Origin: Pseudomonadota bacterium
GTDB lineage: Bacteria; Oederibacteriota; Muellerivitia; Muellerivitales; Muellerivitaceae
DNA length: 58,330 bases
Assembly: GCA_021324075.1 (NCBI GenBank)
Contig: JAJPJW010000190.1
Span: forward strand, 1-58,330
Direction: 5' to 3'
Part shown: positions 1 through 58,330 of the stretch, piece after piece
How the letters are laid out: each line of letters opens with the position of its first letter
How positions within the stretch are numbered: the stretch's first letter is position 1
Notes under the pieces: model-generated
The model's database searches: none
Seen by the model: the letters and a program-made list of their open reading frames with translations, nothing else
Told to the model about the DNA's origin: nothing
Translations under genes and position numbers: made by a program

Positions 1-2040
1 AGAAGTATTTGCCGTCCTTGAGGGACGGCGCGGTCAAAGAAGTTTCGGTGATCCACTTGCTGCCGGGCCCGGGGATGGTATGGGGCTGGCTGTCGAGGGA
101 GACGTAATAGCCTTCCACCCCGGCCGACTCCTTGGGCGCTTCCCAAATGAACTTGGGAGTGGAGGTCTTGACCCATTGCCGGGGCGGATGGGTGGGGCTT
201 TGGATTTCGGGCGCTGCGGCCTGGGAATCAACTTGTAGTTTAAAGCTCGTGCAGGCGCCCGTATTGCCGGCCTTGTCCTTGGCCAGAAGGTGGAAATACC
301 AGATGCCGTCATCGGGCAGGGTCAGTACCGTACCCCGGGCGGTGGTCCAAGCCATTTCCTTGAGTTCGGGCTTCCAATGTTCTTCATTGTTCAACAGGTA
401 GTAATAGCCTTCGATGCCCGAGGGGTCCGCCGGGTCCTTCCAGGTCAGCTCCACCCGCCGCGAGCCATACCATTTTTGTGGGGTGGGGTGGCTGGGGGAG
501 GCCACCACCGGCGCGTCCACGGAAGTATCCAGGCGAACCTTAAAGAAGGCCGTCTCTTTGGAATAATTGCCCGCCGCGTCCTGGCAGATGGCCGCAAAGC
601 TGTGTACCCCGTCGCGGGGGATATCCAGGGTGACTTCGTTCTTTTCGGTGAAAGAGGCCGTCTTGGGGTCGGGCTGGGCCTTGGTGTCTTCGGAAAAAAT
701 GTAATAAAAGCCTGTCACGCCCGAAAGGTCGTCGGGAGCTGTGAGCTTGAAGGCAACCTTGGGATTCGAATACCACTGTTCCGGATCCGGATGGGTGGTG
801 GAGGAAACGAAGGGCTTGGCCACCTCGGTATCCACGCGAAGGGGGTAATGCACGGCCTTCCAATCCACGTTGCCGGCCTTGTCCTTGGTGGTGATGTGGA
901 AGTACCAAAGCCCATCATCGGTCAGTTCAAATGAAACGCTTCGCTCGCGGGTGAAGAGCGAGTTCTCGTTGTTGGGGACCGTGTCCGCCTTGCGGTCGAT
1001 GTTGTAGTAATAGCCCTCGATGCCCGAATGCTCGAAGGGATCCTCCCAGTTGATCACCACCCGGCGGTTACGGTACCACTTTCCGGATTGGCTTGAACCC
1101 GCCAGGGTTTCCAAGGGATGGCTGGGCGACGATACCTTTGGCGGACTGACGAGCGTATCGATGCAAATTTTCAGATGGCCCGCCTGGGGCGATAGGTTCT
1201 CGGCCCGGTCCTTGGTGCGGGCATGCACGAACCACTGACCGTCCTCCACTTCCTCGAAAACCGCTGTGGGCTTGTCAGTGAAGCGAGCCGATTCGGGATC
1301 CGGCAATGTCACGGGCTCATGGTCGATGCAATAGTAATAACCTTCGATGCCCGAGAGGTCGTGGGGCGCGATAAAGGCCACCTCGACTTTCTTGTTCGAA
1401 TACCACTCGCCGCTCTGGGGGTGGCTGGGGGAGGACAGGTTGGGCGCCAGGGCCTTGGTGTCGATGCGGATGGGACAATGGGCGGCTTCCCGGCCCGTAT
1501 TGCCCGCCTCATCCAATGTGGCGACGTGCACGTACCAGAGGCCGTCTTCCAGGGGGCCCAAGGTCAGGCGTGTTTCCTGGGTGAAATCCCCGGTACCGGG
1601 GCCGGGGACGGTGGTGGGCTCGTGATCGGCCTTGACGTAATAACCCTTCACCCCCGAAAGGTCCTTGGGCGCCTCCCAGGCGATGACCGGCGTGGGATTG
1701 GCCACCCATTTTTCCGGGTCCGGGTGGGAGGAGCTGGTGGGCCGCTGGGGCGGCGCCGCTTCGGTATCGATGAGGATCTTATAGTGGGAAGCCTGGCTGC
1801 CGAGATTGCCCGCCTCGTCCTCTCCCACCACGTGCAGGTACCAGCTTCCCTGGGGCGTGTCGGTGAAGGCGATACGCTTGTCCTCAGTGAAGGAGGCCTC
1901 AGGCGGGGCCGGGATGGTTTCGGGATAATGGTTCAAAACGTAGTGGTAGCCCGCCATGGGGATGGAGGGGGTGAGGAGGATTTCGATATTACTGGATTTC
2001 TCCCATTTGCCAGGTTGGGGATGGCTGGGGGAGCTGATGG
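1..2040 (-). repeat. Tandem Ig-like domain repeats, about 300 bp each
   Basis: Within the giant gene a repeat unit recurs near 2010, 1720, 1420, 1110, 785, 485 and 185 and probably continues past the edge. Each unit starts with a S-HP...W signature, carries a DLSGI-G-YY-like core and ends with DG-W-VH...D-AGN. The copies are diverged in DNA, so this is an old domain amplification rather than a recent tandem duplication. Confidence 0.75.
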
Positions 2041-3460
2041 CCGGGGGCGGCACCGCCGGGGTCTCGAATCGGGAAGCTTCGCTTACCGAAAGCGAGGAAG
2101 AACGGTAGGAACTCACGGCCCGGAACTCGTATTCGGTCTCGGCCTTCAGGTCGGTCAGGTGCATGCGGTGGTGAAATTTCATTCCCTTGTCCGTGACCAC
2201 CCGGGTGAGTTCAGGCGAAGCGGCAGCTTCGTCGAAGTGAACCTCGGAAGTGGCCGCGATATCGGTGGTCCAGGTGATCAAAGCACTGGAAGAAGAGAGT
2301 TTTTCAATGCGCAGATCGGAGATGGCCGGCATACGGGCCATATCGAAGGTGGACCGGAGGATGGCCCCGGTGTTTTCCGTTCCCGCGTAAAGATAGTCGC
2401 CGAAGATCGTAAAGGCGCGCACACCCTCTTGGTCGCCCGCGTAAGCCGTGGTCCATTCGGTGCCGTCCAGGGTCTTGAGGATGCGGCCCGAATTGCCCGT
2501 GCCCGCATAGAGGGCGTTCTCGAAGACTTCCATACAGTAAAGATTCAATTCCCTGCCGGATTCGTAGGCCAGGGCCCAGTCCGTCCCGTTTTCAGTACGG
2601 AAGACTTTGACCCCCTTGGGGCTGGAGGTGCCGGCATAGAAGGATCCGTTGAATTCCCGGAAACATTGGATGAAGTTTTGGCCCGTAGCGCTGACTTCCT
2701 CCCAATTCAACCCGTCGGGAGTGGAGAAAACGAGTCCGCTGGGGTAGGTGCCCGCATAAAGGCGGCCGCGGAAGACCCCCAGGCAGGTGACCGCCACTTC
2801 GCTCAAGGAGCCGACGTTGTTCCACTGGGTTCCGTCGTAAGCGTAAACCTTTCCTTGGGAACTGGTGCCCGCGTAGAGGCGGCCCTTGAACTCACAAAGG
2901 GCGTGGATGCGGTCTTCGCCCGTGGAAAAGGCATCGCGCCAGTTTTCCCCGTCCTGGGTGGTGTAAATAGCGCCGTTGAGGTTGGTGCCCGCGAAGAGGG
3001 CGGCTTCCCGTCCCGGAGCGGCGTAGGAGGTAAGACAGTAGACCTGGGTGGTGTAATCCCCCGTGGCTTCCTCGCCGCTTTTGCCGGGCGTGAAGAACTT
3101 CGTGGGGGTCTGGGTGATGGGGACCTTGGCCCAGGAACCCGGCGCCCCGCTACTGGACTTGAGCACCATGTCCTGGCCCGTGGCGGCGTAGAGGTTACCC
3201 CGGAACTCTGCCATATCGTAGATGTTGGGGATGTCCTTGAATTGCTCCAGGCTTTCGAAGAAGGCGGGCGTGGCCGAGGTGAAATAGAGGTCGAGGACGT
3301 TCTTGAGGTTCTCCAGGGCTTCCTTGGCGGTCTTGCCTTGGGCCTGACAGCCGGGCAAGAGGGGGCAGCGGGCCACAACGTTCCCATGGGCCCGGGTTTC
3401 CAACTCCACCGGGAAGTCGTAGGGAAAACTCTTTTTTTGGATTTTGTCGTCTTTTCGCAA
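1..3460 (-). CDS. Giant repeat protein: HicB-like N-terminus, seven-repeat propeller, FN3 and Ig-like repeats (partial)
   Basis: The frame is open from about 3469 to the left edge, so the C-terminus lies outside the window; at least 1150 residues are present. TTG at 3460 is the likely start because AGGTGG sits five bases upstream; GTG at 3469 is the alternative, and an in-frame TGA lies just before it. Residues ~12-60 resemble a HicB-family antitoxin fold (ARCPLLPGCQAQGKT then EALENLK). Residues ~80-375 hold seven repeats of about 50 residues built around LYAGT and DG..W, as in a seven-bladed propeller. An FN3-like domain (~380-463) follows, then at least seven Ig-like repeats of ~100 residues. 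Such repeats are usually extracellular, yet no signal peptide is visible at this start. Function unknown. Confidence 0.75.
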   Translation of the reverse strand, partial: MRKDDKIQKKSFPYDFPVELETRAHGNVVARCPLLPGCQAQGKTAKEALENLKNVLDLYFTSATPAFFESLEQFKDIPNIYDMAEFRGNLYAATGQDMVLKSSSGAPGSWAKVPITQTPTKFFTPGKSGEEATGDYTTQVYCLTSYAAPGREAALFAGTNLNGAIYTTQDGENWRDAFSTGEDRIHALCEFKGRLYAGTSSQGKVYAYDGTQWNNVGSLSEVAVTCLGVFRGRLYAGTYPSGLVFSTPDGLNWEEVSATGQNFIQCFREFNGSFYAGTSSPKGVKVFRTENGTDWALAYESGRELNLYCMEVFENALYAGTGNSGRILKTLDGTEWTTAYAGDQEGVRAFTIFGDYLYAGTENTGAILRSTFDMARMPAISDLRIEKLSSSSALITWTTDIAATSEVHFDEAAASPELTRVVTDKGMKFHHRMHLTDLKAETEYEFRAVSSYRSSSLSVSEASRFETPAVPPPAISSPSHPQPGKWEKSSNIEILLTPSIPMAGYHYVLNHYPETIPAPPEASFTEDKRIAFTDTPQGSWYLHVVGEDEAGNLGSQASHYKILIDTEAAPPQRPTSSSHPDPEKWVANPTPVIAWEAPKDLSGVKGYYVKADHEPTTVPGPGTGDFTQETRLTLGPLEDGLWYVHVATLDEAGNTGREAAHCPIRIDTKALAPNLSSPSHPQSGEWYSNKKVEVAFIAPHDLSGIEGYYYCIDHEPVTLPDPESARFTDKPTAVFEEVEDGQWFVHARTKDRAENLSPQAGHLKICIDTLVSPPKVSSPSHPLETLAGSSQSGKWYRNRRVVINWEDPFEHSGIEGYYYNIDRKADTVPNNENSLFTRERSVSFELTDDGLWYFHITTKDKAGNVDWKAVHYPLRVDTEVAKPFVSSTTHPDPEQWYSNPKVAFKLTAPDDLSGVTGFYYIFSEDTKAQPDPKTASFTEKNEVTLDIPRDGVHSFAAICQDAAGNYSKETAFFKVRLDTSVDAPVVASPSHPTPQKWYGSRRVELTWKDPADPSGIEGYYYLLNNEEHWKPELKEMAWTTARGTVLTLPDDGIWYFHLLAKDKAGNTGACTSFKLQVDSQAAAPEIQSPTHPPRQWVKTSTPKFIWEAPKESAGVEGYYVSLDSQPHTIPGPGSKWITETSLTAPSLKDGKYF

Positions 3461-3660
3461 CAGGCCCACCTGACTTCAATCGGTGTCGAAAGGCGTTGGT
3501 TTACGGATTCGGCGTCAAGGGGGGTATTTTAGTCAAATGGGCGGGGGTTGACAGTAACATTATCAACCTCAAAACAAAGGTATTTAGGCGTCCCAGACTC
3601 GATTAAGGGCAAAGAGAAAGCAAGTATTCTTCTTAGTAATTTTTATAAAATAGCCGAATT

Positions 3661-4398
3661 TTACTTTTTATCGAGCTTCATACCTTTAACAATTAAAATC
3701 CCTTCATCATCATCCGTCGCATTCAAATCAATCCATTTTTTCGTGTCAGTACCGATGTAAGACAAAGCTGTTCCCAACATATTCGGGAATTCACTTCTCA
3801 AATCACTTTCGCGATTCGAATTGACTATGTACGTCTTCCACAACTCAGCGAAATTTCCATTTTCATCTTTGTCGCGGGAAGAATAAGCAACTAACCGAAT
3901 GTATTTACTATACGTTTCATAGGTATAACTCTCCGTCTCTGAACCAATTACACCATAGCTTGGTTGGTAAGTAGTGTAATAATTTCCGTACATATCAGAG
4001 GTTGAAGTAGAGGACGAAATTCCGGTTTGACCATAGATAGGAACGCTGAATGTTTTTGTATGTTCATTCGGTTCACCTACCCCATAATCCAAGAAAACAA
4101 CAACATCTGGCTTCTGATGCTCGAAAACATTTTTATAACCCATAGATTCCAAAGCTCTTTTGATATAGGAAGCGTATTCCCTAAATTCTAAATCACTTGG
4201 ACTTATATCCTTGGACGCAGGCAAAACCAAACAGTATCCAACGTACGAAGATTCACCTTTAATTAAGTTTGAGTCACATATTGAATTCGTCGAAACAAAA
4301 TACGTGTCGTGAACGACGTAATTCAACCTACAACCACTCACCAAAACGCTAAAAAAAATTAAGAACATTTTTGAAAAATTGATAATTTTATTTTTCAT
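3661..4398 (-). CDS. Putative lipoprotein of unknown function, AT-rich
   Basis: The 245-residue product starts MKNKIINFSKMFLIFFSVLV and has a lipobox, LVSGC, at about residues 19-23, so it is probably a lipid-anchored envelope protein. The middle contains PDVVVFLDYGVGEP followed by a Ser/Tyr-rich stretch. This resembles poorly characterised lipoprotein families such as DUF4136 only loosely, and I assign no function. The gene is visibly AT-richer than its neighbours and uses many AAA, AAT and TTT codons, which suggests recent acquisition. GGGG lies eight to nine bases before the ATG. It stands alone between mutS upstream and the giant repeat gene downstream, with AT-rich spacers of 58 and ~200 bp. 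Confidence 0.65.
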   Translation of the reverse strand: MKNKIINFSKMFLIFFSVLVSGCRLNYVVHDTYFVSTNSICDSNLIKGESSYVGYCLVLPASKDISPSDLEFREYASYIKRALESMGYKNVFEHQKPDVVVFLDYGVGEPNEHTKTFSVPIYGQTGISSSTSTSDMYGNYYTTYQPSYGVIGSETESYTYETYSKYIRLVAYSSRDKDENGNFAELWKTYIVNSNRESDLRSEFPNMLGTALSYIGTDTKKWIDLNATDDDEGILIVKGMKLDKK

Positions 4399-4456
4399 AA
4401 ATACCCCGCCTTCATTTTTAATAAATTTCTCAGCTTAAGTTCGTGATGAATTACAG

Positions 4457-7084
4457 CTATTCTTCTATTTTCTTTTTCCACTCTCCCAACAAATTCAGCG
4501 CATCCCTAGGTGTCAGGTCGTCCACATCCAGTCCCTTTAGCTCCTCAAGGATCGGGTGAGTGGCACCAGTTCCGAAGAAGGAGAGTTGGGGAACCGAGCC
4601 CTCTTCCGCGGCTTCGGGTTGGGGGGAAGGTTGGGCCTCGACGGTCTTGCCCAAGAAGGTGCCTGTTTCCAACCCCGCCAATATCTTCTTGGCCCGGGCG
4701 ACGACTTCCTTAGGGACACCCGCCAGACGGGCCACCTGAATTCCGTAGCTCTTGTCCGTTCCGCCTTCCACGATCTTGCGCAGGAACAGGATCTGCTCGT
4801 TCCATTCCCGTACCGCAATGTTGAAGTTCTTCACGTTGGGGAAGGTGCCTGAAAGCCGGGTTAATTCGTGGTAATGGGTGGCGAAAAGAGTGCGGGCCTT
4901 TAGCTTTTGGGCGATGTATTCCACCACCGCCCAGGCGATGGAAACACCATCGAAGGTCGAGGTTCCCCGCCCCACTTCGTCCAGGATAAGAAGGCTCTTA
5001 GATGTCGCGTGGTTGAGGATATTGGCCGTCTCCACCATTTCCACCATGAAGGTACTCTGGCCCTGCGTCAGGGCATCGGAGGCCCCCACGCGCGAAAAGA
5101 TGCGGTCCACGATGCCCGCCTTCATGCTCTTGGCCGGCACGTAAAAGCCCACCTGGGCCATGAGGGCCAACAAGGCCACCTGGCGGATATAGGTGCTTTT
5201 GCCCGCCATATTCGGGCCGGTCAGGACGACGATTTCAACCCCATCCACGCCCAGGTGGCTGTCGTTGGGTACGAACTGGTCGGAAGACAGGATGCGGTCC
5301 AGGACCGGGTGGCGCCCGTCCACGATGGAAAGCTCGGTGGTATCGTCCACCTCGGGCCTCACGTAACGACCCCTATCGGCCACCGCCGCCATGCAGGAAA
5401 AGACGTCCAGTTCGGCGATGGTGCGGGCCACCCGTTGCAGCCGTGAAAGCTCCTTAGCCACCTGGCTACGGATGCCCTCGAACAGCTCATATTCCATGCG
5501 GTCGGCCTTGTCCTGGGCGCCCAGGACCTTGCCTTCCATCTCCTTGAGTTCGGGCGTGATGAATCGCTCGGCGTTCACCAGGGTCTGCTTACGGTGGTAG
5601 TCGGCGGGCACCTTGTCCAGGTTAGCCTTGGAGACCTCGATGTAATAACCGAAGACCGAGGTGTAGCGCACCTTGAGGGAGCCGATGCCCGTGCGGGCCT
5701 TTTCCTTTTCTTCCAGCTGGGCGATCCAGCTCTTGCCTTCCAGCGAGGCGCTCTTGAGTTCGTCCAGTTCCTTGTTATAACCGGCTTTGATGAGCCCCCC
5801 TTCCTTGAGGGCCAGGGGCGGTTCGTCGTGGATGGCCTTTTCCAGCAGTTGGTGGACTTCCTTCAGGTTGTCCCAGACTTCCACCCTTTCCTTGATGGCC
5901 TGGGCCTTGAAGCCCGAGAGGACGCGGTGGATTTTGGGAAGCAAGGCGAGGGTTGTCCGCAGGGCCACCATGTCGCGGGCATTGGCCGTGCCGCAACCGA
6001 TGCGGCCCGAAAGCCTCTCCAAGTCCGAAACTTCCCGGAAGAAGTCCCTTAAGACTTCCCGGTCTTCTTTGCGGGCCAACAATTCCTCGACCGCGTCCTG
6101 CCGCCGCTTGACCTGGGAGACAGCGGTTAAGGGGGTCACCAGCCATTGCCGCAGCAATCGCCCGCCCATTGAAGTCACTGTCTCATCCAGCACCGAAAGC
6201 AGGGTGCCTTCCTTGCCGTCGTCCCGCATGGGCTTGATAATTTCCAAGTTTCTCTGGGTGGTGGCGTCGAGCACCATGCCTTCCCCAACCTGGAAGGTGG
6301 AAAGGGTCACCAGGTGGGAAAGGACGCTGTGGGTGGTTTCTTTCAGGTATTGCAGGATGGCCCCGGCGGCCCGGATTGCCTGATCCTGGCCCGAGAGGCC
6401 AAACCCGTCGAGGGACTTCACCTGGAAATGTTCCTGCAGGACTTCCTTGCCCTCGTCGGCGGAAAACTTCCAATCTTCCATGTGGGACTTCTTGGCCCCA
6501 TTGGCCGACTTGAGCATCTGGGCCCAGGGTTCGTCGGTGGGCTGGGTCATGGGCATGAGGATTTCGGATGGGTTGAACTTGGAAAGCTCGTTGGAGGCCG
6601 TGGAAAAACGCTCGGGGCCGTGCAGTTCGCAGGCCTTGAATTCACCGGTGGTCACATCCACCACCGCCATTCCCAGGGCCTGGGTTGAATGCACCAGGGA
6701 AACCAGGTAGTTGTTGGCCTTTTCGTCCAACATCGAGGCCGAAAGCACCGTACCAGGGGTGATGACCCGGGATATCTCGCGCTTCACCAACCCCTTGGCC
6801 GTGGCCGGATCCTCGGCCTGTTCGCAGATGGCGATGGAGAAACCCGCCTTGACCAGTTTGGAGATGTAGTTGTCCGCCGCGTGGAAGGGAATTCCCGCCA
6901 TGGGGATTTTCTGGTTGTTGCCACCGGCCCGGGCGGTCAGGGTGAGGTGCAGGACCCTGGCGGCCGTCTTGGCATCGTCGAAGAACATCTCGTAAAAATC
7001 GCCCAAACGGAAAAAGAGGATCTCATCCTTGTGGATCCTCTTCATTTCCAGGTACTGCCGCATCATCGGCGTCAGGTCATCCAT
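4457..7084 (-). CDS. mutS: DNA mismatch repair protein MutS
   Basis: At 875 residues this has the normal MutS length. It recognises mismatches and starts repair with MutL. The mismatch-binding motif GDFYEMFFDDA (Phe-x-Glu) is at ~residues 27-37, the connector and clamp regions follow, and the ABC-type ATPase has Walker A GPNMAGKST near residue 620, Walker B LLILDEVGRGTSTFDG and the ATHYHEL switch. The C-terminus keeps a DNA/dimer-contact helix after a Pro/Glu-rich linker. The ATG start gives the usual N-terminus (DDLTPMMRQYLEMK). No mutL is in the window. The upstream Sel1-repeat gene is 66 bp away and could share a transcript. Confidence 0.97.
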   Translation of the reverse strand: MDDLTPMMRQYLEMKRIHKDEILFFRLGDFYEMFFDDAKTAARVLHLTLTARAGGNNQKIPMAGIPFHAADNYISKLVKAGFSIAICEQAEDPATAKGLVKREISRVITPGTVLSASMLDEKANNYLVSLVHSTQALGMAVVDVTTGEFKACELHGPERFSTASNELSKFNPSEILMPMTQPTDEPWAQMLKSANGAKKSHMEDWKFSADEGKEVLQEHFQVKSLDGFGLSGQDQAIRAAGAILQYLKETTHSVLSHLVTLSTFQVGEGMVLDATTQRNLEIIKPMRDDGKEGTLLSVLDETVTSMGGRLLRQWLVTPLTAVSQVKRRQDAVEELLARKEDREVLRDFFREVSDLERLSGRIGCGTANARDMVALRTTLALLPKIHRVLSGFKAQAIKERVEVWDNLKEVHQLLEKAIHDEPPLALKEGGLIKAGYNKELDELKSASLEGKSWIAQLEEKEKARTGIGSLKVRYTSVFGYYIEVSKANLDKVPADYHRKQTLVNAERFITPELKEMEGKVLGAQDKADRMEYELFEGIRSQVAKELSRLQRVARTIAELDVFSCMAAVADRGRYVRPEVDDTTELSIVDGRHPVLDRILSSDQFVPNDSHLGVDGVEIVVLTGPNMAGKSTYIRQVALLALMAQVGFYVPAKSMKAGIVDRIFSRVGASDALTQGQSTFMVEMVETANILNHATSKSLLILDEVGRGTSTFDGVSIAWAVVEYIAQKLKARTLFATHYHELTRLSGTFPNVKNFNIAVREWNEQILFLRKIVEGGTDKSYGIQVARLAGVPKEVVARAKKILAGLETGTFLGKTVEAQPSPQPEAAEEGSVPQLSFFGTGATHPILEELKGLDVDDLTPRDALNLLGEWKKKIEE

Positions 7085-7150
7085 TTGACATCCACTTCCA
7101 ATAATCGTTATCGACCTTCCCGACTCGTTTCCCGCCGGAAGCCATCCGCT

Positions 7151-8038
7151 TCACCCCATTTGCGCCAAAAGTTCTTTTGCTTTTTGATTCCCTTGGAGGG
7201 CGCCCTTCTGGAGCCATTCCTTGGCCTTCTTTAAATCCTTTTTCACACCCTGCCCGTAATAGTAGGACGCCCCCAACATGGACTCACCTGTCACATTTCC
7301 CGCGTCCGCGGCTTTGCGGAGATATTTCACCGCTAAAACCATTTTGGAAGGATCCCGGTTTGCGGTCGCTTGAGCCACATAACAACTGGCCAGGCCTACG
7401 TTCCCTTCTGAATTTCCTGCATTAGCCGCCTTCTCAAATAACTTGTAAGCTTCAGCGAATTTATGGCTGTTGAAGGCCGCATAACCTTGGGATACCCAAC
7501 TGGAAGATTCGTTGACCTCTCCTCGGGAAACCCCATTTCCTGCCGGTTGAACGGTTGGTTGGTCATCGGTCGAGGGCGCGGGCGCGGAGCTTGAAGAGCC
7601 GGGGGTTGAAGACGCCTGGTCCAACCGTTTCAACGCCGAATTGGCTGCGGCAAAACCGTTTTGAGCCGACTGTTGGTACATTTTTTGGGCTGTGTCCATG
7701 TCTTGGCGCGTGCCCCAGCCGTTTTCATAACAATTTCCAAGGTAAAATTCACATCTTCCGTCCCCTTGCCCCGCCCCCTTCCGGAAGCATTGGAAGGCCT
7801 TTCCCTCGTCCGCGCCTATTCCTTGGCCGGCTAGGTAACAATAGCCCAAGTGGTATTCGCCATCGGCGCTGCCTTGCTCCGCCGCCATTTGGAACCACTG
7901 GAAGGCCTCTCCGTCCTTGCCCAACTTCTGGGCGTCGATTCCCCTTTGAATGATTTTATTGTTGTCAGATTGCGCGAAACAAAAGTTTCCCATTAAGCCG
8001 AAAAAACTGGCGATACAGAGCAAAACATACTTTTTCAT
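7151..8038 (-). CDS. Secreted Sel1-repeat (TPR-like) protein
   Basis: The 295-residue product has a signal peptide (hydrophobic residues ~4-20, cleavage after CFAQ or nearby) and at least five Sel1-like repeats recognisable by LGYCYLAGQGI, YLGNCYENGWG and LGASYYYGQGV. A low-complexity Ser/Pro/Ala linker at ~145-175 splits the repeats into two blocks. Sel1 repeats are protein-interaction solenoids; in Gram-negative bacteria they often act in the periplasm, but the partner here is unknown. It follows the TPR-SPOR gene by 26 bp, so the two are probably co-transcribed. Function beyond scaffolding cannot be read from the sequence. Confidence 0.85.
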   Translation of the reverse strand: MKKYVLLCIASFFGLMGNFCFAQSDNNKIIQRGIDAQKLGKDGEAFQWFQMAAEQGSADGEYHLGYCYLAGQGIGADEGKAFQCFRKGAGQGDGRCEFYLGNCYENGWGTRQDMDTAQKMYQQSAQNGFAAANSALKRLDQASSTPGSSSSAPAPSTDDQPTVQPAGNGVSRGEVNESSSWVSQGYAAFNSHKFAEAYKLFEKAANAGNSEGNVGLASCYVAQATANRDPSKMVLAVKYLRKAADAGNVTGESMLGASYYYGQGVKKDLKKAKEWLQKGALQGNQKAKELLAQMG

Positions 8039-8064
8039 AATTGTTCCCCGTTCATACTCTTTTC

Positions 8065-9279
8065 CTAATCCTCGACGACGATGGCTTTTTCCTTCAGCTT
8101 CTTCGTCAGTTCATCCGCGAATTTCTGGGCGGAAACCTTGTCGGCGAAGTCCCCCACACGGACCTTGTACATCGGGTAAGGCATGTCCCCGGCCTTGACC
8201 GTCACCACGTAGGGTTTGTAGCCGGCCTTCCTCACGCCCTTTTGCGCCTTGTCCACGTAGAGTTTCTTGGAGTAAACCCCCACCTGCACGTGGAAGGGCT
8301 TGGAAATAGCGTCGGTTTCCGGGGCGGCTTCCTGCGCGGTTTCGGTTGGAACGGGCGTCACGGTGGGTTCACTCGCCACCACCACCGGCGTGGCGGTCGG
8401 CTCCGGGGCCTGGGCTTCGGCCGCAGGGGGCAGGTCGGCGTGCTCTTTTTCCAGTTCCTGCAGGCGGCCCCGGGCCTCCGACACCTCGAAGGCCTGGGGA
8501 TATTGCTGGATCAGGGTCTGGTAGGCCGCATGGGCTTCCTTCCACTTCTGCTCGGACTCATAGGTCTGTCCTAGCTTCAGGTAAACCAGGTTCATCTCAT
8601 CGTAGAAATGGTACTGGTCCAATATTTTCAAATACCGTTTTTCGGCATCCTGGTACTTCTTCATTTTGAAGTAGGCGTTCCCCGTTCCCAAGAGGGCCTT
8701 GGGCGCCCAGGGGCTGTCGGGGGAGTCGTTCAGGACCTTTTGGTACTCGTCCAGGGCTTCCTGGTTCTTGTCCAAGGCGAGGAGCGAAGAGGCGTACCAA
8801 TAGCGCACCTCGGGCATGGAATTACTTTTGGGATAGTGGTCCAGGAACTCTTTATAGCTGTCCGCCGCCTCGTCGTACTTATCCGCCAGGTAATAGCGGG
8901 ACCCCAGGTCTTTCTGGGCTTCCTCTCCCTCGGGCCGGGCGCTGTATTCGGTGGCCAGCTCCCGGAACTGCACGGTGGAAACCGTGAAATCCTCCTGCAG
9001 ATTGGCCAGGAGGAGCCGGGCCTTGGGGATGAAATCCCCCATGGGATACTTGGCCACGAGCTGGTTGAGGCTGTCCTTGGCCTGCTTGTAGTTCTTTTCC
9101 TGGAAGAGTTTCTGGGCCTTGTCATAGAGCGACTGGCCGCTATCAGCAGTAGTCACGGGGGTCGCCTGAATGGCAAAAGACGGCAACGGCATTAAATAGC
9201 CACAGATGCATGGGATGCACAGGGATAGCGAACACCCAAGGACATAATAAAAAAATCTTTTATTTTCTTTTTGTTTCAT
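8065..9279 (-). CDS. TPR protein with C-terminal SPOR domain
   Basis: This 404-residue protein has a hydrophobic N-terminus (~10-36), several TPR units with the YPK/YPQ spacing typical of YbgF/BamD-like envelope proteins (~50-265), a Pro/Thr/Ala-rich linker (~270-320) and a C-terminal SPOR domain (starting FHVQVGVYSKK). SPOR domains bind glycan strands lacking stem peptides at division sites, so a periplasmic, cell-division-related role is likely. Oddly, the first ~30 codons lie inside an inverted-repeat element (9197-9321) whose left arm encodes part of the hydrophobic segment (SLCIPCICGYLM). GGAAAG precedes the ATG at a long spacing. An internal ATG at MPLPSFAIQA would give a very short leader. 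The start is therefore less certain than the rest. Confidence 0.85.
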   Translation of the reverse strand: MKQKENKRFFYYVLGCSLSLCIPCICGYLMPLPSFAIQATPVTTADSGQSLYDKAQKLFQEKNYKQAKDSLNQLVAKYPMGDFIPKARLLLANLQEDFTVSTVQFRELATEYSARPEGEEAQKDLGSRYYLADKYDEAADSYKEFLDHYPKSNSMPEVRYWYASSLLALDKNQEALDEYQKVLNDSPDSPWAPKALLGTGNAYFKMKKYQDAEKRYLKILDQYHFYDEMNLVYLKLGQTYESEQKWKEAHAAYQTLIQQYPQAFEVSEARGRLQELEKEHADLPPAAEAQAPEPTATPVVVASEPTVTPVPTETAQEAAPETDAISKPFHVQVGVYSKKLYVDKAQKGVRKAGYKPYVVTVKAGDMPYPMYKVRVGDFADKVSAQKFADELTKKLKEKAIVVED

Positions 9280-9318
9280 CTTTTTCTTTCCAATCCCATG
9301 TATCCCATGAATCTGTGG

Positions 9319-9321
<3 letters not shown>
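9197..9321. repeat. Inverted-repeat element of the CCACRGATG type, copy 1
   Basis: Left arm 9197-9226 and right arm 9293-9321 are near-perfect inverted copies (core TAGCCACAGAT then CATGGGAT), with one gap and a few mismatches, around a 66-bp AT-rich loop. The right arm contains the miaB stop codon (TAG) and the left arm lies in the 5' coding region of the TPR-SPOR gene. It resembles the short CCAC(A/G)GATG intergenic repeats common in many bacterial genomes. There is no transposase, so it would have to move in trans. Confidence 0.7.
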
Positions 9322-10662
<1,341 letters not shown>

Positions 10663-10728
10663 GGAAGAGCCTATCTATTTGAAATGGAGGGAGATTTTAA
10701 TGCGTTTTAGGGCGGGAGGCAACCGGCC

Positions 10729-11028
10729 TTAGTGGTGCCGCAGGATGTAAAACGCGGCGAGGAAAGCCGCCAAAAGGACGCCAAAGCGCATCAACCACCT
10801 CACCTGGTTGGTGCGCTCGGAAGGGTCCTTGGCCTTGCGCTGGAGCATCACCTTCAAATAGGAGTCCTTCTCCCACTGGAAAACCTTGCCTTCCTCGTCG
10901 TAGACCAGGGGAAGGCTGGCGCCGCAACGGCCGCAAATATGGTTCTCGGGGATGTTCATCGCCCCGCAACGAAGGCATTTGATGTCGAGGTTCTTGGGGT
11001 AACGGGTTGGGGGGGCTTCGGCCGGCAT
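10729..11028 (-). CDS. Small zinc-ribbon protein with C-terminal membrane anchor
   Basis: The 99-residue product carries a double CxxC zinc ribbon (IKCLRCGAMNIPENHICGRC, ~17-36) and a single hydrophobic helix near the C-terminus (MRFGVLLAAFLAAFYI), with no signal peptide. It is probably a tail-anchored inner-membrane protein with the zinc ribbon in the cytoplasm. It starts 4 bp after the TPR gene ends, so the pair is probably translated from one mRNA. Zinc ribbons of this form occur in many uncharacterised small proteins, and I cannot say what it binds. Confidence 0.75.
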   Translation of the reverse strand: MPAEAPPTRYPKNLDIKCLRCGAMNIPENHICGRCGASLPLVYDEEGKVFQWEKDSYLKVMLQRKAKDPSERTNQVRWLMRFGVLLAAFLAAFYILRHH

Positions 11029-11032
11029 AGGT

Positions 11033-12292
11033 TTATTTTAAACCCGCGAGCTTGGTGAGGATGAGGCCCACCCGCTTGGCTTCCTCGGGCATTTTTTTCT
11101 GGGTATAAACGGCCTGCAGCTTCTTGTAGGTGTCGATGACTTCCTGTTTCTTGCCCAGTTTGAGGTAGATTTCCGCCTTCTTCTTGAGGACCTCCACGTT
11201 GTCCGGTTCCAGGGCCAAGATGGTGTCGAAATAGCTGAAGGCCGCTTCCGCCTTGTTGTCCTTCAGTGCGGCTAGGGCCAGGTTCATGTAAACCTGCAGG
11301 GCCTCCGACCGTTTGCCTACTTGCAGGAGGACGCGGGCCAAGCGGGGCTGGAGCTTGGGGTCATCGGGCCGTTTTTGGATCAGGGTCGTAATATGGCCAT
11401 GGGCCCCGGCCCAGTCCTTGGTCTCCTCCGAAAGGGCCAATAGCTGTTCCAAAAGGGCCTCATCCCCGGGGGATTCCTTAAGCAAAGCCTCGAGGGTTTG
11501 CTTGGCCTCCGCGTGTTTTTTCAGGGCCAACAGGGTCTTGGCCAAAAGGGGTTTCAAATCCCCCCGCCCGGCCTGGGCTGCTTCTTCCGCGGCGGCCTTG
11601 GCTTCCTCGTGGAAGCCGGCGTCGAAGGCCGTTTGGGCCAGCTTGCCGTAATACTTCGCCACGCCTTCCGTATCCCCCTTCTTCTTGGCCAGCACGGCCA
11701 TGAGCCTCAGGGTGTCGATGCCTTCCGGGTCAATGAGGGAAATCTTGCCCGCATAGGCCAGGGCGGCGTCCACCCGGCCCTCGGAAAGGTGGAAATCGGC
11801 GATGGCCTTGAGCTGGGCCACGGCTTCCGAGACGTGGGCGTTGTCCAGGAAGAGGTTGGCCAGTTTCTCGCGGTAGGAGAAATTGATGGGCTCGGCGGCG
11901 ATGAGCTGGTGGAAATGGGCCACCGCCTCGTCGAAATTGCCCTCGGCGGCCATGCGTTCCGCTTCCTGGCTCTTGGTGATGGTCAGGAAAAGCCGCTTTT
12001 GCTGGGGGTCCATGCGGTCGGCGGAAAGCTTGGACACTTTCCTGTCGATGGCGGCCACCTTGGCCATGTTGCCGATCTTGGAATAAAGCTCGCGGGATTC
12101 CTGGTAGGCCTCGAAGGCGTCCTTGTCGTCCTTCTTCTTGGCATAGGCGTCGCCCATCATGTTGTAAACATGGGGGTCATAGGGGTCCATGCGCAGGAGC
12201 TTCTTGTATTCCTCGATGGCCTTGTACCATTCCTCGCTCTGCACGTAGAGGAAGGCCATCTTGACGATCATCGTCTTGTCTTCTTCAGGCAT
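11033..12292 (-). CDS. Cytoplasmic tetratricopeptide-repeat protein
   Basis: The 419-residue protein consists almost entirely of TPR helices. The clearest units are YKAIEEYKKLLRMDPYDPHV (~23-42), a middle block around VSEAVAQLKAI, and FSYFDTILALEPDNVEVLKK (~360). It has no signal peptide or membrane segment. Paired Ala-rich helices and ~34-residue spacing support ten or more repeats. It is a scaffold or adaptor with no partner visible; the next gene, the zinc-ribbon membrane protein, is the best candidate for a functional link. An adenylate cyclase gene lies 87 bp upstream. Confidence 0.8.
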   Translation of the reverse strand: MPEEDKTMIVKMAFLYVQSEEWYKAIEEYKKLLRMDPYDPHVYNMMGDAYAKKKDDKDAFEAYQESRELYSKIGNMAKVAAIDRKVSKLSADRMDPQQKRLFLTITKSQEAERMAAEGNFDEAVAHFHQLIAAEPINFSYREKLANLFLDNAHVSEAVAQLKAIADFHLSEGRVDAALAYAGKISLIDPEGIDTLRLMAVLAKKKGDTEGVAKYYGKLAQTAFDAGFHEEAKAAAEEAAQAGRGDLKPLLAKTLLALKKHAEAKQTLEALLKESPGDEALLEQLLALSEETKDWAGAHGHITTLIQKRPDDPKLQPRLARVLLQVGKRSEALQVYMNLALAALKDNKAEAAFSYFDTILALEPDNVEVLKKKAEIYLKLGKKQEVIDTYKKLQAVYTQKKMPEEAKRVGLILTKLAGLK

Positions 12293-12379
12293 GGTCGCTC
12301 ATTTCCTTCGCTTAGACGCCGTGGGGGGGGAAATAATGCATGGGTTGGTGAGTGGGAATAATTGCTCGGAGGCCGCGCT

Positions 12380-13999
12380 TCAGGCGAGCAACCCTTGGAC
12401 GCTGTAGGCCATGACCTTTTCGGCCTTGCCCTTGACCTTGATGGGGTCCAGCATGGTGGCGTTCACCTTGTGCTTCACGCGCTCGTAGGTGGCGGAGGAG
12501 ATGAGGATCTGTCCCTTTTCGGCCACCGATTCCAGCCGCTGGGTGAGGTTGACGTTGTCGCCGATGGCCGTGTATTCCAGCCGCTCGTTCGAGCCGATGT
12601 TGCCCACGACCACCTCGCCGCTGTTGTTGCCGATGCCGATGTTGACCTCCCGCTTGCCCTCCATGCGCCACTTGGCCTGCAGTTCCTTCATCTTCTCGCC
12701 CATTTCAATGGCGGCCAGGACGGCCCTTTCGGCGTGGTCGTTCATCTCGATGGGCGCCCCCCAGATGGCCATGATGGCGTCGCCCATATACTTGTCCAGG
12801 GTGCCCTCGTATTTGAAGATGATCTTGGTCATGGCGGTGAAGTATTCGTTCAGGATATGGACGACTTCCTCGGCGCTAAGAGCCTCGGACATGGGCGTGA
12901 AGCCGCGGATATCCGAAAAGAAAACAGTGCATATCTTTTTTTCGCCGCCCAGTTTCAGGCCGTCGGGGTGCTGGATCAGGTGGTCCATGACGCTCTTGGT
13001 GACGACCTTGGAGAAGGCGCCCCGCATGACTTCCTTCTCCTTGAGGCTCTTGGCCATCTCGTTGAAGGCGCCGGTCAGGTCGCCCAGCTCGTCGGACCGC
13101 TTGATGTTGATCTGCTGGTCGAAGTCCCCCGCCGCGATGGCCGAGACGCCGTTGACCAGCAGGCGGATGGGCTTGATCATGACCGTCACGAAGATGGTCA
13201 TGAAAAGGATGCCCAGCAGCAGCACGCCCACGGTGGTCAGGATGATGGCCACCGCCACGTAGCGCACCACCCGCGTGATGCTGTTCTGGTTCATGCCGAT
13301 GTGCACTTCGCCGATCTTGTTCATCTGGCCCTCGGCGGTGACCTGCACGGGAACCGCGATATCGTAGAGGGTCTGGTTCTTGTATTGGTAGGCCTGGGTC
13401 AGGATGGGCTCGGCGACCAAGGCCTTGGTCCCCGGCGGCGGCTGGTAGGCCTGGTGTTCCATGACATTCTGCAAATTATTGTCCGCCACGGTCTTGCCGT
13501 TTTTATCCACGATCTTCACGTATTCCATATCCGAGTTGGCACCCTGGCCTTCCGAGGGCCAGAGGTATTTCTGGACGATGTCATTGAGCACGTTGCCCTC
13601 TTGGATAAGCTGCTCCTCCCAGGATGAAAGCCCGGTCGGGACGTTCTGGGAGGAACCGGCCGATCCCAGGTCCATGGCGGCCTTCACCGTTTCCTGCAGG
13701 GGGATGTCGATGTCCTCCCCCGACCCGCCTTGCTGGGTGGTGGCCTTGGACAAGTCATCCAGCATCAGGTTGGTGCTGTTGGAGGCCAGGCCCTTGGCTT
13801 GGGCTTCGCCGCGGCTGATGACCTGCTGGGTGAGGGTTTGCCGGAGCTGGGTGAGGATCAGCCAGGTCACCGCACCCATGACCGCGCAGATCAGGACGGT
13901 GAGGACCAGGATGAACTTGACCCGGAGGGAAAAAAGGTGGTGCTTGCGGACGGGCTTGGCCTGGGCGTTGGTTGGGGCTTGGGCGGCGGACTTAGCCAA
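12380..13999 (-). CDS. Membrane-bound class III adenylate cyclase with HAMP domain
   Basis: The 539-residue protein converts ATP to cAMP (inferred from family). Order: TM1 (~26-48), extracytoplasmic sensor region (~50-245), TM2 (~248-275), HAMP (~275-330, MIKPIRLLVNGVSAIAAGDF) and a cyclase catalytic domain (~345-539). Catalytic features visible are the metal-binding Asp in FFSDIRGFT, the second Asp in DKYMGDAIMAIWGAP with the adenine-selecting Lys nearby, and the IGDNVNLTQRLE transition-state region. A consensus sigma-70-type promoter lies just upstream (14049-14077). The sensor ligand is unknown. No CRP-type regulator is in the window. Confidence 0.93.
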   Translation of the reverse strand: MAKSAAQAPTNAQAKPVRKHHLFSLRVKFILVLTVLICAVMGAVTWLILTQLRQTLTQQVISRGEAQAKGLASNSTNLMLDDLSKATTQQGGSGEDIDIPLQETVKAAMDLGSAGSSQNVPTGLSSWEEQLIQEGNVLNDIVQKYLWPSEGQGANSDMEYVKIVDKNGKTVADNNLQNVMEHQAYQPPPGTKALVAEPILTQAYQYKNQTLYDIAVPVQVTAEGQMNKIGEVHIGMNQNSITRVVRYVAVAIILTTVGVLLLGILFMTIFVTVMIKPIRLLVNGVSAIAAGDFDQQINIKRSDELGDLTGAFNEMAKSLKEKEVMRGAFSKVVTKSVMDHLIQHPDGLKLGGEKKICTVFFSDIRGFTPMSEALSAEEVVHILNEYFTAMTKIIFKYEGTLDKYMGDAIMAIWGAPIEMNDHAERAVLAAIEMGEKMKELQAKWRMEGKREVNIGIGNNSGEVVVGNIGSNERLEYTAIGDNVNLTQRLESVAEKGQILISSATYERVKHKVNATMLDPIKVKGKAEKVMAYSVQGLLA

Positions 14000-14048
14000 A
14001 GACGGCTCCCGGGGATGGATTTAACCTAAAAACAAGGTGACAGGGCTT

Positions 14049-14077
14049 ACTATAAACAAGCGGTTTTGCCCTGTCAA
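14049..14077 (-). promoter_or_regulatory. Sigma-70-type promoter of the adenylate cyclase gene
   Basis: On the minus strand TTGACA (14072-14077) and TATAGT (14049-14054) are separated by exactly 17 bases. Transcription would start near 14042, giving a 5' leader of about 43 nt before the ATG at 13999. It lies in the 90-bp gap after scpB, so the cyclase gene can be expressed independently of scpAB. Confidence 0.8.
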
Positions 14078-14089
14078 ATACCACCCAGG

Positions 14090-14767
14090 TTAAGAAGAAG
14101 TTTCAGGGATGGAATCGGAAGCGGGGGGGGCCTCGGGGGTCTCGGAAGCGGTTTCTTCCACCGGGCCCAGGCCCAGTTTGGTCTCCCGCCGGCGCAGTTC
14201 GCCTTCCATTTCCTTCAGGAACTCGGGCGAGGGCCTGTCCCCGGCCAGTTCCTGGATTTCGGACACCTTGGGCAGGTCGGTCAAATCCTTGAGCCCGAAA
14301 TGGATGAGGAACTCGTGGGTCGTGCCGTAGAGCAGGGGGCGGCCCGGCGTCTCGGCGCGGCCCAGGATGCGCACCATCTTCTTTTCCAGGAGGGACTGGA
14401 TCATGTTGCTCACGTCCACGCCCCGGATGGCTTCCACCTCGGCGCGGGTCACCGGCTGCTTGTAGGCGATGATGGCCAGGGCCTCCATGGAGGCCTTGGA
14501 AAGACGGGTCTTGGAGATGATCTTGTAGAGTTCCTTGGCCCATTTGTGGTATTCGGGCCGGGTGACCAGTTGGAACCCCTCGGCGATCTCCAGGACCTGG
14601 AAACTGCGGTCCATCTGGTTGATCTCTTCCTTGAGTTCAGCGAGGGCCTTCAGGACTTCGTCCAGGGGTGCGTCCTTGACGAAGGAAGCGATCTTCTTGG
14701 GCGAAAGCGGCGTCTCGCTGACGAAGAGCAGGCTTTCGAGGATTTTCTTGAGCTTGTCGATTTCCAC
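14090..14767 (-). CDS. scpB: Segregation and condensation protein B
   Basis: The 225-residue protein is ScpB, the winged-helix dimer of the SMC-ScpAB condensin that organises and segregates the chromosome. Typical ScpB sequence is visible at EIDKLKKILESLLFVSETPL (N-terminus), LSKASMEALAIIAYKQPVTR and LLEKKMVRILGRAETPGRP. The C-terminal ~35 residues are an acidic, Pro/Ser-rich tail with no conserved features. It follows scpA by 53 bp, an unusually AT-rich spacer. The smc gene is not in the window. Confidence 0.95.
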   Translation of the reverse strand: MEIDKLKKILESLLFVSETPLSPKKIASFVKDAPLDEVLKALAELKEEINQMDRSFQVLEIAEGFQLVTRPEYHKWAKELYKIISKTRLSKASMEALAIIAYKQPVTRAEVEAIRGVDVSNMIQSLLEKKMVRILGRAETPGRPLLYGTTHEFLIHFGLKDLTDLPKVSEIQELAGDRPSPEFLKEMEGELRRRETKLGLGPVEETASETPEAPPASDSIPETSS

Positions 14768-14783
14768 TGTTCAAATCTCCCTG

Positions 14784-14816
14784 AATTTAAAATTAAAAAT
14801 TACGAATTGAAAATTG
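14784..14816. other. AT-rich palindromic spacer between scpA and scpB
   Basis: This short stretch of AATT, TTAAAATTAAAAATT and GAATTGAAAATT interrupts an otherwise GC-rich operon and can fold on itself. It resembles small AT-rich intergenic repeats seen in other genomes. No gene or promoter can be assigned to it. Confidence 0.35.
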
Positions 14817-14820
14817 CCTT

Positions 14821-15675
14821 TTAAACCGTCTCCGGGGCGTTGCCCGGCGTGTTATTGGTCAAAAGGTGGACCTCGATCTCCCCGAAGAGCTTGTTCTGCA
14901 CCACCCGGACCAGCTTCAGGCGGATCAGCTCCAACAAGGCCAGCAAGGCCACGATTTTCTCGATCTTGGTCCGGCAGGCGGTCAAGAGGGGCCTGAAGAT
15001 AATCTTTTGATCGGTCTGCAGGATGTCCATCAGGTCGTTGATCTTCTGGCTGACCGTGATCTCGGGCCTTACCAGTTCGGCCGTCACGTCTTCCTGGGTG
15101 TGGATCAGGACGTCCTTGAAAGCCGCCAAAAGGCCGAAAAGGGACACTTCTTCCAGGTGTTCCTCCTCCCCCACCTGCTTCAAGTCCGCCGGGACGTTGC
15201 GCGGCAAAAGGTGGAGCCGGTTCTTTTCCATGTCCACCAGCTGGTCGGCCGCGTCCTTGAATTTTTTATACTCGATCAGGCGCCGCATCAGCTCCAGCCG
15301 CGGGTCTTCCTGGGGCTCATCCGGCGTGGGGTCGATGGGCAAAAGCATGCGGCTCTTGATCTGCATGAGGGTGGCGGCCATGACGAGGAAGTCCCCGGCG
15401 ATTTCCAGGTTCAGCGACCGCATGACCTCCAGGTAATCCAGGTATTCCCGGGTGATCCGGGAGATGGGGATGTCGTAGATGTCCAGCTCATGTTCCTTGA
15501 TGAGATGGAGCAGAAGGTCCATGGGCCCGTCGAAGGAGGGCAGGGTGATCTGGTAGGTGGGGCGCTGGTCCTCCTGGTTGATGATTTCCTTGATGACCAC
15601 GCTGGCGATGGAATTGGAAAGGGTGATCTCCACCGGGCCTTGGCTTGGGTTGTTTTGGGATTCAGTCTCGCTCAC
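14821..15675 (-). CDS. scpA: Segregation and condensation protein A
   Basis: The 284-residue kleisin links the SMC heads and binds ScpB. The ScpA N-domain is obvious at PSFDGPMDLLLHLIKEHELD and IYDIPISRITREYL (~45-85), followed by the acidic middle region and a C-terminal winged helix (VALLALLELIRLKLVRVVQ). An N-terminal extension of ~40 residues, rich in Ser, Gln and Val, precedes the usual start. It is 17 bp downstream of trpS, so trpS, scpA and scpB probably form one unit, a neighbourhood also seen in other bacteria. Confidence 0.95.
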   Translation of the reverse strand: MSETESQNNPSQGPVEITLSNSIASVVIKEIINQEDQRPTYQITLPSFDGPMDLLLHLIKEHELDIYDIPISRITREYLDYLEVMRSLNLEIAGDFLVMAATLMQIKSRMLLPIDPTPDEPQEDPRLELMRRLIEYKKFKDAADQLVDMEKNRLHLLPRNVPADLKQVGEEEHLEEVSLFGLLAAFKDVLIHTQEDVTAELVRPEITVSQKINDLMDILQTDQKIIFRPLLTACRTKIEKIVALLALLELIRLKLVRVVQNKLFGEIEVHLLTNNTPGNAPETV

Positions 15676-15692
15676 AAACGCCTCGATTTTAA

Positions 15693-16721
15693 TTAGCTGT
15701 CCAGCATGGCTTTTTTAATTTTGGAAAGGGGGAGTCCGGTGGCCTCGTAGACCAGTTCCATGGTTTGGGCCGCGGCTTTCCGGGCTTTATGGGCCCCGGC
15801 CAGCAGCACATCCTCCACCATGTCGGGTTTTTCCTCCAGCTTTTTCCTTTTCTCCCGGCCTGCGCCGCCGAAAACTTCTTCCAGCTTGGCAAGGAGCATC
15901 TTTTTCGCGTCCCCGTAACCCATGCCGCCCTGGCGGAAACCCTTCTCCATTTCGGCCGCCTCTTCCGGTCTGGCCACCAGTTTGTACAAAAGGTAGATCA
16001 CGTTCTGGTCGGGGTCCTTGGGCTCGGCGACCCCTTTGGAATCGGTCACGATGCTCATCACCTTCTTCTTGATCTCCGCCGGCTCCCCGAAAATGGGGAT
16101 CACGCTGGCCTCGTCGCTCTTGCTCATCTTGCCGCCGGTCAGGCCGATCACTTTGGGGGCTTCGCTCAAGACCGCTTCGGGCAGCTTGAACACGTCCTTC
16201 TTAAAGGTATTGTTGAAATACCCCGCCATGTCCCGGCACATCTCGATGTGCTGGACCTGGTCCTGGCCCACGGGAACCTTGTCGCTATGGTAAATCAGGA
16301 TGTCCGCCGCCATCAGGGCCGGGTAATAAAACAACCCCAGGTTGGGGGCGATTCCCTTGGCCACTTTGTCCTTATAAGAATGGGCCCTTTCCATGAGCCC
16401 CATTCCGGTGACCGTGCTTAAAATCCAGGCCAACTCGTTGACCTCGGGCACGTCGCTTTGGCGGAAAAGAAGGGCCTTGGCCGGGTCCAGCCCCAGGGCC
16501 AGGTAATCGGCGGCCACCATGAAGGTGTAATTTTTCAGTTCCCCGGCGTTTTGGACCGTCGTGAGGGCGTGGTAGTTGGCGATGAAGTAAAAGCACTCGC
16601 CCTGGTCCTGGAGCCGGATATGATTTTGGATGGCCCCGAAGTAATTGCCCAAATGGAGCCGGCCGCTGGACTGGACCCCGGACAAGTAACGGATCGGTTT
16701 TTTGGTCGGTTCGGGGGTCAA
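15693..16721 (-). CDS. trpS: Tryptophanyl-tRNA synthetase
   Basis: This 342-residue class I synthetase charges tRNA-Trp. The first signature (HIGH equivalent) is GRLHLGNYFGA (~20-30) and the second is GGKMSKSDEA (~195-204). Length and the LSGVQSSGRLHLGN opening match the bacterial TrpRS family. The gene starts 12 bp after the end of the M50 protease gene, in the same direction, and precedes scpA. This M50-trpS-scpA-scpB order is a known bacterial neighbourhood and looks like an operon. Confidence 0.97.
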   Translation of the reverse strand: MTPEPTKKPIRYLSGVQSSGRLHLGNYFGAIQNHIRLQDQGECFYFIANYHALTTVQNAGELKNYTFMVAADYLALGLDPAKALLFRQSDVPEVNELAWILSTVTGMGLMERAHSYKDKVAKGIAPNLGLFYYPALMAADILIYHSDKVPVGQDQVQHIEMCRDMAGYFNNTFKKDVFKLPEAVLSEAPKVIGLTGGKMSKSDEASVIPIFGEPAEIKKKVMSIVTDSKGVAEPKDPDQNVIYLLYKLVARPEEAAEMEKGFRQGGMGYGDAKKMLLAKLEEVFGGAGREKRKKLEEKPDMVEDVLLAGAHKARKAAAQTMELVYEATGLPLSKIKKAMLDS

Positions 16722-16733
16722 AAAGGCCTCGCT

Positions 16734-17333
16734 TTACAGGTTGCGCAACAGCAAGAAGAGCATGAAAAGAACGATGAAACCGTAACGGTCGAACCGCGAC
16801 AGCTGGTAGGCCCAGCGGGGCGGCAGGAGGGCTTTCAAGATCCAGGAACCATCCAGGGGATAGATGGGCAGCAGGTTGAAAACGGCCAAACCAATGTTCA
16901 TTAAAAGGAAGAATTGGACGAACTGGAAGATCATGTCGGCCCAGCCTTCCTCCATCCCGAAGGCGGAAGTAACCCCCAGGAGGACCAGGATCCCCCCGGA
17001 AAGAAGGGCCAAAAGGAGGTTCATGAAGGGGCCTGCCAAGGACACCAGTGCGCTGTCACGGCGGGGTTTTTTGAGGTTCTCTACGGTCACGGGGACGGGT
17101 TTGGCCCAACCAAAGAGGATAAGGCTTGGAAACAGGAACATCATCAATGGGAAAAGAATAGTGCCGATAGGGTCCACATGGGCCCGGGGGTCGATGGTCA
17201 TGCGCCCCAGCATCTTGGCCGTGGGATCCCCCAGGCGGTAGGCCGCGTAGGCGTGGCCGAACTCATGCAGGCAGAGGGAAAAAACCAAAACCCCCAGCTT
17301 CATGACGGCATCAATGATCCTGGCTTCATCCAT
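16734..17333 (-). CDS. Site-2 protease family (M50) membrane metalloprotease
   Basis: The 199-residue polytopic membrane protein carries the zinc motif HEFGHAY (~23-29) in the first helix and the third-ligand motif NLLPIYPLDGS (~158-168). It lacks a PDZ domain and belongs to the short rhomboid-like YwhC/SpoIVFB branch, so it is an intramembrane protease of unknown substrate rather than RseP. AGGTGA precedes the ATG. A terminator for the upstream CCA gene (17421-17450) lies in the 149-bp gap, so this gene probably begins a new transcript reading into trpS and scpAB. Confidence 0.9.
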   Translation of the reverse strand: MDEARIIDAVMKLGVLVFSLCLHEFGHAYAAYRLGDPTAKMLGRMTIDPRAHVDPIGTILFPLMMFLFPSLILFGWAKPVPVTVENLKKPRRDSALVSLAGPFMNLLLALLSGGILVLLGVTSAFGMEEGWADMIFQFVQFFLLMNIGLAVFNLLPIYPLDGSWILKALLPPRWAYQLSRFDRYGFIVLFMLFLLLRNL

Positions 17334-17420
17334 GACTTCACCTGAATTTTGGAATGGAATAGAAGGTCGTTGCTTTGGGTCGGCGACAGCCCGCTAACTT
17401 TAGCGGATTCGGTGCCGGTA

Positions 17421-17450
17421 AAAAACAAAAAAATCCCCGCTTTCAGCGGC
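17421..17450 (-). terminator. Intrinsic terminator downstream of the CCA-adding gene
   Basis: On the minus strand a short GC stem (CCGCT-GAA-AGCGG) is followed by GGATTTTTTTG and a further T-run. A second perfect palindrome, CCGCTAACTTTAGCGG, lies just beyond at about 17393-17408 and may reinforce termination. Confidence 0.75.
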
Positions 17451-17482
17451 ACTCTTGACTATCGGGCGTTCAAAACCCGCGG

Positions 17483-18748
17483 TCAAGAGACGAAGGTTTT
17501 TTTCACCCAATCCAGCGCCTGCCCGCGGTTCTTGAATTTGCCGTCCAACTGGGCGTTGAGGGCCTCCAGCAAAATGAACGAATAGCGGAAACCCGGCGGG
17601 ATGCCGATGGCTTGAAGGTCCCTCCCCCTTATCCAGGGTTTGGAATGCTGCACCTTCAGGAAATAAGCCGCCAGTTTCCGGCGCAGGGCGGGCGAGGGCG
17701 AGGCCGCCATCAGGAAGCATTGCACCTCGGGCCGCAAGGGACAAAGCAGCTTGTACATGCGGCTGACCGTCACGTCGTCGGGCGCCAATTCCTTGTAAAT
17801 GGCCGGATAGACCTTGGCGCATTGGGTCATCACTTTATGCTCCAGCCGGGAGAGCATCAGGCGCTTGGAAAGGGCCTCGGCTTCCTTGTCCGAGGGCTTT
17901 TCCAGCAAGGCCTGGAACCAGACCATTTCCTCCTCGTCCAGGACGATCCTGGCTTTCCGGAAAAAATCCATGGCGGCGGCGATATGGGGCAGGGCCTTTT
18001 TCGCATCGGCCGGAACCCCCAGGCCGGAATGGATGTGGGGCAGGACCCCCAATTCCCCGAGGCGCAGGACCGCCCTTTCGGGATGGGGTTCCTGGAAGAT
18101 CAGGCGCAGTTCGTTGCGCAGCCGCTCCCCCGAGACCTTCCGGATATAGTCCTGCCGCACGGCGTCCAGGAGCCATTTCTGCGTCTTTTCCTCGATACGG
18201 GTCTTGAACCGCTGCTCGAAACGCACCGCCCGGAAGATGCGGGTGGGGTCGTCGATGAAGCTCTTCTCGTGAAGGGCCCGCACCCGGCCTTTCTTGAGGT
18301 CCTCCAAGCCGCCGAAGGGGTCCAGGAGTTTCAGGAAATAGCCCGGTGAAAGGCTCAGGGCCATGGCGTTGATGGTGAAATCCCTCCGGTAAAGGTCCTG
18401 CATGATGCCGCTCTTGGCCACCTTGGGCAGGGCGCCGGGTTTCGCGTAGCTTTCGGTGCGGGCCGTGGCCACGTCCAGCTTGCCGAAGCCGGGAATGACC
18501 ACGATGGAAGTGCCGAACTGGGTGAAGGCCTCCACTTCCGAGCCGGTCATCTTGGCGAGCTTTTCGGCGAAGGTGAGGCCGTCCCCTTCCACCGTGATGT
18601 CGATATCCATGCCGGGCCGCCTTAAAAAAAGGTCCCGCACGAAGCCCCCCACCGTATAGGCCGCCTCCCCCCGCTCGTCGGCCAACTGTCCGATCTTCTT
18701 CAGGAGCGACTGGGTCTTGGACGGAATCTTGAACTTGAAAGTTTTCAT
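17483..18748 (-). CDS. CCA tRNA nucleotidyltransferase / poly(A) polymerase family
   Basis: The 421-residue class II nucleotidyltransferase probably builds or repairs the tRNA 3' CCA end. The catalytic head has TVGGFVRDLFLRRPGMDIDI (~32-51; GG and the DxD metal ligands), then the RRDFTINAMALSL motif (~120) and the FIDDPTRIFRAVRFEQRF neck (~165-185). The C-terminal helical body and length fit bacterial CCA or A-adding enzymes; with one copy visible I cannot separate CCA-adding from partial (A-adding or CC-adding) or poly(A) activity. It lies 15 bp downstream of the YraN gene. Confidence 0.9.
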   Translation of the reverse strand: MKTFKFKIPSKTQSLLKKIGQLADERGEAAYTVGGFVRDLFLRRPGMDIDITVEGDGLTFAEKLAKMTGSEVEAFTQFGTSIVVIPGFGKLDVATARTESYAKPGALPKVAKSGIMQDLYRRDFTINAMALSLSPGYFLKLLDPFGGLEDLKKGRVRALHEKSFIDDPTRIFRAVRFEQRFKTRIEEKTQKWLLDAVRQDYIRKVSGERLRNELRLIFQEPHPERAVLRLGELGVLPHIHSGLGVPADAKKALPHIAAAMDFFRKARIVLDEEEMVWFQALLEKPSDKEAEALSKRLMLSRLEHKVMTQCAKVYPAIYKELAPDDVTVSRMYKLLCPLRPEVQCFLMAASPSPALRRKLAAYFLKVQHSKPWIRGRDLQAIGIPPGFRYSFILLEALNAQLDGKFKNRGQALDWVKKTFVS

Positions 18749-18763
18749 GTCATTCCCCCGGCT

Positions 18764-19165
18764 TTAAATATTGAAATCCCCACCGGCCGAAAAAGCATTT
18801 TCAACATGCCGGATTTTGGCCAGTCCCATCCAGTTCTTATCAGGCCCCAGCGTCACCACATCAAACCGGCAGCCTTTCGGCGCCTCCGGCTGGCGGGAAA
18901 GGTAAACCGCCGCCGCGGCCGAGAGCCGGACCACCTTCTGGGGCGAAACCGCCTCCAAGGGCGTTCCCTGCGAAATCCCCTTTCTTGCCTTCACTTCGAC
19001 GAAGACCACCGCACCGTTTTTCGAGGCGATCAGGTCGATCTCCCCCTGGGGCACCCGGTAATTCCGCTCCAAAACCCGGTAACCCTTCATCATCAAATAG
19101 GCGGCGGCCCTTTCCTCGCCCCATTTTCCCTTTTGGTGGGTGCTTACGCCTTTTCGCTGGGCCAT
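18764..19165 (-). CDS. YraN family (UPF0102) putative endonuclease
   Basis: The 133-residue protein has the family signature: KGKWGEERAAAYL at the N-terminus, then GEIDLIASKNGAVVFVEVK (~42-60), the PD-(D/E)xK-like core with its Asp and Glu/Lys. It is predicted to be a Holliday-junction-resolvase-like nuclease of unknown role. It overlaps the end of rnhB by 22 bp, and rnhB-yraN is a common gene pair. Confidence 0.92.
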   Translation of the reverse strand: MAQRKGVSTHQKGKWGEERAAAYLMMKGYRVLERNYRVPQGEIDLIASKNGAVVFVEVKARKGISQGTPLEAVSPQKVVRLSAAAAVYLSRQPEAPKGCRFDVVTLGPDKNWMGLAKIRHVENAFSAGGDFNI

Positions 19166-20154
19166 TCGCTTTTCTTGTCCCGGAAAAGGTCCCGGAGAAT
19201 TTTCAGGTCCGCCCCGGACAAATGGGCCATGCCCACCCGTTTGATTTGGACCCCCGCTTGTTGCAGTTCCACCGGGTTTTTACATTGCTCGAGCCTTCCC
19301 TTCCAATAACCCAAGGGTCCGCCTGGCGATTTTTTGGCCAGGGTTTCCATCACCGGGCCGAAGCTCACGCGGTGCTCGGGGCAGGGCCCGTGGGTTTCCA
19401 AGGCCCTCAGGTGCTCTTCCGTGCCGTAGCCCTTGTGGCCCTCGAAACCGTAATCCGGGTATTGCCGGTGCAATTCCCCCATGAGCCGGTCCCGGGTCAC
19501 CTTGGCGATGATCGAAGCCGCCGCGATGCTCAGGGACAAGGCATCCCCGTGCACCAGCGGCTTTTGGGGGATGGCCTTCAAGGCGGGCAGGGGCATGGCA
19601 TCGGTTAAAAGGTAATCGGGTTTCGTGCCCAGGGCGGCGATGGCCCTTTCCATGGCCAATTGGGCCGCCCGGTAAATGTTGAGTCCGTCGATCTCCGCCA
19701 CGCTGGCTTGGCCCACCCCGACGGCCAGGGCCGTCCCGCGGATCTTCTCAAAAAGCTCCTCCCGCCTGGCGGGTGTGAGTTTCTTGGAATCGTTGATGCC
19801 GGAGGGAAGCCCCTTGAAGGGAAGGATCGCCGCGGCGGCTACCACCGGGCCGGCCAGGGGACCCCGGCCCGCCTCATCCACGCCCGCCACGCTGCGAAAA
19901 CCCTTTTCCAGCGCCTCCCTTTCATACCGCCAAAGGGATTCCACCCGCCGCCTTTCCTTTTCTTCCCGGTGGACGGCCCTTTCAAACTTGGAAAGCAGGC
20001 GTTTGGCGCCCGCACGGGTGTCGTCCTTTAAGTGAAGGCGCAGGTAATCCAGGGATTGGGTGGGTGACTTTTCTTTTAAGGCTTCGGCTTCAATGTCCGG
20101 GAGTGGGGGTAGGCTGGGCACTAGGGGCGCCACCTTGTTCGGAATCATTTCCAT
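19144..20154 (-). CDS. rnhB: Ribonuclease HII
   Basis: RNase HII removes ribonucleotides from DNA and RNA from RNA-DNA hybrids. The catalytic core begins at AGVDEAGRGPLAGPVVAAAA (~94-113) with the DEAGRG acidic pair. The residues before it (DDTRAGAKRLLSKFERA onward) match the N-terminal domain of the Bacillus-type RNase HII. At 336 residues it is long; the C-terminal ~60 residues extend the usual ~200-residue core. The start is uncertain: ATG at 20154 overlaps the upstream lipoprotein gene by 65 bp and has a poor ribosome site, whereas GTG at 20121 has AAGGTGG eight bases upstream. Confidence 0.93.
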   Translation of the reverse strand: MEMIPNKVAPLVPSLPPLPDIEAEALKEKSPTQSLDYLRLHLKDDTRAGAKRLLSKFERAVHREEKERRRVESLWRYEREALEKGFRSVAGVDEAGRGPLAGPVVAAAAILPFKGLPSGINDSKKLTPARREELFEKIRGTALAVGVGQASVAEIDGLNIYRAAQLAMERAIAALGTKPDYLLTDAMPLPALKAIPQKPLVHGDALSLSIAAASIIAKVTRDRLMGELHRQYPDYGFEGHKGYGTEEHLRALETHGPCPEHRVSFGPVMETLAKKSPGGPLGYWKGRLEQCKNPVELQQAGVQIKRVGMAHLSGADLKILRDLFRDKKSEWPSEKA

Positions 20155-21787
20155 TCGTCGGCACGGCCGTGGGCTGCGCCGGAATGCCGGAAGCCGTCGC
20201 GACAGGGGTGGCGGGGAATAGGGCCGCGCGGGGCCCCAGCTTCGGTTCCGAGGAAATCAAGGTCACGGGGGCCGCCTCCGCGATGACCTTGTCCGTTGAT
20301 TTTAATACGCCCTTGAGGATGACGGGATATTCTTTTTTCTCGCCTTTCTTGTCCTCGAGTAAAACGGTTATTGTCTTCATTTCGGAGGAAGCGATATTGC
20401 CGATCTCCCATTCCATATTGTTGTCCTTCATTTTGAAAGTCCCCATGGACAGGGACTGGGGGACGGGGCTGGCGGAGGAACCCGGCTTCACGGCCTGGGG
20501 GGAGGCCGTGGCAACAGGCGCCACGGACGTCGGGCTGGCCGTTGGAGTAGGGGCAGCAGCCCCGGGCGCGGGCGTCCCGCCCGGCGTGGAGGTGGCCGTC
20601 GGTTTGGGCAAGTAAGGTTCCAGGCCCTTGGGCAGGGGTACGTCCAGCGTCACCAGGGGCGAGGTCTTGGGGCTCTGGTTCATGATGGTGTAGCTGAAAC
20701 TCCAGAAAGGATTTTCTTTGGAGGGGGGCTTGCCGACGGCGCCCTTGAAAAGGAAGGAAAACTTGGCCATTTCCCCGTTGGGCTCAAATTTCAAGATCGT
20801 CCCGTTTTGGCCCACAATAAAACCCACATCCTTATAAAAGGCTATGGCGTTGAGGGAAGGCTTGCCGTCGGGCTTTTGGTGGGAAATCCAGCGGCTTCCG
20901 TCGTAATAAGTGAGGGTGCCGTCCTGGCCCACGGTCCAGCCGTCGTCGTCGCTCTTCATGCGGATGTTGTAAAGGTCGAAGCCGGAAAAGGCGCTTCCCA
21001 TCTTGCTCCAGGAAGTGCCGTTGTAGCGCAGGATGGTGCCGTAGGCCCCCACGATCCAGGCCTGGACCTCGCTGATGACCGAGACCGAATTGAGCCTCTC
21101 CGTGCTGGGGCTGGCCGAATAGGTCTGCCATTTCTGGCCGTCGAAGCTCAGGATGAGCCCCCTATTGCCGCAGGCCCAACCGTTGTTCTGCCCGTACAAA
21201 CTGATGCCGTAGATGTCGTCCGTGACGGTGGCCGGAGCCCCGCCCGGGGCCACCGGGGTCACCTTGCCCCAGCTGATGCCGTTATAGATGAGGAGGGTTC
21301 CGTTGGACCCCACGGTCCAGACGCCGCGCGAGGGGGTCACCACGGCCGAATAGAGGATTTCCTGGGTCGGGGAGGCGTCCAGGTTCCAACTGCCGTTGTT
21401 GTAGTGGAGGATGACCCCGTGGGTGCCCGTGATCCAGCCCTCGTTCTCGTCGGCGAAGGCCACCGCCATGAGGTTCTCGTTCTTGGCCAGGCCCGTATCC
21501 ACCTTGGACCAGGTTTCCCCGTCCCACTTGAGCACCAACCCGTTGTTGCCGCAGGCCCAACCGGTCTTTTTATTGACCAGGCAGACGGCATTGAGGGGAT
21601 CGGTCATGGAAAAGGTCACAGGGAAGGAAGTCCAGTAAACCACCGACGAATCCTCTTCCGCGGAAGTGGAGGCATCCTGCTGGGTGGCTTTGGTCGGGGT
21701 CAGGGGGCTGACCGCGCCGCTTCCCGAGCATCCCAGGATGGGCCCAAGGGAAACCAGGAGGAAAAGAAGGCCGAAAATTCGTTTCAT
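20090..21787 (-). CDS. Lipoprotein with Ycf48-like seven-repeat propeller
   Basis: The ATG at 21787 is preferred over an upstream in-frame codon at 21865 because it gives a lipoprotein signal (MKRIFGLLFLLVSLGPILGC) and has AGGA upstream; the product is 565 residues. Seven repeats of ~45 residues follow (~50-360), each with GWACG, GWITG or AWIVG plus NG-W, which is the Ycf48/photosystem-assembly-like propeller pattern. The C-terminal third has a Pro/Thr/Ala linker, a beta-rich segment around DNNMEWEIGNIASSEMKT and a second Pro/Thr tail. It sits between rplS and rnhB, genes usually adjacent, so it looks like an insertion. Ligand unknown; surface or periplasmic location inferred. Confidence 0.85.
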   Translation of the reverse strand: MKRIFGLLFLLVSLGPILGCSGSGAVSPLTPTKATQQDASTSAEEDSSVVYWTSFPVTFSMTDPLNAVCLVNKKTGWACGNNGLVLKWDGETWSKVDTGLAKNENLMAVAFADENEGWITGTHGVILHYNNGSWNLDASPTQEILYSAVVTPSRGVWTVGSNGTLLIYNGISWGKVTPVAPGGAPATVTDDIYGISLYGQNNGWACGNRGLILSFDGQKWQTYSASPSTERLNSVSVISEVQAWIVGAYGTILRYNGTSWSKMGSAFSGFDLYNIRMKSDDDGWTVGQDGTLTYYDGSRWISHQKPDGKPSLNAIAFYKDVGFIVGQNGTILKFEPNGEMAKFSFLFKGAVGKPPSKENPFWSFSYTIMNQSPKTSPLVTLDVPLPKGLEPYLPKPTATSTPGGTPAPGAAAPTPTASPTSVAPVATASPQAVKPGSSASPVPQSLSMGTFKMKDNNMEWEIGNIASSEMKTITVLLEDKKGEKKEYPVILKGVLKSTDKVIAEAAPVTLISSEPKLGPRAALFPATPVATASGIPAQPTAVPTNGNDSEQGGAPSAQPTPTPGH

Positions 21788-21885
21788 GGTTCGTATCCTA
21801 ACCCGGGCGAGCGGAAAAAAACGAGCGAAACATCCTAGATCTTTTAACGGAACAAACAGAACCATAATGCCCGGTCCCTTACCCT

Positions 21886-22072
21886 CATTATCCTCATTAA
21901 AATCGGGCTTTGCCCGATAAAGAAATGAGGATGATACAGTTTTCGTTTTCGGGCCAAAGGCCCAATGCTCAAGGACAAACTGTATAGGTCGAGAAATTTT
22001 AGCCTTTTTAACAAATTTTTTCGACTAAGGGGCTACCTTATGACGCCAAAGGGGCGCAAGTTGGGCCCCTTA
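21886..22072. other. Structured intergenic region with three hairpins
   Basis: The 336-bp gap between the rplS and lipoprotein genes holds three nested stem-loops: 21887-21935 (ATTATCCTCATT pairing with AATGAGGATGAT, inner stem 21902-21918), 21935-21984 (TACAGTTT with AAACTGTA, inner GGGCC-AAA-GGCCC) and 22026-22072 (TAAGGGGC with GCCCCTTA). No ORF of note is present. They may belong to an untranslated leader, a small RNA or a mobile repeat; the strand cannot be decided. Confidence 0.55.
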
Positions 22073-22073
22073 A

Positions 22074-22109
22074 AACAAAAAAGCCGCCCCGGTTTTCCGG
22101 GACGGCTTT
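22074..22109 (-). terminator. Intrinsic terminator of the rpsP-rplS operon
   Basis: Read on the minus strand, AAAGCCGTCCCGG and CCGGGGCGGCTTT form a 13-bp stem around an AAAA loop, directly followed by a T-rich tail (TTTGTTTT). It starts 14 bp after the rplS stop. Confidence 0.92.
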
Positions 22110-22123
22110 AAGGAAAAATCGGC

Positions 22124-22615
22124 TCAGGCCTTTTCGGTCTTGGCCTTCTCCCCCGAAGCTTCCGGTTTGGGGGCTTCGGCTTTGGGAGCCTCGGCGGGTT
22201 CGGCCGGCGCGGCTTCCACATTGGCGGCCGAAACGGTCTCGGCGGTGCCTTCGCTGTGCACCAGGATCTTCTTGCCTTCCTGGATGCGGGCGGCCTTCTT
22301 GTTGAGCTTGCCGCGCAGGTAGAACAGCTTGCCGCGGCGCACCTTGCCCGAACGGGTCACCTTGACGTCCTTGATCATGGGGGAATTGTAGTAGAAGGTC
22401 TTTTCCACCCCGACGCCGTAGGAAATTTTGCGGACGGTAAACTTCAACTTGCCGCCCCCGCCCTGGATGCCGATCACCAGGCCTTCATAGACCTGGATAC
22501 GTTCCTTTTCGCCTTCCTTGATCCTCAAGGAAACCTTGACAGTGTCGCCCACCTTGAAGGGCACGTTTTTCCGGATGATCTGGGCATCCTCGATTTTTCG
22601 AATCGTCGCGTTCAT
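22124..22615 (-). CDS. rplS: Ribosomal protein L19 with C-terminal extension
   Basis: L19 sits at the 30S-50S interface. The core (residues 1-~118) is standard: VGDTVKVSLRIKEGEKERIQ, YEGLVIGIQGGG and SYGVGVEKTF. After the RGKLNKKAARI region the protein continues with a ~45-residue tail of Ala, Glu, Pro and Lys that ordinary L19 proteins (about 115 residues) lack; it is probably disordered. It is the last gene of the conserved rpsP-khpA-rimM-trmD-rplS operon and is followed by a strong terminator. Confidence 0.97.
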   Translation of the reverse strand: MNATIRKIEDAQIIRKNVPFKVGDTVKVSLRIKEGEKERIQVYEGLVIGIQGGGGKLKFTVRKISYGVGVEKTFYYNSPMIKDVKVTRSGKVRRGKLFYLRGKLNKKAARIQEGKKILVHSEGTAETVSAANVEAAPAEPAEAPKAEAPKPEASGEKAKTEKA

Positions 22616-22655
22616 GACTGACTGCTCCTTCTTTCCTTTAAAAAAACGGGTGGGA

Positions 22656-23405
22656 TTAGCCGCCCGCTTCCAATTCTTTTTGCGCTTCCTTCAAGAGTTT
22701 GAGGTCTTCCCCGGAAAGCTCAACCCGGTCCAAAAGATCGGGCCGCTTGGCCAGGGTGTTCTTCAGGGACTCTTTCTTCCGCCACTTCTCGATCAGGGCA
22801 TGGTTGCCCGACAACAAAACCTCCGGCACCCCCCGGCCCTTAAAGAAGCGGGGACGAGTATAGTGCGGATAGTCCAATAATCCATTAAAAAAGCTGTCCT
22901 TTTCGACCGATTGGCGGTCCCCTACAACTCCCGGTAGGAACCTCACCAGGGCGTCCACAAGGACGGCGGCCGCCGGCTCCCCGCCCGTGAGGACGTAATC
23001 GCCGAGGCTCACTTCCCCATCGATCATCGCCATGACCCGCTCATCGATGCCTTCGTAATGGCCGCAGACCAGGAGGAGGGCCTTCTCCTCCGAGAGCTCC
23101 ACCGCCATGCCGTGGTCAAACCGCCGGCCTTGGGGCGACATCAAAAGCGTCTTCACTTTCTTGCGCCCCCGCTTCAGGGCGGTCAAGGCCTTCGTCAGGG
23201 GCTCGGGCTTCATCACCATGCCCGCCCCGCCGCCGTAAGGGACGTCGTCGGCGGTGTGGTGCTTGTCCGTCGCCCACTTCCTCAAGTCGTGGAGGCGGAT
23301 GTCCACCTTCTTCCTGGCCACCGCCCGCTTGACCATGCTCACGGTGAAAGGCCCCGTGAAGTAGTCGGGGAAAAGGGTCAGGATGTCAATCCGCGGTGTC
23401 GGCAT
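22656..23405 (-). CDS. trmD: tRNA (guanine-N1)-methyltransferase TrmD
   Basis: This 249-residue SPOUT enzyme makes m1G37 in tRNAs with G36 and prevents frameshifting. The trefoil-knot SAM site is seen at LLVCGHYEGIDERV (~108-121) and SLGDYVLTGGEPAA (~131-144), and the N-terminal DILTLFPDYF is typical. Its start overlaps the end of rimM by 20 bp, so the two are translationally coupled. The C-terminal helical domain (PHYTRPRFFKG onward) is complete. Confidence 0.98.
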   Translation of the reverse strand: MPTPRIDILTLFPDYFTGPFTVSMVKRAVARKKVDIRLHDLRKWATDKHHTADDVPYGGGAGMVMKPEPLTKALTALKRGRKKVKTLLMSPQGRRFDHGMAVELSEEKALLLVCGHYEGIDERVMAMIDGEVSLGDYVLTGGEPAAAVLVDALVRFLPGVVGDRQSVEKDSFFNGLLDYPHYTRPRFFKGRGVPEVLLSGNHALIEKWRKKESLKNTLAKRPDLLDRVELSGEDLKLLKEAQKELEAGG

Positions 23406-23946
23406 CGATCTCTTCCGCCAGCTCGACGGTCATCCGCCGGCCTTTCAAGTCCACTTCCCGGATCACCGATTTGAGCAAGGGAACCAGGGTTTCCTTTTCG
23501 CCCTTCCTGACCACGCAAACCGCGTTGGCGAGGCCGTCCATCACTTCCACGATCCGGCCCAGGTTTTCGCCCTTGGCCGTGACGACTTCCAATCCCGTCA
23601 GGTCATCCACGTAGTAGGATCCTTCGGGAAGTTCGGGTTGTTCCCCATCCAGGACCGCCAGATAGGCGCCCCGGAGGGTCTCAGCTTCATCCACCCCCAC
23701 CACTTCCTTCAACCGCACCACGGCGTCGCCGTCGGAGTGCATAAAGGAACGCCCGACCGTCACCCGTTTGAGTTCCCGGCCGTCCTTGACCAGCCTTAAG
23801 GATTTGCAGGAAACCAGCCGGTCCAACCCCGAACAAGACAGCGATACCTTCACCTCGCCCTTCAGGCCGTGGGGCCGGACGATGGTGGCAAGGACGATAA
23901 AATCGTTGGACGGGGTTGGGGGCGCCGGACCTTCTGGGTTACTCAA
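23386..23946 (-). CDS. rimM: Ribosome maturation factor RimM
   Basis: RimM helps mature the 30S head and binds S19. The 186-residue product has the N-terminal barrel (VLATIVRPHGLKGEVKV, ~18-34) and the C-terminal PRC-barrel (LPEGSYYVDDLTGLEV, ~108-123). A ~15-residue Pro-rich N-terminus precedes the domain. It overlaps khpA by 8 bp upstream and trmD by 20 bp downstream. Confidence 0.96.
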   Translation of the reverse strand: MSNPEGPAPPTPSNDFIVLATIVRPHGLKGEVKVSLSCSGLDRLVSCKSLRLVKDGRELKRVTVGRSFMHSDGDAVVRLKEVVGVDEAETLRGAYLAVLDGEQPELPEGSYYVDDLTGLEVVTAKGENLGRIVEVMDGLANAVCVVRKGEKETLVPLLKSVIREVDLKGRRMTVELAEEIDADTAD

Positions 23947-24169
23947 CGACTTCGAGGGAGTACTTCAATCCGTGCTTGGCGCAGGAGGCCGAAACCAGGG
24001 TGCGCAGCGCCTTGATGGTGCGTCCCTGCTTGCCGATGACCTTGCCGTAATCGTCCTTGGACACCCGTAGTTCCAGGACCGTCAGGTTGCCTTCGAGCCT
24101 TTGTTGGATGGCCACACTCTCGGGCTTATCCACCAGCGACTTGGCGACGTATTCAATGAGTTCTTTCAT
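23939..24169 (-). CDS. khpA: KH-domain RNA-binding protein KhpA
   Basis: The 76-residue protein is a single KH domain with the conserved GKVIGKQGRTIKALRT-type loop (here DDYGKVIGKQGRTIKALRTL). KhpA proteins bind RNA, often with KhpB, and influence ribosome assembly or cell envelope control. Its place between rpsP and rimM is the conserved location of this family. Confidence 0.95.
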   Translation of the reverse strand: MKELIEYVAKSLVDKPESVAIQQRLEGNLTVLELRVSKDDYGKVIGKQGRTIKALRTLVSASCAKHGLKYSLEVVE

Positions 24170-24230
24170 AATGCCCTTCCTTCACATCGGTCTGGAGTTA
24201 GGCGGCGGGGCCACGCCCTGCCGCGGGCGG

Positions 24231-24485
24231 TCAGCCGATTTGAACGCCGGCTTTCTTCAGGATGCCTGCGACCGTGTCGGATGCGATGGCGCCCTTCTTG
24301 ACCCAGCCCAAGGCGGCTTCCTTATTCAAGTTAAGGACCTGGTTTTCTTCCTTGGCCCGGGGGTTGTAGGTGCCCAGGTCTTGGACCCGGCGACCCTTGC
24401 CGGACATGGTGGAATCCAAAACCACGATGCGATAACAGGCTTTTTTGTTGCTTCCAATGCGCTTCAATCGAATCTTGACGGACAC
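24231..24485 (-). CDS. rpsP: Ribosomal protein S16
   Basis: S16 is an early-binding 30S assembly protein. The 84-residue product matches the family throughout (VKIRLKRIGSNKKACYRIVV, then QDLGTYNPRAKE). The start is GTG at 24485, preceded by AGGAGG at a spacing of six bases. It is the first gene of the operon behind the promoter at 24594-24622, with a leader of about 100 nt. Confidence 0.98.
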   Translation of the reverse strand: MSVKIRLKRIGSNKKACYRIVVLDSTMSGKGRRVQDLGTYNPRAKEENQVLNLNKEAALGWVKKGAIASDTVAGILKKAGVQIG

Positions 24486-24593
24486 AAGTCCTCCTAAAAA
24501 TAAAAACGGCCGACGTTTGTTTATTGAGATGGTTCGGGGCTTTCAGGGCCCCCAACGGCTTCACCTGGATGAAATAAGGGTGAAGGGGAGAGG

Positions 24594-24622
24594 ATTTTAA
24601 AAATCCCCCCCGGACTTGTCAA
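24594..24622 (-). promoter_or_regulatory. Sigma-70-type promoter of the rpsP operon
   Basis: On the minus strand TTGACA (24617-24622) and TAAAAT (24594-24599) are spaced by exactly 17 bases, which would start transcription near 24587. The GGGGGGG tract in the spacer is unusual. The ~100-nt leader may hold a regulatory structure but no known motif is recognised. Confidence 0.85.
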
Positions 24623-24670
24623 GGAAATAGGCCCGAAACAAGGGAAAATGGACGGAAAGGACTCCAATCG

Positions 24671-27600
24671 TCAATGGATGACGGAAATCTTGAGGATTTG
24701 TCGTCCAATCAACCCGCCGTTTTGGGGATTGATCAATTCAGCCACCGCGATATAAAGCCCGCTGGCCTTGCCGGCGGCGTCCCAGGAGGCTTGGTTGGTG
24801 CCCACCCCGCCTTGGGCCGTCCCCACCCGTTCCCCTGCCACCGTGTAAATCTTCACCCTGAGGGTATAGGCCGAAACCGACGGTGCCGTAAAGGAAACCA
24901 CCGTATTCGCCCCGGTTAGGACATTCGGCGCAGCCACCACCTGGTTCAGGTGGTCATCCTCTTCGACCGTGATCTGGCGGGTCAAATCCTGGATCTGGCC
25001 GTTGCCGTTGTTCCAATGGACCCCGATGACATAGGAACCGCTGGTGACGATGGCCCCCGCGTCATTGGTCCCATCCCAGGTCAGGGTCACCCCTCCCGTG
25101 GAGGTTTCGATAAGGATTTGGGCGGCGGAAGCGGGACTGGGCGTGGTGGTGTCGGGCTGGATCACGCCGGAACTCAACTTGACGTCGGTCATGGAGGAAT
25201 TTGGAACGCTGGCCACCTGGACATAGAGATGCCGGACCACTTCCCCCGCCTCGTTGTAAATATTGGCGCTCAATTGGGCATAGGGCCGGGTGACCGTGAC
25301 GTTTTGGGAGACCGCGATGACGTTCCCCGAGGGGTCCACGCTTTGGGAGGTGATGATGTAAGCCCCGTTGGTGGCGGGATTACCCGAGGAGGCATTGCCG
25401 TTCCAAACCGCGATGGGAATGCCTGCCAAATAAACCGTCACCGCACCGCTGGCCCCGCTCAGGGTGGTGATCTGGTTGGACCCCAGGGAGAACGAGCTGA
25501 TGGCCTGCATATTTTGCTGGGTGTAAAGGGTGGCTACCAATTCCCCGGCGGAGTTATAGACCCCGATCTTCACCGTGTAACCACCCAAAGCAGACACTTG
25601 GGCACTGGACCTCAGCGGCGGGGCGCCGGGATAGGTGAGGACGGCGTTGTTGACAAGCAAAGTCCCGGCCGGGACCAGGTTGTTGATCTGGGCCTGGTAG
25701 GAAAGCCGGTAGGTTCCCGGGCTTAAGGGCGGCAGGGTCCAGGCCAATTGATTCAAGGAAGGGTTATAGGCCGGGGTGGGAAGTGAAGCCGGGCTGTTCG
25801 CCGCCGGCCCCAGGTAGCTCATTTGGGCCGGCAGGGTGTCGGTCACCACAATGCCCGAGGTGGCGGAGTTCACGTAAAGGATCAGGTTGTAGGTAAGGCC
25901 CGTACCGGGTGCGGCCTGGCTGGCCGAAACCTGCTTGGCAAAGTTGACCTGTAGGGTGGGAGTGGCGGTGGCCGTATCCGTGGGTGTTCCCGTGGGGGTA
26001 AAGCTGGACGTCACGGTGGGGGTGAAGCTGTCCGTGGGCGTCTTAGTGGCCGTCGGTGTATCGGTGGACGTCCAAGTATTGGTCGAGGTCCAGCTAGGTG
26101 TGAAGGTGCGGGTGTTGGTTGGAGTGAAGCTGTTGGTGGGGCTGTTCGTCGGCGTAGGCGTATCGGTCGGGGTCCAGGTATTGGAGGGCGTGAAGCTGGG
26201 CGTATCGGTTCGGGTGTTGGTGGGGGTAAAGCTGTTGGTGGGCGTATTCGTGGGCGTGGGCGTGTCAGTTGAGGTCCAGGTGTTGGTGGGGGTGGAACTG
26301 GGTGTATTGGTACGGGTATTGGTGGGAGTGCTTGTGGGCGTCGGGCTGTCGGTGGAGGTACAGGTATTAGTGGGTGTGAAGCTGGGGGTGTCCGTACGGG
26401 TATTGGTCGGGGTACTCGTGGGCGTGGGCGTATCGGTGGAGGTCCAGGTATTAGTGGGTGTGAAGCTGGGAGTATCCGTACGGGTATTGGTCGGGGTGGC
26501 CGTGGGGGTGTCCGTCCGGGTGTCGGTTGGGGTCCGGGTGGCGGTGGCCGTGTCCGTCATCGTGGCCGTCTTCGACGGGGTGGCGGTGGCCGTATCCGTC
26601 CGGGTGTCCGTAGGGGTACGGGAGGCCGTGGCCGTATCCGTCACAGTGGCCGTATTGGTCGTGGTGGCGGTGGCCGTATCCGTCCGGGTATTGGTGGCCG
26701 AACTGGTGGCTGTCGCCGTGGCCGTGTCCGTCCGGGTGAAACTGGCGGTGGCCGTAGCGGTGGCGGTCCGGGAGGCGGTGGTCGTGGCCGTGTCGGTGGC
26801 CGTCCGGGTGGTTGTAAAACTGTTGGTGGCGGTGGCGCTGGCCGTGTCCGTGGCGGTGCTGGAGGCCGTATGGGTGCTGGTCGCAGTCTTGGTGGCGGAC
26901 GCGGTCGCCGTCGCCGTAAAGCTGTCCGTAACCGTGGGGGTGTTGGTCGTGGTTTGGGTGGCGGAGGAAGTGGTTGTGGCCGTGGCCGTCTTGGTGGTTG
27001 TGGCCGTGGTCGTATCGGTGGTGGTTTTTGTGGAAGTGGCGCTGGCCGTGGAGGTCGTCGTCGGGCTCGGCGTCCGTGTCGGGGAGGGGGTGGGGCTGGG
27101 CGTAAAGCTCGGGGTGGGGGTCGGCGTGCAGGTGCCGCCCAGGAAATTGGTGACGGCGTTGGAAGTCAGGAGGTTCGGGGTCAGGTAGCAGGTCTCAAAA
27201 TCCTTCTCGGCGGCCTGGTTGATGATCGTGGCCGCGCAGGCCCCGTTCGCCAGCCCCTTGACCGTGACCGCGAAGGAGAGGGTACCGGAGGCGCCCGGGG
27301 TCAGGTAGCCCACGTCCCAGCCCACCACGTTGCCCGACTGGAAGGTCACGGGAACCGTGGGGTTGCTGGTTTGGGAGCCGCTGACGAAACCCGTCCCGGT
27401 CGGGATCGTATCGAAGACCACCACCCCGTCGTCGTAATTCGTATTGCTGGCGTTCTTGTAGGTGAGGGTGTAGGTGATGGTCTGCCCCGCGTTGACCTGC
27501 CCGGTGGGATTGTTGGCCTTAGCCAGGGTCACCGAGGCCGGTGCGCAGGCGGTCCAGGTGGGACAGTCAAAATAGCCCCAGGTGTAGTGCCCGCCCTCAT

Positions 27601-28516
27601 TGCAGTCGTAGGAAGTGACCTCAATGGTGATCTGCTGGCCCGCGTAAGGACATAGGTTGAGGGTATAGGGCGTCCAGGGGAAAATGCCCCAATGGGTCGG
27701 GTCGCCCGGGTTGACCTCACAGCCGCCGGTTCCGGACCCGGGCGGGGTCTGGGTGTCGTAACCATAAGTCCCCGCCTGGTTTCCCAATAGGCCGTCCAAC
27801 TGCAATAAACCGCTGTTGACCAGGTATTCCCAGTTCAAGAGAAGGTCGAAAAGCACCGTGTTGCCGGGATTGGCGGTGCTGCAATTGGCCGGCCCCAGCA
27901 GGACCCGCACTTCCAGGTAGCCGTCGCCGAGGGGGTTGTTGGGTTGATTCAGGTAATGGTAGTTCTCGAATACGCCCGCCACCAGGAAGTTCAGGCAGGT
28001 GTTGCCGTTGGTGGGCACGGTGGTCGTTTGGCAGACCCGGGCCCAGTCGTTGTGGTTGGCATCCCCATGGCCGGAAAAAAGCTGGACGGCCGTGGTCTGG
28101 CCAGTGGGCACCATGGGAAGCATCCCGTTGGAGTTGGGGGCGAAGCCCGGTGCGGTTTGGCCCGGATAAACCGTGCCGTTGGTCACCTGCGTCACTTGGC
28201 CAACACAGTCCGCGTTGCCGCCGGTTCCGTTCACACCGCCAGCGGTGGCCGACACCCCCGCGTTGACCACCGAAGTCCAACTGGTCAGCCCATTGGTAAA
28301 GCAACCGTTCGGCCAAACCTGGGCGTGAGATGGGGAAGCCGGAGAAAGGACCGCCAAAACCGATAGGGCAAAAAATTTCACAAAAAGGAAGGACCCACTC
28401 CTCCCCGGTGGTATCCGATCCGGACCCGGGGAAGGATGAGAAATAGGGAAAAATGGATTAAGGCTGGACCCTTCCTTGTCATAGGAAAAGGCCTTTTGTT
28501 TTTTCACAGACAACAT
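24671..28516 (-). CDS. Giant Thr-rich surface protein, paralogue A (intact)
   Basis: The 1281-residue product has a long N-terminal n-region, a hydrophobic signal segment (~43-65, ending SHAQ), a beta-rich domain of unknown type (~66-320; [26 protein letters not shown]), a DUF11-like domain (~330-450; [12 protein letters not shown]), a Thr/Ser/Pro-rich stretch of ~390 residues (~462-854), a second DUF11-like domain and three FlgD-like Ig modules ([44 protein letters not shown]). It ends like a FlgD/T9SS-type C-terminal module ([12 protein letters not shown]). Probably an exported adhesin or stalk protein, inferred from architecture. It is closely related, domain by domain, to the split pair at 34301-38452. 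The start has GGA spaced about six bases upstream. Confidence 0.85.
25950..27125 (-). repeat. Thr-rich low-complexity coding repeat of paralogue A
   Basis: About 1.2 kb encodes short units such as TATATATS and [16 protein letters not shown] in degenerate tandem copies. The unit composition shifts along the tract from T/A/S-rich to T/P/N-rich, as expected from repeat slippage and duplication. The opposite strand shows long valine/glycine-rich open frames that are artefacts of the periodic sequence. Confidence 0.9.
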
Positions 28517-28923
28517 CTCACGTCCTTAACCGACTTCAATCGGTTTTCGCCCAAAAAATCTCGTATCAAAATGATTTTTGTTTTTAGGTTAATGAAATTT
28601 TACCGCTGGGTTTTGGGAATTTCGGTAAAGAAGGAGTAAAGGCGGCTAGATAGCAAAATCGAAAAAATTCATTGAACCGCTTCAAACGATGCAAAAGCGG
28701 TTTTACTCTCAGTTGAATCGTTGAAACAAATTGACCGAAAAACGTTTGAAGGGAAAACGGCATCATTCGATGGATGAAAAACTGAGCTTGATTAACCAAA
28801 AAACAAATCCAGAACCAAGGGAAATGCCGGCGTGCAACAAGGGGGCCGCCCTGCCGCAATCAAGAGGTTTAGAATGAATTTCCCCGCACTTCAATGGAAG
28901 AACGAATACGGGGAACTGCCGGA
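28517..28923. other. 407-bp intergenic region before surface gene A
   Basis: No convincing gene is present; the only sizeable ORF (minus strand 28584-28859) lacks recognisable features. Two hairpins are visible: AACCGCTT/AAGCGGTT at 28675-28702, and AACCGATTGAAGTCGGTT (minus strand, 28529-28546) directly before the start of surface gene A. The region is AT-richer than its surroundings and should carry that gene's promoter, but no clear -35/-10 pair was found. Confidence 0.5.
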
Positions 28924-29616
28924 TTATTTTTTGGGCGGGGCCAGTTTGTAACCCACTTGTGGAATCGTCTCGACGCGTCTTCCCTCCGGGCCGAGCTTGA
29001 CCCTGAGGTGGCCGATATGCACATCCACGACCTTGGGCACGATGGCCGTGGCAGGACCCCAGGCCATCTTCACGATCTCTTCCCGGGTAAAAGCCTTTCC
29101 GGGGTTGGCCAATAAGACACGCAAAATATCGAACTCCCGCAAGGTCAGCGGAAGCGGTTTGTCCACACACCAGGCTTCGTGGGAAGAAGGCGAAAGGGTG
29201 ATGTTGCCCGAGGTGATGCGGTCGTCCTTGGGCGTCAGGGGCTGGCTACGCCGCAGGATGGCCCGGGCTCGGGCCAGGAATTCCCTTTCATTAAAGGGTT
29301 TGGGCAGGTAGTCCTCCGCCCCCGCTTCCAGTCCCAACACGATATCCTCGGAAGATCCCCGGGCGGTCAGGATGAAGATCGGCAAGACGCGGTCTGGGTA
29401 ATCCTTCTTGATCGCCCGGCAAATATCAATGCCGTCCATATCCGGCAGTTCCAAGTCCAGGACCACCAGGTCGAAATCGGCCGACCCGACAACCTTGAGG
29501 GCCTCGCCCCCCCTGGCGACGGTGGTAACGCCGTAACCTTCCTTCAAAAAAAGGTCCCGTGTGATGAGGGCCACCGCCGGGTCGTCCTCCACCACTAGGA
29601 TGGATGTTTTACTCAT
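28924..29616 (-). CDS. OmpR-family response regulator
   Basis: The 230-residue protein has a receiver domain (1-~120) with the acidic pair in LVVEDDPAV, the phosphorylatable Asp in LVVLDLELPDMDG (~54) and Lys in YLPKPFN (~105), then a winged-helix DNA-binding domain (~135-230; LTLREFDILRVLL, VDVHIGHLRVKLG, GYKL). It is the last gene of the operon, 27 bp after the histidine kinase, and is its likely partner. Targets probably include the surrounding surface-protein genes, which is inference from position. Confidence 0.95.
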   Translation of the reverse strand: MSKTSILVVEDDPAVALITRDLFLKEGYGVTTVARGGEALKVVGSADFDLVVLDLELPDMDGIDICRAIKKDYPDRVLPIFILTARGSSEDIVLGLEAGAEDYLPKPFNEREFLARARAILRRSQPLTPKDDRITSGNITLSPSSHEAWCVDKPLPLTLREFDILRVLLANPGKAFTREEIVKMAWGPATAIVPKVVDVHIGHLRVKLGPEGRRVETIPQVGYKLAPPKK

Positions 29617-29643
29617 GCTTTTCCCCTTGCCGATCGGGCATTC

Positions 29644-31047
29644 TCAAAAACGCGCCGGTTGCTTGGGCAGGACCACCTTGAAGGTGCTGCCGGCCCCCAG
29701 GGCGCTTTCAACGGTGATCCTTCCCCCGTGGGCCTCCGCCAACCCCTTGACGATGGTCAACCCCAACCCGCTGCCTTGCCGGGCCGGAGAGCCGCTCGAC
29801 TGGTGCACGCGGTAAAACTTGTCGAAGACCAACCGTTGATGGGAGGGATCGATACCGATACCCGTATCCCGGACTTCCAAAACGAAATTGCCGTCCTCTT
29901 CCGAGAGGAGGATCTCCACTTCCCCCCGGGGGGTGAACTTAAGGGCGTTGGACAGAAGGTTTAGGACGATCTGCCGGAACATGGTCACGTCCGCCACCAG
30001 CGAAAGGTAGTTGCTTTTGCGGGTAAGGGTGAGTTTGAGCCCCTTTTCCGCGGCCTGGGGACGGTAGAGGTCCACCAGCTCCTTCACGTGGGCGTGGACG
30101 TCCACCGGTTCGGGATAGGGGTCCACCTTGGCCGCTTCGATGCGGGCGGTGGTCAGGAGGTTGTTGATGAAGGACGTCAGGTTGGCGGTGCTGTTGGAGA
30201 CCATCAACAGGTACTCGGACTGCTTTTCCGTCAGGGGCCCCGCGTCCCCGGCCTGGAGGAAATTGATGGCGCTGCGGATGGCGTGCAGAGGCGTGCCCAG
30301 GTCGTGGGTGACCCCGGAAATGAAATCCCGTTTCATTTCATCCAGTTCCTTGAGCTGGGTCACCATGGCGTTGAAATCCCGGGCCAGGTCCCCGATCTCG
30401 TCCTTCCGGCGGACCTCCACCAGCGAATCCAATTTGCCGGACCTGACCAGGTGGGTGCCGTCGCGGATCTTCCGCAAGGGGGCGGCCAATTGGCGCCCCA
30501 ACCCCAGGGAAAGCAGCAGGCCGATGACCAGCGCCGCGGCGCCGGCCTCCAGGCCCAGTTGGGCCCAAACCTTCGTCTGCTCGCCCAATTCCCTTTCCAG
30601 GGCCGATTGGGAATAAGCCAGCCAGACGCGCCCCGGCATCCCGTCGGGGGACCCCACGGCGGAGGTCCATTGCACCAGCCGCTCCCCGTCGGGGAGAAGG
30701 CGGAGGACGGGCGATTCGGGCCCGCCCTCCGCGGCCGGGAAGAAACCTTTTTGGAGGTTTTCAGGAAGGACCAGCCGGACTCCCGTCGCGGGATTGTAAT
30801 AGGCGGCGCAGGCCAGGTCCGGGTTCTTCAACGCCGACCGCATGAAATTCAGGACGGCCACGTCCTCGTGCTGAATCATGGATTCCTTGGCGGCCAGCGT
30901 GAAATCGGAGAGCTGTTGCACCTGGTGGAGCCTTGCCTGCTGCTGGTAAATCCTCCGGACCCCCCCATAGGCCAGGAAAAAGACGATGCAAAGGGAAAGG
31001 GCCACCACGCCGCTATGGCTGGCGAAAAAACGGGTCGCGAGCCTCAT
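29644..31047 (-). CDS. Membrane sensor histidine kinase
   Basis: The true start is ATG at 31047, whose ATGA overlaps the stop of the PorV-TPR gene; a longer in-frame extension to 31659 is only a shadow of that gene. The 467-residue product has TM1 (~13-34), a periplasmic sensor region (~35-165), TM2 (~168-192), HAMP (~193-245), HisKA with the phospho-acceptor in GVTHDLGTPLHAI and an HATPase domain with NALKFTP, DTGIGI and GSGLGLTIV. The first module's input is unknown; coupling to a PorV-like protein suggests it watches the outer-membrane export step. Confidence 0.95.
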   Translation of the reverse strand: MRLATRFFASHSGVVALSLCIVFFLAYGGVRRIYQQQARLHQVQQLSDFTLAAKESMIQHEDVAVLNFMRSALKNPDLACAAYYNPATGVRLVLPENLQKGFFPAAEGGPESPVLRLLPDGERLVQWTSAVGSPDGMPGRVWLAYSQSALERELGEQTKVWAQLGLEAGAAALVIGLLLSLGLGRQLAAPLRKIRDGTHLVRSGKLDSLVEVRRKDEIGDLARDFNAMVTQLKELDEMKRDFISGVTHDLGTPLHAIRSAINFLQAGDAGPLTEKQSEYLLMVSNSTANLTSFINNLLTTARIEAAKVDPYPEPVDVHAHVKELVDLYRPQAAEKGLKLTLTRKSNYLSLVADVTMFRQIVLNLLSNALKFTPRGEVEILLSEEDGNFVLEVRDTGIGIDPSHQRLVFDKFYRVHQSSGSPARQGSGLGLTIVKGLAEAHGGRITVESALGAGSTFKVVLPKQPARF

Positions 31048-32819
31048 TTCTTTTCCGTCCCTTCTTCCATCTTGACGCGCGTGATGTTGTTCAAAGCGTT
31101 CACGTTGAGGGGGTCGGTTTGGAGCACTTCCTGCCAATCCCTCAGGGCCGCTTCCGAGTCCCCGCCCGCATAGGCTTTCAGGCCGGCCTGTAAAAGCCCC
31201 CGCACCCGGGCCTGCTGGGAGTCGGAAAGCTGGGAGGCGGGACCGCTTTCCTCCTGGTTTTCCGCCAGGTTCTCCTGGGCCAGGGCATTGCCGGGGTCGG
31301 CCCTGAGCATTTCCTTCCAGGTTTGCCGGGCCAGGTCCAAGCGGCCCTTGCTGCGGTAAATTTCGGCCTCCACAGCCAGTTGCTGCATCTTGCGGTCCTC
31401 TTGTTCCGGGAGCGAAGCGGCCTTGCGGGAAAAGGCCTTGGCCACATATTGGAGGAAAGGATCGTCCGGGTAAAGGGCCCGTGCTTTCTTGATCCTCTCC
31501 AAGGCCCGGTCCTTCTGCCCTTTGCGCAGGAATTCGACGGATTTCTCCAGCAAATCCCTCACCCGGCCGTCGCTCAAGGCCCCCCGGGACACGGATTTCC
31601 GGGTCCGGTCCAGCCCTTCCTGGTACCGGGCTTCCCCCGGACTGAGCGAAAGGGCCCATTCATAATCCTTTTGGGCGTCCAAGTCGTCGCCCTGTTTCTC
31701 GGCCTGGACGCCCTCCTGGAAATAGGCCTCCGCCCTTTGGTGGTTGTACTGTTTGAGCGATTCCGCCCGGCCCTGGAGCACCGTGGGGTCGTTGGGCCTC
31801 AGTAGGTAGGCCTGTTGGTAGTACCAGAAGGCGTCCTTCCATTTTTGGGCTTGGGTGGCTTCCTTCCCTTTGCGCAGCAATTGGTTGAACACCCGTGATT
31901 CCCGGGAAGCGGTTTCCCAGGTGAACCCCACTTCCAAAAGGTGGCTTCCGGGTAGTCCGACACCGTTGATCGCGGGCGATTGGTTCCAGGAAAACTGGTA
32001 GGCGTAATCGATGGTCAGGCCCGTTGTCCGCCATCCAAAACCCAGGCTTCCCGTGGAGTCATCCCCCCCCGCCCGGAGCGCCACCCCCCATTGGGTGAAG
32101 TTCCATTCGGCGCCCGCCTGGGTGGAGAGGTTGCTCCCGTTCCAATCCTGGGACAAGTTGAGGATCAACTTGTCCTGCCCCACCGGCGGGCGGAAGGCCG
32201 CGCCGTAACGCAGGACCAAAGGCACCAGGTCCGTCCCCAGGACCCCCAGGTTGGGCTGGTTCAAATCCTCGCCCGAAACCCCCAGGCTCACCCAGGGAAA
32301 GGGGTCGAAGAGGGCGCCCGCCCCCACTGAAAAGGCCCCGGAGGAAACGTTGGAGGGATTAACCCCCGCCAGGGGGTCCTGCAGGGTGAACTGCTGGCGC
32401 AGGAAGGACAGGCTCAACCCCAGGCGAAGGGGGTGGAGGAAAGTCCCTTCGTCGAAACTTTTTCCGAAGGCGGCCTGGAGCCGGTCCTGCTGCAGCGTGG
32501 AAGCCCCGAAATGGTCCAGTGAAAAACCCAGGCCGTCCCCCGGGTCCAGCGGCAGGACGGCCGAAAGGTTTCCGGTGGAAAGGCCGTCCCCTCCAATGCC
32601 GGAAAAAAGGTTTTCGTACCGCGCCGAGACCTTGAACTGGATTTCCCCTCCCAATCCCGCCGGGTTGAAGGCCAGGCTGGAGGTGCCTTCGGGAAGGGCC
32701 ACCCCGTTGCCGCCCAAGGCCGCTTCCCGGGCGGGAACGCTGAAGTCCAGGAAGGCTGCGCCGCAGAGGCGGGGAAGGGTGAGGAAAAGCGCCAGGGCGG
32801 CGTAAAGGAAACGGGTCAT
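31044..32819 (-). CDS. PorV/PorQ-like outer-membrane barrel with C-terminal TPR domain
   Basis: The 591-residue protein has a signal peptide (cleavage near LCGA) and then a PorV/PorQ-type (UPF0164) barrel (~22-300) whose opening, SVPAREAALGGNGVALPEG followed by LAFNPAGLG, is the family hallmark. From ~305 to the end it carries TPR units (FWYYQQAYLLRPNDPTVLQG; EKSVEFLRKGQKDRALERI; WQEVLQTDPLNVNALNNI). PorV proteins shuttle C-terminal-domain cargo in type IX secretion; the TPR fusion is unusual. It overlaps the upstream secreted-protein gene and the downstream kinase by ATGA at both ends, so all are one operon. Confidence 0.88.
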   Translation of the reverse strand: MTRFLYAALALFLTLPRLCGAAFLDFSVPAREAALGGNGVALPEGTSSLAFNPAGLGGEIQFKVSARYENLFSGIGGDGLSTGNLSAVLPLDPGDGLGFSLDHFGASTLQQDRLQAAFGKSFDEGTFLHPLRLGLSLSFLRQQFTLQDPLAGVNPSNVSSGAFSVGAGALFDPFPWVSLGVSGEDLNQPNLGVLGTDLVPLVLRYGAAFRPPVGQDKLILNLSQDWNGSNLSTQAGAEWNFTQWGVALRAGGDDSTGSLGFGWRTTGLTIDYAYQFSWNQSPAINGVGLPGSHLLEVGFTWETASRESRVFNQLLRKGKEATQAQKWKDAFWYYQQAYLLRPNDPTVLQGRAESLKQYNHQRAEAYFQEGVQAEKQGDDLDAQKDYEWALSLSPGEARYQEGLDRTRKSVSRGALSDGRVRDLLEKSVEFLRKGQKDRALERIKKARALYPDDPFLQYVAKAFSRKAASLPEQEDRKMQQLAVEAEIYRSKGRLDLARQTWKEMLRADPGNALAQENLAENQEESGPASQLSDSQQARVRGLLQAGLKAYAGGDSEAALRDWQEVLQTDPLNVNALNNITRVKMEEGTEKK

Positions 32820-34075
32820 CGCATCACGGTAACGGTCCCTCGGCGCACCGTTCCATCCGATTCCAAGAGATAGAGATAGAGTCCGGAGGAAACGATGGCC
32901 CCTCCATCATCCCGGCCGTCCCATTGAACGTCCTGGCCGGGGGAAAAATCAAAGGACCGTATTTTCCGCCGACGCAAATCCGCGATCACCACTTGCCCCG
33001 CACCGTGTCCCGGCGGAAGGTTGAAATGGGCGGAGTGGTCCGTCGGGAGTTGGGGGGTAAAGGGATCGGGCCAAACGAAATGTCCCGGCGTGGGACTGGG
33101 GGTGCAGGTGGCCCCCGGATAGCCGCAAGGGGCGGGCGTCCAGGTTGGGCTGGGGGTGGCCGTGGGGGTGGGAGTGATGGTGAAAGTCCCAGTTGGCGTG
33201 GGACTGGAACTGGGGGTGGAAGTGACCGTGAAGGAAGGGCTGGCCGTGGGGGTCCGGGTGCCGGTGGGGGTGGGGCTGTCCGATGCCGTGGAAGATGCCG
33301 TCAAACTGGGCGTCCAGGTCGGGGTGGGAGTGGCGCTCCGCGTCGAAGTCGCGGTGGGAGTGTCGGAGGCAGTGGGGGAAAGGGTGAAACTGGGCGTGGA
33401 AGTAGGGGTAAAACTGGGCAGCGAACTCACACAAACATTGCCGAAAACGGCCGTGGAAGGCGAACTGTTGGAGCCGCTCCAAACGACCAACCCGTAAATA
33501 AGGTTGTTTCCGGCGAAATAAGGGCTATCCCCGCTCAGGTCGAAGGAAGGCGTGGGAAGGGGGGTCCAACTGGCCCCGTCGGTGGAAACGGAGGGATAAA
33601 GTACCAATCCCCTGTTTTGCAGCTGCAGCCAGTTGGGCGGCGCCGCCACTGTTTTGGATTCCAGCACGGTCAAAGCGGCGTCATTGGTCCGGTCGGCGAA
33701 TTGGGTGGTGGTCAGGGCCGGTCCCCTTATCCACAGCAGGCCGCCGTCGCCCCCCGCGCTGGTTCCCCCGCGGATGAAGATGCCCGCCACCGTATTTGTT
33801 CCCACGAAGCCGTTCACGCCTTGCAGTTGGGCTTGGATTTGGCCGTCCCCCGCCAAAGTGACATAGGCCGTCCCGGCGTTTTCGAACATTTGCGTCGTGG
33901 CGAATTGGCCCGTTCCGCTCAGGGTCACCAGACCCGAACCCGCGCTGAAATTACCAGAGCTCGAACCCCAACTGTCGGGTGTCAAGGTCGGAACAGGGCA
34001 TTGGGCCTCCACGGCCGGGGCCGCTAAAACCGATAAAAGAAAAAGAGAAAAACGGTGAAATTGACGAACCCCCAT
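32816..34075 (-). CDS. Secreted Thr/Pro-rich protein with FlgD/T9SS-like C-terminus
   Basis: ATG at 34075 has GGGAAGGGA just upstream and gives a signal peptide (residues ~5-24, cut near VEAQ), so it is preferred over an in-frame start at 34117. The 419-residue product then has a beta-sandwich domain resembling laminin-G/DUF1349-type lectin folds (~30-215), a Thr/Ser/Pro-rich linker (~220-320) and a C-terminal module (~325-419) with FVWPDPFTPQ, VQWDGRDDGGAIVSSGLYLY and a basic end (TVTVMR) like FlgD-Ig or T9SS type A sorting domains. It is the first gene of the four-gene operon and the likely cargo of the PorV-like protein. Confidence 0.85.
   Translation of the reverse strand: MGVRQFHRFSLFLLSVLAAPAVEAQCPVPTLTPDSWGSSSGNFSAGSGLVTLSGTGQFATTQMFENAGTAYVTLAGDGQIQAQLQGVNGFVGTNTVAGIFIRGGTSAGGDGGLLWIRGPALTTTQFADRTNDAALTVLESKTVAAPPNWLQLQNRGLVLYPSVSTDGASWTPLPTPSFDLSGDSPYFAGNNLIYGLVVWSGSNSSPSTAVFGNVCVSSLPSFTPTSTPSFTLSPTASDTPTATSTRSATPTPTWTPSLTASSTASDSPTPTGTRTPTASPSFTVTSTPSSSPTPTGTFTITPTPTATPSPTWTPAPCGYPGATCTPSPTPGHFVWPDPFTPQLPTDHSAHFNLPPGHGAGQVVIADLRRRKIRSFDFSPGQDVQWDGRDDGGAIVSSGLYLYLLESDGTVRRGTVTVMR
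33100..33420 (-). repeat. Thr/Ser/Pro-rich low-complexity coding tract
   Basis: The linker of the secreted protein consists of short degenerate units such as SPTPTGT, TATPSPT and SPTASDT. It has the same style as the tracts in the two giant paralogues, so the three genes share a linker type. Confidence 0.8.
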
Positions 34076-34300
34076 AGTCCCTTCCCGTGCTGGATTACCA
34101 TCCGGGTCCCGGCTCATAAGCGGGGTCCTTTCATAGGCCGTCCGGCGGGTCTTTTCCTAGGTTAACGGAATATAAAGGGATGCTTCGTTATAGATTTGGT
34201 AAAGGAAAACCCGCGGAAGGGTCGCACAAGAAACGGCCTCCTTCCAGACAAAGGAAGGCGGCTCCAATCCCAGACCAAATGAGGAGAAGGACGCCAGGGT

Positions 34301-37267
34301 TTAGTGAACGACCTGGACCTTGACCGTCCGGCGCTCCAGAAGCCCGCCGTGCGAATCCAAGACCTGAACCACCGCCAGGTAGGTACCGCTGGCCATACCC
34401 GAGGCATCCCAACTTACCTCATCGGCACCGGGGTACCCCGCCGTGGTCTTTACCCGTTCGCCGGCGAGGGTATAGACGGAAATATTTAAGGTCCAGGCGC
34501 CGGGGACATCGGCCCGAAAGGTGGTCACGCTGACGCCTTGCGAAAGGTTGAGCAGGTTAGGCCCAGCCACGACGCTGCCCGTGGACCGGGAGCCCGTCAC
34601 CACGATGCTCTGGCTCAAGTTCTGTATCGTTCCGTTCCCATTGTCCCAGTGGACCCCGATCTCGTAGGTTCCGTTCGTGACGATGGCCCCGGCATCATCC
34701 GTTCCATCCCAAACCAGGGTGACCACCCCCTGGGAGGTTTGAATGAGGATTTGGGCGCTGGAAACAGGGCTGGACGGGGTGGTTCCCGGCCTTATGAAAT
34801 TCGAGCTTACTTGGACCCCCGTCATTTGGGAGCCTGGAACGGCCAGTACCTGGGTGTAAAGGTGCCGGACCACTTCCCCGGCTTCGTTATAAACGCTGGC
34901 GCTGACCTGGGCATAAGGCCGGCTCACCGTCACCTTTTGGGAAACCGTGATGACATTCCCCGAGGGATCGGCGCTTTGCGCCGTGACGAAATAGGCGCCA
35001 TTGGTGGCGGGGTCCCCTGAGGCGGTGTTGCCGTTCCAGACCGCGACGGGGATGCCCGCCAAATAAACCGTGACCGCGCCGCTTGCCCCTGCCAGGTCCG
35101 TGATGCCCGCCGAACTTAAAGTGAGCGCGTTGATGGCCTGCATGTTTTGCTGCGTATAGAGGGTGGCCACCAACTCCCCGGCGGAGTTATAGACGGAGAT
35201 TTTGACCATATAACCGCCCAGTGCCGCCACTTGGGCGCTGGCTGTCAGCGGCGGGGCGCCTGGATAGGTGAGGACGGCGTTGTTGGTCAACGAGGTTCCG
35301 GCGGGTATCAAGTTGTTGATCTGGGCCTGGTAGGCAAGCTGGTAAGTGCCCGCCGGAAGGGCCCCCAGGGTCCACACCAATTGGTTGGTTCCGGAATTAT
35401 AGGCCGGGGCTGGAAGGGAGGAAGGGTTGCTGGCCACGGGCCCCAGGTAGGTCATTTGGGACGGCAGGCTGTCGGTGACAGACATTCCCGCTATGGTTGC
35501 GTTTAGATGCAGTGTCAGTGTGAATCCTATCGGCACCCCGGGTTCGGCTTGGGCCACGGAAGCCTGCTTCGAAAAGGCGATTTGGAAGGTGGCCGTGGGT
35601 GTGGAAGTGAAGCTGGGTGTTCCCGTGGGACTGGGCGTATCCGTCGTGCTAAACGTGGGCGTCCAGGTGGAAGTAAAGCTGGAGGTGGACGTCGAAGTTG
35701 CCGTCAGGGTGAAGGTGGGGCTGTTGGTGGGGGTAGCGCTGAAGCTGGCCGTCGGGGTGGCGGTGAAAGTTGCCGTAAAGGTGCGGGTGGCTGTAAGAGT
35801 AGCCGTAAAACTATCGGTGGCCGTGGCCGTAAGGGTTGGGCTATCCGTGGCCGTTTGGGTTGCCGTCTTGGTAGGCGTAGCTGTCGGTGTTTCGGAGGTA
35901 GTGGAGGTGGCCGTATCGGTTGGGGTGGAGGTGGCCGTGAAGCTGGGGGTGGCCGTAAAACTATGGGTGGGTGTGGCCGTGGCGGTAGGGCTTGCGGTAT
36001 CCGTAGTCGTTTGGGTTGCCGTCTTAGTGGCTGTAGCCGAGGGGGTTTCGGAGGCGGTAGAAGTGGCCGTGGCCGTCGCGGTCCAGCTGGACGTGGAACT
36101 GTTGGTGGGTGTGGAACTGCTCGTGGCGGTAGCGGTATTCGTCGGAGTTGAGGAAGGCGTGAACGAGTTGGTGGGGCTCAGCGTGCCTGTCAAGGTCGCC
36201 GTAAGGGTGGCGGTGCGGGTGGCCGTATCCGTAATGGTGGAGGTCGCCGTAGGGGTCGGGGTGAAAGTGCCGGTATCGGTGGTGGTTTGGGTGGCGGTGC
36301 GGGAGGCGGTGGCCGTAAAGCTGGACGTGGTGGTGGAAGTGGTGCTGGCCGTGGCCGTGGAGGAAGCTGTTGAGGTGGTGGTGGAACTCGCCGTCGAGGT
36401 GGCGGTACTGGAGGCGGTGGAGGAAGCGGTTGAAGTAGCGGAGGCTGTGGCGCTGGCCGTGGCAGTGGAAGTGGCACTGGAAGTACTTGTGCTGGAAGCG
36501 GTGAAAACAGCCGTGGCGGTGGGCGTTCCGCTGGGAGTGAAGGTGGGCGAGCACCCCCCCACGAAATTAGTGACGGCGTTGGAGTTCACCACGTTCCTTG
36601 TCCGCGGGGTGGGTGTATTGGTGGGGGTGCCCGTAATCGTGGAGGTATAAGTCAGGGTTGAGGTATTGGTGGGAGTGCGGCTATTGGTGGGGGTGGGAGT
36701 GTTCGTGGGGGTTGAAGTGTTGGTTCGTGTATTGGTAACCGTGGGCGTATTGGTGACCGTGCGGGTATTGGTGGGAGTCCTCGTGCTCGTGAGGGTTGGG
36801 GTGTTGGTGGGGGTAAAGGAAGCGGCCTGGAAAGTGGCCGTCAGGTTGGGAGTATCAGTCACCGTGGGGGTGTTAGTGAAAATCCGGGTATTGGTTGGCG
36901 TCCGGGTGTTCGTGATGGTGAAGGTATCGGTGATGGTGGGTGTATTGGTGGGAGTACCCGTGTTGGTGGGCGTACCCGTTGAGGTTCGGGTATTAGTAAA
37001 GGTACGTGTATTGGTGATCGTAGGTGTATGGGTCCGGGTATTGGTATTGGTAAGGGTGGGCGTGCTGGTCGGCGGGATGATTTCAGTGGGAAAAAGCGTC
37101 GAGGTAGGGGTTGGAACCTGGGCCAGGCCCTTATCAGCGGCTGCCAATAAAAGAAGGGCACTCAGTAGAAGGAAAAAGTATAGAGCGCGGCCGCGTGGCC
37201 CCTTGACCACAAGCCGAAGGCCGTTGAAGGTTGGATGCCCAGGTTTCAAATTGTTTTGCTGAGTCAT
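34301..37267 (-). CDS. Giant Thr-rich surface protein, paralogue B, C-terminal part
   Basis: ATG at 37267 is chosen because GAGGG lies six bases upstream; 37273 is an in-frame alternative. The 988-residue product has a ~30-residue n-region and a strong hydrophobic signal (~28-50), a Thr/Asn/Pro-rich stretch, the short bridge [14 protein letters not shown] (~225), a second Thr/Ser/Ala-rich tract, a DUF11-like domain (~560) and three FlgD-like Ig modules ([45 protein letters not shown]). The C-terminal ~430 residues are clearly homologous to paralogue A. The first ~225 residues have no counterpart in A. Probably exported and surface-located, by architecture. Confidence 0.85.
35590..37115 (-). 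repeat. Thr-rich low-complexity coding repeats of paralogue B
   Basis: Two tracts, 35590-36545 (T/A/S-rich) and 36605-37115 (T/N/R/P-rich), flank the conserved bridge at about 36553-36600. The two differ in unit composition, so they were probably acquired or amplified separately. Confidence 0.85.
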
Positions 37268-37285
37268 AAACATCCCTCGAATCGC

Positions 37286-38452
37286 CTAATGACAGGGTTG
37301 CATGGAGTCGGTTTCCTGGGCCTGGTTGGATACGGTTTCACAGGCTTGGCCCGCCACCACTTGGAAACCGAGGGTGACTGAAGCTCCCGGCGGCTCATAG
37401 CCCAACGACCACAGGAGCTGGCTTCCATTTTGGGAGGTGGTGCCTGTGGGCGGGTTGCTGGTCATGGAATTGGGCACCAGGGTCGTATTGGCCGGAACCA
37501 CATCCGTGACCGTCACGTTGGGCGCCCCGATCGACCCCGTATTGGTGTAGGTCAGCGTATAGGTGATGGTCGCCCCTTGGCTGACCTGGCCGGTGGGATT
37601 GTTGGATTTGGAAAAGGTTTCGCTGGCGACCGGACACATTCCCCAAGTCAGGCAGCTGATGTAGCCGAAGCCGTAATGCCCGCCTTCGTCACAGTCGAAA
37701 TCGGTGGCACGGAAGGTCACCTGTTCCCCTGCGTATTGGCAAAGGTTGATGGTGTATTGGGTCCACGGCAGGTAGCCCCAGCGGTTCGGCGTGCCCACCA
37801 CGCACTCGGTCCCGTCCCCGGTGGGGGCCACTTGGGTGTTGGTGAGCTGGACGATCTGGGCCAGGTTGTTTTCCCAGCTGTAAACGATGCCGGCCACCAC
37901 CGCGCCGCCCACCAGGACGTCGATCTCCAGGTAGCTGTCGGCATGGGGCGCCGTATCACCCGTGTCGGCATGGTGGCTGTCGAAGACCCCGGCAAACCAG
38001 AAGTTGAGGCAGGTGTTGCCGTTGGTGGGAACGATGTCCGACTGCTCGATCTGGGCCCAATCCAGGTTGTTGGAATCCCCACGGGAAGAGTAAAGCTGGA
38101 CTGCGTCCTGGCTGCAGGCCGGATGGTCGGGCAAAAGGCCGGCGGTGTCGGGGGCCACTCCGGTGCCGGAAGCTGAAGCGGTCGTTGCGTTGACCACCGC
38201 CACGGAGGGAGGATTGCAGCCCGCCCCGGCCCACCCGCCGGTCGTGCTGGTGGAAACGGTCCAACCCGTCAACCCGCCGGTAAAGTTGGGGTTTACCCAG
38301 GCCCAGGCGGCGGGAGCAGTCCCTCCCAACAACAACATCGCGGAAAGAAAAACCGTCCACCCGGGATAAGAACGATATTTTTGAACCGGATCAATAGGGC
38401 TTGAGGCCCGGCCCACTCCCTTGGATAAAAAAGGGGGAAACAAAACCGCCAT
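37286..38452 (-). CDS. Secreted protein matching the N-terminal part of paralogue A
   Basis: ATG at 38452 has AAGG seven bases upstream and is preferred over the TTG at 38488. The 388-residue product has a signal segment (~30-55, ending near AWAW), a beta-rich domain homologous to residues ~66-320 of paralogue A ([30 protein letters not shown]) and one DUF11-like domain (ITYTLTYTNTGS). It stops at QAQETDSMQPCH, exactly where paralogue A continues into its Thr-rich tract. Only 18 bp separate it from the start of the next gene, so both halves are probably made from one mRNA. Role unknown; exported. Confidence 0.85.
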   Translation of the reverse strand: MAVLFPPFLSKGVGRASSPIDPVQKYRSYPGWTVFLSAMLLLGGTAPAAWAWVNPNFTGGLTGWTVSTSTTGGWAGAGCNPPSVAVVNATTASASGTGVAPDTAGLLPDHPACSQDAVQLYSSRGDSNNLDWAQIEQSDIVPTNGNTCLNFWFAGVFDSHHADTGDTAPHADSYLEIDVLVGGAVVAGIVYSWENNLAQIVQLTNTQVAPTGDGTECVVGTPNRWGYLPWTQYTINLCQYAGEQVTFRATDFDCDEGGHYGFGYISCLTWGMCPVASETFSKSNNPTGQVSQGATITYTLTYTNTGSIGAPNVTVTDVVPANTTLVPNSMTSNPPTGTTSQNGSQLLWSLGYEPPGASVTLGFQVVAGQACETVSNQAQETDSMQPCH

Positions 38453-38667
38453 AGTCCAACCTTGGGCCGGCTTTAAGCGGCCGTTCAAACCTTATTCGGG
38501 GCCAGTGAAAAATTTTGGGATTAACTTTGGGAGGAAATCTTATAGCGGCGGATGGAGTGTGAATTCAGATTTTCAGCTGAACTGAGTTTGGTAATTGCAT
38601 GCGGGAATCCTGCCAGAAAACGTTTTAAACCTGTCCGGTTTTCCCGATCAGGCTGAAATTCCCTGAA

Positions 38668-40545
38668 TTAGGTTTTCCGTTCGCTCTTTTTGTTTTTGAG
38701 CCAGTTCCGGAATTCCTGGGGGGTCATCCGGGTGGTTTTTTTGAAGACGTCGAAGAAATACTGTAGGTTGTTGAAACCGCATTCCTGGCTCACTTGGGCG
38801 ATGGGAAGGGCGGTGGATCCCAATAGCTCCTTCGCCCGTTCGACGCGGATTTTTCTCAGGTAGGCGGAAAACCCCATGCCCGTTATTTTTTTGAAGCCGC
38901 GTCCCATCACCGAAACGGAAAATCCGTTGGCCCGCGCCACCTCCTCCAGCCTCAAGGGCCGGCTGAAGTTTTCCGTGATGTATTTTTGGACCATTTCAAG
39001 GCGGAACTTCTGGGATGTTTCAGCGGGCTTCAGGCTGAGGGCAAAAAGCCTTTGAAGGGATTCCTGAAAAACCGAGATCACATCGGAAATGGTTCCGGAC
39101 GTGTTGAGCTTCCTCTCGAAGCTGTCGAATAAGGCTTTAAGGTCCCCCTCCTGGGCCGGCAACCGCTTGCGCAGGCCGTCCACCATGTTGCCGAAGGTGT
39201 AAAGGAAGTGAAGCTTGATGTTCTCGGATTTTCCCCCCGAGAAAGCCAGTATTTGCTTGATGTACTGGCCCCGCACCCCTTCGATTTCGGATGTCCGGCC
39301 CTGGGTATAGGCCTCGATAACAGCCTTGGACATCGCATAAAAATCCGTCGGTTCGGGGATGGTGGGATTGGTACGGATGTCCTCGTAAAAAAGGATGGGT
39401 CTGCCCAGGGGCTTGCAGTAGTTCAAGGAGGAAACGGCTTGTTGGAAGACCTTGGAAAGGTTTCCCAAGGGATAGCGGGTCCGGCTGACCCCCGCCAACA
39501 CCTTGGCCTTGAGGCGGGTTTCGGCGAAGCGGGAAACCAGGTCAATTTTGTCGAGAATCCCCAGCTTTTCTTGGGTTTCATTCTGCCCCGCATCGGCGGA
39601 AGTAAAGTAAAGGACTCGGTTATTGTCCAACGGGCCGGAAACGGTGTTGGGTATGGTCCTGGAAAACTGGAAGAGTTCCTTCTGGAAATAATAGTTTCGC
39701 AGGATATATTCCAATTCCAGGTCCCCTTCCGTGGCCTGGTCGTCCAGTTGAAAGGCGATGACCGTGGTCGGGGCCCTTTCAATGCCCTGCTCTTCCCGCT
39801 GCCACTTTTCCGCTCGGTCCCTTTCACTCCACCACACGGGCGGATAAAAGCGGTTGTTCTTGACGGCCGTTTCCGTCCAGAAACGGTGGGGCAGATGCCT
39901 GGCGAAAACCTCGTTTTTCAGTTTCTCGACCTGATCGCAGGCCGTGGAGGCGCCGAGCCCGCCCCCGATGACTTCGGCGTAGATTTCCAGCGTTTCCTTC
40001 AAGCCCTTGTAAACCGGCCCCTCGACCAGGGGGGTCTGCAGGAGGGCGGTCACATAGCGGAAAAAATCCGGCTCAAATTCCTGGGGTTTTAAGCCGGTCA
40101 ATTTTTCCCAGGAGTTCAATAGGAAGGCCTTGTCCGGCCCCTTGGCTAGGAAAACTCCGGACTGGAGGATGCCGACGGGTTTTCCTTCCCGTAGGATCGG
40201 GACAAAAAGGCTGGAAAGCCCGTTGCGCGTACCACAATAAGCCTTCCGCTGGTCCAACGTTTTTTCGATGCAGGATCGGTTGTAAGCCTCCCGCTCCTCC
40301 CTTTTTCCGAAAAGGTCGTCGAATTCAACGGGCCAGGATTCCCGGTTGTGGTACCGGATGGGGCTCCAGGAATAGGGGGGATCTTTGGAAATGAGCCAGC
40401 ATTCCAGGTCCAAATAAAACTGCAGGATACGGACCAGGCCGTAATAAGGAAAAACCTGGTCGGTCCAATTCGCTTTAGCTTTCCCGGAAGGCATCCGTTC
40501 TCCTGGCCATAAGGCCCATTCTTTTTCCGTGCGAAGGCTTTTCAC
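38668..40545 (-). CDS. AraC-family transcriptional regulator with large sensor region
   Basis: The 625-residue cytoplasmic protein ends in a canonical AraC/XylS DNA-binding domain (~520-620; RPLRLEEVARANGFSVSVMG, LPIAQVSQECGFNNLQYFFD, MTPQEFRNWL). The N-terminal ~200 residues are GAF/PocR-like (YCGTRNGLSSLFVPILREGK) and the middle is of unknown type (no conserved motif recognised). The GTG start overlaps the stop of a 19-codon leader ORF. It is immediately upstream of the split surface genes and is a reasonable regulator of them. Ligand unknown. Confidence 0.88.
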   Translation of the reverse strand: MKSLRTEKEWALWPGERMPSGKAKANWTDQVFPYYGLVRILQFYLDLECWLISKDPPYSWSPIRYHNRESWPVEFDDLFGKREEREAYNRSCIEKTLDQRKAYCGTRNGLSSLFVPILREGKPVGILQSGVFLAKGPDKAFLLNSWEKLTGLKPQEFEPDFFRYVTALLQTPLVEGPVYKGLKETLEIYAEVIGGGLGASTACDQVEKLKNEVFARHLPHRFWTETAVKNNRFYPPVWWSERDRAEKWQREEQGIERAPTTVIAFQLDDQATEGDLELEYILRNYYFQKELFQFSRTIPNTVSGPLDNNRVLYFTSADAGQNETQEKLGILDKIDLVSRFAETRLKAKVLAGVSRTRYPLGNLSKVFQQAVSSLNYCKPLGRPILFYEDIRTNPTIPEPTDFYAMSKAVIEAYTQGRTSEIEGVRGQYIKQILAFSGGKSENIKLHFLYTFGNMVDGLRKRLPAQEGDLKALFDSFERKLNTSGTISDVISVFQESLQRLFALSLKPAETSQKFRLEMVQKYITENFSRPLRLEEVARANGFSVSVMGRGFKKITGMGFSAYLRKIRVERAKELLGSTALPIAQVSQECGFNNLQYFFDVFKKTTRMTPQEFRNWLKNKKSERKT

Positions 40546-40601
40546 CGCATTCTCAATGGAACGAAGGGAAAAAACCAGGCAAAACCCGGCTTGGGCGGCA
40601 T
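40542..40601 (-). CDS. Possible 19-residue leader peptide upstream of the AraC gene
   Basis: An ATG at 40601, with GGTGGAG four bases upstream, opens a short frame encoding MPPKPGFAWFFPFVPLRMR, rich in Pro and Phe. Its TGA overlaps the GTG start of the AraC gene (GTGA), which would couple their translation. The AraC start itself has only a weak ribosome site. This is a prediction from spacing only; chance is possible. Confidence 0.4.
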   Translation of the reverse strand: MPPKPGFAWFFPFVPLRMR

Positions 40602-40734
40602 TTTACTCCACCCTCTGTTTTTTGAAGCGCCGAGGAGCGATCTTTACCGCTTTTTTACTGGATACATCCGAAGCCTCAAAATGTTTCAAGGCCGATGAAG
40701 GAAGAGATTGGATGGGGAATTTTTTTAAAAAAAA

Positions 40735-40810
40735 TGGAGCTGGGGACCGGGTTTGAACCGGCGACCTGCTGTTTACGAAACAGCTGCTCTACCAGCTGAG
40801 CTACCCCAGC
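40735..40810 (-). tRNA. tRNA-Thr (anticodon CGT)
   Basis: The 76-nt sequence folds into a full cloverleaf. The 7-bp acceptor stem is GCTGGGG/CCCCAGC, followed by an encoded TCCA end. The D-stem is GCTC/GAGC, and the anticodon stem GCTGT/ACAGC carries the loop TTCGTAA (anticodon CGT, reading ACG). The T-stem GCCGG/CCGGT carries TTCAAAC. The discriminator base is T. A run of eight T follows, consistent with termination. Degenerate copies of its 5' end lie just upstream. Confidence 0.97.
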
Positions 40811-40965
40811 CCGAGACCACAAGTCGAGGGCTTTTCGGAGTACCCATTTTACATTAAACACAAAAAATGGGTACCCCAGCACCGAATCCACAAGATGAGG
40901 TGCACAAATTGGGAGTGCCAAGTACAAAAGAACTTGGCCCCCAGCACCGAGACGACAGGAGGAGT
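40804..40965. repeat. Degenerate 65-70 bp repeats copying the tRNA-Thr 5' end
   Basis: The string CCCCAGC(A)CCGA occurs at 40804 (tRNA 5' end plus flank), 40874 and 40939, and the following ~30 bases (CCACAAG, GAGG, GGAGT) also align loosely. An 11-bp perfect inverted repeat, GTACCCATTTT/AAAATGGGTAC, lies at 40840-40874 in the first unit. No integrase gene is near. Confidence 0.5.
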
Positions 40966-41012
40966 GAAAGTTTAACGAGCGGCCCGCTTAGCGTCAATGA
41001 AGAAGGAGGGAT

Positions 41013-41048
41013 AAAAAAAATCCCCGGGTTTCTTTCGAAACCCGGGGA
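41013..41048 (-). terminator. Intrinsic terminator after the ruvA-region operon
   Basis: On the minus strand CCCCGGGTTTC and GAAACCCGGGG form an 11-bp stem with a four-base GAAA-type loop, followed by ATTTTTTTT. It lies 25 bp after the stop of the duplicated-domain secreted protein. Confidence 0.93.
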
Positions 41049-41072
41049 CAGGATGCGGCTTAGAACCGTTCT

Positions 41073-42194
41073 TTACTTGCCGGTGACGCTATCCACACCC
41101 ACCGTGAACTTTCCGACCGTCTTGGGTTGGATATTAAAGGTACTAACCTTGCTGAAATCCATTGGGGCGCCTTTGACGGCGTCCGGCGGAGTGTAGTAAG
41201 GATCCAATTTAAAATCGCTCATGTTGACGCTGACCGTCTCCCACTTGCCGCCCTTGGACATCGGGGTTTCAGCAACGTATTGGTTGTTTCCCTTGTCTTT
41301 TAGGGCGATTCCCAGGACCACCGGGTCCTTGGAATAAATCGTCAAGTTCAGTGTCTTGGCGCCGGCCAAGTTGGCCCCGTTCCAATCCGCTCCACCGGCC
41401 CGCATCCACATGCCGCAATAGCCGCCTTGCTTTAATTCATAGGTGATGGAAAGGTATTTCTGCCCCTTTTTGCTGGGGTTGTCCTTCGTCACGAATGCAA
41501 AGCTGGAACCCTGGCTGTCCTGAAACGTGCCCGCGCTCTTGCTATCAATGGTGGACGCATCCAAAACCTGGATGGCCGCGCCCGTCGAGGCCGAGGAAGC
41601 CGCAGGGGCTGCGGAAGATGCCGCCGGAGCGGAAGAAGCCGGTGCTGCGCCGGCCGCGCCCGCCGATTCCACCGCGCCGATTTCAACTACCGCCGCGCCC
41701 GACATCTGGGGCTGGAAGTTGAGGCTGGAGGTCTTGCTCAAATCCATCGGATGCCCTGCAATGGCATCGGGCGGGGTGTAGTAAGGGTCCTTGCTGAAAG
41801 AGGACAGGGGCACTTGCACGACCGCCCAATCCTTGGAGGAAATGGTCGCTTTGGAAACATATTGCACATTGAAGGCGTCCTTGAGGGCGATTTGCACATC
41901 CCCCGGGACCGTCGACTTGGCCTTGAACTGCAAGGTCCCGCTTTTGGATAAATCCGCGGTGATGTTGTGCCAGATGCCGACATAACCGCCTTGGACCAGG
42001 TTGGTGGTCAGCTTGAGGGCTTTTCCCCCGTCCGGGCCCGCATCCTGGGCAAAATCAATCTTGGAACCGTTGCTGTCCTGGAAGCTTCCCGTGTTGCCCG
42101 AAGCGATATTCGACCAATCCTCAATCACGGCCGCGAAAGCCGCCGAAGCGGGCAACAACAACGCGGCCAGCAACAAACTCAGAATTTTTTTCAT
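41073..42194 (-). CDS. Secreted protein with two carbohydrate-binding-like domains
   Basis: ATG at 42194 gives a clean signal peptide (MKKILSLLLAALLLP..AFAA) and has GGAG upstream; an in-frame codon at 42233 is less likely. The 373-residue product contains two homologous ~160-residue beta-sandwich domains (~25-185 and ~210-373), each with SFQD/TFQD, a QGGY-GMW or GIW turn, and the shared end DPYYTPPDA-(16)-MDFSK. They are joined by an Ala/Ser linker. The fold is suggestive of CBM/galactose-binding modules such as CBM11/CIA30. Duplication occurred within the gene. Ligand unknown; extracytoplasmic. Confidence 0.8.
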   Translation of the reverse strand: MKKILSLLLAALLLPASAAFAAVIEDWSNIASGNTGSFQDSNGSKIDFAQDAGPDGGKALKLTTNLVQGGYVGIWHNITADLSKSGTLQFKAKSTVPGDVQIALKDAFNVQYVSKATISSKDWAVVQVPLSSFSKDPYYTPPDAIAGHPMDLSKTSSLNFQPQMSGAAVVEIGAVESAGAAGAAPASSAPAASSAAPAASSASTGAAIQVLDASTIDSKSAGTFQDSQGSSFAFVTKDNPSKKGQKYLSITYELKQGGYCGMWMRAGGADWNGANLAGAKTLNLTIYSKDPVVLGIALKDKGNNQYVAETPMSKGGKWETVSVNMSDFKLDPYYTPPDAVKGAPMDFSKVSTFNIQPKTVGKFTVGVDSVTGK

Positions 42195-42229
42195 TTCTCC
42201 ACACTCCTTGGTTTTTCTTCCCGACCGGA

Positions 42230-42412
42230 TCAAAACTTCTCTTCAATAAGGCCCAAGAATACCAGCTCCACCACCACCCAGGCCGCCGCATAGACGATGA
42301 AATCCATGATGAAATGGCGCCCATTGCCCCAGATATAGCTGAACACCGAGAAAATGGAGTAATTCACAAACCACAAAACCAACGCCAAACGCGGAAGGCT
42401 GAAGTTTTTCAT
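42230..42412 (-). CDS. Small two-helix membrane protein
   Basis: The 60-residue product has two hydrophobic helices (~8-27 and ~35-55) and acidic C-terminus EEKF. GGGAG sits eight bases before the ATG, which supports translation. It is between ruvA (31 bp) and the secreted carbohydrate-binding-like gene. I do not recognise a family. Confidence 0.6.
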   Translation of the reverse strand: MKNFSLPRLALVLWFVNYSIFSVFSYIWGNGRHFIMDFIVYAAAWVVVELVFLGLIEEKF

Positions 42413-42443
42413 CCTTAATTCTCCCGAAATGGACTGCCGTCTC

Positions 42444-43052
42444 CTAGGGGGCGGCGATAGATTTTAAGCTAGACCGCAAAATATCTTCAACTGTGGATTT
42501 TTCCCCCAACTCCTGCACCGCCGCCAGGATCGCCCGGCGGGATTCGGCCGCCGAATACCCCAAAGCCATCATGGCCTGCACCGAATCGGCGATTGCCTTG
42601 GTTTCAGCGTTAAAGGGGGAGTCCTCCGTAAGTACCCCTCCTCCTACCAGCTTTGTTACCTTGTCCTTCAGCTCCAAAACAAGATGTTGGGCGGTTTTTT
42701 GCCCTATGCCAGGGATGGATTTGAGGGAAGCCAGGTCGTTATGGAGCACCGCCTGGTAAAAGGCCTCGGGGGCGAAAGTGGAAAGGACGTTCATGGCGGC
42801 CTTGGGGCCGACCCCGGAGACAGAAAGGGCGAGAAGGAAGGCCTGTTTTTCCGAGTCCTTGAGGAAACCGAAAAGCTGCATCAGGTCTTCCCGCACGTGC
42901 AGGTAGGTTTTCAAGAGGACGCTTTGGCCGGCGGCCGGGCAGGCTTGAAGGGTTTTCTGGGAAACGAAAACCTCGTAGCCGACGCCGTTCACGTCCAGCT
43001 CCAGCCGGTCGGGAAACTTTCCGGTCACCACGCCCTGCAAAAAGGCTATCAA
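42444..43052 (-). CDS. ruvA: Holliday junction helicase subunit RuvA
   Basis: RuvA binds Holliday junctions and recruits RuvB. The 202-residue product has the OB-fold N-terminus (IAFLQGVVTGKFPDRLELDV), the tandem helix-hairpin-helix motifs (VSGVGPKAAMNVLS and IPGIGQKTAQHLVLELKDK) and the C-terminal RuvB-contact domain. Start is TTG at 43052. ruvB is absent from the window. It follows a zinc-ribbon gene and ruvC in one operon. Confidence 0.97.
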   Translation of the reverse strand: MIAFLQGVVTGKFPDRLELDVNGVGYEVFVSQKTLQACPAAGQSVLLKTYLHVREDLMQLFGFLKDSEKQAFLLALSVSGVGPKAAMNVLSTFAPEAFYQAVLHNDLASLKSIPGIGQKTAQHLVLELKDKVTKLVGGGVLTEDSPFNAETKAIADSVQAMMALGYSAAESRRAILAAVQELGEKSTVEDILRSSLKSIAAP

Positions 43053-43078
43053 GGCCGAACCTCACGAACCTGCCGGCA

Positions 43079-43642
43079 TTAGTCTTCCAGGAACTTCAAA
43101 TGCACCAGGATATGGAGCAGCTCCTCGACCTGCGTGAGGGCCGGCACATCCTTGTTTTGCGTGGCCGCATACCAGAAGGAAACGACGGCCTGGTCGAGCC
43201 ACAAGCCTTTGCTTTCAAAATCCTCGTCGATCACCAGGGCCTTGTAGTAGTGCTCGTCCAATTCGTTCTCGGTCACCGGGCTCTTCATGCCTGAGGAGCG
43301 CAGTTTGATGTGCTCCTTGGCTTGGTTGAAATATTTTTGGTCGTCCTCGTTCAGGTTCTCGAACACCACCTGCGCCGCTTCCCGGTCGATGCCGTCCAGG
43401 ATGCTCTTGTCGACCCAGACCCCCATGTTTTCTTCGTCCCAAAGGTAGTCATGGCCTTGGTGCTCCAGAAGGGTGAGGGGCGCCCCGCTGTCGGGGCTCA
43501 ATTTTTCGGTTTTCCCCTTGTTGACCGTGTCCCGGAGAAAATCCTCCGCGGTGACGTTGAATTTTTCGTCCACCGGGTAGCCGCATTCGGGGCAGTACCG
43601 GGCGTTCTCAAAAAGTTTGTTTCGGCAGTTTTTGCATTTCAT
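43079..43642 (-). CDS. Zinc-ribbon protein of unknown function
   Basis: The 187-residue protein begins with a zinc ribbon of two CxxC pairs (CKNCRNKLFENARYCPECGY) and continues as an acidic, helix-rich domain with no signal peptide or membrane segment. Residues ~55-85 include LTLLEHQGHDYLWDEENMG, a stretch resembling TFIIB-type/zf-TFIIB-like proteins only in the ribbon. It lies between ruvC and ruvA with gaps of 16 and 26 bp, so it is co-expressed with them. Function not recognised. Confidence 0.75.
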   Translation of the reverse strand: MKCKNCRNKLFENARYCPECGYPVDEKFNVTAEDFLRDTVNKGKTEKLSPDSGAPLTLLEHQGHDYLWDEENMGVWVDKSILDGIDREAAQVVFENLNEDDQKYFNQAKEHIKLRSSGMKSPVTENELDEHYYKALVIDEDFESKGLWLDQAVVSFWYAATQNKDVPALTQVEELLHILVHLKFLED

Positions 43643-43658
43643 AGGCCTGAATCTCCTG

Positions 43659-44213
43659 TCATTTCCAACTCGTTGCGCTCCCGCCCGTCCGGCGGGAAAG
43701 CTTCTTCACCGCTTCCGAAAGCATCGTCCCCGAACACTGCGCATGCGTTATGGCGATGGCCAGGGCGTCCGCCGTATCGTCCGGCTTGGGAATCTCGGCC
43801 AGCCCCAAAAGCAACTTCACCATCCGTTGCACCTGGCCTTTGTCCGCATTCCCGTAGCCGGCAACAGCCTGCTTGACTTCCATGGGGCGGTACTCATAAA
43901 CGGGAAGCCCCTCCAACCCGCAGGCCAGGAGCGCCACGCCCCTCGCCTGCCCTACCGCGATGGCCGTCTTCGCGTTGCGGGAAAAGAACAACTCTTCCAT
44001 GGCCACCGCTTCAGGCTTCACCTTCCTTAAGACTTCCTGGACCTTCCCAAACATTTCCACCAGCCGCTCTTCCAATGGCCGGTGGGCCGCGGTCACCAGG
44101 GTTCCGTATTGGGCGGCCTTCATTTGGTGGCCTTGCTGGACCACCACCCCGAACCCCATCCGGGCGATACCAGGATCGATGCCGAGGATGACCTTCGCGC
44201 CCGGCGAACCCAT
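43659..44213 (-). CDS. ruvC: Holliday junction resolvase RuvC
   Basis: RuvC cuts Holliday junctions. ATG at 44213 is preferred over the TTG at 44228, because the latter has a ribosome site only one base away. The 184-residue product has the catalytic acidic residues in LGIDPGIARMGFGV (first Asp), MEELFFSRNAKTA (Glu) and DDTADALAIAITHA (last Asp pair). The family length is normal, and the neighbours ruvA and YebC are the usual ones. Confidence 0.96.
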   Translation of the reverse strand: MGSPGAKVILGIDPGIARMGFGVVVQQGHQMKAAQYGTLVTAAHRPLEERLVEMFGKVQEVLRKVKPEAVAMEELFFSRNAKTAIAVGQARGVALLACGLEGLPVYEYRPMEVKQAVAGYGNADKGQVQRMVKLLLGLAEIPKPDDTADALAIAITHAQCSGTMLSEAVKKLSRRTGGSATSWK

Positions 44214-44284
44214 GGCCGTTTTTAGCAAACCCTTTTCAGCTTCAGCCGCTCCTTGTTTGGACGCCTTGACGATGGATTTCTCCC

Positions 44285-45034
44285 TTATTTGTCCAGCTTT
44301 GCCATGATTTCGTCGCTGATTTCGGAATTGGAATAGACGTTCTGGACATCATCGTTCGCGTCCAAGACATCGTAAAGCTTCAAGAAGGAAGATGCTTTGT
44401 TCTCGTCCAGGGGCACGGTGGTCTTGGGAATCATGGTGACCTCGGCGCTTTCCGTGGCCACCTTCTTGTCATCCAGGGCCTTCTTCACTTTATCAAAACT
44501 CTCCGGGGTGGTGATGACCTCGTAAACATCGGCCTTATCCGCTTTCATGTCTTCGGCCCCGGCGTCCAGCACCGCACCCATCAGGTCGTCCTCGCCGATG
44601 GATTCTTTCCTGACGATGATGAGGCCTTTCTTGTCGAAAAGGAAGGAAACAGAGCCCGATTCCCCCATATTGCCGTTGTATTTGGAAAAGATAGACCGGA
44701 TGTCGGCGGCAGTACGGTTCCGGTTGTCGGTCACCGCTTCCACCAGGATGGCCACCCCGGCCGGGCCATAGCCCTCGTAAGTCACTTCCTCCAACGCGGC
44801 TCCCGCCTCCGCCCCCGTTCCCTTGTCGATGGCCCGCTTGATGGTGTCCGCGGGCATGCTGACTTCCTTGGCCTTTAAAAGGATGGTGCGAAGTTTCAGG
44901 TTCGTATCGGGGTCTCCCCCGGACTTGGCGGCCAACTGGATTTCCTTGGACAACCGGGAAAAAACCTGCCCGCGCTTTTGGTCCAAAGCACCCTTGTACC
45001 TTTTGACCTTCGCCCATTTACTGTGACCGCTCAT
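44285..45034 (-). CDS. YebC/PmpR family DNA-binding regulatory protein
   Basis: The 249-residue protein matches the YebC family across its length: SGHSKWAKVKRYKGALDQKR at the start, then YEGYGPAGVAILVEAVTDNR and FSKYNGNMGESGSVSFLF. These proteins bind DNA or act on ribosomes at proline-stalled sites; both are reported for the family. GGAG precedes the ATG by about seven bases. It heads the ruvC-ruvA operon, a frequent arrangement. Confidence 0.95.
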   Translation of the reverse strand: MSGHSKWAKVKRYKGALDQKRGQVFSRLSKEIQLAAKSGGDPDTNLKLRTILLKAKEVSMPADTIKRAIDKGTGAEAGAALEEVTYEGYGPAGVAILVEAVTDNRNRTAADIRSIFSKYNGNMGESGSVSFLFDKKGLIIVRKESIGEDDLMGAVLDAGAEDMKADKADVYEVITTPESFDKVKKALDDKKVATESAEVTMIPKTTVPLDENKASSFLKLYDVLDANDDVQNVYSNSEISDEIMAKLDK

Positions 45035-45149
45035 TTTTGGACTCCACAGTTAACAAAAAAATTTTTCGAAATTGTTGTTTTATTGCGTTTTGACGGGCCG
45101 GGTTGGTTTCGGAGGCCTGAAAAACAAAGGTTTTTCGGCGGAAAATTTT

Positions 45150-45207
45150 GCCCTAAAACGACAAAAGGCCGCTTTCTTGCCGAAATTCACAAGAAAGCGG
45201 ACCTTTG
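45150..45207 (-). terminator. Probable intrinsic terminator of tyrS
   Basis: On the minus strand CCGCTTTCTTG and CAAGAAAGCGG form an 11-bp stem (extended by mismatched pairs to 17) around a 10-base loop; the tail is CCTTTTGTCGTTTT. It lies ~90 bp after the tyrS stop and before the YebC gene. Confidence 0.75.
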
Positions 45208-45295
45208 TTGGACGAAATTATAGCCGAGGGCTCAGAAAGAAGGCTACTAAAAAGGCGGGTTATTTTGGGTTGGGTAAAGGTAATTTCACGGGCTT

Positions 45296-46540
45296 TTAAG
45301 ACGCATTCACTTTCAAAAAAACTTTTCCCGACCGGATCAGGCCCGTTTCTCCCGCCGAAATCTCAACGGCTTCGCTGAACGAAGTGAGTTTCTTTTTTTC
45401 CTGCTTTCCGTTGACCCATTCCACCGCACCCTGTTCGATCAGGCGCTTGGCGTCGCTTTTGGACTTGGCAACCCCGACCATCACGAGGAAATCCGCGGCC
45501 TTATGGGCACCTGGAGGCACTTGAACCTTTTGATAGTCCACCGATTGGTCCAGGTTGTGGCGGTTCTCAAAGTAATCCCAGGCTTCCTTCGCCTTGGCCT
45601 CTCCGTAAAACCTCCGGGTGATTTCCTTCGCCAGTTCCTGTTTGGCCTGCTTGGGGTGGTATTCGCCCTTCCCCACCTTGGCCTGCCGGTCCTTCCAAAC
45701 CTCCGGCGCCAGGTCGGACAAAAGTTCGTAATACTTCCACATCAGGTCGTCGGAAACGCTGAGGAGCTTGGCGAACATCTCGTTGGGTGGGTCCGTCACC
45801 CCCACGTAATTTCCCAGGCTTTTGGACATTTTTTTGACGCCGTCCAAACCCTCCAGGATGGGCATGGAAAGGATGACCTCGGGCTTTTGGCCGCTTTCTT
45901 CCTGCAGGGCGCGGCCCACCAGGCAGTTGAATTTCTGGTCGGTCCCGCACATTTCCACGTCCGATTGGAGCACCACTGAATCGTAACCCTGGATGAGGGG
46001 GTAAAGCAGTTCGTGCAGGCTGATGGGCCGCTGCTCTTTCATGCGGTTGGTGAAATCGTCCCGCTCCAGGATGCGCGCCACCGTGTATTTGGAGGCAAGG
46101 CGGATGACCTCCTCGAAACCCATCGGGCGGCACCATTCGCTGTTGTAGCGGACCTCGATCTTTGCCGGGTCCTTGTCCAAAACCTTGAAAACCTGTTCCA
46201 GGTAGGTCTTGGCGTTCACTTCCACTTCTTCACGGCTCAAGGCTTTGCGGGTCACCGACTTGCCCGTGGGGTCGCCGATCATGGCGGTAAAATCCCCGAT
46301 CAGGAACTGCACCCTGTGGCCCAGGTCCTGGAACTGGCGCAGTTTACGCAGGACCACCGTATGGCCCAGGTGGATGTCCGGCGCGGAAGGGTCGGCCCCC
46401 CACTTCACCTTGAGCGGCCTTCCCTCTTTGTTTGATTCCTTGAGCTTGTCGAGGAGTTCCTGCCTTGAGATGACCTCGGCCGTTCCCCGAAGGAGCTCTT
46501 CCACTTGTTGTTCGGGTGTTTTGGAAAAAGTGGTTTTCAT
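45296..46540 (-). CDS. tyrS: Tyrosyl-tRNA synthetase
   Basis: The 414-residue class I synthetase charges tRNA-Tyr. The HIGH equivalent is [15 protein letters not shown] (~53-67) and the KMSKS loop is [12 protein letters not shown] (~235-246). An S4 RNA-binding domain ([20 protein letters not shown]) closes the protein. No Shine-Dalgarno sequence precedes the ATG at 46540, and an extended -10 element at 46549-46556 would start transcription close to it, so the mRNA may be leaderless. Confidence 0.96.
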
Positions 46541-46548
46541 GGGGCCAC

Positions 46549-46556
46549 ATCATAAC
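46549..46556 (-). promoter_or_regulatory. Possible extended -10 promoter of tyrS
   Basis: On the minus strand TGTTATGAT fits an extended -10 (TGn plus TATGAT, the hexamer at 46549-46554). No good -35 is present. Transcription would start within a few bases of the tyrS ATG. Confidence 0.4.
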
Positions 46557-46588
46557 AAATGCCCCGTCTTTGCGCCATGAACGCACTA

Positions 46589-46615
46589 TTGCAAACCCGG
46601 GAGCGTGGCTATAAT
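46589..46615 (+). promoter_or_regulatory. Probable promoter of the penicillin-binding protein gene
   Basis: A perfect TATAAT (46610-46615) follows TTGCAA (46589-46594) with a 15-base spacer, short of the ideal 17. It would start transcription near 46622, just before the TTG start at 46650. Confidence 0.5.
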
Positions 46616-46649
46616 AAGCCGCTCCAAACCTTCAAACTTGAGGAACCTT

Positions 46650-48869
46650 TTGTCGACCGAGAAAATTGAAAAAGCCCGCCATCCCTTTCTCACCTTCCTG
46701 AAAGTCTCCTTCGCCATCGGCTTCGCCCTGGCCGGCATCGGCATCGGCTTCCTCTACGCCCAGTTGCAGGAACTTCCCGACATCAAGCTGCTGCAAACCA
46801 CCAGCCCCTCCCAGGCCACCCGCATCTATGATGTGAACGGCGACCTGGTCAGCCAGCTTTGGCTCGAACAACGCACGCTGGTATCACTGGACAAGATTCC
46901 CCAGGCCCTCCAGGACGCTTTTATCTCCATCGAGGACGAGCGTTTTTACCGCCATATTGGCGTCGACCCCATTGGCGTGATGCGGGCCTTTATCACCAAT
47001 ATCCGCTCCGGGGGGGAACGCCTCCAGGGCGGCAGCACCCTCACCCAGCAGCTGGCGCGCAACCTCTTCCTGACCCACGAAAAGACCTTCACCCGCAAGG
47101 TGCGTGAAATCCTCCTGGCCCTGCAGATCGAGCGGAACTACTCCAAACCGGAAATTCTGGAGATGTACTTGAACCAGATCTACCTGGGGGAAGGCGCCTA
47201 TGGGGTGGAATCGGCCGCCCGCAGTTATTTCGGAAAACATGTGGAAGAACTCACCCTTCCCGAATGTGCCTATTTGGCCACCCTTCCCAAAGCCCCCAAT
47301 GACTACGACGCCTATAAACACCCCCTCGAGGCCCTTGCCCGGCGCAACCTGGTTTTGAACGCCATGGCCGATCACGGCTATATCAGCCAACAAGATTCCA
47401 CGGACGCCAAAAATACACCTATTGAGCTCAAGAAAATCGAGGTGCAGAACGCCCCTTATTTCGTGGAATACGTGCGCGACCAGTTGGTGTCCCGCTATGG
47501 GGACAATGCGGTCTATAAAGGAGGGCTTTCGGTTTATACGACCTTGGACTTGAAGATGCAGGAGGCCGCCCAGCAGGCCCTTTCGAACGGGGTGGCGAAT
47601 GCCGAGGTCGTGGCCCGCAAAAACCGGCTGACCAACATCCCGGTGGACCAGCCCATCCAAGGGGCCCTCTTGGCCCTGGACCCCCACACCGGTGCCATTC
47701 GCGCCATGATCGGGGGCATTGACTACCGCAAGAGCGTCTTTAACCGCGCCATCCAGGCCCACCGCCAGCCCGGGTCGGCCTTCAAGCCCTTCATTTACGC
47801 CGCCGCCATCGAGAACGGCTACACCATGGCCGACGTCTTCCTGGACACCCCGGTGGTTTATCCCGACCCCATCACCGGCCAGCCCTGGCGCCCCACGAAC
47901 TTTTCTGGCAAGTTCCGGGGCCCCACCACCCTGCACACCGCCCTGATGTATTCCATCAACGTGGTCACCATCAAGCTTTTGGAAAAATTGGGCATCCAGC
48001 CCGTGGTCAACGTGGCCCGCCGCTTGGGGATCACTACCGCCATCAAACCCAACCTGACCCTGGGGCTTGGCACTTCCGAAGTCACCCTGGCGGAAATGGT
48101 GCAGGCCTTCTCAGCCCTGGACAACCAGGGGGTGCGGGTGGAGCCCTTCGGCATTTTGACCGTGAAGGACGCCTCGGGACGGGTTTTAGAAACTAATTCC
48201 CCGACCGGTGAACCCGTTCTGGACCCCGACGTGGCCTATATCATGATCCACACCATGAAGGACGTCATCGACAATGGCACGGGCCGCATCATCCGCCGCC
48301 TGGGGTTTAGCTACCCCGCCGCCGGCAAGACCGGCACCACCAACGACAACGTGGACGCCTGGTTCATCGGCTTTACCCCCAGCCTGACCTGCGGGGTCTG
48401 GATCGGCTACGACGAGCGGCAAAGCCTGGGTAAAAAACAGACGGGCGGCGAGGCCGCCGCGCCCATTTGGGCTGAGTTCATGAAGGCCGCCATGGAAGGC
48501 AAACCCGCGGAGGATTTCCAGCCGCCCAAGGGCCGGGAGAACGACTTTGTCCAGAAAAAGATCTGCCTGGATTCGGGCCTCTTGGCGACCACATTCTGCC
48601 TGCGCACCCGTAATGAAGTCTTCAAGAAGGAAACGGCCCCGACCCGGCTTTGCACCCTGCATTCGGGGGTCGGCAGCGAAGGCTCCGTGCCCGGCGAAAC
48701 CGGGAGTGGGGGCGTTTCCACCCAGCCCGGTGATATTTTGGGGATGGACCAGCCGGTCATCCAAGCCGCGCCCGTGACCGCTTCGGCCACGCCCGGCGAG
48801 GAAGAGGAACCTACCAACGGCAAGAAACCCGCCGGCGCCCAGGAAGCCTACCCGGATGAGGGGTTCTAA
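46650..48869 (+). CDS. mrcA: Class A penicillin-binding protein (PBP1A-like)
   Basis: This bifunctional peptidoglycan synthase is ~739 residues. TTG at 46650 is chosen because GAGGA lies five bases upstream and because the in-frame GTG at 46605 falls upstream of the -10 box; residues before ~10 are therefore uncertain. One TM helix (~14-38) is followed by the glycosyltransferase domain (GT51; SIEDERFYRHIGVDPIG, catalytic Glu, and QGGSTLTQQLARNLF) and the transpeptidase domain with RQPGSAFKPF (SxxK), YSINVV (SxN) and KTGTTND. A Cys-containing, Pro/Gly-rich C-terminal tail follows. It is the only clear plus-strand gene. Confidence 0.96.
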   Translation: MSTEKIEKARHPFLTFLKVSFAIGFALAGIGIGFLYAQLQELPDIKLLQTTSPSQATRIYDVNGDLVSQLWLEQRTLVSLDKIPQALQDAFISIEDERFYRHIGVDPIGVMRAFITNIRSGGERLQGGSTLTQQLARNLFLTHEKTFTRKVREILLALQIERNYSKPEILEMYLNQIYLGEGAYGVESAARSYFGKHVEELTLPECAYLATLPKAPNDYDAYKHPLEALARRNLVLNAMADHGYISQQDSTDAKNTPIELKKIEVQNAPYFVEYVRDQLVSRYGDNAVYKGGLSVYTTLDLKMQEAAQQALSNGVANAEVVARKNRLTNIPVDQPIQGALLALDPHTGAIRAMIGGIDYRKSVFNRAIQAHRQPGSAFKPFIYAAAIENGYTMADVFLDTPVVYPDPITGQPWRPTNFSGKFRGPTTLHTALMYSINVVTIKLLEKLGIQPVVNVARRLGITTAIKPNLTLGLGTSEVTLAEMVQAFSALDNQGVRVEPFGILTVKDASGRVLETNSPTGEPVLDPDVAYIMIHTMKDVIDNGTGRIIRRLGFSYPAAGKTGTTNDNVDAWFIGFTPSLTCGVWIGYDERQSLGKKQTGGEAAAPIWAEFMKAAMEGKPAEDFQPPKGRENDFVQKKICLDSGLLATTFCLRTRNEVFKKETAPTRLCTLHSGVGSEGSVPGETGSGGVSTQPGDILGMDQPVIQAAPVTASATPGEEEEPTNGKKPAGAQEAYPDEGF

Positions 48870-48874
48870 TCCCT

Positions 48875-50191
48875 TTACTTTTGGCGCTTTTGCAAAAACA
48901 CAGGCCTCTTTTTATATGGATTGGCCCCGTTGTCCCAAACCCTGTCGTAAAGATCCTCGTTTTCTTCCTTTTGAACCCCTGATCTTAATTGCTCCCAACA
49001 ATCCTCACGGATAAGGAAAGCGTCAGGCCTCAAAACGAACCAGGTCGAAGAGCCGGGTCCGCAGGTCCTTCCCATATAAGGAAACAGTTCCCCGGGTGAT
49101 ACATGCTTTACGACCCGCCAAATCGCTTTCTTTTCCCAATCATCCTCCGGCTCGAAAAAATACGCGTCCTTGCCGGTTTTGGCCGTGAAGTAGAATTTAC
49201 CCGTCTGGTCGACCACCAGCATTTTCAGGTCAAGTTCCCTCGATTTGGCGATCACCTCATCCATAAGGGAATAGTCGTAATGCGGCATTTGCATGAGCAT
49301 CAACCAGGCCAGGAAGGGTGCGCCGGAGGCCAAAACCAACTTCGCCTTTTGGTCCCGGAAGACCCATGCCGAAAACAAAATGAGCGCCAGCATCCAACGC
49401 TCCGGCGTCCCAATCAGTTCCTCCGAGGAATTGGGGGCCAGCAAGCCAAGGGCCAGCCATGCTTGACTGGGGTTCAAAACTAACCCGGCGATCCAGCCCG
49501 CTACAATGATCCTCAGGACAAGGGGAAAGTGCGGGTTTACCAATAGTTTGTATCCCACCGGCGCAAGGGAAAAGCCCTGTCCCCGCCATAAATGTCCCAA
49601 AAGCGGAAACGAAAGGGACAAAACCGCCGAACCGACCCAAGGAATCCATTTCTTAAGTTTCTCGATTTCGCCCAACAAGAGCCCGGCTGGGCCCAAAGGG
49701 TGGAAGAGGAAAGAAAGGGCACCTAAAACCCCCTTCCCCACTTGGCTAAGGCTTGAAAAGGCCCCCACTGCAAGCAGAAGGGAAAGGCTTAATTTGGGGA
49801 ATTGAATGAGGTGGTAAAGGAAAAGAGGGGTCAGCCAAAAGAAAAAAACCGAGACGGCCCTACGACCTAACCACAACCATGCTCCCATGCCTAATAAAAG
49901 AAGGAGCTTCACGCTTAATTCGGGCGCCAACCCCAGACGGATCATCCCCGCCACCAAAAATGGCGTCGGATCGTGGTTGTTGATCCGGAGGGATCCCGAT
50001 TTCAGGACTTCTCCGGCCTGATCCAACAAATAATATCCGTCTGTCCCTGGAAGGCGGGTTTGGGCCAAGATCCAGCCGCCGAATAGGATGAAAATCGATC
50101 CGGCGGCCGTTCCGTAGGCCCAACCGTCATTTTTTAAGTTTATCCAAGACCATGACCTGGGAAAAAAGATTCGATTCAACGAATATGGCAT
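48875..50191 (-). CDS. Polytopic membrane protein of unknown function
   Basis: The 438-residue product has about nine hydrophobic helices across residues ~25-310 and a soluble C-terminal domain (~315-438; LDLKMLVVDQTGKFYF). The topology and the DPTPFLVAGM region in the first loop are reminiscent of GT-C-type glycosyltransferases, but no catalytic acidic motif is secure. Its start overlaps the discoidin-like gene by 65 bp, so the two are co-expressed. It converges on the penicillin-binding protein gene with a 5-bp gap. Confidence 0.7.
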   Translation of the reverse strand: MPYSLNRIFFPRSWSWINLKNDGWAYGTAAGSIFILFGGWILAQTRLPGTDGYYLLDQAGEVLKSGSLRINNHDPTPFLVAGMIRLGLAPELSVKLLLLLGMGAWLWLGRRAVSVFFFWLTPLFLYHLIQFPKLSLSLLLAVGAFSSLSQVGKGVLGALSFLFHPLGPAGLLLGEIEKLKKWIPWVGSAVLSLSFPLLGHLWRGQGFSLAPVGYKLLVNPHFPLVLRIIVAGWIAGLVLNPSQAWLALGLLAPNSSEELIGTPERWMLALILFSAWVFRDQKAKLVLASGAPFLAWLMLMQMPHYDYSLMDEVIAKSRELDLKMLVVDQTGKFYFTAKTGKDAYFFEPEDDWEKKAIWRVVKHVSPGELFPYMGRTCGPGSSTWFVLRPDAFLIREDCWEQLRSGVQKEENEDLYDRVWDNGANPYKKRPVFLQKRQK

Positions 50192-51542
50192 TGGTCCTGG
50201 TTTTCAATTCTTTCCAGAAGGCCGCCGAATCCACCGTGTCATCCCCCTGGAAGCCTTCCGCTTTAACCAACTTGAAAATCCAGTCCCGGGTTTCGGGTTT
50301 TGGGTCGCTCAAGTCGGTTATTTTCAAGGTGGTTTGGAAAGTTTTCACTTGAGGTTTGGAAACCTCGTTCCCGTAAATGGATTGGTCCTGGGATGGTTCG
50401 CTGGAATAGGACTTTCCAAAAACTTTTACTTCCCCCGACCCCGTCGGCACCCAGTTTCCTTCCCAAATTTTCCGGGAAGGACCGTTGTCTACGGAGGTTG
50501 TTTCCTGTATAGCCGCGAAGGTTCCGTCGCTCCGGAGTTTCAGGCTGTAATCCCCCACGCTTTCCATGGCAAAAGAAGCCAGGCTTTGGTCGACCACTTT
50601 TTCCAACCCTTTCGGCACCTCCAAAGGAGGCCGGGGGACGCGAACCGTCAAAATGTCGTTCTGATTCGTGGCAAAACATATCTCTGACAACACCAGGTCC
50701 TTGTAATCCCTGCCAGGAAAGATGGAATTCGCCTCAAAGTTAAGGGAGGAGGTATTCCATCCGTTTCCGGGAAAAGCGAACCATTGGGGCCCCATCTTAT
50801 CCGCCAGGAGGAACCGGGCGCTTGAACTTCCGTTGCGAACCGTGATTTCTTTCGAACGGGCGTTGGCGACATAAAGATCGTCGGATCTCTGATATCCATT
50901 CCAAATGAAGAAACCCTTGAGGTTCACAGGCTTGTGGAATTTCAAATCAAACAGTGGAACGGATTTATCAGTGTCGATTTTATTGCCGTCCAATGCGAAG
51001 GCTAGGTCAGGGCGGGAATCGAACAAGCGAAAAGCGCCATAGGCTAATTCGGGACTCAAAACGTTCGTGGCCTTGACTTCCCCTTCCACCACGACAGGCC
51101 TTTCCACCGGGAGTGGCGTTCCCTTTCTGCACAACTCGATCCCGGTCAATTCCGTCGGCTCAACCGGATGGGTCGGCAGATGGATGAACAATGTTTTGAC
51201 CCCAATTCTTCCCGGGACATAGAAGTAACCGCCATCCTCGTTGATTTCCACTCCGTTCATCGAAACGACAAAGGAACCTTTGCCTTCAAGGCGGACAGCA
51301 TCCATTTTGACCGGATTTTCAAATTGGATGAAAATCCCCTCTTCGGCCCCCGATCCGATCATTCCAGGCTTCCAACCCAGGGTCGCAGTCCCATCCAAAA
51401 GGCCGGCCAGGTCAAATGAGGGCGCTTGGGAACTGGTGGCACTAAGGGCCAACACCCGGATTTTGGTTTCTTTACTACGGGCATCTGCAATCCTGAATAA
51501 ACACGAGATGACTAAAACAACAAACAATGATTTTTTAAACAT
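50127..51542 (-). CDS. Secreted discoidin-like (NADase-type glycan-binding) protein
   Basis: ATG at 51542 has GGAGG close upstream and gives a signal peptide (MFKKSLFVVLVISCLFRIADA); an in-frame ATG lies at 51554. The 471-residue product has two jelly-roll-like domains: residues ~30-155 (LLDGTATLGWKPGM, FIQFENPVKMDAVRLEG) resemble discoidin/NADase-type glycan-binding domains, and ~160-300 repeats a similar pattern (PVNLKGFFIWNGY). The C-terminal third has no recognised motif. It overlaps the VanW-fusion gene by 8 bp. It probably binds a surface glycan. Confidence 0.7.
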   Translation of the reverse strand: MFKKSLFVVLVISCLFRIADARSKETKIRVLALSATSSQAPSFDLAGLLDGTATLGWKPGMIGSGAEEGIFIQFENPVKMDAVRLEGKGSFVVSMNGVEINEDGGYFYVPGRIGVKTLFIHLPTHPVEPTELTGIELCRKGTPLPVERPVVVEGEVKATNVLSPELAYGAFRLFDSRPDLAFALDGNKIDTDKSVPLFDLKFHKPVNLKGFFIWNGYQRSDDLYVANARSKEITVRNGSSSARFLLADKMGPQWFAFPGNGWNTSSLNFEANSIFPGRDYKDLVLSEICFATNQNDILTVRVPRPPLEVPKGLEKVVDQSLASFAMESVGDYSLKLRSDGTFAAIQETTSVDNGPSRKIWEGNWVPTGSGEVKVFGKSYSSEPSQDQSIYGNEVSKPQVKTFQTTLKITDLSDPKPETRDWIFKLVKAEGFQGDDTVDSAAFWKELKTRTNAIFVESNLFSQVMVLDKLKK

Positions 51543-53190
51543 GCCCACCTCCATTTTCCCGGATATAAACTTCTCTTAACTTTCTTCCTAAATCATCCTG
51601 ATTCCCCAAAGCGCATTTCTTGAACAGGTGCCCCCGATAGGGCACCCCTTCGGTCCCGACAACGGGAATTTCATTGGCGATCGCCTGATTCAACAACCAC
51701 CCTGGTCGATCAAAAACGCAAGGATGCGCATAAGCAACGAGGCTTTCCCATGGCAACTGCGATCTTTGAATGTATTGGATCGACGGATGATCCTGCGCGG
51801 TAGGATGGGGACATATTATTTTAAGGTTCAATTCTTTTGCGGCTTCCAAAAGCTCAATCAATCCCTCGCGCCCGTAACAAGGCCCCGGGAAAAGGATTCT
51901 ATCCTTGGGCCCGCCAGCGGGAAGCGATCGCGGAGGATTTCGGAAGGTTTCCAGGTGCTTGGCGCGGGGAAACAATTCTTTTAAATAAGGATGATCGGTC
52001 CACAGCTCCCGGGCTTGTTCAATGCAAGCCTGCTCCAGGTCCAGAACGGACCCCTCCGCCCGGAATTCCCGGAGCCGTACGTCCTCCGGGTGGAGCCGGG
52101 CCAGTTGATCCAGCCGGCTTTGGAGCGTCTTGATGGGCAGGTGTTCCAATTTGAGGACATAAGAAATTCCCCGGGATTGAAACCAGCGGTGGAGAAAGGG
52201 CGCCACATCTTGGGAAACGAGGGGAGTATCCCTGAAAAAGGGATAAAGAACTTTGACTAAAAAAGCCAGGCTCCGGGCTCTCAGGATTGCGGCTTTCCCT
52301 ACCGGATAACCCAGGCCATTGAAAAGTCGGCTGAAAAATCTACCGGCCAGGGACAGGGACCGTGTTTTAAGCTTTTGGATTCCCGAAGCTTCACCCAAGC
52401 CGGGGTAAAAAATTAATTCTTTTTGGGAGGTCAATATCTGGGTCTGCCCGTGGAAAGCGCAATCTTCAAGGCCACAAACAAGACAATCATGCGTAACTTC
52501 CCGATCGGATCCGCCCCCCCAATGGGAATGCAGGTCGGAGGACGGCTTTGAAGTCTTTTCTGTTTTGCCCCAGAACCTAAGGATTAATTCTTCGGGCGTC
52601 AAAACAGGTTCGATCAGCAATTCGGCTTGGGGTTGGAACTGGAAATCGACGTAATTCCAGAAGATAGTGGCATCCCGGTCCGCACGATAGGCAATCCCTG
52701 GCAGCCGGCGCGTATGGGGATGCACTTCGACGATCCTTGCTCCCGCTTGGAGGGCACATTCAAACAACGCACCAGACAATTGGCAAAGCCCGCCGCCTAC
52801 CGTGGGGATCGTACATCCCCAACGGATTTCCCTGCCGATCCGGTAACCTCGGCTTGTGGTTGGCCTTCCCACCTGCCGCCAAAAGCTGAAAACAGATCCA
52901 TTTGGCACCACCACTCCCTCAAGACCGTCGAGGGCAAGTCGCAGGTTTTCCTGTTTAGCTTCCTCAAGAGGCCTTTCTTGGAGTTTTTCACTGAAAAGAG
53001 GGGATCTGGACTCCGCCCACAGGAAGGGGAAGTTGTCCCGATTGCCTTTGGACAAAGGCTTTTGGGACTTCAACAGGTCATCAATGGCTCGTTTTATTTG
53101 AAAACAAGTTGAAGCAATTTTGAAATGAACCCGTTGAAGTGGCTGGATGGCGCCCTGCTCCGGGCTTCGGGCTTCCAATAAAACAGGCAT
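51535..53190 (-). CDS. VanW-family protein fused to a glycosyltransferase-like region
   Basis: The 551-residue protein opens with a VanW-like module (~45-215) whose motifs are GVVVPNGSVFSFWRQVG, GYRIG and CTIPTVGGGLCQLSGALFE, then has a Cys-rich spacer (CLVCGLEDCAFHG, ~243-255). The second half (~270-551) looks like a GT-B-type glycosyltransferase: GPCYGREGLIELLEAAK and DRPGWLLNQAIANEIPVVGT. GAGGA precedes the ATG by seven bases. VanW proteins occur in some vancomycin-resistance clusters, but their role is not known. The fusion suggests envelope or glycan chemistry. Confidence 0.75.
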   Translation of the reverse strand: MPVLLEARSPEQGAIQPLQRVHFKIASTCFQIKRAIDDLLKSQKPLSKGNRDNFPFLWAESRSPLFSEKLQERPLEEAKQENLRLALDGLEGVVVPNGSVFSFWRQVGRPTTSRGYRIGREIRWGCTIPTVGGGLCQLSGALFECALQAGARIVEVHPHTRRLPGIAYRADRDATIFWNYVDFQFQPQAELLIEPVLTPEELILRFWGKTEKTSKPSSDLHSHWGGGSDREVTHDCLVCGLEDCAFHGQTQILTSQKELIFYPGLGEASGIQKLKTRSLSLAGRFFSRLFNGLGYPVGKAAILRARSLAFLVKVLYPFFRDTPLVSQDVAPFLHRWFQSRGISYVLKLEHLPIKTLQSRLDQLARLHPEDVRLREFRAEGSVLDLEQACIEQARELWTDHPYLKELFPRAKHLETFRNPPRSLPAGGPKDRILFPGPCYGREGLIELLEAAKELNLKIICPHPTAQDHPSIQYIQRSQLPWESLVAYAHPCVFDRPGWLLNQAIANEIPVVGTEGVPYRGHLFKKCALGNQDDLGRKLREVYIRENGGGHV

Positions 53191-53229
53191 GAAATATTCC
53201 TCGTTAGTCCACCATCATAGCCTTCTATA

Positions 53230-53967
53230 TTATTCCACAATCTTATATTTCTTCCGGATTTCCGGCTCGGGAAGTGCGTTGTAGTGCCACCATTCGTGGG
53301 AAAGCTGGAGAAAGCCCGCCTTGGTCATAACCCTTCTTAAGACCAGGCGGTTGGCCTCCTGTTGTTTCGTCAGTTTCCCCATCTTCAGGTATTTCTTCTC
53401 CAGACGCGGCTCGGCGATAGGCGTGAAGGAATCGAACCCCGTGCCCATGTCCACTTCCCCGTGTTTGCCGTCGGTCAGGCCGATATCCAGCGCCATGCCG
53501 TAGTTGTGGGGCGACCCGATGGCCGGGTTGGCTACGTATTTGCGCTGGGGCGTATCCTTGACTTTGTCCCACATCAGCCACTGGACCGAACGCGGCCTCA
53601 GGGCGTCGAAAATGAGGAAAGACCAGCCGGGCTTCTGCTTTTCGAGGAATTTGACGGCTTTTCTCAACTTCACTGCGGCGTCTTTGTGCAGGAAAACCTT
53701 GCCGCTGGAACCGTAGATAGGCCCGTAGAGGTCAACCCCCATGAAGTTGTTAATGCCTGCGTAACGCAGGTCGATATAGACGTGGGGATATTTGGAAATA
53801 TCCACGAAGTCGGGGTTGTTTTCGACCTGTTTCAAGGAATCCGCCGGAGAGGGAGTTTTGGAAGTGCTTGGAACCCCATCCGCCAAGCCCAAGCACGGCA
53901 AAAAAGTAATGGGAAAAGCCAAAAGAAACAGAGCGGTTTTCAAAAACCCGGAACCCTTCCGGTCCAC
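53230..53967 (-). CDS. Periplasmic D-Ala-D-Ala dipeptidase (VanX/DdpX-like, M15D)
   Basis: The 245-residue zinc peptidase has a signal peptide (hydrophobic residues ~10-27) and the M15D catalytic set: SPHNYGMALDIGL (zinc His and Asp) and SHEWWHYNAL (catalytic Glu, zinc His), with EVDMGTGFDSF also conserved. Cleaving D-Ala-D-Ala or similar dipeptides in the periplasm fits the PcgL/DdpX-type recycling role more than VanX-style resistance, which is cytoplasmic. The GTG start at 53967 directly follows the MogA-like stop codon. The VanW-fusion gene is 39 bp downstream. Confidence 0.9.
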   Translation of the reverse strand: MDRKGSGFLKTALFLLAFPITFLPCLGLADGVPSTSKTPSPADSLKQVENNPDFVDISKYPHVYIDLRYAGINNFMGVDLYGPIYGSSGKVFLHKDAAVKLRKAVKFLEKQKPGWSFLIFDALRPRSVQWLMWDKVKDTPQRKYVANPAIGSPHNYGMALDIGLTDGKHGEVDMGTGFDSFTPIAEPRLEKKYLKMGKLTKQQEANRLVLRRVMTKAGFLQLSHEWWHYNALPEPEIRKKYKIVE

Positions 53968-54447
53968 TTAAACCGAGGTTCCCTTGACCTGCTCAACCGC
54001 CAGGCGGAGGACCGGCCGAAGGACCTCCATGGCGTCCTTCACAGCCGTGGGAGAGCCGGGCATGTTGATGAGGAGCGTCTTGCCACGGACGCCCGCCACC
54101 CCGCGGGTCAATGAGACGAGGGGGGTTTTTTCATAGGCCTTGCTCCGGATCGTTTCCGCCAAACCGGGCAGCCATTTTTCGCAGACTTGGTACATGGCCT
54201 CGGGCACCCGGTCCTTGGGTTGGATGCCGATACCGTCCACCGTGAAGATGATGTCCACCGTTCCGCTGTCGGCGGTTTGGATGAGGTGGCCGGCCAGGGC
54301 CTGCTCGTCGTCGCCCAGGGCCTGCCGCGCCACGATCTCCCAGCCCATCTTCAGGCAGGAGGCGTTGATATTATCCCCCGCTTCATCCTTGGAAGTGCCC
54401 GAAACAAAGCGGTCCCCGACGGTGAACAAGGCGACTTGGATTGGCAT
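53968..54447 (-). CDS. MogA/MoaB-family protein with atypical motif
   Basis: The 159-residue product has the MoCF-binding fold of the molybdenum cofactor proteins (VALFTVGDRF, AGDNINASCLKMGWEI). The usual TTGGTG-type substrate motif is replaced by TVDGIGIQPKDRVPEA, while the PEAM-like segment remains. The last region keeps the GV-GKTLLINMPGSP motif (RGKTLLINMPGSPTAV). No other molybdenum genes are in the window. GAGGTG sits upstream of the ATG. It is joined to the dipeptidase gene without a gap. Activity is uncertain. Confidence 0.8.
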   Translation of the reverse strand: MPIQVALFTVGDRFVSGTSKDEAGDNINASCLKMGWEIVARQALGDDEQALAGHLIQTADSGTVDIIFTVDGIGIQPKDRVPEAMYQVCEKWLPGLAETIRSKAYEKTPLVSLTRGVAGVRGKTLLINMPGSPTAVKDAMEVLRPVLRLAVEQVKGTSV

Positions 54448-54466
54448 TCAACACCTCGAAAAAAAT

Positions 54467-54601
54467 TTTCACCACGGATGCGCAAGGATAAACACGGATG
54501 GAATTTAGTCCAAAATGATGGACAAAAACAAGACGAAGAACAAAGGAATCGAGGAGTCCCTGGACTTATCCTCGTAAATCTGCGTTCACCCGTGGCTGAT
54601 T
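54467..54601. repeat. Inverted-repeat element of the CCACRGATG type, copy 2
   Basis: The left arm (ACCACGGATGCGCA, from 54470) and the right arm (TGCGTTCACCCGTGGCT, ending 54598) are imperfect inverted copies around an AT-rich centre containing AAACACGGATG. The right arm ends at the stop codon of the beta-helix gene. It resembles copy 1 at 9197-9321 in its CCAC(A/G)GATG core. Confidence 0.6.
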
Positions 54602-56570
54602 ATTTGCTTTTGGAGTCGAGAGGAATATTACCCAAATCATCCGTGGGCGGCAGGTCCAGGTCCTTGGGCGGAGCCACGTCCGAATCCTTGATAGGAGGAA
54701 GCACGACTCCCGAATCGTTCGGCTTCTGGGTCGTGGCCCCATCCGGGGTCTGGGCCGCGGCGGTCCCGCTGTTGGAAGATTTGGAGACGTCGATATCCAG
54801 GGGGGGCGGCTGCATGCCGTCGATGTCGCCGCTGACGCCGTTCAAGGAATTGACGGCGTTTTGCTGGTTTTGGGTGGGGTTGGCGTTCAATTGCAGGGCC
54901 GGGGAATCGATCGCGGGCGGGGTCAGGGACTCGCCAGGATTGGCATTGGCCGCCGGAGCGGCGGGCGGCGCAGGAGGAGGGGCGACAGCGGTGGTGGAAG
55001 CGGGTTGGGCAACCGCCTCAGGAGTGGTGGAAGGCGCAGGGCTGGCGGAAGAAGCCGACGGTATTTGTTCGTTCAGTTCAGGAGGCGTCGGAACAGCCTC
55101 GGTGGTGGAGGGGCTGGTGGTGGTGGACGGAGGGGCGGCGGTAGTGGTGGTGATGTCCGGAGGCGCGATGGTATCCGCGGCGGGGGGGACGGGGGGTGCG
55201 GGCGGCGGGGCGGTGGCCGAAGCATTCGAGTTATTATCGGTTGAACTGGTTGAAGGAGCCGGTGGAGCGGCCGACGAACCGCTGACTTCGGGCGGGATAG
55301 GAGGGGCCGCTTCGGCAGCTGTTCCCGTCGGCGGTAAGCTCAAGTCGGGGGAAGCCGGGGGCGCCGTGGAAGAAGCCTCGCTAGTCGATGGCGGAGTGGT
55401 CACATCCGTCGCGGGGGGGGCGGCAGCCGGCATTTCGGCCACGTTACCCATGTCCGGCGGCAGGTTGGCAATGGGCTCCAACTTGTGGGGAGCGGCGGGA
55501 AGGGATTTGACTTGGACGGTCCTGGCCACCCCGGTTTCCTCAACGGGGGCGGGGGCTTCCGGAACCGCGGCTTCAGCCGCTTCCGGCGTGGCTTGGGGGG
55601 CGGCTTCCGCCGTATTTTCAGACGTTGTGGGGGCCGGTGGGATCTCGGAGGGGGGCGGGGCGGTGGTTTCTGAAGCCGCGGGCGCCTGGGCCGTCTGGGG
55701 CGTTCCGTTTTGGGCTTTTTGCTGCTTCGCCAGCTCCTGGGCTTCCTTCTTTTCCTTCTTGGCCAGGGCCACCGACATTTCCTGCGTGATCTCCGGAAGC
55801 TGGGTTTGGATATAAACCCTTAAAAGGTCCTTCAAGGAAACCATGGGACCCAAGCTGACCTTCCCCTGCATTTTAGAGGAGGCGGTTTTCTCATCGGTCG
55901 TGCCCCAGTAATTGCCCCCAAGGTTCAGGGCGGGGGTGCTGTTAATGACGTCCTTATCGTTGTCGTGGACGCTGTTGTTCTTGAACTGCAGGTCCGAATA
56001 GCCCTTGAGATAGAGGCCGTAAGTGTTCTGGGTGATGGTGTCGAACCGGAAGGTTGCGCTTATTTTACCGTCCAGGACGACGCCGGTGGCGTTTCCGTAG
56101 ATCTTGCCGTTCTTGACCGAGGCAGTGCCCGCTCCGCGCAGGTAGAGCCCGCTCCCTTTGGTGATCTCAAACCACTGCATGTGAAGGTTGGAATCCTGGA
56201 CCAGGAAGACGCCGCTGAGGAACTTGGCGCTGGAAATGTCCGCCTGGGCGCCGTTGAGGAACAGTTCGCTTTGGAGCCCGCCCTGGGTCATGTCGAAAAC
56301 CGCCGGGGCGGCCGCCGAGCCCGCCACATCCAGGGTGCCGTCCACCTCAAGGGCGGAAGCGCCTTGGAAAACCACCTTGACGTTGGGGCCGATCCGCAAC
56401 GTGGAACCCTTGGCCACCACCGTCCTGCCTTGGAGGATATAGGGATTGCCGTCGGCATTCCATTGGGTGTCGCCGGTAATGCTGTTGGGAACATTGGTGG
56501 ATGCGAAGGTGGAGGAGGAAAGGAGAAGAAAGGCGATGAATAAGTTGTTTCGTTTCATGGACAGCTTCAT
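54600..56570 (-). CDS. Secreted beta-helix protein with long Pro/Ala/Thr-rich tail
   Basis: The 656-residue product has a signal peptide (residues ~7-24), a right-handed beta-helix region (~45-235) of short coils with NGAQADISSAKF, GLYLRGAGTASVKNG and NNSVHDNDKDV, as in pectate-lyase-like or copper-binding NosD-like folds, and then a charged helix (~255-290; ALAKKEKKEAQELAKQQKAQ). The remaining ~365 residues are low-complexity Pro/Ala/Thr/Ser with acidic patches and end in a DLPPTDDLG-like tail. No enzyme motif is certain. AGAGG lies just before the ATG; an in-frame ATG at 56558 is possible. Surface or periplasmic location inferred. Confidence 0.8.
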   Translation of the reverse strand: MKLSMKRNNLFIAFLLLSSSTFASTNVPNSITGDTQWNADGNPYILQGRTVVAKGSTLRIGPNVKVVFQGASALEVDGTLDVAGSAAAPAVFDMTQGGLQSELFLNGAQADISSAKFLSGVFLVQDSNLHMQWFEITKGSGLYLRGAGTASVKNGKIYGNATGVVLDGKISATFRFDTITQNTYGLYLKGYSDLQFKNNSVHDNDKDVINSTPALNLGGNYWGTTDEKTASSKMQGKVSLGPMVSLKDLLRVYIQTQLPEITQEMSVALAKKEKKEAQELAKQQKAQNGTPQTAQAPAASETTAPPPSEIPPAPTTSENTAEAAPQATPEAAEAAVPEAPAPVEETGVARTVQVKSLPAAPHKLEPIANLPPDMGNVAEMPAAAPPATDVTTPPSTSEASSTAPPASPDLSLPPTGTAAEAAPPIPPEVSGSSAAPPAPSTSSTDNNSNASATAPPPAPPVPPAADTIAPPDITTTTAAPPSTTTSPSTTEAVPTPPELNEQIPSASSASPAPSTTPEAVAQPASTTAVAPPPAPPAAPAANANPGESLTPPAIDSPALQLNANPTQNQQNAVNSLNGVSGDIDGMQPPPLDIDVSKSSNSGTAAAQTPDGATTQKPNDSGVVLPPIKDSDVAPPKDLDLPPTDDLGNIPLDSKSK

Positions 56571-56654
56571 GACCTCTAGGTGAAATTAGGAAGAGGCACA
56601 CCGAAAATCGACGGGAAAGCTTCGATACTATAACAAAAAACGTTTGGAGCCGGT

Positions 56655-56690
56655 AAAAGAAAAAAGGGCGGGGAAATTTCCCCGCCCTTT
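56655..56690 (-). terminator. Intrinsic terminator of ppdK
   Basis: On the minus strand AAAGGGCGGGGAAA and TTTCCCCGCCCTTT form a 12- to 14-bp stem with a minimal loop, followed by TTTTTTCTTTT. It starts 11 bp after the ppdK stop codon. Confidence 0.95.
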
Positions 56691-56701
56691 CGAAAGCCTA
56701 C

Positions 56702-58330
56702 TTATTTCGACGAATATTCTTTTCCCTTGCCCGAGTGCCGGATGGCGGCTTGGGCCGCCGCCAAACGGGCGATGGGAACGCGGTAGGGCGAACAGGAAAC
56801 GTAGTTCAGTCCCACCATGTGGCAGAATTCGACGGAGTTCGGATCGCCGCCATGCTCGCCGCAGATACCCACTTTGAGCTTGGGTTTCACGCTACGGCCT
56901 TTCTCAACCCCCATCTTGACCAGCTGTCCCACGCCGTTGCGGTCCAGGACCTTGAAGGGATCCTTTTCGTAGATTCCGTTGTCCTGGTAATAGCGGATAA
57001 TCTTCGCAGTATCGTCGCGCGAAAACCCGAAGGTGGTCTGGGTCAAGTCGTTGGTGCCGAAGCTGAAGAAGTCGGCTTGTTCGCCGATCTTGTCGGCCGT
57101 GACGGCCGCCCGGGGCAGTTCGATCATGGTGCCGATCAGGTATTCCAGCTTGACACCGTACTTGGCGATCGTCTCATCGGCCTTCTTGATGACGATGGCC
57201 TTCTGGTTCTTCAATTCGGCCACGTCCCCGACCAGGGGAATCATGATCTCGGGCACGATCTTCTTGCCCTGTTTTGCCAATTCGCAGGCGGCCGAAATGA
57301 CGGCCTCGGTCTGCATCTCGGTGATCTCCGGGTAGGTAACGCCCAAACGGCAGCCCCGGTGGCCCAGCATGGGGTTGAACTCGTGCAGTTCTTCCACCCG
57401 CGCCAGGAGCTTCTTGGCCTTCTGCAAATCCGAGCCGCCTTCCTTGACCAACTCCAGGGCCTTCTTGATCACTTCATTGGAGGTGGTGTTCTTGTTGGTG
57501 GCTTCCATGCGGGCGATCTCGACCATCAATTCCTCGCGCTTGGGCAGGAATTCGTGCAGGGGCGGGTCCAGGAAACGGACGGTAACCGGGAATCCTGCCA
57601 TCGCCTCAAAGAGGCCCAGGAAGTCCGACTTCTGCATGGGCAGGAGCTTCTTCAAGGCTTCCCGGCGGGAGGCCTCGTCCGTGGCCAGGATCATGGCTTG
57701 CATATGGGGCAGGCGGTCCTCGTCGAAGAACATGTGCTCGGTACGGCAAAGGCCGATGCCTTCCGCGCCGAATTTGCGGGCCACCTTGGCGTCCCGGGGA
57801 ATGTCGGCGTTGGCGCGCACCTTCAAGGTGCGGGCCGCGTCGGCCCAACCCATCAGGGTGGCGAAATCGCCCGAAAGCTCGGCTTCCATGGTGGACACCT
57901 TGCCCTTGATGACTTCGCCGGTGGAACCGTTCAAGGAAACCCAGTCCCCTTCATTGATCACCGTGCCGTTGACGGTAAAGCGCTTGTTGTGCTCGTCCAC
58001 CTTGATGGTTTCGCAGCCGGCCACGCAGGTCTTGCCCATACCGCGGGCCACAACCGCCGCGTGGCTGGTCATGCCGCCGCGGGCGGTCAAAATGCCCTCG
58101 GCTGCGTCCATGCCGTGGATGTCGTCGGGCGAGGTTTCCAGGCGGACTAGGATGACTTTCTTCCCTCCTGATTTCCATTCCACGGCCACGTCCGCCGTGA
58201 AAACCGCCTGGCCGGAGGCCGCGCCGGGAGAGGCCGGCAGGCCCTTGGCGATGACTTCCTTGGGGGCCTTCGGGTCGAAAACCGGATGAAGCAATTGGTC
58301 CAATTGGATGGGCTCCACCCGCTGCAGGGC
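56702..58330 (-). CDS. ppdK: Pyruvate phosphate dikinase, C-terminal part (partial)
   Basis: The frame enters from the right edge, so only the last ~540 residues are in the window. PPDK interconverts pyruvate, ATP and Pi with PEP, AMP and PPi. Visible are the phosphohistidine domain (LTARGGMTSHAAVVARGMGK, catalytic His) and the TIM-barrel PEP/pyruvate domain with GLCRTEHMFFDEDRLP, LDPPLHEFLP and the catalytic Cys in VGICGEHGGDP. The reading frame is continuous with in-frame codons at 58319-58330. It is followed by a strong terminator. Confidence 0.97.
   Translation of the reverse strand, partial: ALQRVEPIQLDQLLHPVFDPKAPKEVIAKGLPASPGAASGQAVFTADVAVEWKSGGKKVILVRLETSPDDIHGMDAAEGILTARGGMTSHAAVVARGMGKTCVAGCETIKVDEHNKRFTVNGTVINEGDWVSLNGSTGEVIKGKVSTMEAELSGDFATLMGWADAARTLKVRANADIPRDAKVARKFGAEGIGLCRTEHMFFDEDRLPHMQAMILATDEASRREALKKLLPMQKSDFLGLFEAMAGFPVTVRFLDPPLHEFLPKREELMVEIARMEATNKNTTSNEVIKKALELVKEGGSDLQKAKKLLARVEELHEFNPMLGHRGCRLGVTYPEITEMQTEAVISAACELAKQGKKIVPEIMIPLVGDVAELKNQKAIVIKKADETIAKYGVKLEYLIGTMIELPRAAVTADKIGEQADFFSFGTNDLTQTTFGFSRDDTAKIIRYYQDNGIYEKDPFKVLDRNGVGQLVKMGVEKGRSVKPKLKVGICGEHGGDPNSVEFCHMVGLNYVSCSPYRVPIARLAAAQAAIRHSGKGKEYSSK

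Follow-up and report, generated by a model that had tools for sequence, protein, structure and literature searches.

The four genes at 28924–34075 raise the question of why a secreted protein, a PorV-like barrel with a TPR array and a two-component system should be encoded side by side. They lie in a window of 58,330 nucleotides (the whole stretch of DNA analysed here). The window makes up contig 11 of G000, a 98% complete genome of 3.57 Mb that was assembled from a metagenome and comes from an uncultured bacterium of the candidate phylum (candidate division) FCPU426. An earlier note had read them as a cargo-shuttle-sensor cassette that monitors or controls the export of a surface protein by type IX secretion (T9SS), on which, to our knowledge, experiments come almost wholly from Bacteroidota.

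The genes form one minus-strand operon in the order cargo, PorV-TPR barrel, histidine kinase and OmpR/PhoB regulator. ORF calling and domain searches place the secreted cargo protein (419 aa) at 32816–34075, followed by the barrel-TPR protein (591 aa; 31044–32819), which was delineated with the PorV_fam and TPR families, AlphaFold2 and a structure search. The histidine kinase (467 aa; 29644–31047) was recognized by HAMP, HisKA and HATPase_c together with hydropathy, and the OmpR/PhoB-type response regulator (230 aa; 28924–29616) by Response_reg and Trans_reg_C. The cargo/barrel junction GCGATGACC contains an ATGA overlap at 32816–32819, the barrel/kinase junction AAATGAGG a second one at 31044–31047, and 27 nt separate the kinase from the regulator. 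When re-read, all these coordinates and junctions agree with those first described, and the proposed domain content of the four genes is recovered with Pfam and NCBIfam, in the case of the cargo tail through a weak FlgD_ig match (E = 0.0045, under the Pfam cut-off). Although the cargo frame already has an ATG at 34117, its first, the signal peptide looks better by eye with the later ATG at 34075.

Close orthologues of the barrel and the kinase occur together in five of the 45 FCPU426 genomes surveyed and are both missing from the other 40; neither was found apart from the other (Fisher p = 8e-7, phylogeny ignored). A profile of the kinase sensor region retrieves the same five genomes with E values of 1e-40 or better, and the next best match is at 6e-6. 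These genomes, which are that of the window and its relatives G003 (candidate division FCPU426 bacterium palsa_1180), G004, G005 and G018, fall in two families, and the gene order is maintained at 39–71% protein identity. The complete cargo-barrel-kinase-regulator order is present in G003. The order is the same in G005, where the contig end cuts the regulator, and in G004 as far as the contig, which ends inside the kinase; in G018 the operon is split between two contigs, the cargo and barrel reaching the end of the first and the barrel tail, kinase and regulator lying on the second. The four genes are a real conserved unit and no chance array. The operon is missing from both further members of the window's genus and from G006 and G007, and a genome that shares the genus of G003 is among those lacking it; its absence from same-genus genomes means that it has been gained or lost.

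The cargo consists of a signal peptide, a passenger domain, a Thr/Pro/Ser-rich linker (T 31%, P 22%, S 19%) and a C-terminal Ig-like domain. Orthologue comparison, modelling and a structure search delimit this FlgD/CTD-like tail to the last 95 codons (32819–33103, minus strand), the region in which the cargo orthologues agree best (55–62% identity). Por_Secre_tail does not match the cargo, and no C-terminal sorting domain scores above its curated cut-off. Modelling gives the tail an Ig-like sandwich with a core pLDDT above 85, and its structural matches, FlgD first and then PorZ, PorU, NucA/RemZ and the mirolase CTD, are weak (E ~1e-3 to 0.1). The tail thus appears to be of the FlgD/CTD fold, and its context suggests that it acts as an export signal. 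In G018 the passenger part of the cargo is unrelated, while the tail and the barrel are conserved, which points to the tail and barrel as a matched pair.

The barrel-TPR protein matches NCBIfam PorV_fam (NF033709) with E = 2.7e-14 and 53.5 bits, under the 90-bit cut-off, and TPR families match the part of the protein behind the barrel. PorV_fam scores better than PorP/SprF (TIGR03519; E = 1.3e-7), and membership of the latter family was rejected at 31 bits against a cut-off of 90.55. AlphaFold2 models of four orthologues show 14 β-strands followed by 14 TPR helices (mean pLDDT 72, pTM 0.47). The barrel part, which was also defined by the structure search, spans approximately residues 23–301 (31917–32753), and the TPR part, which was also defined by the TPR families, approximately residues 306–585 (31065–31904), both on the minus strand. 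In the PDB, the barrel model comes closest to the PorV of the substrate-bound T9SS translocon (8gl6; TM 0.59 by target length), followed by FadL, with PorV 6h3i close behind. The predicted 14-strand FadL-type barrel, a feature shared with T9SS PorV (8gl6, 6h3i), and the PorV sequence signature place the window barrel in the PorV family. By analogy, it may also act as a shuttle that binds CTDs and delivers cargo. A contig scan with the single barrel sequence gave no match; the scan with the barrel alignment gave three records.

The window pair is not isolated. In Bacteroidota, a single PorV, which has no TPRs, serves all type A cargos, whereas the genome of the window contains 25 PorV-family matches, some of which are pieces of one gene, so that about 20 genes remain, mostly paired with cargos. 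Relatives in the same family have 10–29 PorV-family matches each. A neighbourhood survey of G003 and G005, from which three PorV matches with an unassignable frame were dropped, found a CTD-like tail in 26 of the 33 same-strand genes directly upstream of PorV-family genes (PorV-family genes themselves being left out) and in 20 of the 216 other nearby genes (odds ratio 36); this pairing test is not fully independent because most seeds of the tail profile came from the window's genome, and G000, G003 and G005 are related. PorV-family genes are thus regularly found beside CTD-bearing genes, in line with the earlier note. Many of the surveyed junctions between tailed and PorV genes have 4-nt overlaps, as in the window, and a tailed gene followed by a PorV-TPR gene is found in the same order in other families of the phylum. 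The window pair is thus one of a series, and the PorV-TPR fusion is frequent in the phylum rather than peculiar to this locus. At the five orthologous loci, the shuttle gene lies directly downstream of the tailed cargo gene, which is a PorP/SprF-like organisation.

A frame of 2033 aa in the window's genome (G000:C155) matches the NCBIfam SprA model TIGR04189 in collinear pieces (best 3e-32, under the curated cut-off), and an SprA-like protein is encoded in most of the phylum. Profile against profile, the SprA-like alignment of the family aligns over 1032 columns (E = 5e-30) with a stronger SprA that is encoded outside the phylum, and this protein in turn matches Flavobacterium johnsoniae SprA at 7e-70. 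A PDB search with the FCPU426 SprA-like alignment gave no direct match, so the link to SprA rests on the intermediate; on these profile matches, the product of G000:C155 is taken as a divergent SprA homologue. The Pfam SprA_N search was silent, as were its controls, while the NCBIfam SprA model worked. The PorU C25 peptidase (PF01364) was not found in the eight genomes of the family and does give matches elsewhere. The model for the motor protein GldM is silent in all the genomes searched, including those with a strong SprA, and its silence is therefore uninformative. The expectation of type IX core genes in the same genome thus holds for the SprA-like translocon and fails for PorU, and a full type IX machine is not proven; the claim is best kept at 'T9SS-like'. 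Neither of the two observations that the earlier note had named against its own reading, a genome devoid of type IX core genes and PorV-TPR genes never beside CTD-bearing or kinase genes, was made.

The kinase and the OmpR/PhoB regulator are placed firmly by Pfam and NCBIfam. The kinase has two membrane spans ahead of its signalling domains, and hydropathy delimits a probable periplasmic sensor domain (approximately residues 31–163; 30559–30957, minus strand) that is kept in the five orthologues. The PglZ domain of PorX is not present in the regulator, which has Trans_reg_C instead. It is the two-component system, rather than the PorV-TPR fusion, that is the unusual part of the cassette. No regulator box common to the upstream regions of the orthologous operons was found; the candidate TTAACCTA, which lies 5′ of two genes in the window, the cargo gene and the one at 24671–28516, is not conserved in the other species and was rejected. 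Close to the operon in the window, and immediately behind it in G003, is an AraC-type gene. It was rejected as a fifth component, since its paralogues occur family-wide, including in genomes without the operon.

Several other PorV-TPR cassettes are linked to no kinase and instead to an ECF sigma factor gene and, behind it, a gene whose product has ~250 aa. At the N terminus of this protein, a short region resembles an anti-sigma domain by eye, and at its C terminus lies a FlgD_ig/CTD-like domain. A stretch of moderate hydrophobicity could be a membrane span, although the hydropathy scan called none. In G000, G003 and G005, 13 of the 15 near full-length homologues of the protein have a PorV-family gene no more than ~5 kb away. 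Homologues that match over the full length are restricted to the window's family, and elsewhere the tail domain alone matches. Judged from its sequence, the protein may be an anti-sigma factor.

Taken together, we consider the locus to be probably a self-contained cassette for the export of a surface protein by a T9SS-like pathway, with a dedicated cargo-shuttle pair and co-encoded two-component regulation. The cargo would pass the inner membrane by means of its signal peptide; homology and gene pairing suggest that its Ig-like C-terminal domain would then go through the SprA-like outer-membrane translocon and that the co-encoded PorV-type barrel would receive or hold the tail. The even number of barrel strands should leave the C-terminal TPRs on the periplasmic side, where they could dock to the translocon, the motor or another partner. 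Without PorU, the cargo tail may remain attached and the barrel may act as an anchor, which would account for one barrel per cargo. The operon structure and co-inheritance suggest that the kinase and regulator tune the expression of the cassette. Points that weigh against this reading are the missing PorU, the PorV and CTD scores under the curated cut-offs, the weak structural matches of the tail and the lack of a common regulator box.

What the kinase senses divides the possible readings. The view of the locus as a conserved cargo-shuttle-sensor unit stands on gene order and co-occurrence, but the idea that its kinase monitors export is conjectural; the kinase more probably governs this cassette alone, with either an outside cue or the periplasmic state of cargo and shuttle as its signal. 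It is tentative, and on balance doubtful, that the kinase detects whether the TPR array is occupied, or detects unexported cargo tails, and so provides a secretion checkpoint for one surface protein, a logic that the ECF sigma factor and the putative anti-sigma protein with its tail-mimicking C-terminal domain would repeat in the sister cassettes. Export may instead be unsensed, with an ordinary outside or envelope cue turning on an adhesin or binding protein together with its carrier, and to this we give slightly less than an even chance. Such an environment-responsive surface protein fits the conventional make-up of the pair, a HAMP kinase whose periplasmic domain is small and an OmpR/PhoB regulator, as well as the patchy distribution, which would suit a niche trait, and two-component systems encoded in an operon usually control the adjoining genes. 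However, the sensor region is strictly tied to the barrel across the 45 genomes, as an ordinary cue sensor need not be, and the CTD-like tail of the putative anti-sigma protein in the sister cassettes hints at a signal from the export step.

Two further readings dispense with regulated export. The barrel could be a FadL/UPF0164-type channel for small hydrophobic molecules, with the cargo as an accessory surface protein, the two-component system as a substrate sensor and no type IX export. UPF0164 and FadL-type barrels belong to the same superfamily, UPF0164 barrels are widespread, FadL provides the next-best structural matches, and PorU was not found. We nevertheless regard this as improbable, because PorV is the best match by both structure and sequence, most PorV-family genes in the surveyed genomes are preceded by CTD-tailed genes, and the genome has an SprA-like translocon; the partner genes and the translocon set the window apart from these channels. 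Still less credible, indeed very improbable, is that a two-component system was inserted behind the cargo-barrel pair by accident and is functionally unlinked to it. The gain or loss of the operon within genera is in keeping with such an insertion, but the barrel and kinase genes share an ATGA overlap, the order has been kept in two families despite the divergence of the proteins, and none of the 45 genomes has a close orthologue of the barrel or the kinase alone.

The self-contained export cassette that we favour resembles known systems in part. F. johnsoniae T9SS has type B CTD cargos with cognate PorP/SprF shuttles (PMC12618676), and there, as in the window, the gene of each tailed protein is followed directly by that of a dedicated outer-membrane shuttle, which is probably used stoichiometrically. 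In contrast to the type B system, the window combines a FlgD/type A-like tail with a PorV-family shuttle to which TPRs are fused, and the cassette has its own two-component system, in a different phylum and with a divergent SprA. In Porphyromonas gingivalis, the CTD protein PorA acts upstream of PorXY-SigP (PMC7712824); a CTD surface protein is likewise tied to a two-component system in the window, and an ECF sigma factor appears in the sister cassettes. PorX acts on SigP, whereas the window regulator shares an operon with cargo and shuttle, and we claim no kinship between them. The combination of a cargo, a PorV-TPR barrel and a two-component system in one operon outside Bacteroidota was not found in the open-access literature searched.

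The locus suggests that in these bacteria the export of surface proteins is controlled individually, protein by protein. With an SprA-like translocon, about 20 barrels mostly paired with cargos, and private regulators for single pairs, type IX-like export would be divisible into separately controlled channels, and the four-gene unit provides a compact test case for the sensing of surface-protein export.

Two large proteins flank the operon in the window (34301-37273 and 24671-28516), each with Thr-rich repeats and a C-terminus that combines FlgD_ig with a weak Por_Secre_tail match, and both are likely to be additional cargos encoded outside the operon. An AraC-type regulator (38668-40545) has a relative with 51% identity directly after the orthologous operon in genome G003. 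Its tie to the operon is probably incidental, because AraC-type paralogues are common across the family.

Beyond the window (stretches of genomic DNA are given as L-numbers, with positions within the stretch), a PorV-family barrel is fused to FlgD_ig and OmpA domains, the latter of the peptidoglycan-binding type (L040:4087-5931). G003 and G005 have orthologues in the same place, and the fusion is a candidate for anchoring to the cell wall, similar in concept to PorE. At L064:9428-17598 (also in L065, L066 and L067), a LytS-type histidine kinase gene and a LytTR regulator gene precede the SprA-like translocon gene, and the gene behind it encodes a giant fn3-type protein; this order is kept in four genomes of the family. 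In three genomes, two overlapping PorV-family genes adjoin genes that by eye appear to be flagellar, namely FlgI/FlgH/FlgA-like ones and one for a sigma factor (L106:122-8378; also L130 and L147). In another family of the phylum, a tailed-gene/PorV-TPR pair lies within a few kb of two membrane proteins that, by eye, have a HAMP-type signalling look (L035 and L038).

Sister PorV-TPR cassettes are accompanied by genes for an ECF sigma factor and a ~250-aa protein (L104:3299-7694 and L107:1357-6552; also L110, L112, L123, L127, L128, L129, L133, L150 and L152). This protein resembles an anti-sigma factor at its N-terminus and is FlgD_ig/CTD-like at its C-terminus, and a PorV-family gene lies within ~5 kb for 13 of the 15 such proteins in three genomes. 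The ECF sigma factor and its putative anti-sigma partner are possibly a second route that couples cargo-shuttle pairs to gene control.
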